DNA of 45,817 nucleotides from Planctomycetota bacterium (lineage in GTDB: Bacteria; Planctomycetota; Phycisphaerae; WQYP01), in contig JAJZDN010000028.1 in NCBI GenBank assembly GCA_021805985.1, forward strand, positions 1-45,817. Reading direction: 5' to 3'. A model generated the notes under the pieces. It searched no databases, was not told where the DNA came from, and saw nothing but the letters and a program-made list of their open reading frames with translations. Numbering within the stretch: the first letter of the stretch is position 1; each line of letters begins with the position of its first letter. Positions 1 to 45,817 of the stretch are shown piece by piece. The translations under genes and the position numbers were made by a program.

Positions 1-38
1 CTTGGAAATTTCATCGTTTCTGTCATACTGTTACCCAT
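1..38 (-). CDS. 5' end of an unidentified divergent gene (partial)
   Basis: An ATG at 38-36 on the minus strand opens a frame that stays open to the window edge and reads MGNSMTETMKFP. An AGGAG sits at 52-48, nine bases before the ATG, which is a well-placed Shine-Dalgarno. Only 12 codons are visible, so the product cannot be named. The gene would be divergent from the fragment that follows. The call rests only on the ribosome binding site and the absence of stops, so it could be chance. Confidence 0.4.
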   Translation of the reverse strand, partial: MGNSMTETMKFP

Positions 39-80
39 GGTGGCGTACTCCTAAAAAAGAACATTGAAAACACCCTTTAG

Positions 81-566
81 GTTACGCCGCCTCTTTTCTC
101 CCGTCCACAACTTTTAATAGTAGCCCACGGTAAAGTTGTCACATTGCCTCTTTTTATCGATCCAGCCGTACAGGCGGACCAAGGCGGCAACTCGACTTTT
201 GAACTTAACCCCGGCTCTGGTGACTACTTTTATAACGACTGGCTTGCGGCTGGGACGCGCGATACTGATGTCGCCACCTCTTCGCATGCGGTTCTGTGGT
301 TTGATCAAATCTACAATGGATGGGCAGCCAAACAGTTTCCGCATGATCCCGGCTCCTCCGATCCATGGGTTAACGTTGGCTATGCCGACGGGCATGTAGA
401 TTCCCAATATTACTCGATTGTCTCAAGGCTTGATGTCAAACAGCCGGTCATAAGTTTTTACTCCCTGGCGGATGGGACGACCAGTCAGGGGACCCAGGAT
501 TATGGCTTCACCACATTTTTGAGCAACGGGTGGGGTGTGCCGTGGTGGAGCAAGGGAATGCCATGA
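81..566 (+). pseudogene. C-terminal fragment of a pseudopilin-like (H-X9-DG / DUF1559-type) protein
   Basis: The frame is open from just after a TAG at 78 to the stop at 564-566, with only a TTG (144) as a possible start and no Shine-Dalgarno before it. The tail contains VGYADGHVDSQYY, which resembles the ADGHV segment near the C-terminus of planctomycetal type II secretion-like pseudopilins. No N-terminal methylation motif or hydrophobic pilin helix is present, and typical family members are two to three times longer. I therefore read it as the 3' remnant of a larger gene whose 5' part is lost. A short secreted protein of its own is less likely. Family assignment rests on the tail only. Confidence 0.5.
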
Positions 567-652
567 GGGGAGCACCCTCCACACCGCAGTATCAGTCAGG
601 CGCCCGGGTCGTTGCAGCCTTTCCTAGTTTTCTTGGTATGCGAAGGATGTCT

Positions 653-2623
653 ATGGGACGAATCAGTGAGGTGATGTTCGCTGCCTTGGCGGCGTTTCTG
701 GGAACTGCAGTCGCGGTCGCTCCCGCGATCGCCGCTCCGGCTCCATACCCGAATGAGCCGCTGCCCTTCGTGAGTGCGTCCGGCACCCACTTCGTGGCTG
801 ACGGTAAGCCGCTGATTCTGCGTGGATGCAATCTGGGCTGCTGGCTGTTATTTGAGCCGTGGATGCACGCGTGGAAATATCCCGACCAGTATTCCGTGGA
901 ACAGATTTTCAAAAAGCGGTTCGGAGCCTCAGCCGAACATCATCTCATGCAGATATATCGCGCTAATTTTATCCGCAATCGGGATTTCAAACTTATTCGT
1001 AAATTCAAGTTCAACGTGGTGCGAGTCCCTTTTAATTATCAGCTTTTGGAGCATACCACACCGCCTTACGCAATGCGGCGCCACGCGTTCCACTGGCTTG
1101 ATCGGGCGGTGAACCTGGCGGCAAAAAATCATATATATGCGATTTTGGATATGCACGCGGCTCCTGGCCGCCAAAGCATCGACGGCCCGACCGGCCGGAT
1201 CAAGCGGGATAAACTCTGGTCCAGTAAAGTCGATCAGCAACGCACGATCAATTTGTGGCGGGCCATTGCGGCCCATTTCCATGGGAATCCTGCGGTTGCG
1301 GGTTATGATCTGCTCAATGAGCCGTATGGCAATTTTCATCAGAATATGGCACCGAAACTCCGGGCGCTGATGCCACGAATTTATCGTGCCGTGCGTGCGG
1401 TGGACCATCGCCACATTATGTTTATGCCTAATCTGCTTTCCGGTTCAGTGCGTTTCTGGGGCAGCCCCGCATCGCATGGCTGGACGCAAGTGGCCTACAC
1501 CTCGCACTTTTATCCGGGACTATTCGGGGATCAGCCCGGCTTGGGAACCATGGCCTGGTTTATTTCGCGCCGTCTGCCGTCCATGGAAAGTTTTCTCAAA
1601 TCAGCAAAAGTCCCCTTTTATGTCGGCGAGTTTAATGTCGTGCTGAATCAGAGCGGCGGCCCCGCGATGATGCGAAAAGATTATGACACGTTTGCCTCGA
1701 ATGGTTGGGCGGCCACCATGTGGAGTTATAAACTCATTAAGCCCCAGGGCGGCGCCACAGATAATTCCTGGTATATGGTGTCCAATCGTAATAACGTGCC
1801 GAGTATTTCCGTACGACACAGCAGTGAAGCGAAAATATTGGCCTATTTCAAGTCTATGGGGACGATTCCACTGGCGATCAACAGGCCGTTGTTAGTTGCC
1901 TTGACCAGTCCCCAGCCGCCCAAGCTTGACCTGCCCGATATTGCGCCGCCGCCTGTGCTGCCAACGCAGATTCCGCATGGAATTGCATTGAAATCATGGC
2001 ATCAGGCTGATATTGGGGGAGCCAAGCCGGGCGGCCAAAAGCTGACCAAGAAGTACTTGGCGGTGTATGGCAGCGGTGCGGATATTTTTAACCATCGCGA
2101 CTCATTTCACTACTTGTACCATCGCATAACGGGTGAGTTCTCTCTGGCAGCGACGTTGACGCAACTATTGCCCAGCAGTCAATGGGCCAAAGCCGGACTG
2201 ATGCTGCGCGCGTCCGAGCAACCCAATTCAGCGTTTGCGATGATCAACGCCATTCCCGGAAAGATGCTGGCTTGGACCTGCCGAGCCGCCAACGGTGCGG
2301 ATACGAAGCAGAAAATGATTCCGATTTCCGGATTCCCCGTGCGGCTAAAGCTGGTGCGAACTGGTAACAGTGTCGCGGGTTTTTATCAGACAGGCGGCGG
2401 CAAATGGAAGAAAGCCGGTTCGCTGGTTCTGCCAACATCTACCTTCATGCAGCAGGTGGGTTTTGCGGTGTTAAGCCACAAGGCATGGGCGTACACGTGT
2501 GCACGCTTCAGCGGCATTACTTTCAGAAGATCAGGCCACGCCACCGTTAAAATCGCGGAGTACCGTGGCCGTGCAAGGTTAACTGCGATCGCCGCTGCGA
2601 AAATTGGCCCAGCGGAAAGATAA
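653..2623 (+). CDS. secreted GH5-family glucanase with C-terminal beta-sandwich module
   Basis: A 656-residue secreted glycosidase. The start at 653 is chosen because GAAGG lies six bases upstream and the protein then begins with a clean signal peptide (residues 1 to about 28, ending AVAPAIAA). Residues about 40-400 match a GH5 (clan GH-A) barrel: NVVRVPFNY, ILDMHAAPG, the acid/base motif LLNEPYG with E223, HFYPG, and the nucleophile motif YVGEFNV with E326. The layout resembles exo-1,3- or 1,4-glucanases, but the substrate cannot be fixed. After a Pro-rich linker (about 425-450), residues about 460-630 look like a concanavalin-type module (WAKAGLMLRAS) often appended to planctomycetal secreted enzymes. 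Earlier in-frame ATGs at 638 and 647 have poorer ribosome binding sites. Confidence 0.88.
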   Translation: MGRISEVMFAALAAFLGTAVAVAPAIAAPAPYPNEPLPFVSASGTHFVADGKPLILRGCNLGCWLLFEPWMHAWKYPDQYSVEQIFKKRFGASAEHHLMQIYRANFIRNRDFKLIRKFKFNVVRVPFNYQLLEHTTPPYAMRRHAFHWLDRAVNLAAKNHIYAILDMHAAPGRQSIDGPTGRIKRDKLWSSKVDQQRTINLWRAIAAHFHGNPAVAGYDLLNEPYGNFHQNMAPKLRALMPRIYRAVRAVDHRHIMFMPNLLSGSVRFWGSPASHGWTQVAYTSHFYPGLFGDQPGLGTMAWFISRRLPSMESFLKSAKVPFYVGEFNVVLNQSGGPAMMRKDYDTFASNGWAATMWSYKLIKPQGGATDNSWYMVSNRNNVPSISVRHSSEAKILAYFKSMGTIPLAINRPLLVALTSPQPPKLDLPDIAPPPVLPTQIPHGIALKSWHQADIGGAKPGGQKLTKKYLAVYGSGADIFNHRDSFHYLYHRITGEFSLAATLTQLLPSSQWAKAGLMLRASEQPNSAFAMINAIPGKMLAWTCRAANGADTKQKMIPISGFPVRLKLVRTGNSVAGFYQTGGGKWKKAGSLVLPTSTFMQQVGFAVLSHKAWAYTCARFSGITFRRSGHATVKIAEYRGRARLTAIAAAKIGPAER

Positions 2624-2693
2624 CCAGTGATAAATGAAATATCGGGTGCATTTGTTGGCGCATAAATTTATCGGCGAAGAAAGGAGCGAGATA

Positions 2694-2714
2694 ATGAAGT
2701 CACCAAGAACGTAG
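2694..2714 (+). other. six-codon mini-ORF with a strong Shine-Dalgarno
   Basis: AAAGGAG (2680-2686) followed seven bases later by ATG opens MKSPRT and then TAG. It lies in the 154-bp gap between the GH5 gene and the PEP-CTERM gene. It could be a leader peptide for the PEP-CTERM gene, or the stub of a lost gene. Nothing else supports function. Confidence 0.3.
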
Positions 2715-2777
2715 CGATCACGTGGTAACGAAGGGTCGTTTTCATATTTTTCGAAAACCTGTTAATTGGAGTGCTTT

Positions 2778-3671
2778 ATGTTTAATCACAAATTGATGCT
2801 ATCGGGAATGTTATTAGCCGCAGCGGCGGGGCTAGCAACACAGTCCGCCCGGGCAACGGTGTATGCGCAGGATAACGCAGGGAATTACAGCAGCGGCTGG
2901 AGTACCGGCAGCAATGGGGGCACCGGTTTTGGTGCATGGAATATAAACTTTGCCTATACCGGCCCTTCGGGAGCTGGCGGTGGCGGCGGCCAATTTATCG
3001 GCACCAATGCCGGGATCGCTTCTCCCTCCACACCGGCGTTTGACATCTACGTTTATCCCGGCTCCGGAGGCGATACGGGTCTGAATACGGATGTCACCAC
3101 CGCAACACGCTCATTTAGTTCCGCGCTTGCCGCGGGGCAAACATTTACCACCGATTTAAGCCTCGATAATGGCAATACCAGTACGACTGTTGCTAATACC
3201 AACCCCAGCACGGCGGATTCTAATATGGGCTTTGCCCTGCTGGATTCATCCGGAAAAGTTTTGTTTTCCATGATCTGTTTTGGTGGCGGGGAATATTGGG
3301 CTTCCGATGGCACTAATTCCGGTGCTTATTTTGAACCTGATTCGGGCAATATTCTCTACAATTACCATCTCGATGACACTTTTGCCTTCAACTTGTTGAA
3401 TTCCGCGGGAAATTACAGCCTGACGGCCGCAGGCAGTATCGGTGGCGGCAGCCCGACCACCTTTACCGGCAGTATTAATATGGCCACCGGCGGACCAACG
3501 CAGGTGCAATATATTGATAACAACGGTGGCAACGGCAGCGACGTGCAATTCAGCAGTATGTCCATCGCCAGCACACCGGTGCCGGAACCCGCGATGCTCG
3601 GGCTGGTGGCAATCGGTGCTACGGCCTTGCTGATGACCAAACGCTCCAAGCGTATCAGCAAGCAAGCTTGA
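2778..3671 (+). CDS. PEP-CTERM sorting-domain protein, hypothetical
   Basis: A 297-residue exported protein. GGAG six bases before the ATG at 2778 fixes the start. The signal peptide covers roughly residues 1-27 (MLLAAAAGLATQSARA). The mature part is rich in Gly, Ser, Thr and Asn and predicted to be beta-rich, with no recognisable catalytic motif. The C-terminus has the three-part PEP-CTERM signal: VPEPAM, a hydrophobic helix (LGLVAIGATALLM) and a basic tail (TKRSKRISKQA). Such proteins are processed by an exosortase and go to the cell surface or extracellular matrix. A strong terminator follows directly. The place next to two glycosidases suggests a polysaccharide-binding or matrix role, but that is inference. 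Confidence 0.85.
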   Translation: MFNHKLMLSGMLLAAAAGLATQSARATVYAQDNAGNYSSGWSTGSNGGTGFGAWNINFAYTGPSGAGGGGGQFIGTNAGIASPSTPAFDIYVYPGSGGDTGLNTDVTTATRSFSSALAAGQTFTTDLSLDNGNTSTTVANTNPSTADSNMGFALLDSSGKVLFSMICFGGGEYWASDGTNSGAYFEPDSGNILYNYHLDDTFAFNLLNSAGNYSLTAAGSIGGGSPTTFTGSINMATGGPTQVQYIDNNGGNGSDVQFSSMSIASTPVPEPAMLGLVAIGATALLMTKRSKRISKQA

Positions 3672-3697
3672 ACAAGTCGCGAAACTTCCCACGCGAC

Positions 3698-3740
3698 AAA
3701 TCGTGACGATTTCTATAATCGTCACGATTTTTTTTATTTA
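3698..3740 (+). terminator. rho-independent terminator of the PEP-CTERM gene
   Basis: A perfect 13-bp stem (3698-3710 with 3718-3730), a 7-base loop and a T-rich tract running to about 3740. The AAA before the stem means it may also act weakly in the other direction. Confidence 0.9.
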
Positions 3741-3843
3741 TGGTGCGCCGCCGCATAAACAATAATGTTTCGCGCCAGTGCCTGTGCGGATTTTGGTGCG
3801 TACCCTTTGATACCCCAGGTATTGGTGCCCAGGAGCCTGTGGA

Positions 3844-4485
3844 TTATTTCTGATATTCAATTTTATCGAGATAAAACGTAAAAGGCTTTCCGTCGACGGC
3901 AGCGCCGGTCCAGAAAAACCCTACCACAATGCGCTTGAGGTTCTTGCCTTTGAGGCTGATGGAATAGTGCTTCCAATGGGTGGTCAAAGTGACTTTTAAT
4001 TTTCCTTTGGCGGTGTCGTGGTATTTCTTATCAGATCCGATAAGGCCAAATCCGAAGTTGACAACCTGCCCGGCCTTCTTGCTGCGTGCCCAGAAGGTGA
4101 GCTTTTTGGCACCGGTGAGATTAAAGCCTCCGGAATTATCGCCCCAGTTGTTGGCAGGATTCTGCCAGGCGATCCCGCCCCAGCCGCTGCTGGAGGTAAA
4201 TTGGATTTTAAGACAATTGCTGTTTCCCTTGCGCGGGTGCGTCGTGGAACTTCCGTCGTACTTGATCGCCGAGGCAGTGCCCATCCAGCCGGCGGGAATA
4301 TAGCCGGATTGCCCGTGGCCATCGCTATAAATTACCAGCGGAAGCGATACCTTGGCCCCGGCATGTTTGTCCGCAGCAAGTTTGTCTGCTGCAAGGGCCT
4401 GCCGATCAACCAGACCCAGCGTCATGATGGCGGCCAACAACGTGGTGAGCAATCCTGTTAACAGTGAAGTTCGTGTGGTACGCAT
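3844..4485 (-). CDS. secreted single-domain jelly-roll (carbohydrate-binding-like) protein
   Basis: A 213-residue exported protein. AAGGAG at 4498-4493 lies seven bases before the ATG at 4485; the ATG two codons earlier is only one base from it, so 4485 is preferred. The signal peptide spans residues 1 to about 32. The rest (about 50-213) is one beta-sandwich-like domain with GWGGIAWQNPANNWGD, LTGAKKLTFWA and FTFYLDKIEYQK. This domain is clearly homologous to the C-terminal ~130 residues of the neighbouring hydrolase, so it is probably a carbohydrate-binding module produced as a free protein. It follows that hydrolase by 59 bp and is likely cotranscribed. No catalytic residues are apparent. 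Confidence 0.75.
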   Translation of the reverse strand: MRTTRTSLLTGLLTTLLAAIMTLGLVDRQALAADKLAADKHAGAKVSLPLVIYSDGHGQSGYIPAGWMGTASAIKYDGSSTTHPRKGNSNCLKIQFTSSSGWGGIAWQNPANNWGDNSGGFNLTGAKKLTFWARSKKAGQVVNFGFGLIGSDKKYHDTAKGKLKVTLTTHWKHYSISLKGKNLKRIVVGFFWTGAAVDGKPFTFYLDKIEYQK

Positions 4486-4544
4486 TGTCATACTCCTTGT
4501 TTGTAAAGCGGGTTAATTGTTCCGTTGCAGCAGCTCCCGAGTTA

Positions 4545-6365
4545 TTATTTTACATATTTAACATCGTCAATATAAAAAGTGAAAGGCGAACCATTGCCGC
4601 CGCCGGTCCAGTAAAAACCGGTGATCATCCTTTTAAGATTTCGACCCTTTAGATTGATCGCATATTTTTTCCAATGCGAAGTCAACGTGACCACTTGTGA
4701 GACGTGGGCCGAATCATGAAATGGCTGGTCGGAACCGATCAAGCCTGCGCCAAACGTGACGCGTTCCCCACCGGCTTTTCCTTTCGCCCAGAACGTGAGC
4801 TTAGAGGCACCGGTTAAATTTAAGCCTCCGTCGGTTTTTCCCCAATCATTGGCGGGATTTTGCCACGCGATTCCGCCCCATCCGTGGCTGGAGTTGTAGC
4901 TGATTTTAATGCAGGAATGCATCCGCTTAGGCCCGAAATTCGCGGTACTATAGCTGATATGTTTGTAATTGCCCATCCATCCGGCAGGTATATAGGGCAT
5001 TGCATTGGCGTTTTTCCCCAGCAGTACCAGAGGCAGGGGCGACCGGGGAATTCGCATGGCATGGATCGGCCCGGTGACCATCAGGGGAATATTGCCCACC
5101 GCCGCGCCGTTGTGGTTGTTATATACATAACAAAATAAGCGGTAATAGCCGCCATTATCCGGCATTTTTACCACTACATGCCCGCCATTTTGCCGGATGA
5201 TGGCGTGGGGATATTTTCGCGGCAAAGGCCGGGATTCGCCGCCGTTAGGCGGTGTATTGGAAATATCACGCCGCAATACCCAATGATAGGTCAACGCGCC
5301 GCCCCCTGGTTCGGACGCATCTACATGCGCCCTGATTTCCGACGTTCGCTTAATTTTATCAGGGCCTGCAAGCTTCAGACTTTTCATATCCGGGCACAAG
5401 TGTGCTGGCCAATGTCCGGTCCACAAATGTTCAAGCTGATCTACTGCCCCAAGCCGGCGGCCATCCGGCAGTACCAGGCCGAACCAGGTTGGCGTGGCCT
5501 CCACTTTCCAGCCCCAGGTAAATGCATAGGAGCCTAAACACAATCCCCTGGCTGCCATGACGCTATTACGATACGTTTTAGCATAATACAAAGCCTTCTG
5601 CGTGCTGGTCATTTCCGGCGGCAGGTGCAGATTATCCCGGCCTTCTTCCCAAACTCCCGGTGGACCAAATTCCGTCATAACATACGGCTTTACACCGCCG
5701 GCTTTGAGATACCGCTTATAAAGCGACGGGCCACCGCCGTATGAATTGATTCCGATGATATCAATATCCGGGCAATACTCATTGATTTTCTGAACCTTGT
5801 GTCCACCTATTTCCGCCACGACGGTCATGGTGGGGTGGTTGGGGTCCAGGCGGTGGCACATGCGGGCGATTTTCTCTACCGCCTGCCACAGGACTTTATG
5901 GTCATACCCATTTTCCATTTCATTGCCGATGCCCCATGCCAGCACCGCCGGGTCATGGCGATATTCGAGAACAAATTTTTTGCATTGCTCATACTGGGCC
6001 TGCACCTGGGCTTTATTTTTATAGCTGAATCCATTGCCCGGATGTGCCAGCCACATGCCTACGGTGAAAGTCATACCCAGTTGAGCCGCACGGTTTAGTT
6101 GGCTCTGAATGCCATCGGCCCCCCATGTGCGATCAGAATTTCCGCCCGCCGCTTTCAGTGCTGCCAGCGAATAACTTCCCCCCGCCCCTTTTATAAAATA
6201 GGGCTTTCCGCCCCGCAGGAGTTGCCATCCGCCGCCGGTTTTAACCAGTTGCACTTTTATCGCCGCCGCCGAGACGGAGCCGTCCACTGCTGAAAGCAAC
6301 GCGACCGCAGCCAAAATGGACGCGACAGACGAAATCCGCATTCGCAGAATCCCAAGTATCCTCAT
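4545..6365 (-). CDS. secreted clan GH-A glycoside hydrolase with C-terminal jelly-roll domain
   Basis: A 606-residue exported enzyme. The start at 6365 is supported by AAAGGA (6377-6372) six bases upstream and by the signal peptide that follows (residues 1 to about 34). An earlier in-frame ATG at 6488 would bury the signal. Residues about 40-340 form a (beta/alpha)8-type domain with AWGIGNEMENG (acid/base E149) and PYVMTEFGPPG (nucleophile E232), the two-glutamate signature of GH2/GH5-like clan GH-A enzymes. Residues about 345-470 look Ig/PKD-like (VDASEPGGGALTYHW). Residues about 478-606 are the domain shared with the downstream gene (GWGGIAWQNPANDWG). The exact GH family and substrate are not decidable by eye; a beta-glucan or beta-galactoside target is plausible. 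Confidence 0.82.
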   Translation of the reverse strand: MRILGILRMRISSVASILAAVALLSAVDGSVSAAAIKVQLVKTGGGWQLLRGGKPYFIKGAGGSYSLAALKAAGGNSDRTWGADGIQSQLNRAAQLGMTFTVGMWLAHPGNGFSYKNKAQVQAQYEQCKKFVLEYRHDPAVLAWGIGNEMENGYDHKVLWQAVEKIARMCHRLDPNHPTMTVVAEIGGHKVQKINEYCPDIDIIGINSYGGGPSLYKRYLKAGGVKPYVMTEFGPPGVWEEGRDNLHLPPEMTSTQKALYYAKTYRNSVMAARGLCLGSYAFTWGWKVEATPTWFGLVLPDGRRLGAVDQLEHLWTGHWPAHLCPDMKSLKLAGPDKIKRTSEIRAHVDASEPGGGALTYHWVLRRDISNTPPNGGESRPLPRKYPHAIIRQNGGHVVVKMPDNGGYYRLFCYVYNNHNGAAVGNIPLMVTGPIHAMRIPRSPLPLVLLGKNANAMPYIPAGWMGNYKHISYSTANFGPKRMHSCIKISYNSSHGWGGIAWQNPANDWGKTDGGLNLTGASKLTFWAKGKAGGERVTFGAGLIGSDQPFHDSAHVSQVVTLTSHWKKYAINLKGRNLKRMITGFYWTGGGNGSPFTFYIDDVKYVK

Positions 6366-6588
6366 GCCTGTTCCTTTACCCTTAAGATTATGGCTGCTGC
6401 GGCAGAGCCAACGCGTTGACCAATTTTTCCTCTCAAAAGCCTCTCCAATATCATGCAATGGCAACACGTAATGAAACTGTTGCATCAACTGAATTTACAA
6501 AATATATCCAGCATTGTCAATGGCCCACTCGGTGGCTTTTCGCTATTTAATAAACCGCATGTTATCCAAATAAATTGTTTTACCCGGC

Positions 6589-6613
6589 GGGACGCTGATA
6601 AAAACAGCGTCCC
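6589..6613. other. perfect 9-bp hairpin, terminator-like on the minus strand
   Basis: GGGACGCTG (6589-6597) pairs with CAGCGTCCC (6605-6613) around an ATAAAAA loop. There is no T-tract after the stem, so it may be a pause or protein-binding site rather than a true terminator. Confidence 0.5.
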
Positions 6614-6674
6614 AAGCCGCGGGCCCGAAAGAGATCGGGGCATGGTGCAGGTTTCGCATTTCCGATTAACGCCT

Positions 6675-7038
6675 GGGAGCCTGTCCGAGTAATGGCCGGG
6701 TTGCGACAACGTGATTTTTGGCTGGTCGGGACATCGTCGCGTCGTAGAGCACCGTGGTGATAAGCCGGTGGTTGGTTGGCAACACTGGATCAACCACCGG
6801 ATTAACCATCCGGTGCTCTACAAGAAACGGCGACGATGGCGTACCTGACACGGACGGTTCAGCCGCGCCGCGGGGGGAGGCCAAAAAGCACGCCGCCCTA
6901 CGGGTGGGCCTGAAATGCCCCGCCTGCTTTGTTGTCGGATCTCGCAGACTCATCATTAAGAGTCGGCTCGATCCTCCGTCGCGCATACGGGACATTTCAG
7001 ACCCATCGCAATCCCGGCCATTGCTCGGACAGGCTCCC
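6675..7038. mobile_element. 364-bp MITE-like element with ~32-bp terminal inverted repeats and nested hairpins
   Basis: The left end (6675-6706, beginning GGGAGCCTGTCCGAG) is the inverse of the right end (7006-7038) apart from one substitution and one extra base. Inside is a stepped hairpin: 6732-6740 with 6830-6838 (9 bp), 6744-6753 with 6812-6821 (10 bp, GTAGAGCACC) and 6765-6774 with 6791-6800 (10 bp, CCGGTGGTTG). A second arm pairs 6906-6921 with 6989-7004, allowing G-U and mismatches. There is no coding capacity. A related 53-bp copy lies at 43163-43215. I saw no clear target-site duplication, so mobility is inferred from the structure; a structured RNA or REP-type intergenic element is the alternative. 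Confidence 0.7.
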
Positions 7039-7080
7039 GTTCTCGGGGGGCTGTGCAAAAACTGCGGCATGCAAAGCCGA

Positions 7081-8220
7081 TTACTTTGCGGCAGGAGGTT
7101 TGGCAGCAGGGATTTGTTGACGGTTGATCGAAAGGGCGGATATTTTTTCTGTCAGGCGGGATTTGGGGACATCGGACATATCGCTAATCCAGCGGATGGA
7201 TTCGTAGTGCAAAGCAAGGGCGGTTGTCAGGAGCGGGTTGCGTTTGGATTTGCTGGTGCCGACAAAAATGGTGTATTCCAAATGCCGATGCGTGAGTTGA
7301 TGCGTGACGGATTCCGTCAGGCGTTTTAACTTGATGTTCAGCCCGGTGAGGTTAAAGAGTTGCTGACTGGCCGCTGCGGCGTTGCGGCGGGAAAGTTCAA
7401 ACGCGGGAAATTCCCAGAGATGTTCCCAAAGGCCGCCGGCCTTGCGTTGCGCCAGCAGTTGGCCCTGCGGCGAATTAATGACGACTGCGGCCATTTCGAT
7501 GTGGGGCGTGGGGGCTTTGCGTTGTTTTACCGGTAATTGGTTCTGCATGTTGCGTTGCCGGGCCATGCAAAAACTTTTCAGCGGGCAACTTTCGCAGCGC
7601 GGATGCTTTGGCGTGCAAACGGTGGCTCCCAGTTCCATCATGGCCTGATTAAAATCTCCCGGGTTGGTCTGGGGCACCAGCGCTTCGGCAATTTGCCATA
7701 GCCGCTTTTGCGTTTGCGACGTGGCAATATTGTCGCGAATCAGCAGGAGCCGCGCCAGCACGCGCATCACGTTGCCATCCAGTACCGGCACTGTTTCATG
7801 GAAGGCGATACTGGCGATGGCACCGGCGGTGTACCGGCCGATGCCGGGAAGTTTCAACATATTATCATATGTGGATGGAAAAATACCGTGATATGTTGAT
7901 GCGATTATCTGAGCGGCCTGGTGCATACTTTTGGCGCGCCGGTAATAACCCAGGCCCGCCCAGATTTTCAATATTTCGTCCAGAGGCGCGGCAGCCAAGG
8001 CATGTATATCAGGAAATTGTTGTAAAAAGCGGGCGTAATAAGGTGTGACCGTGGCAACCTGCGTCTGTTGGAGCATCACTTCGGAGAGCCAAACGGCATA
8101 AGGATCGTGGGTATTTCGCCAGAGCATGGGACGTTTGTGCTGGTCAAACCACGTGCCCAGGCGTTGGTGAATGTGCTTCTGCAGGGCGGCTGGAATGCGG
8201 TCGAAACGTGTGGATTTCAT
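7081..8220 (-). CDS. mutY: A/G-specific adenine DNA glycosylase MutY
   Basis: A 379-residue base-excision repair enzyme that removes adenine mispaired with 8-oxoguanine. Visible features: catalytic E47 in WLSEVMLQQTQV, helix-hairpin-helix LPGIGRYTAGA (about 124-134), catalytic D148 in PVLDGNVMRVLAR, and the [4Fe-4S] loop C202-x6-C209-x2-C212-x5-C218. The C-terminal ~150 residues correspond to the NUDIX-like 8-oxoG recognition domain. The start at 8220 fits family N-termini; the frame extends to a GTG at 8310 that would add 30 unrelated residues and overlap a DnaA-box-like site. No strong Shine-Dalgarno is visible at either. It is transcribed away from dcd. Confidence 0.95.
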   Translation of the reverse strand: MKSTRFDRIPAALQKHIHQRLGTWFDQHKRPMLWRNTHDPYAVWLSEVMLQQTQVATVTPYYARFLQQFPDIHALAAAPLDEILKIWAGLGYYRRAKSMHQAAQIIASTYHGIFPSTYDNMLKLPGIGRYTAGAIASIAFHETVPVLDGNVMRVLARLLLIRDNIATSQTQKRLWQIAEALVPQTNPGDFNQAMMELGATVCTPKHPRCESCPLKSFCMARQRNMQNQLPVKQRKAPTPHIEMAAVVINSPQGQLLAQRKAGGLWEHLWEFPAFELSRRNAAAASQQLFNLTGLNIKLKRLTESVTHQLTHRHLEYTIFVGTSKSKRNPLLTTALALHYESIRWISDMSDVPKSRLTEKISALSINRQQIPAAKPPAAK

Positions 8221-8302
8221 TGTAAGAATTCTATCCGCACGGCAATAATGAGCAACGGCGTCTGACGGGGCGATAATTTTTGCATTCCGGGCAAGATTGG
8301 AG

Positions 8303-8399
8303 TTATCCACAGGGGCTTTTTGGTGACTACAACATCTGGTAGAAAAAAAAACTAATTAACACAAGTCTTGTGGATATAATGGGTTAGTGATGTGGAAAA
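8303..8399. promoter_or_regulatory. cluster of three DnaA-box-like sites
   Basis: TTATCCACA (8303-8311, plus strand) is the perfect consensus DnaA box. TGTGGATAT (8369-8377) and TGTGGAAAA (8391-8399) are minus-strand boxes ATATCCACA and TTTTCCACA, each a known type of near-match. The last two are spaced 22 bp start to start, about two helical turns. The setting, upstream of dcd and nrdJ and next to an AT-rich block, suits either a DnaA-controlled nucleotide-supply promoter or a replication origin. Confidence 0.55.
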
Positions 8400-8430
8400 C
8401 CTGTCCGTCAATATTTAGTGATAAAAAAGA

Positions 8431-8458
8431 TTGACACCACAAGATATGGTGCTAAAGT
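8431..8458 (+). promoter_or_regulatory. predicted sigma70-type promoter for dcd
   Basis: A perfect -35 TTGACA (8431-8436), a 16-bp spacer and -10 TAAAGT (8453-8458). It would give a leader of about 180 nt before dcd. It lies just downstream of the DnaA-box cluster. Confidence 0.5.
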
Positions 8459-8642
8459 AGCCTATGTGAGCCTTATTGGTTTCTTAATAATCGCGAATGC
8501 GAGGTTATAGGGAAACCAAGAGGGCCGAAAATTTTGGTTGAGATGATTCAGGGGGCAGATTCCTTTCTCTTGAGTCTCAGCCGAGATTGTGGTACGCTAA
8601 CAAAAACCGAACCGTTTTTGCGGTTTATTGCAGGCAGGCAAC

Positions 8643-9197
8643 ATGGCAATTCTTGCAGATTCTCAAATTGAAGCATCCATTACGATTCAGCCCTTTGAAA
8701 GGGCGATCAAGCGACCCGGAGCAGTAAGCTACGGGGTTTCCAGTTATGGCTACGATGTGCGGGTGGGGCCTAAATTCAAAATTTTCACCAATGTAAATTC
8801 GGAAGTTGTAGACCCCAAACATTTTTCGCCCCGCAGTTTTGTGGATGTCGATGGCAGTAAAGATGGCTACGTGCTGATTCCGCCCAACAGTTTCGCGTTA
8901 TGTGAGACCGTGGAGTATTTTGAAATTCCACGGGATATTCTGGCGATCTGTGTGGGCAAAAGCACGTATGCCCGCTGTGGTATTATTGTCAACGTTACGC
9001 CCCTGGAGCCGGAATGGAAAGGTCGCGTCACGATTGAAATTTCCAATACCACGCCGCTGCCGGCCAAAATTTATGCCAATGAGGGAATCGCGCAAATTAT
9101 ATTCCTACGCGGGGAAAAAGTGTGCACTATCAGTTACGCGGACAAGCTGGGGAAATATCAGGATCAACCCGGGCTTACTTTGCCTAAAGTTGATTAA
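8643..9197 (+). CDS. dcd: dCTP deaminase
   Basis: A 184-residue enzyme that deaminates dCTP to dUTP, the precursor of dTMP. Family motifs are intact: [10 protein letters not shown] near residue 35, the nucleotide-binding KSTYARCGI (106-114), [10 protein letters not shown], and TIEISN with the catalytic glutamate E132, followed by the Gly/Ala-rich tail segment [10 protein letters not shown]. The start is the ATG at 8643; an upstream TTG frame adds only MQAGN-type residues. Length matches the family. nrdJ follows 156 bp later on the same strand, so the pair groups two steps of deoxynucleotide supply. Confidence 0.95.
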
Positions 9198-9249
9198 CTG
9201 AACTGGGGATGGATCGAATGGTAATTCATTCGGTTCATAGGATGAACCA

Positions 9250-9320
9250 CGCCGCCGGCCACGGAAAGCCGCGGCTTTCATGGAGTGGCCGGCGACGCCG
9301 CAGGATGGGACGTCGCCGGC
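9250..9320 (+). promoter_or_regulatory. nrdJ leader with two mutually exclusive hairpins
   Basis: Hairpin A pairs 9250-9262 with 9285-9297 (13 bp, one mismatch) and encloses the perfect 16-bp palindrome 9264-9279 (GAAAGCCG and its complement). Hairpin B pairs 9288-9297 with 9311-9320 (10 bp, perfect). Both need 9288-9297, so only one can form at a time. The block ends 33 bases before the nrdJ ATG. A small hairpin GGTTCAT/ATGAACC (about 9232-9248) lies just before. The arrangement looks like an attenuator or riboswitch expression platform, though it is short for a classical cobalamin aptamer. A GC-rich dispersed repeat is the alternative. Confidence 0.5.
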
Positions 9321-9353
9321 AAATTTAAGCGCACGGAAGCAGGAGTTCAGGCT

Positions 9354-12300
9354 ATGAAAATCAATCGTCGGTTTACGAAAGCAGGCGTGGATGTCTATTC
9401 CACGATCAAATTCAACCAACGCACGAGCAAAATCTCCAATGTGGACGGCTCGGTCGTTTTTGAAATGAAAGATGCGGAAATTCCCGCGGACTGGTCACAA
9501 TTGGCCACGGATATCATGGTCAGCAAATACTTCCGCAAGGCTGGCATCCCGCAAACCGATGCCCAGGGCAAACCCGTGCTGGATGCCGAAGGCAAGGCGA
9601 AGCATGGCCCGGAAACATCTGTGAAACAGGTTGTGCATCGATTGGCCGGCTGCTGGACTCATTGGGGGCAGGAGTATGGCTATTTTGAATCCAAGCAGGA
9701 CGCACAGGCGTTTTATGATGAGTTGGCCCACATGCTCCTGACGCAGAAGGCGGCTCCTAATTCTCCGCAGTGGTTTAACACGGGCCTGCATTATGCCTAT
9801 GGCCTCACCGGCCCATCGCAGGGCCATTGGTACGTAAATCCTAAAACGCATCAACTCGAGCAATCCACCGATGCTTACACGCATCCGCAGCCGCACGCCT
9901 GTTTTATTCAGAGCGTCGGCGATGATCTGGTCAATGACGGCGGGATTATGGACCTGTGGGTGCGCGAGGCACGGCTGTTTAAATATGGGTCCGGTACCGG
10001 AAGTAATTTTTCCAAACTCCGTGGGGACAATGAATCGCTTTCGGGCGGCGGGAAATCTTCCGGCCTCATGAGCTTCCTGCGTATTGGCGATCGTGCGGCG
10101 GGGGCGATTAAATCCGGCGGCACGACGCGGCGGGCCGCAAAAATGGTGTGCCTGGATCTGGATCATCCGGATATTGAAGAATTTGTGAACTGGAAAGTCC
10201 GCGAGGAAATCAAAGTTGCCGCGATGGTCGAAGGCCTCAAGCACCTGCCCAAGGAACAGCAGGAATTAGCCAAAAATTTGAAGCTCAAACTGGATTATGA
10301 TTTTAACGGCGAAGCGTATGCCACCGTTTCCGGGCAGAATTCCAATAATTCCGTGCGCGTATCAAACAAATTTATTGAGGCGGTGGAAAAAGATGCTGAC
10401 TGGCAGCTCATCCGCCGCACCGATGGCAAAATCCATAAGACGCTCAAAGCCCGCAAACTCTGGCAGGAAGTGGCATTTGCCGCCTGGCGTTGTGCGGACC
10501 CCGGTGTGCAATATGATGACACCATCAACCAATGGCACACCTGTCCCCAAAGCGGCCGCATTAATGCCAGCAACCCGTGCAGCGAATATATGTTCCTGGA
10601 TAATACCGCCTGCAATCTGGCTTCCATTAATCTCATGAAGTTCTTTGATGCCACTTCAGGAAAATTTGATATTGCAGGCTTTCAACATGCCTGCCGGCTC
10701 TGGACGATTGTCCTGGAAATTTCCGTGCTGATGGCGGCCTATCCCAGCCGGGAAATCGCCCGCTTGAGCTATGAATATCGCACGCTGGGACTGGGTTACG
10801 CCAACATCGGCACCATGTTGATGGTGGCCGGTATCGCGTATGACAGCCCGGCGGCCCGAGCCATCTGCGGTGCTATCACTGCGTTAATGACGGCTGAGTC
10901 TTATGCCATTTCCGCGGAAATGGCCCGCGAACACGGCCCATTTTCCGGGTTTGCCCCTAATCGGGCCTCGATGCTGCGGGTGATGCGTAACCATCGCGCC
11001 GCCGCTTATGCTACCGATCAATATGACGCATTATCTGTCAAACCTGTGGAAATCGACGCGGCGCAATTCGGCACGCATTCCACGCTTGATCCTGCACTGC
11101 TGCAGGCCTGCCGCGAAGCCTGGGATCGGGCGGTTACGCTCGGCGAAAAACATGGCTACCGCAACGCTCAAACCACGGTCATTGCCCCTACCGGAACCAT
11201 CGGCCTGCTGATGGATTGCGATACCACAGGTGTGGAACCGGATTTCGCTTTGGTTAAGTTTAAGAAACTTGCCGGCGGCGGCTACTTCAAAATTGCCAAT
11301 CAATCCATTGAGCCGGCGTTGCATAACATGGGCTATTCACCGGATCAAATTAAAGACATGCTAACGTATGTGATGGGAACCTTGAGCTTGCGAGGATCAC
11401 CACACATCCATATCGAATCACTTAAGGCGAAGGGCTTCACGGATGAAGAACTGGCAAAAATAGAGGCATGTCTGCCTTCTGTTTTCGAGCTGGCCTTCGC
11501 CTTTTCTCCCTGGACACTTGGCGAGGCGGCCTTAACCCGCCTTGGCTTTACCTCTCAGCAATGGCAGCAGCCCAATTTCAATCTGCTGCGATCGCTGGGC
11601 TTTACCAAACGGCAGATTCGCGAAGCCAGCGATGTTATTTGTGGTTCACAAACCATCGAAGGCGCACCGCATATTAAGTCTGAACATCTGTCGGTCTTTG
11701 ATTGTGCTAATCGGTGTGGTCGTAAAGGCAAACGCTTTATCCATCACATGGGGCACATCCGTATGATGGCTGCGGCGCAGCCGTTTATCAGCGGAGCCAT
11801 CAGCAAAACCATCAATCTGCCCAATGAGGTGGGTATTGGTGATATCGAAGAAGCGTATCGCGAAAGCTGGCTGTTAAGCCTCAAGGCGGTGGCGCTGTAC
11901 CGTGATGGCTCCAAGTTAAGCCAGCCGCTGAATTCCATGTCCGATGAGGATGCCTCGGATGATGGGGATATTGACGCTTTGAAAGTGGAAGCAGGCGTCG
12001 CCTGCACGCCGTGCGGGGATTCCAGTCCGTCTTTATTGGGGGACGGCACGGTTCCCGCAGGAACGCTGGAAACTGGTTCCACTGGCGGCTCCAAAATTGT
12101 GGAACGGATTGTTGAAAAAGTGGTGCATCGTCCCTTGCGCCGGCGGCTTCCGGACACGCGCAACAGCATCACGCATAAATTTGATATTGCCGGCCATGAA
12201 GGTTATCTCACCTGCGGCCTCTTTGATGATAACAGCCCGGGTGAAGTGTTTATCACCATGGCCAAACAGGGGAGCACGGTAGGTGGCCTGATGGATACCA

Positions 12301-12890
12301 TCGCCACGCTGGTATCGCTTAATCTGCAATATGGTGTGCCGCTGGAGGCCATTGTCCGCAAGTTTGAACACATGCGGTTTGAGCCGGCGGGCATGACCAC
12401 CAACGCGGATATTCCCATTGCCAAAAGTCCCATTGATTATCTGGTGCGCTGGCTGGGGATGCAGTTTATCGCGGGATATCGTGATGCCAATTCACCTCGG
12501 CGGCAGCAGATTCACGCCCCAGCGGCACCCGAGCCTGTTGTTGCGCCTGCCGCGACGGTTGCCAAAGCCGCTGCTCATGGTAACGGTAACGGTAACGGTA
12601 ATGGCAATGGCAATGGAAAAGGCAGTGGTCACCATAATCGTCTGGAAGACGGCCCCGCGGATCTGGCCTCGTCCTCCGGGTTGCAAGCCATCGCCAATCG
12701 GGAATCGGGTGTGGCCCGTCCCGCAATAGCGCGAAGTGCCATGGAAAAGCCTTCTTCCGCCAGCGTTCTTTCCCAGCAGATGGCAACCTTGATGGGGGAT
12801 GCTCCGGTTTGCAAGTGCGGCAGTATTACCGTTCGCAACGGCAGTTGCTATAAATGCCTGAACTGTGGTGATTCCCTGGGATGCTCTTAG
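9354..12890 (+). CDS. nrdJ: vitamin B12-dependent (class II) ribonucleoside-diphosphate reductase
   Basis: An 1178-residue adenosylcobalamin-dependent reductase converting ribonucleotides to deoxyribonucleotides. AGGAG (9341-9345) eight bases before the ATG at 9354 sets the start. Catalytic features: HACFIQSV with redox Cys183, the glycine-rich GSGTGSNFSKLRG, NPCSE with N407, thiyl-radical C409 and E411, and PTGTIGLLMDCDT. A domain from about residue 930 to 1040 (GHEGYLTCGLFDD, SLNLQYGVPLEAIVRKFE) is the TSCPD-type extension typical of bacterial NrdJ. A (Gly-Asn)n linker follows, and the C-terminus ends in a four-cysteine cluster (CKCGSITVRNGSCYKCLNCG), probably zinc-binding or redox-relay. 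Works without oxygen, so it suits both oxic and anoxic growth. Confidence 0.95.
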   Translation: MKINRRFTKAGVDVYSTIKFNQRTSKISNVDGSVVFEMKDAEIPADWSQLATDIMVSKYFRKAGIPQTDAQGKPVLDAEGKAKHGPETSVKQVVHRLAGCWTHWGQEYGYFESKQDAQAFYDELAHMLLTQKAAPNSPQWFNTGLHYAYGLTGPSQGHWYVNPKTHQLEQSTDAYTHPQPHACFIQSVGDDLVNDGGIMDLWVREARLFKYGSGTGSNFSKLRGDNESLSGGGKSSGLMSFLRIGDRAAGAIKSGGTTRRAAKMVCLDLDHPDIEEFVNWKVREEIKVAAMVEGLKHLPKEQQELAKNLKLKLDYDFNGEAYATVSGQNSNNSVRVSNKFIEAVEKDADWQLIRRTDGKIHKTLKARKLWQEVAFAAWRCADPGVQYDDTINQWHTCPQSGRINASNPCSEYMFLDNTACNLASINLMKFFDATSGKFDIAGFQHACRLWTIVLEISVLMAAYPSREIARLSYEYRTLGLGYANIGTMLMVAGIAYDSPAARAICGAITALMTAESYAISAEMAREHGPFSGFAPNRASMLRVMRNHRAAAYATDQYDALSVKPVEIDAAQFGTHSTLDPALLQACREAWDRAVTLGEKHGYRNAQTTVIAPTGTIGLLMDCDTTGVEPDFALVKFKKLAGGGYFKIANQSIEPALHNMGYSPDQIKDMLTYVMGTLSLRGSPHIHIESLKAKGFTDEELAKIEACLPSVFELAFAFSPWTLGEAALTRLGFTSQQWQQPNFNLLRSLGFTKRQIREASDVICGSQTIEGAPHIKSEHLSVFDCANRCGRKGKRFIHHMGHIRMMAAAQPFISGAISKTINLPNEVGIGDIEEAYRESWLLSLKAVALYRDGSKLSQPLNSMSDEDASDDGDIDALKVEAGVACTPCGDSSPSLLGDGTVPAGTLETGSTGGSKIVERIVEKVVHRPLRRRLPDTRNSITHKFDIAGHEGYLTCGLFDDNSPGEVFITMAKQGSTVGGLMDTIATLVSLNLQYGVPLEAIVRKFEHMRFEPAGMTTNADIPIAKSPIDYLVRWLGMQFIAGYRDANSPRRQQIHAPAAPEPVVAPAATVAKAAAHGNGNGNGNGNGNGKGSGHHNRLEDGPADLASSSGLQAIANRESGVARPAIARSAMEKPSSASVLSQQMATLMGDAPVCKCGSITVRNGSCYKCLNCGDSLGCS
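12579..12614 (+). repeat. in-frame hexanucleotide repeat (GGTAAC-type, six units) in nrdJ
   Basis: Six consecutive 6-bp units (three GGTAAC, one GGTAAT, two GGCAAT) encode Gly-Asn six times in a linker between the TSCPD-type domain and the C-terminal Cys cluster. Unit gain or loss would change linker length without a frameshift. Confidence 0.85.
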
Positions 12891-12918
12891 TGCTGTCAAT
12901 CCTTGAGAATTGGTGCGC

Positions 12919-14478
12919 ATGAACAAGCGGCCGCCATTTACCACTCATCCGCTTCGCAATTGGCGATTTTGGCTGATGGCGGCAGTGATTGTCGGCATTT
13001 CCTGGCGGCTGCTTGACTATATTCTGCGCTTTCCCGTCTGGGGTGATGAAGCCTCTTTAGGCATGGACATCGTCCGGCACAATTACCTGCAATTGCTTAA
13101 GCCTCTGGGACGGGTACAGGTTTGCCCGCTCGGATTTCTCTGGGTTTCTAAATGGATGACCGCGGTCGCGGGGACCTCGGCGTTTGCTCTGCGCTTTTTC
13201 CCGCTGCTGTGTGGCATAACTGCCGTGCTGATCGCGTGGAAAATATTCCATCGTGTCGCGGGGCGAACGGTGGGGCTGCTTGCTACCGCTATGCTGGCCT
13301 GCTCCCTGGCCACCGTGCGATACAGTACTGACTTTAAGCCCTATTCAACGGATTTACTGGTTGCCATGTGCTATGTGGGCCTGGGCTTTTGGGCTTTGCG
13401 ATGTCCAAAAGATTCCAAGCCCTTGATCTATTTGATCGCCTTTACACCGCTGGCGTTATGTTTTTCATTTCCCGGCATTTTCATGGCCGCTTCCGTCAGT
13501 GCGGCGCTACTGCTTAAGCAGATTAAGGATTCCAATACGACGTGCCGGTGGCTGTATGCTGGATTTAACGTCCTGACTTTAGGCGTTTTTGCCCTTTTAT
13601 TTTTTGGCATCATGCGCGGGCAGATGCACCATACAAAAGCCGGCATGGATGTGTATTGGCGAAATGCTTTTCCGCCGCTGAACTGGCACATATTCGGCTG
13701 GCTGATCCAGGCGCACGTTTCCAATATGATGAGTTATCCGCTGGGGGGAAAAAAGGGCATCGCCCTGCTTATCACGCCATTGTGCATGGTTGGCGTCTGG
13801 AGATTATGGCACAAGCGGCGACGGGCAGAATTGGTATTGTTGGTTGCCCCGTTTATCCTGACATTTATTGCCGCAGTGCTTCGCGCGTATCCCTATGGAA
13901 CCAGTTCACGCGTGCAGCAGCATCTGGTTCCGTCCATTATGCTTTTATCTTCCATCGGGGCGGTTACGCTCGCGGCCATGGTCCTGCGTAAACGCCATTG
14001 GCTTTCAGCATGGCGGACATTTGCGGGCGGCATCGTGGCGGCAATACTGGTGTTTGCCGTCATATGTATGGCTTTGGATATTCATCGCCCCTGGGCCGGC
14101 CCAGGCCCGCGCATGGTTCGCAATCTTACCCGCACGGTGTTCAGCGGTGCCGATAAACATACGGAAATTATCATTACGAACCACAAGCCGGAGGCCTTTG
14201 CCTCGGAAATCGCCTGGTATTTGAATAGGCAGCGCTTTGCGTATAAAACCGGGGTGCCATTAACCGCCGAAGCGCTTCAACCATCAGCCCGCCGGTTGTG
14301 GGTCATTCATTTTGGCTATAAACCCATGAAACATTTTAACCATAACGTGGTTTCCAGTTTGACCGCCGGCGGGATGCATGTGCATCTTTTAAAACAGCAT
14401 GATCGGGTTATGCGGGTTGGTTTCAGCAAAAACCCGCCCATAGTCGCCCAAGCTTCTTTATTTGTCCTGGTTAAATAA
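12919..14478 (+). CDS. GT-C type membrane glycosyltransferase (GT39/ArnT-like)
   Basis: A 519-residue integral membrane protein with about ten hydrophobic segments. The first extracytoplasmic loop carries WGDEASLGMDI, the Asp-Glu pair typical of GT-C enzymes of the PMT/ArnT type that use polyprenyl-phosphate sugars as donors. A soluble C-terminal part of about 100 residues follows the last membrane segment. The start at 12919 is 28 bp after nrdJ; GTG at 12913 and TTG at 12910 are alternatives and no strong Shine-Dalgarno separates them. Substrate is unknown. Proximity to nrdJ is probably just transcriptional convenience. Confidence 0.75.
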   Translation: MNKRPPFTTHPLRNWRFWLMAAVIVGISWRLLDYILRFPVWGDEASLGMDIVRHNYLQLLKPLGRVQVCPLGFLWVSKWMTAVAGTSAFALRFFPLLCGITAVLIAWKIFHRVAGRTVGLLATAMLACSLATVRYSTDFKPYSTDLLVAMCYVGLGFWALRCPKDSKPLIYLIAFTPLALCFSFPGIFMAASVSAALLLKQIKDSNTTCRWLYAGFNVLTLGVFALLFFGIMRGQMHHTKAGMDVYWRNAFPPLNWHIFGWLIQAHVSNMMSYPLGGKKGIALLITPLCMVGVWRLWHKRRRAELVLLVAPFILTFIAAVLRAYPYGTSSRVQQHLVPSIMLLSSIGAVTLAAMVLRKRHWLSAWRTFAGGIVAAILVFAVICMALDIHRPWAGPGPRMVRNLTRTVFSGADKHTEIIITNHKPEAFASEIAWYLNRQRFAYKTGVPLTAEALQPSARRLWVIHFGYKPMKHFNHNVVSSLTAGGMHVHLLKQHDRVMRVGFSKNPPIVAQASLFVLVK

Positions 14479-14563
14479 CAGCCTGCTCATCCTGCTTGTG
14501 GAGAAAAGAAATATGGAGAACAGAAATATGCGAAGCTACGGCAGTCGTTTATAATGGGCGCCG

Positions 14564-15580
14564 ATGTGCATCTACAGGTCCATTACGCTCGCCACCGTGG
14601 TCCTGGCCACCGCGGGGACCAGCGCCGGTGCCGCCAACAATCGCTGGTCGCCTCCGCCGGCCACCAAAAATGTTTCCATCTCCAATGGCGGGCTTACGGT
14701 AACTTTTAATATTGCGTGGGGCGCGGTGGTGATTGGTATTGCCAATAAACATGTGGCGCACGGGCTGAATATCGTCGATAGTCATGATGTGGGCAGGGAG
14801 TTACAGGTGGATCAGTTTCTTTCTGTGAAAATTGGTGATCATCGGAAGTTGATGATCAACCCCACGCAAGCCGGAGCGGAAGGCTATCAGGGATATTATC
14901 AACATCCCAAAGGAATAGTGTTTCCGGAAAAAGGCAGTCCGGTGGTTCGCTGGTCGGCGAGGCCCCATCATTTTCATGCGGTCATCAAGCCGTGGGACTA
15001 CGACACTGGCCAGCCCACCAACTGGGTCTACGTGGAGGACGTCCGTATCACTTCCCAAGGGGTCGCACAATTTCAATACACGTTCTACAACCACGGGTCC
15101 AAAACATACATAATGGGTACTGAGGTGCCCACGCTTTACTCGGATCGCACCAACGGCTTTATGTATCCCTTGACCAATCCGTATGCCCGCCAGCATGCCG
15201 CAGGATCGCACGGGAAGATTAAAAAATGGCCGGTAAAACTAGTGACCGGGGCACCGGTTTGGCCGCAACCGGCAATCATCTCAAAAGGCTGGATCGCCAA
15301 TGTGGATACCCGTGCCAACCTTGGCATCTTCTATACCACGCCGGTGGGACTCGCGGAAACCTTCGGCACCTTTCCCAGGGCCGCAGTTTCCGATCAATTG
15401 CCGTTGGGTAAAACAAACGTCGCGGCGAATCTGATATCCAATCCCGGTATGATTTACTCCATAAAGTTCAGAGTTCTGGTCAACACGCCAGGGGCCGGAC
15501 CCGCTCTGATTTCCCGGCAGCCGCCGGCGGTGCTGAAAATTCTGCGCAATGTTCCACCGCCGACGAAAGCCCCACACTAA
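14564..15580 (+). CDS. secreted protein of unknown function
   Basis: A 338-residue protein with a signal peptide (about residues 1-23, cleaved near GTSAGA-ANN). The mature part is predicted to be mostly beta-structure and contains HGLNIVDSHDVGRELQVDQF and YTFYNHGSKTYIMGTEVP, with many aromatic residues as in carbohydrate-active proteins, but I recognise no family. The ATG lies nine bases after a TATAAT (14550-14555) and lacks a Shine-Dalgarno, so the message might be leaderless; no good -35 is visible. It follows the glycosyltransferase by 85 bp. Confidence 0.7.
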   Translation: MCIYRSITLATVVLATAGTSAGAANNRWSPPPATKNVSISNGGLTVTFNIAWGAVVIGIANKHVAHGLNIVDSHDVGRELQVDQFLSVKIGDHRKLMINPTQAGAEGYQGYYQHPKGIVFPEKGSPVVRWSARPHHFHAVIKPWDYDTGQPTNWVYVEDVRITSQGVAQFQYTFYNHGSKTYIMGTEVPTLYSDRTNGFMYPLTNPYARQHAAGSHGKIKKWPVKLVTGAPVWPQPAIISKGWIANVDTRANLGIFYTTPVGLAETFGTFPRAAVSDQLPLGKTNVAANLISNPGMIYSIKFRVLVNTPGAGPALISRQPPAVLKILRNVPPPTKAPH

Positions 15581-15888
15581 AGCGTAACGGCACTATACAT
15601 CCCTGCTAAAAAATTGGACGCTCAACGGGATGTATGTCGGGCAGGAAACAGAGAACTGTGATTGCAGGCCGTCATCACGGGATCACTTGCCGCAGGGCGT
15701 CGTTGCGGTCGCGCTGCGGGTGTCCCAGCTTGGCGTATTTGCCCAGCCGCTTCCGAATGATGTAATCCTGAACACTTACACTATTCCTTGCTGATAGCGG
15801 GGCGTTGGCCTAGAATTGTCACCAGCGGTTGGTATAAGTCCGATACTTTTTTGGCCTTTACGCATCGCTTGGAAGGATTTGCTTACCT
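15581..15888. other. 308-bp intergenic region with an inverted repeat and a gene remnant
   Basis: A 9-bp inverted repeat ATACATCCC (15595-15603) / GGGATGTAT (15627-15635) lies soon after the stop of the secreted-protein gene and may end its transcript, though no T-tract follows. The rest holds a short minus-strand coding-like remnant (15675-15809). Confidence 0.5.
15675..15809 (-). pseudogene. possible remnant of an unidentified gene
   Basis: On the minus strand, the frame ending in TGA at 15677-15675 reads SVQDYIIRKRLGKYAKLG and continues HPQRDRNDALRQVIP. Its charged, helical, protein-like composition differs from the noise frames nearby. There is no start codon and an in-frame TAG lies at 15812-15810. 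It may be the tail of a decayed gene. I cannot assign a family. Confidence 0.3.
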
Positions 15889-16446
15889 ATGGGTGAGAAC
15901 AGGAAAGATGCCAACTGGAAGTTTTGGCGCATTGATAACAAGAAAATATTTATCTACCGGCCGGTCATTACGTTCTGGCTGAAGTTTCGCGTAGGTATGT
16001 CGGTGCTGGTGGCGATGGTCACGGCCGCGTTTGCTATGCTGCTGATATTCCGGCCGCTCTGGTTTCACCTTGCCGATCCGCACGCGGCTTATATCATTGG
16101 TCCGATCATGCTGCTGGCGGGCGTGATTCAAATGTTTCTGATGCTAAACAGTTCTCTGGGATGTATGGCGGTGGTGCAACATGACTGCATTAATGTGCGC
16201 GGCAGACGCTATTTCTGGAAGAGCATCCGGGACGTATCCGTGAAGGAAAGCTCCTTTGGCCCGAAAGGTCAACCGGCCCTGAAACTGCACGTCTCTAAAC
16301 GTAAGGGTGAAAAGGTCGTGACAATTATTCCGGAAGGCATGGCGGGGCAGCAGGAACTTGACCAACTTGCCCGGCATATCAAAAAGCTTATTAAACAACT
16401 GGCCGACAAACGCGCCGGCAAACCATCGGCTGCGGAAAGTGTTTAG
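15889..16446 (+). CDS. small membrane protein with a PH-like cytoplasmic domain, unknown function
   Basis: A 185-residue protein. The N-terminal ~30 residues are charged, then two membrane helices follow (about 38-56 and 67-86), then a soluble part (about 90-175) alternating hydrophobic and basic residues (VRGRRYFWKSIRDVSVKES, LKLHVSKRKGEKVVTIIP). This layout resembles bacterial PH-domain membrane proteins, but that is inference from shape. A GGAAGGA about eleven bases before the ATG may serve as ribosome binding site. It converges with sdhB. Confidence 0.65.
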   Translation: MGENRKDANWKFWRIDNKKIFIYRPVITFWLKFRVGMSVLVAMVTAAFAMLLIFRPLWFHLADPHAAYIIGPIMLLAGVIQMFLMLNSSLGCMAVVQHDCINVRGRRYFWKSIRDVSVKESSFGPKGQPALKLHVSKRKGEKVVTIIPEGMAGQQELDQLARHIKKLIKQLADKRAGKPSAAESV

Positions 16447-16588
16447 AACAGCACCAAAAAATTTCCCGATTTGCGATGCAATCGAGAACGGCACCGCCGG
16501 CAAAGCCGACGGCTATGTGAGGGACGGCAAGTCGGGGTTTTGGTAAGTTCTTTGGACCCGTTCCTTAATTAGAATCTCAAACCTCAAA

Positions 16589-17326
16589 TCATTTTCCGCC
16601 GCCGGTCAGCACGCGCAGCGCGATGCGGATGGGATCATAATATTTGTCCACTACGCGTTCTTTCATGGGAATAATGGCGTTGTCGGTAATGTGAATTTCT
16701 TCGGGGCAAACTTCGGTGCAGCACTTGGTGATGTTGCACAGGCCGATGCCGCCCTCATTTTTAAGTAAGGCGGTGCGGTCCAGTGAATCCAGCGGGTGCA
16801 TCTCCAGACTCGCTACACGCACTAAAAACCGCGGACCAAAAAAATTATCTTCCAAATCATGTTCACGCAGAACGTGGCAGACATTCTGACACAGAAAGCA
16901 TTCAATGCACTTACGGAATTCCTGGGATCGGTCCACATCCCGCTGCTGCATCAGCCAGGTCGTGTCCGGTTTGGGTGTGAACGGGGGAATTTTCTTATTG
17001 ACGGTGTAGTTCCAGGAAACATCGGTTACCAGATCCCGGATTATCGGAAAGGCCTTCATCGGTTGCACGGTAATGCTATGGTCTTCAGCGAAATCATCGA
17101 GCCGTGTTTTGCACATCAATGCCGGTTTGCCGTTGACTTCCGCGCTGCAGGAGCCGCACTTGGCCGCTTTACAGTTCCAGCGGCATGCTAAATCATGGGC
17201 CTGTTCACGCTGAATCTGATGGATGGCATCAAGCACCACCATGCCTTCCTGCACATCAACTTTATAATCCACTAGTTGACCGCCGGACTTGTCACCGCGC
17301 CATACTTTGAATAATCGCGTGCTCAT
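16589..17326 (-). CDS. sdhB: succinate dehydrogenase iron-sulfur subunit
   Basis: A 245-residue electron-transfer subunit. It carries the [2Fe-2S] set C52-x4-C57-x2-C60-x11-C72, then the ferredoxin-like half with C140-x2-C143-x2-C146-x3-C150 and the second set C197, C202, C203, C207-Pro, which supply the [4Fe-4S] and [3Fe-4S] or [4Fe-4S] centres. C203 directly after C202 is a small family peculiarity. The ATG overlaps the sdhA stop by four bases (ATGA), so translation is coupled. It passes electrons from the flavoprotein to the quinone site in SdhC. Confidence 0.95.
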   Translation of the reverse strand: MSTRLFKVWRGDKSGGQLVDYKVDVQEGMVVLDAIHQIQREQAHDLACRWNCKAAKCGSCSAEVNGKPALMCKTRLDDFAEDHSITVQPMKAFPIIRDLVTDVSWNYTVNKKIPPFTPKPDTTWLMQQRDVDRSQEFRKCIECFLCQNVCHVLREHDLEDNFFGPRFLVRVASLEMHPLDSLDRTALLKNEGGIGLCNITKCCTEVCPEEIHITDNAIIPMKERVVDKYYDPIRIALRVLTGGGK

Positions 17327-19065
17327 TTTTTTTCCTTGGCTTTCTTTTCATCAACCAGCGGCAGAAGATCCTGCGTTTTTACCACCGGGCACGGTTCCAC
17401 TTGCATGTTGTCCCCGTTTTTCCGGGAGACAATATTATGCTCACCCCAATAGTCATCATATTTGGGATAATCCAGCCGACTGTGGGCACCGCGGCTTTCT
17501 TTCCGCAGCAAGGCGGCCCGTGTAATGGCTTCGGCGCAAATCAGCATATTGCGAAGGTCTTTGCATAAATGCCAGCCAGGATTATACATCCGCTGTCCTT
17601 CATTGATGCCAACATTGACCACGCGCTTCTTAAATTCTTCGAGTTTAGCCACCGCCGAGGTCAAATCGCTTTCCTCACGGAATATGCCCACGAGACTATG
17701 GAGCATGGTTTGCAATTCGATGTGCAGCTTGTAGGGGTCCTCGGCGTTGGCGCGGCCAAAAAAGCCGGTCATTTCATTGGCGGCACCTTCTACTTGTGCG
17801 TTATCTATGCGTGCGGCCGGGGCGGCTTTCGCATATTCCGCCGCCGCTGCACCGACGCGCCGACCAAAGACGATCAAATCGGAGAGAGAATTTCCGCCCA
17901 GGCGATTGGCCCCGTGCATTCCGCCGGAGCATTCACCTGCGGCGTACAAGCCCGGCACCCGACTGGCGCCGGTTTCCGCGTCGACTTTAATACCGCCCAT
18001 CGCGTAGTGGCAGGTGGGGCCGACTTCCATGGGTTCCTTGGTGATGTCCACATCGGCGAGTTCCTTGAACTGGTGGTACATGCTGGGGAGTTTTTTCTTG
18101 ACGTATTCCGCGCCCCGGTGGGAAATATCCAGAAAGCAGCCACCGTGCGGTGAACCGCGACCCTCTTTGACTTCGGTGTAAATGGATCGGGCGACCACAT
18201 CGCGTGTGGAAAGTTCCATACGCTTGGGGTCGTATTTTTCCATGAAGCGTTCGCCCTTGCTGTTACGCAGTATGCCCCCTTCGCCGCGCACAGCCTCCGT
18301 GACCAGTAAACCCTGTACGCCGGGCGGCCAGACCATGCCGGTGGGGTGAAACTGCACGAATTCCATATCGACAAATTCGGCCCCCGCCTCATAGCCCAGA
18401 GCGTGGCCATCGCCGGTGCCTTCCCATGAATTGGAGGTAATTTTGAAACATTTTCCCAAACCGCCGGTGGCCAGAATCACCGATTTGGCCTTAAAAACCA
18501 CAAAGCGACCGGTTTCGCGCCAGTATCCGAAAGCGCCGCACACCCGGTCGCCGTCTTTAAGCAGCCGCGTGATGGTGCATTCCATATACACATCAATGCC
18601 TTGATGAATGCCCTTATCCTGTAAGGTGCGAATAAGTTCTAATCCGGTACGATCACCCACGTGGGCCAAGCGCTTGTGCGTATGGCCGCCGAAGGCTCGC
18701 TGCATGATTTTTCCCTCGGCCGTGCGGTCAAAAACCGCTCCCCATTTTTCCAGTTCATTGACCCGGTCAGGGGCTTCTTTGGCGTGAATTTCTGCCATAC
18801 GCCAGTTGTTGAGATATTTGCCGCCAAAAATAGTGTCTTGGAAATGGGTGCGCCAGTTATCCTCTGACTCTACATTGGCCAGTGCCGCCGCCACGCCGCC
18901 TTCCGCCATGACGGTATGCGCTTTGCCCAGCAGAGATTTACAGATCAGGGCGGTTTTGCTTCCCATGGCCGAGCATTCAATAGCGGCCCGTAAGCCGGCC
19001 CCGCCAGCCCCGATGACAATCACATCATGCTCGTGCGTTTCGTATTTTTCGTCGTAAGTGTTAAT
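17323..19065 (-). CDS. sdhA: succinate dehydrogenase flavoprotein subunit, ATT start proposed
   Basis: A 580-residue FAD subunit oxidising succinate to fumarate. It shows the Rossmann motif VIGAGGAGLRAA, the FAD-linking segment KAHTVMAEGGVAAAL with the histidine, FVQFHPTGM at the substrate site, and RTGLELIRTL. A GTG at 19023 would begin the protein at the first Rossmann strand, but the frame upstream reads INTYDEKYETHEHDV, matching the usual lead-in of the family, and contains no ATG, GTG or TTG before a TGA. An ATT at 19065-19063 has GAGG (19076-19073) seven bases upstream and overlaps the sdhC stop (ATTAA). I therefore place the start there. Confidence 0.92.
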   Translation of the reverse strand: MNTYDEKYETHEHDVIVIGAGGAGLRAAIECSAMGSKTALICKSLLGKAHTVMAEGGVAAALANVESEDNWRTHFQDTIFGGKYLNNWRMAEIHAKEAPDRVNELEKWGAVFDRTAEGKIMQRAFGGHTHKRLAHVGDRTGLELIRTLQDKGIHQGIDVYMECTITRLLKDGDRVCGAFGYWRETGRFVVFKAKSVILATGGLGKCFKITSNSWEGTGDGHALGYEAGAEFVDMEFVQFHPTGMVWPPGVQGLLVTEAVRGEGGILRNSKGERFMEKYDPKRMELSTRDVVARSIYTEVKEGRGSPHGGCFLDISHRGAEYVKKKLPSMYHQFKELADVDITKEPMEVGPTCHYAMGGIKVDAETGASRVPGLYAAGECSGGMHGANRLGGNSLSDLIVFGRRVGAAAAEYAKAAPAARIDNAQVEGAANEMTGFFGRANAEDPYKLHIELQTMLHSLVGIFREESDLTSAVAKLEEFKKRVVNVGINEGQRMYNPGWHLCKDLRNMLICAEAITRAALLRKESRGAHSRLDYPKYDDYWGEHNIVSRKNGDNMQVEPCPVVKTQDLLPLVDEKKAKEKK

Positions 19066-19852
19066 GAATGATCCTCACATCATGCCAGATACCCATAGCG
19101 CAAAGCCGGATATACAGATCGGTAAAACCCACAGAAAACAGGCTAACCCAAGCCCATTCCATGTGTCGTAAATTCAGAATTGTTACGCCGCCCCAGAGTT
19201 TGTAACGCGTGCGCGCGGTGGCTGAGCAGCTAAAGCAATCCAGCTTACCACCTACCAAATGCCGCAACGAATTGCAGCCAAAGCTAAAGCCTGTCAAGGC
19301 GATAACATTAAACAGCATGATCAGCGTGCCCACGCCCACACCAAAGTGAAGGTGCCCGTTTTTTCCGGCAAAGAAAAATGCGCGGATGGCATCGTACCAG
19401 AGAAAAGCCACCACGATGGTTGCCAGATACCAGAAGTATCGGTGGATATTCTGCAAAATAAACGGAAAGGCTGATTCGCCCTTGTACTTTCGACCTGCCG
19501 GCTCGCCCACAGCACACGCCACCGGGGAAAGAAAAAAAGCCCGATAGTAGGATTTGCGATAGTAATAACAGGTGGCCCGGAACCCCAGTGGTATCCATAA
19601 AATCAAAAACGCATAAGAGAACGGAACGTTGATTCCCAGCAGGGAGCGAACATCAGGGGAATAGAATGGGGAGAGATAATCCGCCCCATGCACTGTGTCC
19701 AGGTAAAATTTGCCCTGCCAAGCCGCCCAGGTTGAATAAATGCCAAAGGCAACCAAGCCCAGAAAAATCAGCAGGGGAGAAAGCCACCAAGTGTCATGCC
19801 GGGATGTTGCGCCCAGCCCTTTACGATCCAGAACAGCGGTAGAATCCGACAT
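19061..19852 (-). CDS. sdhC: succinate dehydrogenase single membrane-anchor subunit
   Basis: A 263-residue integral membrane protein with about five membrane helices, first in the operon. It has the conserved-looking WWLSPLLIFLGL and ADYLSPFYSPD segments of the longer, single-subunit anchors found with some actinobacterial and other SdhAB pairs, and histidines (NIHRYFW, HLHFG, SLRHLVGG, NLRHMEW) that could bind haem or quinone. The start at 19852 follows an AAGGGAAGG stretch; an earlier in-frame ATG at 19930 would add a soluble non-family N-terminus. The stop overlaps the proposed sdhA start. The complex is thus a three-subunit SdhCAB, not the four-subunit SdhCDAB. Confidence 0.88.
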   Translation of the reverse strand: MSDSTAVLDRKGLGATSRHDTWWLSPLLIFLGLVAFGIYSTWAAWQGKFYLDTVHGADYLSPFYSPDVRSLLGINVPFSYAFLILWIPLGFRATCYYYRKSYYRAFFLSPVACAVGEPAGRKYKGESAFPFILQNIHRYFWYLATIVVAFLWYDAIRAFFFAGKNGHLHFGVGVGTLIMLFNVIALTGFSFGCNSLRHLVGGKLDCFSCSATARTRYKLWGGVTILNLRHMEWAWVSLFSVGFTDLYIRLCAMGIWHDVRIIH

Positions 19853-20074
19853 ACCTTCCCTTTTTGGGTGCCTAATATCATCGCGGCACCGGGCGAACTG
19901 AAAGTAAAGACCGCTCAAACAAGCGGCCAAACTTCAGTTTTCGGCAGTTGGTCGATTGTAGGAACCGGTGAATCGTGTGTCAATTTACTTTGTACCCCCG
20001 GAATCTTCCTCGCTGGTTGCAGCGTCGCTGCATCGGGTTAAGATTTGTCTGGTATTTTAGCTTGGAGCAATCCG

Positions 20075-21016
20075 ATGGCATTAAAATTTTCAGGCCTTCA
20101 CATTGGGATCAATCGCGCGCGGTTACGCTGCGGGATTTACCTTTTGCTGGGCGCTGCATTGTTTATTACCGGCTGCTCGCAGCAGACTCCCCCGAAGCCG
20201 CGGAAGCTCATGGCCATTCCTGCGACCTTGCAGGAAATACATGTCCTCAATGATCGTTCGGCGCTTCTGGCGAAATTGCGCCTCACCGGAACGGTGAACT
20301 TAACATTGACGGGTCGGCATGGTGGTACATCCTCTTTTCAGGCCCACGCGGTGTTGCTGGTAGATCAGAACCGGGTGCCGCATCTTTTGCTGGTCGGGAC
20401 GTATCTGGGGCAGGATGCGTTTGAAATGGGGATGAACCGCCAGATTTACTGGCTTATTGATCATCAGCACAAAATTGCATACGTGGGCCGCGTGGCCCTG
20501 GCTGATCGGGTGCCGGTCGGAGTCATGCCGCTGCGGCCCCAGCGGATTTTGCAAATGCTGGGAATTACTCCGGTGATCCTTAATGATCAGACCCGGATCG
20601 CCATGTTCAATGTGCCGCATACCGGCCGCTACAACCTGCTGTTGCTGAATTCTGGCGGTGGTTCACTGGACCATATCAAGCGGGAAATTTCCATCAGTCG
20701 CTATACCGGGCAGGTGCGGGAGGTGCGATTGTATGATCGGCGAGGCCGCGTCATAGCGTATAGCGACTTAAGCGACTATCACCCGCTGGGTCAGGCGTTT
20801 GATGGTGTAGAACTTCCGACACGCATCGTTATCCACTATCTGGACGCGCGCGCGGACATGAATTTTCATGTGCAGCACGCGGTGTTACATTTTTCTGGAA
20901 AATCCGAATTTATTTTTGCTTCACCGAGCTTTCAAGGGTTGAAAGTGGCGGATATGGATAATCCTGCCAACTGGAGCATCACCCAACGTGCACCGGCTCC
21001 CACGACAGCAAAATAG
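20075..21016 (+). CDS. predicted lipoprotein, unknown function
   Basis: A 313-residue protein with a lipoprotein signal: hydrophobic segment about 20-33 and lipobox FITGC with Cys34 as the lipidated residue. GGAG (20064-20067) seven bases before the ATG at 20075 supports this start. The mature part begins with a Pro-rich stretch and is predicted mainly beta (LTGTVNLTLTGRHGG, ELPTRIVIHYLDARADMNF), resembling LolA/LppX-type lipoprotein-binding folds, but this is a shape-based guess. It is divergent from sdhC. Confidence 0.75.
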   Translation: MALKFSGLHIGINRARLRCGIYLLLGAALFITGCSQQTPPKPRKLMAIPATLQEIHVLNDRSALLAKLRLTGTVNLTLTGRHGGTSSFQAHAVLLVDQNRVPHLLLVGTYLGQDAFEMGMNRQIYWLIDHQHKIAYVGRVALADRVPVGVMPLRPQRILQMLGITPVILNDQTRIAMFNVPHTGRYNLLLLNSGGGSLDHIKREISISRYTGQVREVRLYDRRGRVIAYSDLSDYHPLGQAFDGVELPTRIVIHYLDARADMNFHVQHAVLHFSGKSEFIFASPSFQGLKVADMDNPANWSITQRAPAPTTAK

Positions 21017-21056
21017 CTGCCTGAAATATGCAATCCAAAACAGGCTGAAAGAAACC

Positions 21057-21083
21057 GCGGATAACGCGGATGACGCGGATAAA
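21057..21083. repeat. 9-bp tandem repeat (GCGGATAAC-type, three units)
   Basis: GCGGATAAC, GCGGATGAC and GCGGATAAA in tandem. Such CGCGGAT-type strings are frequent in intergenic DNA of environmental bacteria and often generate spurious ORFs. Function unknown. Confidence 0.6.
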
Positions 21084-21274
21084 CACTGAACTTCACAAAA
21101 ATCTCAAGTTTCAACTTTGAAATCTCACAATCGCACCATTTAAGGCGTGAGAGCAGAAAATAGATGGTTGGCTTTAAATCGATACCGGTCCGCTTGGCTG
21201 TGCCCCCTCTGTGAACGGATAAAAGAATAAAATCTCGTAGGAACCTTGACGGTGCAGCGCCAAGGAAGCAATCC

Positions 21275-21571
21275 GTGGATAGAATTGTCATCTGCGACGG
21301 TTGGATATTGGGAAATCCGTCACAGTTTTTGCTGCGAGAGCGTGTATTGAATTTATTTCTGTGCAAACAAAAGTCACGCAAAGGATTGGAAATCCAAAAA
21401 TGGGGTTCTGTGATGCGCACGCAGCTGACGCACGCCGGGTGGATTCTATTACGTAAAAGCGGGACTTGGAGTGGCAACTACTTATTAGGTTTGTGCCAGG
21501 AACGGCGTTGGGACGATAACTGTTACAGGGCGAGCGCTGGGCCGCCGGTGTATCTGGTGAGTTTTAGTTAG
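21275..21571 (+). CDS. possible small hypothetical protein upstream of the PhoH gene
   Basis: A 98-residue frame starting with GTG at 21275, with AAGGA (21262-21266) eight bases upstream. The protein is basic and aromatic-rich (WILLRKSGTWSGNYLLG) with no recognised domain or membrane segment. It ends 16 bp before the PhoH gene, as an operon partner might. Codon usage is not clearly coding-like, so chance is possible. Confidence 0.3.
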   Translation: MDRIVICDGWILGNPSQFLLRERVLNLFLCKQKSRKGLEIQKWGSVMRTQLTHAGWILLRKSGTWSGNYLLGLCQERRWDDNCYRASAGPPVYLVSFS

Positions 21572-21587
21572 CGGAGTAACAGAATCC

Positions 21588-22940
21588 ATGGTCAATGCCA
21601 AAGCAGCGGTAAAATATTTTGTTTTAGATACCAGTGCGTTGTTGCATAATCCCAACGCGTTATTTTCCTTTGCGGATAACGAAGTGGTTATTCCCTTTGA
21701 TGTCCTGGAAGAGCTTGATAAGTTCAAAAAAGACACCAACGATGTGGGCCGCAATTCGCGTATGGTTATCCGCCATCTGGATCAACTTCGTGAGCGCGGC
21801 CACTTGGCCCAGGGCGTTAAATGGAATGGCCACAACGGCTGCATCCGCGTAGCCATGGAGCAAACCCCCGTTCCCGGCCTGAACTCGGCGGTTCCGGATA
21901 ATCGGATTATTGCGGTAGCCTACCACCTTAAGGAGCAGGGCAAACCCGTTACGTTTATCAGCAAAGATATCAATGCCCGTATCAAGTCCGACGCGCTGGG
22001 AATTAACACTGCGGATTTTGAATCACAAAAGGTCGATTCCGAAACGCTTTACGCCGGCTATCGCGAATTAAAAGTTCCCGGAGCGGTCATTGATCGGCTT
22101 TATGCCGAAAAGAAGATTTCCATACAGGACCCTGTGCTGGCCGAGCTTGATCCGCCGCTATTTGCCAATGAATTTGTGCTCTTTCGTAATACCGCGGATG
22201 AACATCAGACCGGGTTGGCGCGTTATGTCAGTTCATTTCAAGCGGTTCTGCCGCTGATGCGGGCAAAAAAAGCCTGTTTCGGTATTCTCCAGCGCAATGT
22301 TCAGCAGACCATGGCCCTGGACCTGCTGCTGGATGATGACGTACAGATGGTCACGCTCATGGGCACAGCGGGAACCGGAAAAACGCTTCTGGCATTGGCT
22401 GCAGGCATGACCAAGTGCTTTAATGAACAGCGGTATGAACGGTTACTGGTTGCCCGGCCCATTATGCCGATGGGGCGGGATATCGGCTTTCTCCCCGGCA
22501 CCAAAGATGAAAAGCTGGCCGCCTGGATGCAGCCCATTTTTGATAACCTGGAATTTCTGCTGCAGGATCGTCGTGTGCATAGCGCCGAATCCGCCAATGT
22601 GGAAGCCAAACTTAAGGCGTTGATCGAAAACGGCAAAGTGGTGCTCGAGGCCCTGACTTACATTCGCGGCCGCAGCATTCCGCATCAGTTTATGATCGTG
22701 GATGAGGCACAAAATCTGACGCCCCATGAAATTAAAACCATTATCAGCCGCGTGGGCGAAGGCACAAAAATTGTCCTCACCGGCGATGCCGAACAAATTG
22801 ACAATCCTTACTTGGATGCCAGTTCCAACGGGCTTTCATTTACCATCGAAAAACTTAAACATTCCGAACTTGTCGGCCACGTGACGCTGGACCGCCCCGA
22901 ACGCAGCAACCTGGCGAGTTTAATTGTGAAGGAATTGTGA
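21588..22940 (+). CDS. PIN domain plus PhoH-like ATPase
   Basis: A 450-residue fusion. Residues about 8-145 are a PIN-type nuclease domain (FVLDTSALLHNP with the first acidic residue, then VLEELDKFK and later acidic residues near VPDNRI and SKDIN). Residues about 235-450 are a PhoH-like P-loop ATPase with Walker A GTAGTGKT (259-266) and Walker B FMIVDEAQNLTP, plus LTGDAEQIDNP. PIN-PhoH proteins are RNA helicase/ribonuclease-type enzymes linked in some bacteria to toxin-antitoxin modules; here no antitoxin is evident. GGAG lies about eleven bases before the ATG. A run of nine G directly follows the stop. Confidence 0.93.
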   Translation: MVNAKAAVKYFVLDTSALLHNPNALFSFADNEVVIPFDVLEELDKFKKDTNDVGRNSRMVIRHLDQLRERGHLAQGVKWNGHNGCIRVAMEQTPVPGLNSAVPDNRIIAVAYHLKEQGKPVTFISKDINARIKSDALGINTADFESQKVDSETLYAGYRELKVPGAVIDRLYAEKKISIQDPVLAELDPPLFANEFVLFRNTADEHQTGLARYVSSFQAVLPLMRAKKACFGILQRNVQQTMALDLLLDDDVQMVTLMGTAGTGKTLLALAAGMTKCFNEQRYERLLVARPIMPMGRDIGFLPGTKDEKLAAWMQPIFDNLEFLLQDRRVHSAESANVEAKLKALIENGKVVLEALTYIRGRSIPHQFMIVDEAQNLTPHEIKTIISRVGEGTKIVLTGDAEQIDNPYLDASSNGLSFTIEKLKHSELVGHVTLDRPERSNLASLIVKEL

Positions 22941-23093
22941 GGGGGGGGGACGGATCGGAGGGATTAGATGTTAGAATACGGGACCGTGAAAGCGTTTTGT
23001 GCTGGAAGTTGACGCGTAGCTGGAGGCGTTACGGGTGCCAAGTTGCTTGGCATGGCTTGGCGGTTGCTGACAAACGCGGAGATTGTGGTATCA
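22941..23093 (+). other. leader with a nine-G run and an interrupted in-frame start
   Basis: Positions 22941-22949 are nine consecutive G. GGAGG (22957-22961) lies six bases before ATG at 22968, which opens MLEYGTVKAFCAGS and then TGA (23010-23012). The same frame then runs without stops into the next gene (ATG 23094). This may be a leader peptide, or a nonsense mutation in a longer N-terminus. Confidence 0.4.
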
Positions 23094-24365
23094 ATGAAGG
23101 TGAAGCGAGTACAATTGGCCGCCGGTACAATTCTCTTCGTGGTGGAGTTGGCGTGTGCCGTGATGGCAGTGGGCTGGTTCAGGCAACTCGGGGCGGCGGG
23201 GATTGCCCGAGCGGTGCGATCCATGCGACTCCCTTACCAGCTCCCACAAGGGGATACAGTGGCCTTGGCGGGATGGCCCGCGCAGTTCCAGCGAGCGACC
23301 TTGGCGCAGGCTGCCGCTGGCTGGAAGGAATATGTACCCCGATGGCACGCCTCAATCTTCGGTCACACTGTTGTTCTACCGCGGCAAATATCCACGCTGG
23401 CATTGTGGGGGAGCCTCAAATCGCCCCGCCCATTGACGATGCGGATGGAATTCAACGGCCACGGGCAATTCGGGGCATTTCGGATTCCAATCCGCATGGA
23501 GTCCATTGGAAAGGTGCGGTCGTTGCCTGAGAAGCCTTTCGGCACGGTGCGAATACCATTGATGACCGAAAAATCAACGGACTATGGCAAGCCTTTCCCG
23601 GGCTGCTTGGCGATCACTTGGATGCACCACTTGAGGGAACATCCAGATAGCCGGCCTCGGGCGAGGATCGTGTTGGTGAAGCCCTTCCGGGTCTTCCTGC
23701 CGCGCTGGGCCAATTCGGTTTCTATTTCATGGGCAGGCCTAGGCGCAGGTGCGGTTCTCCCACCGATCGGATTCATAGCTTCATCGGAGGAGCGGCACAA
23801 CGTCATTTCTGCAACTCTGATTCCGAAAGGAAGTGCCGACCGACGCGTCGCTCCGCATTTTCCGGCCGGTTCTGGCTCGCAGGCGCGGCAAGTCTTTCTT
23901 CGAAGTGGTTGCCCGCCTTGGCTAGGGTCACAGGTCGTAGCGCGCGGAGCAACGCTCTTGGGGACGCTTAACCCCGAGGATATTCTGCTTTTATCCCTCG
24001 GAATTCCACCGCTGCATGGTCCAATGCGGAACATTGGTGATCAGCGAATCGCCATGGTCTTGGCCGCCTGTGAGGAGGGCCAAGGTGTGACGGGGCGGGG
24101 TGTCCGCACTTTGTGCTACCTTCCGCACCGCGGGAAACATTTGTATTATTGCATTCGCCCCGAGATTCACGCGCAAGGAAAGAGGGTGGTAGAGGGTGAT
24201 GATTTTTTTGTCTTTGGACAATCTGGGAGGCTTCAGATCGAGGGCAACATTGCCACGCCGGAAAATTCAAGGGGCTACCGGGGCTTGGGATTGATCGCGG
24301 GATCTCTGGGCTTCTTTTCCAAGGCTACTTACGCCGAAAAACGCCCCGGCACCAAGACTCGTTAA
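23094..24365 (+). CDS. membrane-anchored protein of unknown function
   Basis: A 423-residue frame from the ATG at 23094, chosen because it directly precedes a membrane helix (about 8-28, AAGTILFVVELACAVMAVGW). The rest is soluble until another hydrophobic segment near the C-terminus (LGLIAGSLGFFS). The stretch VVEGDDFFVFGQSG just before that helix faintly recalls the GIDE-type membrane domain, where a Gly-Asp and Phe/Val-Gly pattern precedes a helix, but the similarity is weak. No strong Shine-Dalgarno is present. G+C is high and codon choice is unlike the neighbouring housekeeping genes, as in acquired DNA. I do not recognise the family. Confidence 0.5.
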   Translation: MKVKRVQLAAGTILFVVELACAVMAVGWFRQLGAAGIARAVRSMRLPYQLPQGDTVALAGWPAQFQRATLAQAAAGWKEYVPRWHASIFGHTVVLPRQISTLALWGSLKSPRPLTMRMEFNGHGQFGAFRIPIRMESIGKVRSLPEKPFGTVRIPLMTEKSTDYGKPFPGCLAITWMHHLREHPDSRPRARIVLVKPFRVFLPRWANSVSISWAGLGAGAVLPPIGFIASSEERHNVISATLIPKGSADRRVAPHFPAGSGSQARQVFLRSGCPPWLGSQVVARGATLLGTLNPEDILLLSLGIPPLHGPMRNIGDQRIAMVLAACEEGQGVTGRGVRTLCYLPHRGKHLYYCIRPEIHAQGKRVVEGDDFFVFGQSGRLQIEGNIATPENSRGYRGLGLIAGSLGFFSKATYAEKRPGTKTR

Positions 24366-24419
24366 TGTGGAAGTAATTCGACTCTATGTTGGGCAGGAAT
24401 AATAAAAGGAGGAATTGGA

Positions 24420-24812
24420 ATGCGTGAAGCGAAAATACCACGTGCCCTCCTTTGGCTGAACCCGCTCCCGCTGCTGACCGCAAACGCTGCATTGATCCTG
24501 CTGTTCCCGATTGCCATATGCCTGCTCGAGCAACAGGCGGGCTACGTATCCGTTCAGGCGTTGGCCTCTGGCCATTCCCACCTACAAAGTATGGTGGCAG
24601 AAGCCACGTTTTGGATTGTCGCGCTTGTGTCCTGGCCGATTTCGCTGGCCGCGCTTTTTTGTACTTGCGGCCTGGGATTCCGCGCTGCTACGGACCGGCC
24701 GTTGGCGAACTGGTGGTTTCGCATCGCCTTGTTGGAGGCCGCAGCGTGGCTGGTCCTATGGGTGAGCTTCGCGATTGCCTTCTTTCCCGCGATTGCCTGC
24801 GGCCTCCGATAA
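24420..24812 (+). CDS. small integral membrane protein, unknown
   Basis: A 130-residue protein with a textbook ribosome binding site: AAGGAGG (24406-24412) seven bases before the ATG. It has four hydrophobic segments (about 18-36, 58-82, 84-90 with a break, 103-127) and short charged ends. No family is recognised. It lies 54 bp after the preceding unknown gene on the same strand and may be cotranscribed. Confidence 0.65.
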   Translation: MREAKIPRALLWLNPLPLLTANAALILLFPIAICLLEQQAGYVSVQALASGHSHLQSMVAEATFWIVALVSWPISLAALFCTCGLGFRAATDRPLANWWFRIALLEAAAWLVLWVSFAIAFFPAIACGLR

Positions 24813-25419
24813 CCTGCGAAGAACCGAGAAAAGGTGACGTCCGTCGATTCGATAGGCGTAAATAGTAGCCATTTGCCGTACCCAGTCGGAAACCACTGGC
24901 TTTGCCCAGAATTATACACAATGGCCTATACGCCCTGGGCTCTACTGGGTCTGTTCTCCGGCATCCAGGGTTGCGGCAAAAAGCTACTACCGGGGCGCTG
25001 GGAAGCTTCCCTCCACCGTTGTTTCTGGATGGACAGTTAACGGGCAGAACATTGGGTTAGGCGGAGCCCCGCGTTGCGGCATCCGGGCGGCATGCGCAAG
25101 CAAAGCTGGGCCGCGGTACGCCCGCTGCCATGGGGGCCGCCGCTTGGGTCGCGGACCGCTGCGGTCAACACGGCGTAAACGAAAGAAGAATTGTGCCGCC
25201 TTGAGATAAGCGTAGACGTGCCAGGCTGTTGTACCGGACAGTGGTAAAGTTAAACTTGGAGCATACAATGCGCTGCGAAAGGCGATCAAGGCCGACCCGC
25301 CAAGGGGGCCTGGGGTGGAACGATTAGCTGTGTGCGCGTTTCCCTTGATGTGAAAAAATAGGGGACTGCCAGCTGGACCTTGAGATATGAGTTGCGATTG
25401 CTTCCTTTTGGGGGACGGC
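24813..25419. other. 607-bp spacer without a supportable gene
   Basis: GC-rich patches (about 25055-25160) alternate with ordinary sequence. Plus- and minus-strand frames here lack ribosome binding sites and have Pro/Arg-rich noise composition. A GGAG-led ATG at 25268 opens only 19 codons. The patchwork may be decayed coding DNA. Confidence 0.5.
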
Positions 25420-25830
25420 ATGAGCCGATCAATTTCCATTTCTTTTTGGTTTATCATCGGCTTCATTTTGGGTGCATTTCTATTGCAGGTTTTGTTCGCT
25501 TTGCTGTTCGCGGGTGCCGGATTGCCCTTTTATTACGGCGATGCCATTCTGATTGGCATTGCGGGCATAACCCTTTCTTTTTGTGCGGCCTATTTTAATG
25601 GCAAGTTCCTTTTATTTATTATTGGCTACACACTTCCGTTCGCATTATTTGCCCTATTCAATACGGTGTCATTTCTATATGTACAGAGCCTTCCGTTAAA
25701 TATCAGAGTCGTTCTCTCTTGGTGGGGATTCGCCACACTTATATTTTTAATTGGGTCCGCTGGCGGTCGCGTTGGGAAATCGCTGCGTAAGCGCCGTGGT
25801 CTAAGCATTAGCGGGGCGGAGGATCGGTGA
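25420..25830 (+). CDS. small integral membrane protein, unknown
   Basis: A 136-residue protein with four clear membrane helices (FWFIIGFILGAFLLQVLFALLF near the N-terminus, then ILIGIAGITLSFCAAYF, FLLFIIGYTLPFALFALF, VVLSWWGFATLIFLIG) and a basic C-terminal tail. The ATG at 25420 follows a GGGGGA stretch; an in-frame ATG at 25387 has a poorer site. It is AT-richer than the unknown gene at 23094. No family recognised. Confidence 0.6.
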   Translation: MSRSISISFWFIIGFILGAFLLQVLFALLFAGAGLPFYYGDAILIGIAGITLSFCAAYFNGKFLLFIIGYTLPFALFALFNTVSFLYVQSLPLNIRVVLSWWGFATLIFLIGSAGGRVGKSLRKRRGLSISGAEDR

Positions 25831-25856
25831 AATCCCTGGATTATCACAATCTTCAT

Positions 25857-25932
25857 GGACCAAGGACCAAGGACCAAAAATTCGGAAGCTCCGGGGGATT
25901 GTTCATTGATTATTGACCATTGCTCCTTGGTC
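25857..25932. repeat. tandem GGACCAA units with an inverted partner
   Basis: Three direct GGACCAA units (25857-25877) are followed at 25925-25932 by CCTTGGTC, the inverse of GACCAAGG. The region lies between convergent genes and may form a hairpin with a long loop. Similar 'accaaggacc' strings are common intergenic filler in environmental genomes. Confidence 0.5.
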
Positions 25933-25959
25933 ATTATGCGCAGCGCGTACGGCCAGGCC

Positions 25960-26487
25960 TCAAGCTGGCTGCTTTTCGCGCCGCTTTTTCCTGGCGTTTT
26001 TGATCCGCAGGTAAATTAGATAGACCAGAATCAATATATTGGAGATCAGCAGGCCGATGCGAAGCAGGTCCGGTTTGGCGCAAATTCCGATAATTTCCAA
26101 AGGCATCAGCAGGCATACTTCCACAATTACCAGATATTCGCCCCAGACTTTTTCCCGATACAGGCCGATGCCTTCCACCAGAAACAACAGGGCATAAATA
26201 AATGTTCCAGCGGCCAGCATTTCCAACTGTTTGGCGTGGACCAATCTGGTATGATCAATCACCCAGTCCACGTATTTGTTGTGAGGGTCCAATCGGAATT
26301 TGTCCACCCAGCGTGTGGCGATGACGGTCAAATTCGCATGACGGAAAGTAAGGGCCAGGCTGCCCGCGGTTATCATCGCTGCTGCTTTGAAAAATTTGAA
26401 CAACGCAATGGTCAATAAAATTCGATTGTGGCGGCGGGGCTTTGCTTTCGCGGGGACAGGTGATTGGTCTGATGGGTTTTGACTCAT
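25960..26487 (-). CDS. DUF2127-type membrane protein
   Basis: A 175-residue membrane protein with four hydrophobic segments: LLTIALFKFFKAAAMITAGSL, LEMLAAGTFIYALLFLVEG, EYLVIVEVCLLMPLEIIGI and LLISNILILVYLIYL, in the order and spacing of the DUF2127 family. The N-terminus is Pro/Lys-rich and the C-terminus basic. AAGGA (26500-26496) lies eight bases before the ATG. The ATG overlaps the stop of the SGNH hydrolase gene by four bases (ATGA), so the two are translationally coupled. Function unknown. Confidence 0.75.
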   Translation of the reverse strand: MSQNPSDQSPVPAKAKPRRHNRILLTIALFKFFKAAAMITAGSLALTFRHANLTVIATRWVDKFRLDPHNKYVDWVIDHTRLVHAKQLEMLAAGTFIYALLFLVEGIGLYREKVWGEYLVIVEVCLLMPLEIIGICAKPDLLRIGLLISNILILVYLIYLRIKNARKKRREKQPA

Positions 26488-27149
26488 GACATGATTCCTT
26501 CAGAACCCGCAATCGCTGCGGCAAGTTTCTGCGATATTAATTCTACGCCCGCCGCGTTCGGATGCACACCGTCTGCCGAGATCCAGTGCTGGCGCGGTAC
26601 GCCGAGAGTTTCCTGCCGCTGGACTTCATTTCGCATATTAACGCATTCTACCCCCGCCTGGGCCACCCATTGTTCAAAGGCGTCCTGATATATTTCCCGC
26701 CACTTATGGCGCAGGGCAAAAACTTCCGGTAACGCATGGAAAAACAGTCGATTGGCGCGTTCTTCGGGAACCGTCGGCGAACTGCTGATGGTCAAATAGG
26801 TAATCAGCCGCGCCTGGGGTGCCTGTTCGCGGCACACCGTTAGAATTTGATCCCAGATATGTTTAAAATTAGCAATCCCATCTTGTTGATCATTGGCATT
26901 ATTAAACGCACAGGCTTCGATGACCAGAATATCAGGCTGGCTTTGTGTCAGGGGCAGCATCCGCTGCCTTCCATGCCAGAATTCATAGAGAAGACGGTAC
27001 AAAACCAATTCCGCGCGCGTGCCGCCGATGGCCCAATTGAAAATCTCGTAAACCTGCCCCGGATGCAGGGCCTGTAACGCATCAGTCAACATGCGGGGAG
27101 GCTGATGCAGGTATTCGGTCATTGAATCGCCGTACAGTAGTATTCGCAT
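26484..27149 (-). CDS. SGNH/GDSL-type hydrolase
   Basis: A 221-residue esterase/lipase-like protein with the SGNH blocks: LLYGDSMTEY with nucleophile S9, NWAIGGTRAE carrying the oxyanion glycine, AFNNAND carrying the asparagine, and ADGVHPNAAG with D193 and H196. No signal peptide is seen, so it is cytoplasmic. Substrates of the family include acyl- and acetyl-esters, among them acetylated sugars. It is first in a two-gene unit with the DUF2127 protein. Confidence 0.88.
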   Translation of the reverse strand: MRILLYGDSMTEYLHQPPRMLTDALQALHPGQVYEIFNWAIGGTRAELVLYRLLYEFWHGRQRMLPLTQSQPDILVIEACAFNNANDQQDGIANFKHIWDQILTVCREQAPQARLITYLTISSSPTVPEERANRLFFHALPEVFALRHKWREIYQDAFEQWVAQAGVECVNMRNEVQRQETLGVPRQHWISADGVHPNAAGVELISQKLAAAIAGSEGIMS

Positions 27150-27425
27150 AGGCAGCTTAGGCTCCGGAGATCATCCACCACGCCGAAGCTTTCCGGCGAT
27201 GACTCTATATTAGCCGTGAAATGCCGTTGACGAAACTGCTGCCATAATCAAAAACGCCAAGCCGCTGTGGTTGGGGTTAAGCATGTATGGCGATACAGTT
27301 GCCGTGCCTGAGAGCCTTAGCCGTTCGCTATTTTGTGTGGGATTATTATTGTTGTTATGTGACAACAAAACGGCGCTGCGGCAATAATAAGACAAATAGA
27401 GATGGATCCTAAAGTAGTGCGAGAT

Positions 27426-27684
27426 TGCGCACATATAATGAAGATGTGTGAGCATAATCGGTTCGGGATTGGTGGGAGCGGAAAAATTTTGTACATCGCC
27501 TGTTAACTAGGTATATGACTCATAAAACTGGAGAATTTTTTCATTATAATACAAATTTAAGGAAGGTCGGCGTCCTAAGAACGAATATTGTAGAAATTGC
27601 CATGCCAATATGTGCGCACAAAATTGTGTTGTTGGATTAAATATAAAAAATAAAAATAGTATATTTTGTGCTTGACATGTGCGC
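27426..27684. promoter_or_regulatory. repeated GCGCACA / TGTGCGC motif, candidate operators
   Basis: TGCGCACA (27426-27433), the perfect palindrome TGTGCGCACA (27611-27620), and TGTGCGC (27678-27684) inside the promoter spacer. The spacing and the overlap with the -35/-10 spacer suggest sites for a dimeric regulator. Chance recurrence cannot be excluded. Confidence 0.4.
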
Positions 27685-27700
27685 CGCTATGTTGTACACT
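27672..27700 (+). promoter_or_regulatory. sigma70-type promoter of the second PEP-CTERM gene
   Basis: Perfect -35 TTGACA (27672-27677), a 17-bp spacer and -10 TACACT (27695-27700), giving a predicted start near 27707 and a leader of about 215 nt. Confidence 0.7.
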
Positions 27701-27921
27701 ATTACCAGAATAAAAAATTCGGCTTTTGGGCGGTTATCAGTTCGCCATTCATTTTGAAAAAGCCGGGGCAGGTTTGTCCACAAAGGTATGCCATGGCATA
27801 GCGTTGCGGAAGAGCTTATTGAGAGTTTTTGAAACGTTTACAGTGTCCGCTTCAATTGCGATTCGGTGTGTTGCCGGAGGCGATTTAATGGAGCAAGCCT
27901 TTTTTTTAAGGAGTTAGAACT

Positions 27922-28779
27922 ATGATTCTCAAAGCAAACGGTTCACTACTAGCGGCGGCATTATTCGGTGGAGTAATTGCGGTTGCAGGTGCGGCGCACG
28001 CTACGAGCATTGGTGTGCAGTTTCTGGATTCACCAAACGGTGAGGGGAACAATCCAATCAACGGTTCTGTAGTCGGTGCCGCCGGTTATACGCAGAGCGT
28101 TTGGAACGGAATCACCGTTGCGGATCATAACGCCAGCTCGGTCAGTCAGGCGACGTACCCTTGGACGGCAACGGGATTGGCTGTCAAGGACACCTCTGGC
28201 GGCATCAGCCCCATTACGTTCTCCTTTTCATCGGTGGGGACTCAGGCCACTACCACTTACTATGAATACCCGCAAACTCCGCCCGTGACTGCCCAGGAAA
28301 AGCTGCTCTCAGGATCCATTATTTCCTTTGGTAGCGGTGGGACCGTCGAGTTCGGGAGCGTGCCAACGGGCAGCTATACGTTGGTCGCGTATTTGGCCAG
28401 CCAGTTCGGGAACGGGCCGAACGGTACCAGCGGTGAAGTCGCCGGATTTTCTGTGAACGGTGGCACTGCGGTGCAGGCCGGTGAACAGGACGGCAAAGAT
28501 TTTACGCTGGGGGGAGATGTTTTCTCTACCAGTTCCACCCCTTCAAGCAGCACCACGGTCAACTATCTGGTTTTTCAGAATGTGACACCGGATAGTAACG
28601 GAAATATCACACTGAATTTCAAAAATATAAGCGGCACTGCCGCATCGTTAGACGCTGTGCAGCTTATAGAGCCTCCGCCAGCTTCAACGCCGGAACCCGC
28701 TACATTGGGGTTGTTTCTAGCCGGCGGATTGGCGTTGGTGGTCGCGAAGCGTCGGGGGATCGCATCTGGGAATCCTTGA
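27922..28779 (+). CDS. PEP-CTERM sorting-domain protein, hypothetical
   Basis: A 285-residue exported protein. AAGGAG (27908-27913) eight bases before the ATG gives a strong start. The signal peptide spans about 1-28 (GVIAVAGAAHA). The mature domain is Ser/Gly/Thr-rich and beta-rich, with no catalytic motif; segments such as FVNGGTAV-like SVNGGTAVQAGEQDGKDF and LDAVQLIE resemble jelly-roll domains of planctomycetal surface proteins. The C-terminus is a full PEP-CTERM signal: TPEPATLGLF, hydrophobic helix, then AKRRG. It has its own promoter and terminator, so it is a single-gene unit. Confidence 0.87.
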   Translation: MILKANGSLLAAALFGGVIAVAGAAHATSIGVQFLDSPNGEGNNPINGSVVGAAGYTQSVWNGITVADHNASSVSQATYPWTATGLAVKDTSGGISPITFSFSSVGTQATTTYYEYPQTPPVTAQEKLLSGSIISFGSGGTVEFGSVPTGSYTLVAYLASQFGNGPNGTSGEVAGFSVNGGTAVQAGEQDGKDFTLGGDVFSTSSTPSSSTTVNYLVFQNVTPDSNGNITLNFKNISGTAASLDAVQLIEPPPASTPEPATLGLFLAGGLALVVAKRRGIASGNP

Positions 28780-28802
28780 GCCTACTATGATGATAATCCT
28801 TG

Positions 28803-28832
28803 TGCCGGCGCGGCGGGGACGCCGCGCCGGCA
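28803..28832. terminator. GC-rich terminator hairpin after the PEP-CTERM gene
   Basis: A perfect 13-bp GC-rich stem (28803-28815 with 28820-28832) with a GGGA loop. Only a short T run follows, so it may work as a strong pause or a bidirectional barrier. Confidence 0.65.
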
Positions 28833-28950
28833 TTTCGGTGGGCCAGGATTTTCCACTCAATGTGTAAAACCTGTTTAGCTCCGGACGACGCCGTTCATCC
28901 CGCGCTGATTTTCTAAACGTCTTTGTTCACCACGGGCGGAATGTGTGCAA

Positions 28951-29106
28951 ATGGCCGCGTCTGATGTTCTCTCCCTCCTACGACTTCGGGCTATGGCAGC
29001 CCTCCTGGCCGCCGCGGGGAGTCTTAGCGTTTATACCAGTCGCGCGGCCGCAGCGGATTACTACATTCATACGAAACGCGCAATCTTGATACACCGGCTT
29101 AAGTGA
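28951..29106 (+). pseudogene. truncated secreted-protein start (or small exported peptide)
   Basis: A 51-codon frame begins MAASDVLSLLRLRAMAALLA, continues as a hydrophobic signal-like segment ending SRAAAADYY, and stops at 29104-29106. Signal peptide followed by ADYY resembles the beginning of secreted parallel beta-helix enzymes, whose mature parts often open with ADYYV. The rest of such a protein is missing, so it is probably the stub of a deleted gene. There is no strong Shine-Dalgarno. It ends 12 bp before the LacI-type gene. A functional leader peptide is the alternative. Confidence 0.35.
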
Positions 29107-29118
29107 GCGAAAGGAATC

Positions 29119-30360
29119 ATGGAAAATACACCTTCCAGGCATGACGCGGCGGACAGTCCGTCCGGCTTGAGCTTCACGGATTCTTCGTTGCGCTTGCCTG
29201 ATACTTTGAAACTTCCTTCGGCGGATAAAGTTGTCACCATTCACTTCCGCACCGAAGAGCCACCAGTAGAGCCAACAGAAAAGCCACTATTGCAAAAACC
29301 GCGAACTTCTCGTATGTTTTCACCCATGTCCAAGGCACCGAACCAGACTCTTATTGCCCGGCAGCTTAATTTAGCTCCCGGTACCGTGTCGCGCGCCTTA
29401 CGTCAGCAGCCCGGAATTAAATCCGAAACACGCGAGCGGGTTTTAAAACTTGCGCAAAAACTTGGTTACACCGTCCGCACGCGCGGCAAAGCGGCGGTAG
29501 AAGCGGACGCCTGTTACCTGGGGGTTCTGGTGCAATCTCCGGAAAGCAGCTGGACCCACACGCGGTATCTGGTGGGATTAAGTGAAGCGGCTGCCGCTAT
29601 GAACGTTACGCTTATTGTACATCATGTATCCTTTCAAGATTGTCTTAATATTGTCCATGCGGACCGCCAGCCGCCGGCCATGCGTGACGGTCGGGTTAAA
29701 GGGCTGTGCCTGGTTCATCGCTGGCCAGAAGATGTAGCGCGGCAATTGTCGGAAAAATTTGCCTGCGTTTCCGTGGTACATTTCTACCCCGGTGCCAAAG
29801 TGGACCTTGTGGATATGGACCATCGCGGCGGTATGAATGTGCTGGCGCAGCACCTCTACGGCCTGGGCCACAGAAAAATCGGCTATTTTGGCTACTGCGG
29901 TGACATGTCATGGTCGCGTGCCCGTTATGCGGGTTACGTGGAGGCTATGACTAAACTGCGATTGGAATTAAATCCGGCGTGGGCCATTGAATTTGGTCCG
30001 GAGGTTTTTGAACAGCGCCTGGTGCCGCCGACAGCCCCGGAGGAGGCACTGCGTTTAATTAAATCAGGTGTGCGCGCCTGGATGGCCACCAATGAATGGG
30101 CCGGGCAGATGTTGGCACAAATTGTCCTCGATGCCGGCCTGCGTGTACCGGAAGATGTATCTATTACTGGTTTTGACAATACCGATACGGTCCCTCGACC
30201 GGTGGTGCAATTGACATCCGTAGGGGTATCACTTTCCGTGATCGGTACGGCCGCCATTCAGAGACTTAACCACCGTCTGGCGAACCCCGATGAGCCGCGG
30301 CAGAATATCCTGTTCGATGTTGAATTTGTTCTCGGCAACTCCACCGGACCTCTTATATAA
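29119..30360 (+). CDS. LacI-family transcriptional regulator with N-terminal extension
   Basis: A 413-residue regulator. The helix-turn-helix lies at about 76-118 (NQTLIARQLNLAPGTVSRAL, then a KSETRERVLKLAQKLGYTV hinge start), followed by a periplasmic-binding-protein-like sensor domain (about 130-410) with VKGLCLVHRW, GLGHRKIGYFG and VSITGFDNTD. Family members usually have the HTH at the very N-terminus; here about 70 polar residues precede it. An AAAGG close to the ATG at 29119 supports the long form, while in-frame ATGs at 29314 and 29326 would give a standard-length protein but lack a Shine-Dalgarno. It probably senses a sugar; target genes are unknown, with the glycosidases and the PEP-CTERM gene as candidates. 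Confidence 0.88.
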   Translation: MENTPSRHDAADSPSGLSFTDSSLRLPDTLKLPSADKVVTIHFRTEEPPVEPTEKPLLQKPRTSRMFSPMSKAPNQTLIARQLNLAPGTVSRALRQQPGIKSETRERVLKLAQKLGYTVRTRGKAAVEADACYLGVLVQSPESSWTHTRYLVGLSEAAAAMNVTLIVHHVSFQDCLNIVHADRQPPAMRDGRVKGLCLVHRWPEDVARQLSEKFACVSVVHFYPGAKVDLVDMDHRGGMNVLAQHLYGLGHRKIGYFGYCGDMSWSRARYAGYVEAMTKLRLELNPAWAIEFGPEVFEQRLVPPTAPEEALRLIKSGVRAWMATNEWAGQMLAQIVLDAGLRVPEDVSITGFDNTDTVPRPVVQLTSVGVSLSVIGTAAIQRLNHRLANPDEPRQNILFDVEFVLGNSTGPLI

Positions 30361-30510
30361 GCACCGCCAGAACACATAACTTTTTGTGTGTTGGCAGGCC
30401 ATTCGATGAGGCCCGCCCAAGGGCGGAAGATAATGGGGAATCCTGCAATCGCTTTCCGGAATACGCTTTTTTAGTCCGAGTTTTTTATCACCCGGGGCTG
30501 GTGCGGAGGA

Positions 30511-31374
30511 TCAATGCCTGGGCCGCAAAACCCAGGCACAAAACATCCGCCGCAGGATCGCGTAAAGTCTGGCCTTGGCGATACCTGATGCGATGTCCTG
30601 TGGCTGAACGGGGGAGTGTGGCAGCCGGCGTAACGACCGATACATCATGGCCATCTGTTGCCCTTGACTTCGGGCCATCTTCATCGTGGCGGAGTTGCGG
30701 TGAAGGCGAAACGCGCCCAGTGAATCAGAGAGAACATAAAGATCGCCGATTTGCAACAGCGCGGTGTAAAAAGCCAGGTCTTGCACATAACAGTGCGGGT
30801 AGCTAAATCCGCCGCAGCGCTCAAAATCCGTCCGCCTGAACAGGCAAGTCAATGGTTCGCCGATGGGGTTTACGCCTGACCGCACGATGGTTCTTAGGGC
30901 CTTGTTGGCGTTAATTTGTCCTTGTCCACGTTTCCATCCGCGGTTTTTGATTACAACGTGTCCATCCGGATCGATGATATCGCGCCGTGCGCATACCAAT
31001 GCTATGGCCCCCGCATCAGGCCCTTGAAATACCGCTGCCTGGCGTTGCAAACAATCAGGGTAGAGCAGGTCGTCGTCACACAATAATTTTACCAAAGGAG
31101 CGCGGCTCGCGCGGACTGCCGCATTCCAGTTACTGACGAACCCCTGATTGCTTGAATTCTGCTGCACCCGAATGCGCGGGTCATGAAAAGAACGAACAAT
31201 ATCGATGGTTCCGTCGGTCGAGCAGTCATCTACCACAATTAATTCAAAATCCGTGAATGTCTGAGCGAGAACCGACGAGATCGCTGCCCCGATAAAATCG
31301 CGACCATTAAAGGCAGGAATGCACACGGAAATCAACGGATCCAGGTGACCCGTATGGGAAATATCATGGGTCAT
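30511..31374 (-). CDS. GT2 family glycosyltransferase
   Basis: A 287-residue cytoplasmic glycosyltransferase. The GT-A fold is shown by ISVCIPAFNGRDFIGAAI, ELIVVDDCSTDGT and the DDDLLYPDC acidic motif (metal/nucleotide-sugar binding). The start at 31374 is preferred because GGAG lies four bases upstream and the protein then begins just before the fold; a longer frame to 31476 overlaps the upstream gene by more than 100 bases. It overlaps the upstream GT2 gene by 11 bases, so the pair forms one unit. Donor and acceptor are unknown; likely a surface-polysaccharide or glycolipid enzyme. Confidence 0.88.
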   Translation of the reverse strand: MTHDISHTGHLDPLISVCIPAFNGRDFIGAAISSVLAQTFTDFELIVVDDCSTDGTIDIVRSFHDPRIRVQQNSSNQGFVSNWNAAVRASRAPLVKLLCDDDLLYPDCLQRQAAVFQGPDAGAIALVCARRDIIDPDGHVVIKNRGWKRGQGQINANKALRTIVRSGVNPIGEPLTCLFRRTDFERCGGFSYPHCYVQDLAFYTALLQIGDLYVLSDSLGAFRLHRNSATMKMARSQGQQMAMMYRSLRRLPHSPVQPQDIASGIAKARLYAILRRMFCAWVLRPRH

Positions 31375-32335
31375 AAGGCTCCGGGGCAAAGCCCAGCTTT
31401 TCCGAGAGAACATAAAGCGGACGTCCCTTGGTCTGGTTGAATATCCGCCCGATGTATTCTCCCAGCATACCGACACATAAAAGCTGTATCCCGCCGATGA
31501 AAAGAATGGCCACCATCAGCGACGTCCAGCCCCAGGGGGCCGCGGTTTGGGGCGAAAACACATGTGCCGCAATGACCCACAACATAAGTCCCAGCGCTAC
31601 AAATGTTGTCATGATCCCAAGAATTGAAGCGACGCGGAGGGGGCGATTGGAAAATCCGGTAATGCCATCGAGCGCCAGTCGTATCAGCCGTCGTATGGAA
31701 TATTTGCTGCGCCCGGCAAAACGACCGGGACGATCGTATTCAATGGAGGACTGGCGAAAACCCACCCATGCGATCAAGCCGCGAAGGTAGCGGTTTTCTT
31801 CGCGCAATTCCTTGAGCGCGGAGATGACCTGCGCATCAAGTAAGCGGAAATCTCCGGCGTTGGGTGGGATATAGGTATCCGTAAGAAGCTGGGAAATCTG
31901 ATAAAAAAGGCGGATGCAGAAGGTGCGCAGGAAAAACTCTCCTTCACGTCGCCGACGTGTGGCATACACAACCTGATTTCCTTGCCGCCAGCATGCCAGC
32001 ATCTCGGGAATTATTTCCGGTGGATCCTGCAGATCGGCGTCCAGCACGATTGCCGCACGACCCATGCAATAGTCCAGGCCGGCGGTAATGGCTTTCTGAT
32101 GTCCAAAATTTCGTGACAGAAATAGCACTTTAACATGCGAGTCGGCCTTCGCGATTTCGCGTAATAGTTCCGGTGTGCGGTCGGTTGAGCCGTCATTAAT
32201 AAAGATCAGTTCGTAGCTGGAAATCGTTGCCGGCCCATTAAGTACCGCGGTAACCCGGCGGTATAATTCCGGCAGCGATTCCTGCTCGCAATACACGGGA
32301 ATAACGATGGACAGTTCGCAATTTCCGCTGGGCAT
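31364..32335 (-). CDS. GtrB/DPM1-like polyprenyl-phosphate glycosyltransferase
   Basis: A 323-residue GT2 enzyme with an N-terminal GT-A domain (SIVIPVYCEQESLPELY, ELIFINDGSTDRT, VLDADLQDPPE) and two C-terminal membrane helices (about 235-257 and 270-292), followed by the MLGEYIGRIFNQTKGRPLY tail. This is the architecture of GtrB-like enzymes that load glucose or mannose onto undecaprenyl phosphate, which GT-C enzymes then use. The start at 32335 has GAGAGG nine bases upstream. The neighbouring multi-spanning proteins are natural users of its product, but that link is inferred. Confidence 0.9.
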   Translation of the reverse strand: MPSGNCELSIVIPVYCEQESLPELYRRVTAVLNGPATISSYELIFINDGSTDRTPELLREIAKADSHVKVLFLSRNFGHQKAITAGLDYCMGRAAIVLDADLQDPPEIIPEMLACWRQGNQVVYATRRRREGEFFLRTFCIRLFYQISQLLTDTYIPPNAGDFRLLDAQVISALKELREENRYLRGLIAWVGFRQSSIEYDRPGRFAGRSKYSIRRLIRLALDGITGFSNRPLRVASILGIMTTFVALGLMLWVIAAHVFSPQTAAPWGWTSLMVAILFIGGIQLLCVGMLGEYIGRIFNQTKGRPLYVLSEKLGFAPEPYDP

Positions 32336-32568
32336 CAGACATAACCTCTCTTGCTGGGCGAATCGTCGCTGGTGGTATCTTACCCGGACCCCGCGCGTAG
32401 TACATGCCCTCGTGGCCACCCTTGTGGTCATCATGCATTACGTCGTTGTGGGTCGTTGGGTATGGCGATAGCGGGGCGACGCGGATAGTATATCGCCGTA
32501 GCGTATTGAGCATCAGGTCCTAATACTCGGATACGCACCGGGCGGATGCAGGACGCGTTGAGACGGCG

Positions 32569-34185
32569 ATGAATCGGAATAGATTGACCAGTACGAACGA
32601 ACTAGCCGCTTGCCAGCACTTTATCCAGCGGGCTCGCCAGAGACTGCATAATTTATCCAACCGCCGGGGACCGGCACCCTGCAGCGCCGGGCTACTAATG
32701 CTGGCGATTGTTACATTGATTGGGGCGTTGCAGGTCGCATACGGTGACTATGATCCGGTCGCCGTTGGATGGCTGGCCGTGACCTGTTTGGTCACGGCCT
32801 GGATGTTACTCCAGATATTCGCCAAGCCGTGGTTTCTCCTTCTGTGCTTGATGGCCTTGGCTGCGGGGTTGCTAGGGCCTTTCAAATGGAACCAATCTTT
32901 TTACCAATCGCGGGTCGCATCGCCCCACGCGTGGTGGCTATGGGGACCCATCGCAATCATTCCTGTCTTCGGCATGGGACTGCTCCGCTGGGGAAACATA
33001 GGGCGGAAATGGCCGCAGCAAGTGGGCCTGTTAGCGATGATAGGCACCAACCTAATACTTTTGTCCATCACACACTTAGGCTTTTTAGATTGTATAACAA
33101 CGGCATGGCCTGGTAATGAATCATGGATCGCTCTGGGATTGAGTTGTATAGCGATGCTGGCGGTGGGGCTGGCGTTTTCGCGTCTGGCGATCCGACAGGT
33201 ATTGTTCCTGATTATCCTGATAGTGCAATTTTATCTGGGAATCTGGATGCTTCATTTGGCACCGCAGCCGCATATTGACACTTGGCTGTGGGGGCAAAAG
33301 GCTGCGGTTGCATTACTGCATGGTCATAATCCGTATACCATCACCATTCCGGATATATACCCTCCCAATGCCGGTAATTATCCACCCGATCTCATCCGGC
33401 ATGGCCGGGTGATGGCCGGTTATGTGTATCCGCCGCTATCTTTACTGACCAGCACTGCAGGCTATCTGTTCGGGGGTGATTTTCGATACGCGGAATTGGC
33501 CATGCTCTCCGTTTCCGCACTATTGCTGGCACTTATGACGGACATGTCGCGTGAGGGGCTGCTGGGAGCAGTCATGATTTTATTTCTGCCGCAGGCATTT
33601 TTTGTCATTACCCAGGGATGGATAGAGCCATGCGTATTATTAAATTTTATGATTTTGCTTGCTTTGGCATACCGCAAGCCAGGGTGGCTGGGGGTGGGAT
33701 TTGGGCTATTTCTGGTAAGCAAGCAGTATGTATTTTTGTCGGCACCCTTGGTGATCATGTTGTGGCCTCGGCCCGTTAGCAGGTCCTTCATGATTCGATT
33801 TTGCATTCAAGCATTCGTTATTGGCTGCATAATTAATCTCCCTTTTCTTCTGTGGAATCCACACGCCATGCTCAATTCCATTGTGCCGCGGCATATGTAC
33901 AGCTTCCTAGCCTTGAGTCTAGCCAGTGGGTGGGCGCACCAGACTGGCCACTGGCCGCCGGCATGGCTGTGGTGGGGTTCTGTGGGGCTGATTAATGTTT
34001 TGTGCCTCCTCCGATTGCCTCGGCGGCCATGGGCTTTCGCCTTTGGAACCGGCACTGTGTATCTGACTTTTTTCGCGGGTGCCAGTGAAGCATTTTATAA
34101 TTATTATTTTTTGATTATTTGTCTTTTCTGCGTGGCATTGACGCTGTTGCTCCATGAGCAGAATGCGACTGAACCCCCGATTTAA
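32569..34185 (+). CDS. multi-spanning membrane protein, GT87/GT-C-like
   Basis: A 538-residue protein with about eleven to thirteen membrane helices. The segment HIDTWLWGQKAAVALLHGHNPYTIT with later YVYPPLSLL matches the pattern of GT87-type polyprenol-mannosyltransferases, where an acidic residue after the first loop precedes GxNPY. The last helices are aromatic-rich. Start ATG 32569 has only a weak GAGAC before it. The 233-bp gap to the divergent GtrB-like gene must hold both promoters. Its 3' end overlaps the convergent next gene by 71 bp. Donor sugar unknown. Confidence 0.72.
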   Translation: MNRNRLTSTNELAACQHFIQRARQRLHNLSNRRGPAPCSAGLLMLAIVTLIGALQVAYGDYDPVAVGWLAVTCLVTAWMLLQIFAKPWFLLLCLMALAAGLLGPFKWNQSFYQSRVASPHAWWLWGPIAIIPVFGMGLLRWGNIGRKWPQQVGLLAMIGTNLILLSITHLGFLDCITTAWPGNESWIALGLSCIAMLAVGLAFSRLAIRQVLFLIILIVQFYLGIWMLHLAPQPHIDTWLWGQKAAVALLHGHNPYTITIPDIYPPNAGNYPPDLIRHGRVMAGYVYPPLSLLTSTAGYLFGGDFRYAELAMLSVSALLLALMTDMSREGLLGAVMILFLPQAFFVITQGWIEPCVLLNFMILLALAYRKPGWLGVGFGLFLVSKQYVFLSAPLVIMLWPRPVSRSFMIRFCIQAFVIGCIINLPFLLWNPHAMLNSIVPRHMYSFLALSLASGWAHQTGHWPPAWLWWGSVGLINVLCLLRLPRRPWAFAFGTGTVYLTFFAGASEAFYNYYFLIICLFCVALTLLLHEQNATEPPI

Positions 34186-35899
34186 TGAGGTAGAGTTCAA
34201 CCCCGTTTGTCGTGATCGGATGCACGTGTAGACAAGACAATAGCCATTGAAAGCTTCCGGCATTGGACGCGGAGATGATTACGGCCCCAATATGGGCATG
34301 GCGGATAAACGGCCACACCTGTTTTGCTAACTGCGGTGTTTGGCCGCCGGACATGCAGGCTTCCATGACCGGGTTATGCGCCATCCGGGGGGGCGGCGGT
34401 CCAAGGTATCCGCCAGCAATACGAAAATAAAACTTGCTTTCCGCTTGCCACAGAATACTTTTGCCGCCAGCGATAATCGGCAACACCAGCACATTTTCGT
34501 TACGCCGAAGGAAGTGTTTGTACACTCCTTTCACAAAAAATACCGGAATTGGGGGATCGATGCTCCATAATCGCATCAGGCTGAAGTTGGGCAGCAGAAA
34601 GATCGTGCATGCGACCGCCAGACCCAGTTTTAATCTCCAGTTGGTGGGAGCATCCGCCAGCCAAACCGCGGCCATGACCGCTGTGGCCAGCGATACATAC
34701 AAAGTCAATCGTATCGGTAGTGCATCTTGGACCAATGGGATTCGATTCAATCCCCACCATGGCAACGGGATCGGAAGTGGATGTTTGCAAATAGTAAGCC
34801 AAGGCCCCAAGCTTAAGAGCATAAGAATTCCCGCACTATACAAAAGAAGTTGCCCCAGGCTTGTATGGCGATAATTTTTGCAAAAAAGGACCCACATGAC
34901 CAAGAGCGGCAATCCGATATAGGCTCCTTGTTCCAACATGTCGCCCGGGAATGGCCCCAGCCACAGCTGCAATATTCCGCCGTCCAGCCACGTGGTGCGC
35001 GCCGGGACCAGAAGATTTGCCAAAGCGCTGCTAAACATGCGCGCCGAGTAAATGGACCCATGCGGGCGGTCGGGGCCAAATAGCATAAGCCAGAGGTATG
35101 GGGATACCATCACAACGACCGCAGTAATGGTCAATAAGGCTAGCCATCCTAATCGCAAAAGTCTGCGCCTGGACAGTGGATCTCGGCAAACGCCAAATGC
35201 GAGGCTGGCCACCATGACACTGGCTAAAATAGTCGTCATGAATACTTCCACGGAGGTTCCGAAGAGAAATAAAAGAGCGGCCGCCGCAGCCGTAACAAAT
35301 CCCCGATCGCCCAGCTTCCGCCGATACCAGCGCAACGCCAGCCATGCCAACATTGGTACCGGCCAAGTGACAAACAAGTTGACATGTCCGCAGAGCTGTC
35401 CCAATTCATAGGATGAAAATCCAAAAAGCCAACCACCAAATAAAGCCGGAAAAAATGTTCCGGTTAGCTCTCGGCACAAAAGGTAGGCCATCCATGCGCC
35501 CAATGCGGGTGCAGTCAGGGCGATAAGATTGTAAGTGACAAAAGGTCCCCAGATCGCAGTAATGGGCCAACATAAAATTGCCAGGGCCGGAGTACACGTG
35601 GTCCACGTAAGATTTAGTCCCCTGGGTGCCCAGATGGCCGGTGAGATAAAGGGATTTAATCCGTGAGTCAAAGCATAGGGGAACCATTTGAAAAACCATA
35701 TCCATTGCAGCGGATCTTTGGTTGCTCCGATAAGTCGGTGGGTGATATCAAAGTGCAGGGGAATCAGAAAAATAGCATTATATAGCAGGTATAATCCCAG
35801 CGCGACCCCAGCTAACAGATGGGACTCGGTACGGTTACTTGCAGAATTGGGAAGATTGTTATCCAAAATTACACCCGGACGCGTTGAACGAATCATCAT
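34115..35899 (-). CDS. multi-spanning GT-C-like membrane protein, paralogue 1
   Basis: A 594-residue membrane protein with about ten to twelve helices and a soluble C-terminal part (about 460-590). The conserved N-terminal block includes GATKDPLQWIWFFKWFPYAL, HGLNPFISPAIWAPRGLNL, WGPFVTYNL and GGWLFGFSSYELGQL; it is shared with the next gene. Such blocks occur in large uncharacterised families of GT-C-like proteins with acidic residues in the first loop (here THRLIGATKDP). Two tandem ATGs (35899 and 35896) are possible starts and no clear ribosome binding site was found. The 3' end runs 71 bp into the convergent gene. Confidence 0.7.
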   Translation of the reverse strand: MMIRSTRPGVILDNNLPNSASNRTESHLLAGVALGLYLLYNAIFLIPLHFDITHRLIGATKDPLQWIWFFKWFPYALTHGLNPFISPAIWAPRGLNLTWTTCTPALAILCWPITAIWGPFVTYNLIALTAPALGAWMAYLLCRELTGTFFPALFGGWLFGFSSYELGQLCGHVNLFVTWPVPMLAWLALRWYRRKLGDRGFVTAAAAALLFLFGTSVEVFMTTILASVMVASLAFGVCRDPLSRRRLLRLGWLALLTITAVVVMVSPYLWLMLFGPDRPHGSIYSARMFSSALANLLVPARTTWLDGGILQLWLGPFPGDMLEQGAYIGLPLLVMWVLFCKNYRHTSLGQLLLYSAGILMLLSLGPWLTICKHPLPIPLPWWGLNRIPLVQDALPIRLTLYVSLATAVMAAVWLADAPTNWRLKLGLAVACTIFLLPNFSLMRLWSIDPPIPVFFVKGVYKHFLRRNENVLVLPIIAGGKSILWQAESKFYFRIAGGYLGPPPPRMAHNPVMEACMSGGQTPQLAKQVWPFIRHAHIGAVIISASNAGSFQWLLSCLHVHPITTNGVELYLIKSGVQSHSAHGATASMPRRKDK

Positions 35900-35996
35900 G
35901 GAATGTGCACGCCGAAGATACCTGGAAGTCGCCGATGCGATGGCGTATTTTCACCGAAAGAAAAGATGTATATGTATGCATAATTTCGCCTTCTCC

Positions 35997-37772
35997 TTAT
36001 TTCCCGCCAGAGAGTAATTCGATGGCGTGATCTTTCACGATAAGCCTTTTGGGATCGAAACGGTAAAGAATGATACCACCGATTCTGGTAGGTTGGATAT
36101 GGAGGGGTTTAAGCAGGGCGGCGCATGTGGAGGCTTGTTGTTGATCTACAATTATCGCTTCAATGTCGTGCCGTGAAATGAACGCTGCGAGTTGCTGCGG
36201 GTAATCAGGACCGCCCCATTTGCGATGAAAGTCCGTGGGAATTGTCATATTGGAATAGGGATGCACGGCCAGGGCTTGCCCCAACCAGCCGCCCGTCAGG
36301 TTGAAATAGAAATTTGTTTCCCCTTGCCAGAACGTGGCATGTCCGTAAAGGCTGGAGGGGAGAATAATTACATTTTCGCCGCGTTGCAGATAGTGTTTAT
36401 AAATCCCACTGGAAAAGAAGGGAGGGTTCTCTGGTTTGGTGGCCCAATAACCTCCAGCATAATTGGGCACCAAGAATAAAACGGTTAATCCTGCCAGTCC
36501 TAGCCTAACGCTTTGGCGGAATTGGGAGAAAGATAACCATCGGGCCGTCATCACCGCTACGGCGAGAAAGGAATAAACAATTAAGCGTTCTGGCACGATA
36601 TTATTCAACAGCGGCAGGTGACTCCAAAGCGCCCATGGCATGGGTATCAATAGACTTTTGTTAAATAATTGCAGGTATGGCCCCATACTGAACAGCAGGG
36701 CCACGCCGCCGCCAAACAAAATTATTTTGCCTGCGGCGGTTGTTCGGAACTCGCGCCAATAAAGACCAATCATGATCAATAGTGGTAACCCGAAGTAGGC
36801 ACCTTGCTGCCACAAAAATCCGGCAAACCACTCGGAAATGGATTCAAATCGCGGGCCGCCGAACCATGTAATAGGAGTGGGCAAAATCAGATTGGCCAGA
36901 TCCGTGGAAGAAAGATGCGGAGAAAAAAGACTGCCCTGCGGACGGGTGGGATCTTTTAACATGAACCAGAGATAAGGTGCTACCACGAGGCTGCACAAAG
37001 CTATCGCGGCTAGTGATTCCTTCATCAGCCTGATGATGGATACCTTGCGGTCCAGGTGGACGGCCCACGTGGCAACCAACAAGGTCAAAACACTGAAAAT
37101 TACGGTGGACGCAAACACTTCCACCGAGATACCAAATAAAATGGTCAGCAACAGTACCGTGATCAATATAAATATATTTGTGGAAAGCCTGCCTCGGGCT
37201 CGCCAAAGAGCCACAAGAACCAGCGCCGGTATAGGCCACGTGGTAAACAAATTTGGCCAACTTGTGAGTTGCGCCATTTCAAAAGGTGAAAACCCGAATA
37301 TCCAGCCGCCAATCAGAGAGGGCCAGAATTGCCCCGTTGTTTCCCGGCACAGGAGATAGGCACACCACGCGGCGAGCACAGGCCCCGCAAGGGCGGCAAT
37401 ATTGTAAGTGACAAACGGACCCCACAGTAAGGTAATCGGTGCCAGCGCCAGGGCTATCGTGGGAGTAGAAGTAGCCCAGGTTAGATTTACCCCCTTTGGT
37501 GCCCACACCACGTGGGAGTGCAACGGATTTAGCCCGTGGAGTAGCGCATAGGGCCACCAGCGATAGAACCATATCCAGAGGCGAGGATCCGTGTTGCGCA
37601 CTGCGATAAGACGATCGGTGATATGGAAGGCGATGGCGGTTAGAAACGGCAGTACGCAGAGCGCGTAAATAAATAAAGCCGCCAATGCCGCCAAAACATC
37701 ATGGCCTCTGGATTTCTCCACCAAGCTGGAGGCGTTGACACCGGAGGGGGCATTCGCAGCGTCACGTTGCAT
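35997..37772 (-). CDS. multi-spanning GT-C-like membrane protein, paralogue 2
   Basis: A 591-residue paralogue of the downstream gene; the two share the DPRLWIWFYRWWPYAL, HGLNP, WAPKGVNLTWATSTP, WGPFVTYN and FGFSPFEMAQL blocks and the overall helix pattern, while the C-terminal soluble part is more divergent. Gene order and the 97-bp spacer suggest tandem duplication followed by divergence. No signal peptide; the first helix starts near residue 28. No Shine-Dalgarno is visible at the ATG (37772). The role is probably sugar transfer in surface-polysaccharide assembly. Confidence 0.7.
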   Translation of the reverse strand: MQRDAANAPSGVNASSLVEKSRGHDVLAALAALFIYALCVLPFLTAIAFHITDRLIAVRNTDPRLWIWFYRWWPYALLHGLNPLHSHVVWAPKGVNLTWATSTPTIALALAPITLLWGPFVTYNIAALAGPVLAAWCAYLLCRETTGQFWPSLIGGWIFGFSPFEMAQLTSWPNLFTTWPIPALVLVALWRARGRLSTNIFILITVLLLTILFGISVEVFASTVIFSVLTLLVATWAVHLDRKVSIIRLMKESLAAIALCSLVVAPYLWFMLKDPTRPQGSLFSPHLSSTDLANLILPTPITWFGGPRFESISEWFAGFLWQQGAYFGLPLLIMIGLYWREFRTTAAGKIILFGGGVALLFSMGPYLQLFNKSLLIPMPWALWSHLPLLNNIVPERLIVYSFLAVAVMTARWLSFSQFRQSVRLGLAGLTVLFLVPNYAGGYWATKPENPPFFSSGIYKHYLQRGENVIILPSSLYGHATFWQGETNFYFNLTGGWLGQALAVHPYSNMTIPTDFHRKWGGPDYPQQLAAFISRHDIEAIIVDQQQASTCAALLKPLHIQPTRIGGIILYRFDPKRLIVKDHAIELLSGGK

Positions 37773-37942
37773 ACAATTTCATCCGTCAAGTCGCCGTTTG
37801 TGCTGGCAATCGTAAGCCATTGTCGCAAAATCCTCAATTGAGTGGCGCGGTCTTCGTGACGCGGTCCGCGAGGACAGCAGGCGGCAGGAATGAATCTCTG
37901 CCAGTTTCACCACTTTGCGTTAATTGGTGGTACAATGCCCGC

Positions 37943-38386
37943 ATGGCTGAAAGTATTTCTAATGTTCCAGGTTTGGCGCTGGGTGGCGGTGTGTGGGTGG
38001 ACCGACAGCGGTTGCAGTTCGGCTTTTCGCGCTCCAGCGGCCCGGGCGGTCAAAATGTCAACAAAGTCAATACCAAAACCGATTTACGCGTGCACCCTGA
38101 TGATCTGCATGGATTGAATGTCAAAGCCAGATTGCGACTCATTCAAGCTGTGGGGCGCCGGGTCGATGCCGCCGGTGCTATTGTGCTGGTAAGCTCCAAT
38201 CAACGCACTCAAGAAGCCAATCGCCGCGCGTGCGTGGAAAAACTGAAAACATTGGTATCAGAAGCGATGGTGGAACCTAAGAAACGTCGCAAAACACGCC
38301 CCACCAAAGCCAGCAAAACCCGCCGCCTGGACTCCAAACGCGTGCGCTCCGATGTAAAACGCACCCGCCGCGTCCCGGCGGAATAA
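37943..38386 (+). CDS. arfB: ArfB/YaeJ-like peptidyl-tRNA hydrolase, ribosome rescue factor
   Basis: A 147-residue class I release-factor-like protein. The SSGPGGQNVNK motif (GGQ at residues 35-37) performs hydrolysis of peptidyl-tRNA. The C-terminus is a Lys/Arg-rich tail (KKRRKTRPTKASKTRRL), as in ArfB, where it enters the empty mRNA channel of stalled ribosomes. Length matches ArfB (about 140) rather than full release factors. The start at 37943 is chosen for homology; a TACAAT six bases upstream of it could be a -10, giving a nearly leaderless message. The gene ends two bases from the convergent peptidase gene. Confidence 0.92.
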   Translation: MAESISNVPGLALGGGVWVDRQRLQFGFSRSSGPGGQNVNKVNTKTDLRVHPDDLHGLNVKARLRLIQAVGRRVDAAGAIVLVSSNQRTQEANRRACVEKLKTLVSEAMVEPKKRRKTRPTKASKTRRLDSKRVRSDVKRTRRVPAE

Positions 38387-38388
38387 AT

Positions 38389-39585
38389 TTATACCGATTT
38401 TTCCGTTTGGCCTGTTTCGTAAAGCAATGCCTTGTGCTCGCGTTCATGCAAATTGGCGAATCTCTTTTTCAGATCTTCCATTCCGGGTTTATACTGCGGA
38501 AACTTCACGCATATTTGCGCCAGTAATTCAATCTCGGCGGCAAAATCCGCCAGGTGAATGGTCTCGCAGGCAATCAGGGGGCCGGCAGTTGGGCAGGCAG
38601 GCCCGGCGCCTGTTGCAGGAGTGTCCAGCATATTGTGATAATTCCCCAACGCCAGGCACACCGCGCCGGTTTCATAACCGAACGCATGAAACACTGTGGA
38701 ATCACAGGTGCCGCCGTCCATTAAGGCTCGTTGATAGCGGAATTCCGAATCCTCATCGGCCAAGCCCCCAGCGGTCATGGCCATGAAGCGCGTCAACGCG
38801 GGGCTGAAGGTGCTGGTGCGGTCTCCCACACGAATGACCGGTCCGGCTCCCTGAATTGCCTGGGCCGTGGCCCGGCTGGTTTCCAGCCCAATGATGGCGC
38901 AGTTGCGGGGAATTAGGCGCTGCTGCGCCGCTACGATGGCCCCGGCAAATCCCACTTCCTCAGCGCGTGTCAGCAGGACCGTCACATTGCATTTGGCTTT
39001 AAGTTCCAGCAATCGTTCCAGCACACATAGGCAGGCTGCCACGCCCGCCAGATCATCGCACGCCCGCGCCATGAACAGGCCATCAATTTCCCCCGCGTTG
39101 GGTAAATTCCACGTGCCAATAGTCCCTTTGGGAATTTTCATGCCGCATGGGGCCAATAGTACGCGCATGGGATGTGTTTTTTTTGCGGGTGTCACCTGCA
39201 ACACCTTGGTTAATACGGGCTGGGGTAATTCTCCGGCAATACCGTTGGCGGGCCATAATGCCACCGATGCATCGATAAAGCAGGATGGCTTCACGCCGCC
39301 TCTGAAAATCGTATTTATTGTTCCGTCCCGTGCCCTCCCGGTGACAATAAAACCGGGATGGTCCAGATGAGCCTCCAGTACCAGGGTGCGGGTCCCCTTG
39401 GGGCCGGCGCGATAATCCAAATGAATATTTCCCGCCACATCTTCACGCCAGCGGAGCGCTTTGGATCGCCGCGCCGTGCTGTGCCATTGCCTGATGGCCG
39501 CCGTCACCAGGTGTTCGCGAAACGGTGCGGTGGGGGTGTCGCATAGAACGGATAAAATCTGATAAAACTCGTCGCGAAGTTTCAA
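38389..39585 (-). CDS. M42-family metallo-aminopeptidase, TTG start
   Basis: A 398-residue cytoplasmic di-metal peptidase. Ligand motifs: EAHLDHPG (H73, D75), ARACDDLAGVA (D177/178), LTRAEEVGFAGA (E209, E210), GLETS (E235) and GNYHNML (H317), all in M42 order. The start is TTG at 39585 because AGGGAG (39598-39593) lies seven bases upstream and overlaps the stop of the preceding gene (TAAGGGAG), which implies coupled translation. Length agrees with M42 enzymes (about 340-400). It is last in an operon with nadK and a membrane protein; the combination has no obvious pathway logic. Confidence 0.9.
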   Translation of the reverse strand: MKLRDEFYQILSVLCDTPTAPFREHLVTAAIRQWHSTARRSKALRWREDVAGNIHLDYRAGPKGTRTLVLEAHLDHPGFIVTGRARDGTINTIFRGGVKPSCFIDASVALWPANGIAGELPQPVLTKVLQVTPAKKTHPMRVLLAPCGMKIPKGTIGTWNLPNAGEIDGLFMARACDDLAGVAACLCVLERLLELKAKCNVTVLLTRAEEVGFAGAIVAAQQRLIPRNCAIIGLETSRATAQAIQGAGPVIRVGDRTSTFSPALTRFMAMTAGGLADEDSEFRYQRALMDGGTCDSTVFHAFGYETGAVCLALGNYHNMLDTPATGAGPACPTAGPLIACETIHLADFAAEIELLAQICVKFPQYKPGMEDLKKRFANLHEREHKALLYETGQTEKSV

Positions 39586-39597
39586 TGTATCGCTCCC

Positions 39598-41364
39598 TTA
39601 TTGCCGTTTGATCAGCGGTTTGGAGGAATCGTCGGGAACGCCATCCGGGGCGTCGGGGTATATTTCATTAAGGCCTTGTCCATCTACGCTTCGCCGCAGT
39701 AGCAGATAGAGGATTGTGTTGCCAGCAAAATAATAACTTATCACGTAGGCCCCCAGCAGCGTTACCGCCAGAAACAACCAGAAGTAAAGAAATATCGCCC
39801 CGATCGTTTCCGACCAGTTCATGGCCCACCAGTTAATTGGCGCAATTAATTCGCCAAAATGGGGCGGCTGCCACATGGCGTCAAGTTTCCCGCCGCCCGT
39901 GTTCCAGCCATGCACCATGCCAAATAACGTCATGCCCCAACCCACAAATATATGCACACCCGCCAGCAGCACATACATTGCGAAGGTTAAAAACAGATAC
40001 GTCGCGGCGCCGTATGCCAGCAGCAACAGGGTGTAAAACAACATCCGCCATGGCCGGGCGTACACATAACTGAAACTGCGGCTTATGGCGTCAAAGGAAT
40101 CCGACCCTTCCACCGCCAGCGTAGGATAAATTAAATTCAGCCCGCCAATGATTCCCAGCACCATCAGCATGATCATGAAACCGAGAATCAGAAACACAAC
40201 AAATATCGCGCCGATAAAAATTTCCCCCAGAAAGGGTATCGCACCGACGAATGATAAAAGAGTTAATACCAAGCCCGTTCCCAAAATGGTGATAAATGGC
40301 AGGAGTGGCGCTTTAATAAATGACCCCAGATGGGAAATTGTAAACGCGATGTTGGCGGAAAAAGTTGGACGGCGGCCTGAAAATTCCAAGGCGGTCTGCC
40401 GGCATATCATCGCTCCGGCCAGAGCCGCAGCCATCACGCTCACGCCTACCAGCAGCAGCAAGCTCAAGAGATACAACAATCGCCGAAGAAGTAACCCCAT
40501 ACCCTGCGCGGTCCCAATGGCCCGAACCGGAGCTGCCCCAGATATCAGCCATGTGGGGGCGGTGATGAACATATTGGCCAGGCAACCGACGATTGAATTA
40601 TTTTCCCACAGCCCATGGTGCCCGACGGGCAGAATCCCCGTTCCCACCTGTACTACCGCCTGCTGAGGTTCCCGGTTTGCTCCCCGCATCGGAGCCAGAC
40701 GGAGCATGGCTGCGGTATTACTCACCAGCAGGCCATATTCTCTGATTTCATACCGCATTAACGCAGAAAAAACGCCGCGCCCAACCATCGACTTTAAATT
40801 GCGCATGCGGTTAAGCAACTTCAGCGTCGCCTGACGCCGGGCTTGATTCTTTATTGCCGCGTTTGCTCCCGCTTGTGACGCGGCATGAACCGCGTGCGTA
40901 AACTTCTGCTCGTAAATCACTTTTATTCGTTGATAGGCGGCTCCCGGATTTCCTGCCAGTGCGGCGGTTTGGGCCAAGGTTAACGTCGGATCTTCCTGCT
41001 GGAGTAAATCCATGATTGCCTGCGTGCGGCTGGCGCGGTTTTGTTTGAGTAGATCATCATAGTAGCCGGGGATTGGTGAATGAAATGCTGTAATCTCTCC
41101 CGGCATAACCTGGTAGCTCCACAGCACGTCAAACGCGCGGCCCGCGCAATAAACCACCAGAATCGCCAGTAAGGCGGTGACCATGCACGCCGGCTGAATG
41201 GCCATGCGAAAGGCTCTAAATAAGGCGCTGAATTCAAATATGGAACTGAATTTCACGTTTTCCAGCGTGAAATTCTGATAAGCCGTTTCCTGATTGGTCC
41301 GTATCGGATCACCCATCTTATTTGACGCCTCGCTATAGGTTGCCTGATTCCATAAAGATTCCAT
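39598..41364 (-). CDS. large multi-spanning membrane protein, unknown
   Basis: A 588-residue protein. The N-terminal ~50 residues are soluble, then a membrane helix (about 57-75), a long soluble loop (about 80-280), then six or so helices towards the C-terminus (LLYLLSLLLLVGVSVMAAAL, ITILGTGLVLTLLSF, AIFVVFLILGFMIMLMVLG and others) and a short polar tail. No transporter, enzyme or signal motif is recognised. It sits 19 bp after nadK on the same strand and overlaps the ribosome binding site of the peptidase gene, so all three are cotranscribed. Confidence 0.7.
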   Translation of the reverse strand: MESLWNQATYSEASNKMGDPIRTNQETAYQNFTLENVKFSSIFEFSALFRAFRMAIQPACMVTALLAILVVYCAGRAFDVLWSYQVMPGEITAFHSPIPGYYDDLLKQNRASRTQAIMDLLQQEDPTLTLAQTAALAGNPGAAYQRIKVIYEQKFTHAVHAASQAGANAAIKNQARRQATLKLLNRMRNLKSMVGRGVFSALMRYEIREYGLLVSNTAAMLRLAPMRGANREPQQAVVQVGTGILPVGHHGLWENNSIVGCLANMFITAPTWLISGAAPVRAIGTAQGMGLLLRRLLYLLSLLLLVGVSVMAAALAGAMICRQTALEFSGRRPTFSANIAFTISHLGSFIKAPLLPFITILGTGLVLTLLSFVGAIPFLGEIFIGAIFVVFLILGFMIMLMVLGIIGGLNLIYPTLAVEGSDSFDAISRSFSYVYARPWRMLFYTLLLLAYGAATYLFLTFAMYVLLAGVHIFVGWGMTLFGMVHGWNTGGGKLDAMWQPPHFGELIAPINWWAMNWSETIGAIFLYFWLFLAVTLLGAYVISYYFAGNTILYLLLRRSVDGQGLNEIYPDAPDGVPDDSSKPLIKRQ

Positions 41365-41383
41365 TATTGGTTCTTTGCACGCT

Positions 41384-42259
41384 TTAAGCCCGAGGGCTTT
41401 GTGCCCAATGCAACTTGCTGCCTAACCTCTGCCAATGGGTAAGCGTCGGATTCTCGACCAGTCGCAGCGGCTTGGCCGCTCGACGCACCACCATATGTTG
41501 CCCAGCCACCAGAGGCTGACTTATCTGCCCGTCAAAACTTACATGCGTGCCGGAATTTACCCGGATCGGTGTAATGCGTATTTCCGTCTCAGCCGGCACT
41601 ACCACTGGGCGAAACGACAACGAGTGTGGGCAAATAGGGGTAATCACCAGCGCCTGGAGATCCGGGGAAATCAGCGGGCCGCCTGCCGAAAGATTGTACC
41701 CCGTAGACCCGGAGGATGTTGATACTATTAAGCCATCTCCCCGAAACGTCGTGGTGTCCTGACCATTAATGGTAATGGTTAACTGCACCATTCGAAATGG
41801 GATGCCCGCGTTAATCACAATATCATTCAGGGCGGCACAGTGAAAGGCTGGTGCCTGTTCCCGTTCTCCCGGGGCACCGTCGGCAGCGCTTTCCGGCGTA
41901 TTAATGATAGTTCCGTCCAGCATAAGGCGCTGCGAAATTTGTAATTCTCCGCTTAGGAGTTGCGGCAACTGTGCGCGAAATTCCTCTACCGTAAATGCCG
42001 CCAGATATCCCAGTTTGCCAAAATTAATGCCCACCAGAGCGGCCCTCATGCCGGTCATAAATCGTGCCGCTTGTAAAATCGTTCCGTCACCGCCCAAGAG
42101 TATGAGCATGTCAGGGTTGAAGGCGTCAAATGCTTCGCGGGAAATCGTCGGCATCATCCGCACGTCGTGCCCAACGTAGCCGCGCAGGGTTGCCAGCAGG
42201 TTCTGTGCTGCTGCTACCGCGTCCGATTTATCCAAATTAGAGGCCAGGGCAATTCGCAT
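41384..42259 (-). CDS. nadK: NAD kinase
   Basis: A 291-residue enzyme phosphorylating NAD to NADP. Motifs: ILLGGDGTILQAA (GGDGT at 56-60 with the catalytic Asp), INFGKLGYLA, LNDIVIN, and FRGDGLIVSTSSGSTGYNLSAGGP, which is the NAD-binding and oligomer region. The C-terminal beta domain (VSFDGQISQPL) is intact. Length is typical. It heads the minus-strand operon; a 184-bp divergent gap separates it from the response-regulator gene. Confidence 0.95.
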   Translation of the reverse strand: MRIALASNLDKSDAVAAAQNLLATLRGYVGHDVRMMPTISREAFDAFNPDMLILLGGDGTILQAARFMTGMRAALVGINFGKLGYLAAFTVEEFRAQLPQLLSGELQISQRLMLDGTIINTPESAADGAPGEREQAPAFHCAALNDIVINAGIPFRMVQLTITINGQDTTTFRGDGLIVSTSSGSTGYNLSAGGPLISPDLQALVITPICPHSLSFRPVVVPAETEIRITPIRVNSGTHVSFDGQISQPLVAGQHMVVRRAAKPLRLVENPTLTHWQRLGSKLHWAQSPRA

Positions 42260-42443
42260 AATACATCAGAATACCGGCGATTCACCGCTCCGGCCAGTCT
42301 GCCGCAAAGCGAAGGCGGCACGGATAGTGAATGATTAAATATTCGATAAGTTTGTGTTAATCCTGTTATTGAGGCTTGATGGGTGGTGTCGCGGCGCGGA
42401 ATGTGAGGTAAAATGATCGCGTGTGACGGGCAAATGGAGTTTT

Positions 42444-43154
42444 ATGGCGCGGAAGAAAAAAATACTGGTTGTGGATGATGAGCGCGATCTTGTCGATCTG
42501 ATCGGCATGAATCTGCTGCGACAGGGTTATGAGGCCGTGACCGCCCATGACGGAAAAATCGGGTTGGAGATGGCCCGTAAAGTGGCACCGGATTTAATTC
42601 TTCTGGATCTTATGATGCCCGGTCTGACCGGGCAGGAAGTCGCAACGCGCCTCAAGGGTGATCCGCAAACCGCCAACATCCCGGTGCTGATGCTCACGGC
42701 ACGCGGCGAAGAAACCGACATTATCGTCGGGCTTTCCTTAGGGGCGGATGATTACGTCACGAAACCATTTTCCATGAAAGTCCTGATGGCCCGTATTGCG
42801 GCTGTGCTACGCAGGAAAGCCGCCACTGCGGAAGCCGGGCAGCAGATTCTCAGCAACGGCCCGATGGTTATTGATGAAGCCCGGCATGAAGTCACGCTGG
42901 AAGGCCGCCCCGTCACGGTGACCCCTACCGAATTTAAATTGTTGACCGCTCTGGCGTTGGCCCGCGGGCGGGTGCTGTCGCGGGATCAGTTGACGGACCG
43001 TGTCATGGGATCGGAAGTGTATGTTACGGATCGGGCCATTGATGTGCATGTCACGGCAGTTCGTAAAAAATTGGGCGATTACCAATGGATGATCCACACG
43101 GTTCGCGGTGTAGGCTATAAACTTCTGGAAACCAAGGAAGAAGCGGGCATCTGA
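42444..43154 (+). CDS. OmpR/PhoB-family response regulator
   Basis: A 236-residue two-component regulator. The receiver domain shows the acidic pair D11-D12 (VVDDE), phosphoacceptor D55 (LLDLMMPG), T85 and K107 (VTKPF). The C-terminal winged helix (about 135-232) has VTPTEFKLL, RVLSRDQLTDRV and VHVTAVRKKLG, GVGYKL, typical of PhoB-type DNA-binding domains. GGAG (42436-42439) four bases before the ATG marks the start; a GTG at 42423 is less likely. Its partner is the kinase 246 bp downstream. DNA-binding motifs resemble PhoB, so phosphate control is possible, but no Pho box was recognised. Confidence 0.92.
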   Translation: MARKKKILVVDDERDLVDLIGMNLLRQGYEAVTAHDGKIGLEMARKVAPDLILLDLMMPGLTGQEVATRLKGDPQTANIPVLMLTARGEETDIIVGLSLGADDYVTKPFSMKVLMARIAAVLRRKAATAEAGQQILSNGPMVIDEARHEVTLEGRPVTVTPTEFKLLTALALARGRVLSRDQLTDRVMGSEVYVTDRAIDVHVTAVRKKLGDYQWMIHTVRGVGYKLLETKEEAGI

Positions 43155-43162
43155 GCTTCTCA

Positions 43163-43215
43163 CCAGGAGCCTCTCCGAGTAATGGCCGGGTTGCAATCTC
43201 GGACAGACTCCCTGG
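43163..43215. repeat. short copy of the 6.7-kb inverted-repeat family (REP-like hairpin)
   Basis: Positions 43166-43196 repeat, with two mismatches, the left terminal repeat found at 6676-6705. Directly after it comes the inverse of its first half (43198-43214), so the whole folds as an imperfect hairpin whose outer bases CCAGG/CCTGG also pair. It begins nine bases after the response-regulator stop and may shape the transcript end. It lacks the 300-bp interior of the long form. Confidence 0.7.
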
Positions 43216-43400
43216 CATCAGCCGTGAAACGCGGGTGGAAACCGGCCTAAAATAACTTCCTGGCAATCCGACTGGCTGTCCCTTGTTTTTTCCCCTGCCG
43301 TCTGGTTTTATCTGTGCTTCCGGCGTTGTGGCGCCGCTCTTGCGGTCGCCGTGGCAGCAGCTTCTTGCGTCCTGCGTCTTTCATGCGATGATTTAACCCT

Positions 43401-44852
43401 ATGATAAACGGTTTTAACATGCTTGCACCTGCGATCCTTGCGGTTTTCCGCGTGCCCGGTACGCATTCAACCCAGGCTGCGGTATTAGCCGTCCTTGTGG
43501 CGATATTCGCGGCCACGTCAGTGGCATTGTTGCTGGTGCTCATTCAACGGTATCGCATGGTCAAAGACATTATCCGCTGGCTGCGGATACGGCGGATGGG
43601 GGAGCCAGAGCGTGCGCCAATTGTTCTGGCCCACGCGCAACTGGAACGGTTGGTACGCGAAATTCAAAGTCTTGCCAATGCCTCGGAGCTTGAACGCCGT
43701 GAACTGCGCGTGCAAAGCAGCTATTTGCAAACACTTCTGGCCTGCCTCAATGACCCGGTGATTATTCTTGACCCCGCCGGCGTCCCCGTGCTTTCGAATC
43801 GTCGGGCGGTGGAGTTGTTGATTGCTCCGGCTGATGCCGATTCTCAAAATAGTTTACGTGAATTTGCGGCGCAGGCGGCCGTGCAGGATATTACCCGCAT
43901 TGCCTTGCGCAGTCAGACGCCGATTTCGCGGCAGGTCCGTCTTCCGGTTTTTTCACGCCCCCGTGTTTTGCAGATAACCGCTGCGCCTATTTCACCGGGG
44001 CTTCAGCCGGGCGGTATTTTGCTGTTGTTACAGGACCAAACCGAATTACTGCAGAACGTCCAGATTAAAGCCGACTTCGCCGCCAACGCCAGCCATGAAC
44101 TTCGCACACCTCTGGCCAGCATTCGGGCGGCGGTTGAAACCATCAATGAAGCCGGATATGAAGATCATGTCACGCTTAAGCGGTGTCTGGATATCGTGGG
44201 TGGTCATGTGCTGCGATTACAGCTTCTCGTGCAGGACCTCCTGGATCTATCGCGCACGGAAGACCCCCGGGCGGTGGTCCGTTATGAGCCGATCAACCTT
44301 GAGGAAGTGCGCGAATTGATTTCCAGCCTGTTCAAAAACATGGCGACCGAAAAACATCTGGACTTACGCTTTGAAATCGCTCCTGACGCACAGGCCATGC
44401 ACGGAGATGAACGCCTGGTATTGCTGATCCTGAAAAATCTTATTGATAACAGCTTGAAATTCACCGCCGCCGGATTTATACAGGTCCGCTGGCGCAAGCA
44501 AACCCGACCCGTGCGTAACGCCAATAAATCCGATTCCTCTGATAGCAGCGGCACAGAAGATATCATGATTCTCGAAGTGGAAGATACCGGCTGCGGCATT
44601 CCGCCGGAAGATATTAACCGCGTCTTTGAAAGATTTTATACCGTTAATCGCAGCCGGGGCGGCGCGGATCGTGGTACCGGTCTGGGGCTGGCCATTGTGA
44701 AACATGCGGTAGCAGCCATGGGCGGCGTGGTTGAACTACACAGCCAAACCGGAAAAGGTACCATCATGCGGTGCATTTGGCCGCAATCCCGCCAACCTAT
44801 CCCGCCGCGCCGCCCACCGGTTGAACTCACCTCCGCGTCGGGCGCCGATTAA
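43401..44852 (+). CDS. PhoR-like sensor histidine kinase
   Basis: A 483-residue kinase partnering the upstream regulator. One N-terminal membrane helix (about 26-48), then a PAS-like segment (about 107-215, NDPVIILDPAGVPVLSNRRA), the H-box ASHELRTPLAS with H232, the N-box LIDNSLKFT, G1 DTGCGIPPED and G2 DRGTGLGLAIVKH. Only one membrane segment is seen, so it lacks the periplasmic sensor loop of classical kinases; sensing would occur in the membrane or cytoplasm, as in PhoR. It ends with a Pro-rich tail. The 246-bp gap after the regulator contains the REP-like repeat. Confidence 0.9.
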   Translation: MINGFNMLAPAILAVFRVPGTHSTQAAVLAVLVAIFAATSVALLLVLIQRYRMVKDIIRWLRIRRMGEPERAPIVLAHAQLERLVREIQSLANASELERRELRVQSSYLQTLLACLNDPVIILDPAGVPVLSNRRAVELLIAPADADSQNSLREFAAQAAVQDITRIALRSQTPISRQVRLPVFSRPRVLQITAAPISPGLQPGGILLLLQDQTELLQNVQIKADFAANASHELRTPLASIRAAVETINEAGYEDHVTLKRCLDIVGGHVLRLQLLVQDLLDLSRTEDPRAVVRYEPINLEEVRELISSLFKNMATEKHLDLRFEIAPDAQAMHGDERLVLLILKNLIDNSLKFTAAGFIQVRWRKQTRPVRNANKSDSSDSSGTEDIMILEVEDTGCGIPPEDINRVFERFYTVNRSRGGADRGTGLGLAIVKHAVAAMGGVVELHSQTGKGTIMRCIWPQSRQPIPPRRPPVELTSASGAD

Positions 44853-44960
44853 GCAGGCGGTCCGCAGTTATGCAGCACCGGTCCCGCCGAGCGTGCGCGT
44901 CGCGTCATCAAATGAAATTCCGCATCCAACTCGACGCTGCCGCATCGAGCTAACGGTGAT

Positions 44961-45817
44961 TCATCGAGCCTTGATCGCGCGAAGGGCCAGAAACAGGGGA
45001 ATTTCCCGGCGACTTTTATCCAGTGCTGCAAAGCGTATTCCCTGCGGCGGCATTTTTCCGCTGATCCACTCTTCCGTATGATCTATCCAAAGCCCGGCCG
45101 AACCCAGTGTATTAATATAAGCCTGCAATGGACGATGAAATGTGGTCGTGGTCGGGCCGGCATCACGGCCCGGGTGCATGGCGATGGGGATTTTTTCCGA
45201 GGTAAGATAAGCATCCACCAGACGGTGCTGCATTGCGTTAGGCTGATCCCATTGCCAGCTCGATTGTTTGGGTATCCGGAAGCAGGGGTGCAGCAGTACT
45301 ACAACCAATTTTCCGCCGGGCTTTAATGCCTTGTAAATGCCCTGCCACAGGGGAGAAAGCGGGGTGATATTGGCAATCGCCAGCACGCACGCCGCCGCAT
45401 CAAAAGTACCTGGAGCTATCGCGGCACATGCCGCCAGATCGCGCACATCGGCCTGATAATAGTGTTCCAGAGATGTATTTTCTCGACGCTCCAAAGCCGC
45501 TTGAATTAATGAGCCTGCCATGTCCACTCCTGTGGTTTGCACACCGCGTTTTGCGGCGGCGCGGCCCAAAACCCCTTGCCCACAGGCGACATCCAGCAAA
45601 TGTTCCCCCGGCTTGATATCCAGCATTCGCAGGACACCGGGAATAATAAGCTTCTGATGATGATCACTGCCATCCTGTCCGATCAGATCGTCATACCAGG
45701 ATCCCACATGCCCCCAATGCGAATTTGGCTCATCAGGTGGCTTGCCCCGTTGGGTCTGAGTTCTGAACGATTTTTCCGCTTTCGCGCCCCTGGGCGTTGA
45801 CGAATGTGTTGTAGATC
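44961..45817 (-). CDS. class I SAM-dependent methyltransferase (5' end beyond the window)
   Basis: At least 285 residues of a small-molecule methyltransferase. Motif I is EHLLDVACGQGVLG, followed by GVDMAGSLIQ, ADVRDLA, FDAAACVLAIANI and ALKPGGKLVVV, the canonical order. A GTG at 45707 could start it, but the frame stays open to the window edge and reads PNSHWGHVGSWYDDLIG just upstream; HWG-x-V-x-x-WYD is the usual lead-in of this subfamily, so the real start lies at or beyond 45817. The extra N-terminal part visible is polar and probably unstructured. Substrate unknown. Confidence 0.85.
   Translation of the reverse strand, partial: STTHSSTPRGAKAEKSFRTQTQRGKPPDEPNSHWGHVGSWYDDLIGQDGSDHHQKLIIPGVLRMLDIKPGEHLLDVACGQGVLGRAAAKRGVQTTGVDMAGSLIQAALERRENTSLEHYYQADVRDLAACAAIAPGTFDAAACVLAIANITPLSPLWQGIYKALKPGGKLVVVLLHPCFRIPKQSSWQWDQPNAMQHRLVDAYLTSEKIPIAMHPGRDAGPTTTTFHRPLQAYINTLGSAGLWIDHTEEWISGKMPPQGIRFAALDKSRREIPLFLALRAIKAR

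Follow-up and report, generated by a model that had tools for sequence, protein, structure and literature searches.

A gene-less repeat family of uncultured Planctomycetota with a modular, folding interior and IS1182-type ends is probably a MITE

Several kinds of short repeated element with terminal inverted repeats (TIRs) are known from bacteria. NEMIS, Nezha, RUP and ERIC are short TIR elements that lack coding capacity and fold strongly (PMC3733652), and the REPIN/RAYT and TIRYT systems comprise high-copy palindromic repeats, occurring also as dimers and clusters, with GTAG REPs and TIR-flanked tyrosine transposases known from Planctomycetes and other phyla (PMC3733652). A minisatellite of 23-nt repeats lies inside BrickBuilt, a Porphyromonas gingivalis MITE (PMC4596501). 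IS1272 of Staphylococcus belongs to the IS1182 family, some members of which target palindromes, and was reported in 2017 to replace a target inverted repeat without target duplication (PMC5678879).

The element analysed here lies in a 45,817-nt stretch of DNA (the window) from a Planctomycetota bacterium. It resembles NEMIS, Nezha, RUP and ERIC but, going by their descriptions, differs from them in reaching 379 bp, in being multi-branched and modular and in carrying DNA-level compensatory changes inside. Like BrickBuilt, it is a gene-less inverted-repeat element with tandem repeat units inside; in contrast to BrickBuilt, the units are hairpins of ~90 bp that are missing in some forms, and the host phylum and the termini differ. 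We estimate a probability of about 0.88 that the element belongs to a gene-less MITE family with IS1182-type ends, most likely moved by an IS1182-type partner. The original prediction, made from the letters of the window, had offered a MITE, a REPIN-like element or a large structured RNA for positions 6675-7038, and only the first of these was borne out.

The predicted inverted repeats and inner stems were present, and comparison with other copies refined the bounds to a 362-bp core reading GGAGCC...GGCTCC, the edges of which are TIRs of ~33 bp each (Table 1). Inverted repeats of 26 nt at 6675-6700 and 7013-7038 are 96% complementary, and inner arms of 31 nt at 6744-6774 and 6791-6821 are 81% complementary. 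The statement that nearly the whole element can fold was upheld, as a 391-nt stretch gave a predicted fold of -215.6 kcal/mol against -152 +/- 6.4 for dinucleotide shuffles (z -10.0; none of 100 as good), with nearly all of the 362 bp paired. That there is no ORF held in substance, although on the minus strand an ATG frame of 134 aa runs across the element; since six other copies of ~370 bp have 1-5 stops per frame in all six frames, this frame is not a gene. The element adjoins a mutY-like gene (7081-8310, minus strand), with the next gene on its other side. The related short copy announced 36 kb away was recovered as a 46-bp form whose neighbours are a response regulator gene (42423-43154) on one side and a histidine kinase gene (43401-44852) on the other.

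Table 1. Positions of the element, its parts and its short relative in the window
Feature	Position	Strand	Basis or remark
MITE core, 362-bp form (left arm, hairpin cassette, folded module, right arm)	6676..7037		Own-genome copies, empty loci
Left TIR arm	6676..6708	+	Opening 19 bp match one end of the IS1182-type IS exactly
Right TIR arm	7005..7037	-	Inverted repeat, fold, IS comparison
Left flanking dinucleotide TG	6674..6675		Family consensus TA/CA
Right flanking dinucleotide CG	7038..7039		Family consensus TA/TG; non-consensus in this copy
Inner hairpin cassette, unit of ~90-bp tandem hairpin repeat	6735..6821	+	Absent from 278-bp form
3' half of arm 1 and small GC hairpin	6822..6904	+	Common to 278-bp form; alignment, fold
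Arm 2, long branched hairpin GGGCCTGAAATGCC...GGGACATTTCAGACCC	6905..7004	+	Fold
Short TIR-TIR form, 46 bp, same MITE family	43166..43211	+	97% identical to left TIR

A BLAST search of the element's own genome (G000; 4.68 Mb in 197 contigs) returned 94 match pieces, and some 82 places carry the element or its TIR, weaker sites included, far beyond the two copies of the window, with almost none for a reversed control pattern. An 18-bp TIR word at no more than one mismatch was found at 38+43 = 81 sites in the same genome, and its reversed control at 0. The family exists in several size forms, namely TIR-only palindromes of 41-54 bp, to which the 43.2-kb copy belongs, and forms of ~190-240, 278 and 362-379 bp. 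Seven own-genome copies represent the ~370-bp form, that of the window and six at 90-93% identity to it; many others lack query positions 54-152 (the 278-bp form), and still others consist of one arm only with one to four hairpin cassettes.

All seven congeners searched matched at least part of the element, one of them (G004) with the hairpin cassette only and with no TIR at up to one mismatch. Copies were also found in several other genera of the same taxonomic family, and none in sixteen genomes of other taxonomic families. TIR sites were most numerous, among the genomes counted, in a member of another genus (G019), at up to 126+107 = 233; many of these lie where contigs stop, which is what assembly breaks at near-identical copies would produce. 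The named records in which the TIR occurs were Planctomycetota and Phycisphaerales metagenome assemblies; the TIR word occurred in three viral contigs, and plasmids gave no match.

Some features of the copies and their surroundings recur. Tandem dimers with one base between two elements were seen at L095, L111, L261, L264, L277 and L282, those of L095 and L111 reading ...GGCTCC-T-GAATCC... and its reverse, which suggests repeated insertion beside, or joint movement of, two copies. Runs such as AACTCCTAACTTCTAACTCC stand beside several copies (flanks of L009, L012, L025 and others) and are themselves repeated through the genomes. L014 (G000:C195) and L032 (G023:C126) are 100% identical over 3225 bp in genomes assigned to different genera, so that one contig is probably mis-binned or, failing that, was very recently transferred.

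The joined flanks of copies were matched against relatives, the comparison being between species and not strains, and uninterrupted sites could be aligned for about ten loci (L003, L005, L010, L012, L065, L046, L195, L186, L035 and L048); those found for L110 and L168 were paralogous. At the locus of the window itself the insertion is missing from two congeners, G006 and G003, in which mutY (86-87%) and the start of the next gene (72%) align with no TIR present. The best filled/empty pairs, with flanks 96-100% identical (in the best of them, 201 bp at 100% in the joined query), displayed a gain of 2 bp at a TA target. The L046 locus reads ...CTCATA-element-TGGGCATT when filled and ...CTCATAGGCATT when empty in G003, so that filling has added the core and a further 2 bp at TA, and the empty target of L195 reads CTA in three genomes. 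These filled/empty comparisons at species level could partly reflect loss. At the empty sites of the MITE, insertion adds 2 bp at TA and replaces no stem-loop. In this, as in its lack of a gene, the MITE differs from IS1272, for which inverted-repeat replacement is reported; such replacement does not define the whole IS1182 family.

Of 86 copies, 57 had flanks of the form YA...TR, followed outwards by C and G (C-Y-A...T-R-G). The left/right dinucleotides of the 86 copies included 26 TA/TA, 16 TA/TG and 13 CA/TA; since they are often unequal, the case for a clean duplication comes from few good empty sites. A model without target duplication, in which the element itself carries A...T, had been prompted by the TA/TG and CA/TA flanks and was rejected, since the empty sites of L046 and L195 show a TA target. 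When the 172 ends of the 86 delimited copies were examined, the outer base of the junction was often found changed on one or both sides, mostly where C precedes, and CA was in excess in that context (40 of 101 ends against 4 of 36 otherwise, p 0.0016, in a test that treats related ends as independent). A later change of CTAGG to CCAGG, of the kind expected from very-short-patch-like repair, would fit this excess.

A transposase sharing the termini, for which the original prediction had envisaged a RAYT-type or other enzyme, was found with an IS1182-type insertion sequence and not among the RAYT genes examined. Three of the DDE_Tnp_1 genes searched lie between TIRs of the MITE family: L295 (G006:C311) is a 1726-bp IS with an intact 477-aa transposase frame and a terminus identical to that of the MITE over 18-19 bp, L299 in the own genome (C55) is a copy of that IS, 96% identical, in which two stops interrupt the frame, and L293 (G005) is an IS shortened to 1105 bp. 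All three copies have the flanks CTA...TAG. The partner protein contains DUF772 and DDE_Tnp_1 domains and scores 347.2 bits against NF033551, the NCBIfam model for IS1182 (cut-off 270), and by this match it is a predicted IS1182-family transposase, in which respect the system agrees with IS1272. The MITE and the IS have 17-19 terminal bases in common and nothing convincing inside; as the likeness is essentially limited to the termini, the MITE did not arise from this IS by simple deletion. In G019, the genome with most MITEs, the DDE_Tnp_1 and DDE_3 matches included no IS with these TIRs, although collapsed repeats in short-read assemblies could hide one.

TIR pairs 1.0-2.6 kb apart at C126, C42 and G019:C88 were considered as autonomous candidates and set aside, no transposase being recognised inside them (at C126 and C42 as assessed from reading frames only). 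At L093 540-1524 (G019:C88), 985 bp with two near-perfect TIRs and TA on both sides contain a cupin gene (147 aa), possibly as a cargo-carrying relative or as two solo TIRs around a gene. In G000:C55 (L119 / L299), an IS630-type element directly abuts the end of the IS1182-type element with a common flanking CTAG, and this pair of neighbours recurs in G024:C74 (L329).

A short non-coding element with common TIRs, a 2-bp target gain, dispersed copies together with empty sites, and an autonomous element with the same TIRs thus has, as far as comparison of genomes indicates, the properties of a MITE. The kind is well known and the family new, its modular and fully folding interior being what is notable. 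The IS1182-type transposase would act in trans on the MITE TIRs and join the MITE to TA targets. Recognition probably does not depend on the interior, which for that reason is modular, and one of its modules appears to have arisen by capture of a hairpin unit of the ~90-bp tandem repeat.

No host function is necessary to explain the element. It may nonetheless be a MITE by origin that the host now uses, for instance to terminate transcription or stabilise mRNA downstream of mutY and in the gap separating the regulator and kinase genes. The position between the mutY-like gene and the next gene, the very strong hairpins and the folding of the family on both strands are in keeping with such use, and host effects have been described for other bacterial MITEs (PMC3733652). 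However, the window locus is without the insertion in the two congeners and the family behaves as a mobile repeat, and we regard host use as unlikely; it is compatible with a MITE moved by an IS1182-type transposase and not opposed to it.

The interior was analysed through the 278-bp form, the predicted fold of which has, on either strand, a TIR stem, a pair of long arms and one small hairpin. In an alignment of 52 copies, 93.4% of the pair cells were standard, and the TIR helix was 96% paired. Compensatory (double) changes occurred at 21 pairs, against 7.0 +/- 1.9 when shuffled and 6-12 when slid, a shuffle that is not a strict test since the copies are related; besides the TIR stem, the inner helices 3, 8 and 9 contained such changes. 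Further copies, covariation and empty sites, the joint lack of which the original prediction had named as speaking against it, were in this way all found. Across the 52 copies there were 82 G-U cells and 96 A-C cells (p 0.33), and with the two equally common the interior pairing seems to be kept at the DNA level and not as a one-strand RNA. The balance of G-U to A-C differs between the arms (53 to 34 in arm 1, 10 to 36 in arm 2), which leaves room for a weaker strand preference per arm. Imperfect palindromes can be corrected by template switching during replication. The pairing observed here would be kept either by such correction or because transposition selects for a DNA fold.

The cassette of the long form corresponds to a single unit of a ~90-bp hairpin repeat. 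This repeat also exists without these TIRs, and the own genome has arrays of three or four units of it. In G004, which has no TIR site at up to one mismatch, an array comprises seven such units, and this array is an independent hairpin minisatellite. Imperfect hairpins of ~90 bp in tandem arrays, of the type GAGCACCG...CGGTGCTC, were noted at L055 1098-1707 (G004:C145) and also at L025, L028 and L070.

It could also be envisaged that the multi-branched interior is selected as a single-stranded or cruciform DNA fold used by the IS1182-type transposase or by replication, the MITE being a structure-dependent parasite and not just two TIRs with filler between them. We consider this quite improbable; if true, the modular forms would result from the IS1182-type transposase swapping interiors between palindromes.

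A large structured non-coding RNA, such as a regulatory RNA or riboswitch conserved for its function, would account for the very stable fold and for the excess of compensatory pairs given above. A one-strand RNA should favour G-U, however, and G-U cells did not exceed A-C cells; moreover, the window has no Rfam match at gathering scores, and the copies lie at unrelated loci, are missing from orthologous sites and vary in their modules. An RNA function is thus highly unlikely to be what maintains the element.

A REPIN-like element moved by a RAYT (Y1_Tnp, IS200/IS605-type) transposase is similarly hard to sustain. The element shares with REPIN/RAYT and TIRYT systems its high-copy palindromic repeats, dimers and clusters, as well as a phylum from which such systems are reported; its TIR-TIR palindromes of 41-54 bp look like REPINs, and Y1_Tnp genes were present in five of the six genomes searched. 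In contrast to those systems, the MITE is not tied to the RAYT genes examined: its TIR was found, at up to four mismatches within the stretch scanned, at 3 of 27 Y1_Tnp loci, none of which was bounded as a unit. In L132 the TIRs face outward, in L136 a solo TIR lies ~900 bp away from the Y1_Tnp gene, and both loci have other palindromes beside that gene (for example CCCCCGGCAAGCCGGGGGCTAA in L132). At about 1380-1426 of L138 (G006:C118), a truncated MITE copy appears to interrupt a RAYT-type gene. It is, instead, a DDE-type IS that carries the MITE ends, and insertion adds two bases at TA.

Finally, a MITE of an IS630 (Tc1/mariner) element, suggested by the TA target, the presence of IS630-type DDE_3 genes and the IS630 directly beside a MITE TIR in L119, can be put aside as extremely improbable, since the two IS630 copies with readable ends begin CTAGTGTAGCGTCCC or CTAGTGTTGTGTCCC and not GGAGCCTGTCCGAG, and no DDE_3 gene in fifteen genomes was bounded by the MITE TIR (GGAGCCTGTCCGAGTAAT).

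We found no earlier description of this family in the open-access literature. A MITE with IS1182-type ends, as favoured here, would add to the uncultured Planctomycetota a high-copy family, with up to 233 terminal-repeat sites per genome, together with its likely source of transposase. It would also offer a natural case in which elements with IS1182-type ends enter TA sites and add 2 bp, in contrast to the inverted-repeat replacement reported for IS1272. The family carries a warning as well, in that a repeat is not shown to be an RNA by compensatory changes alone, and a count of G-U against A-C cells helps to separate pairing kept in DNA from pairing kept in RNA.
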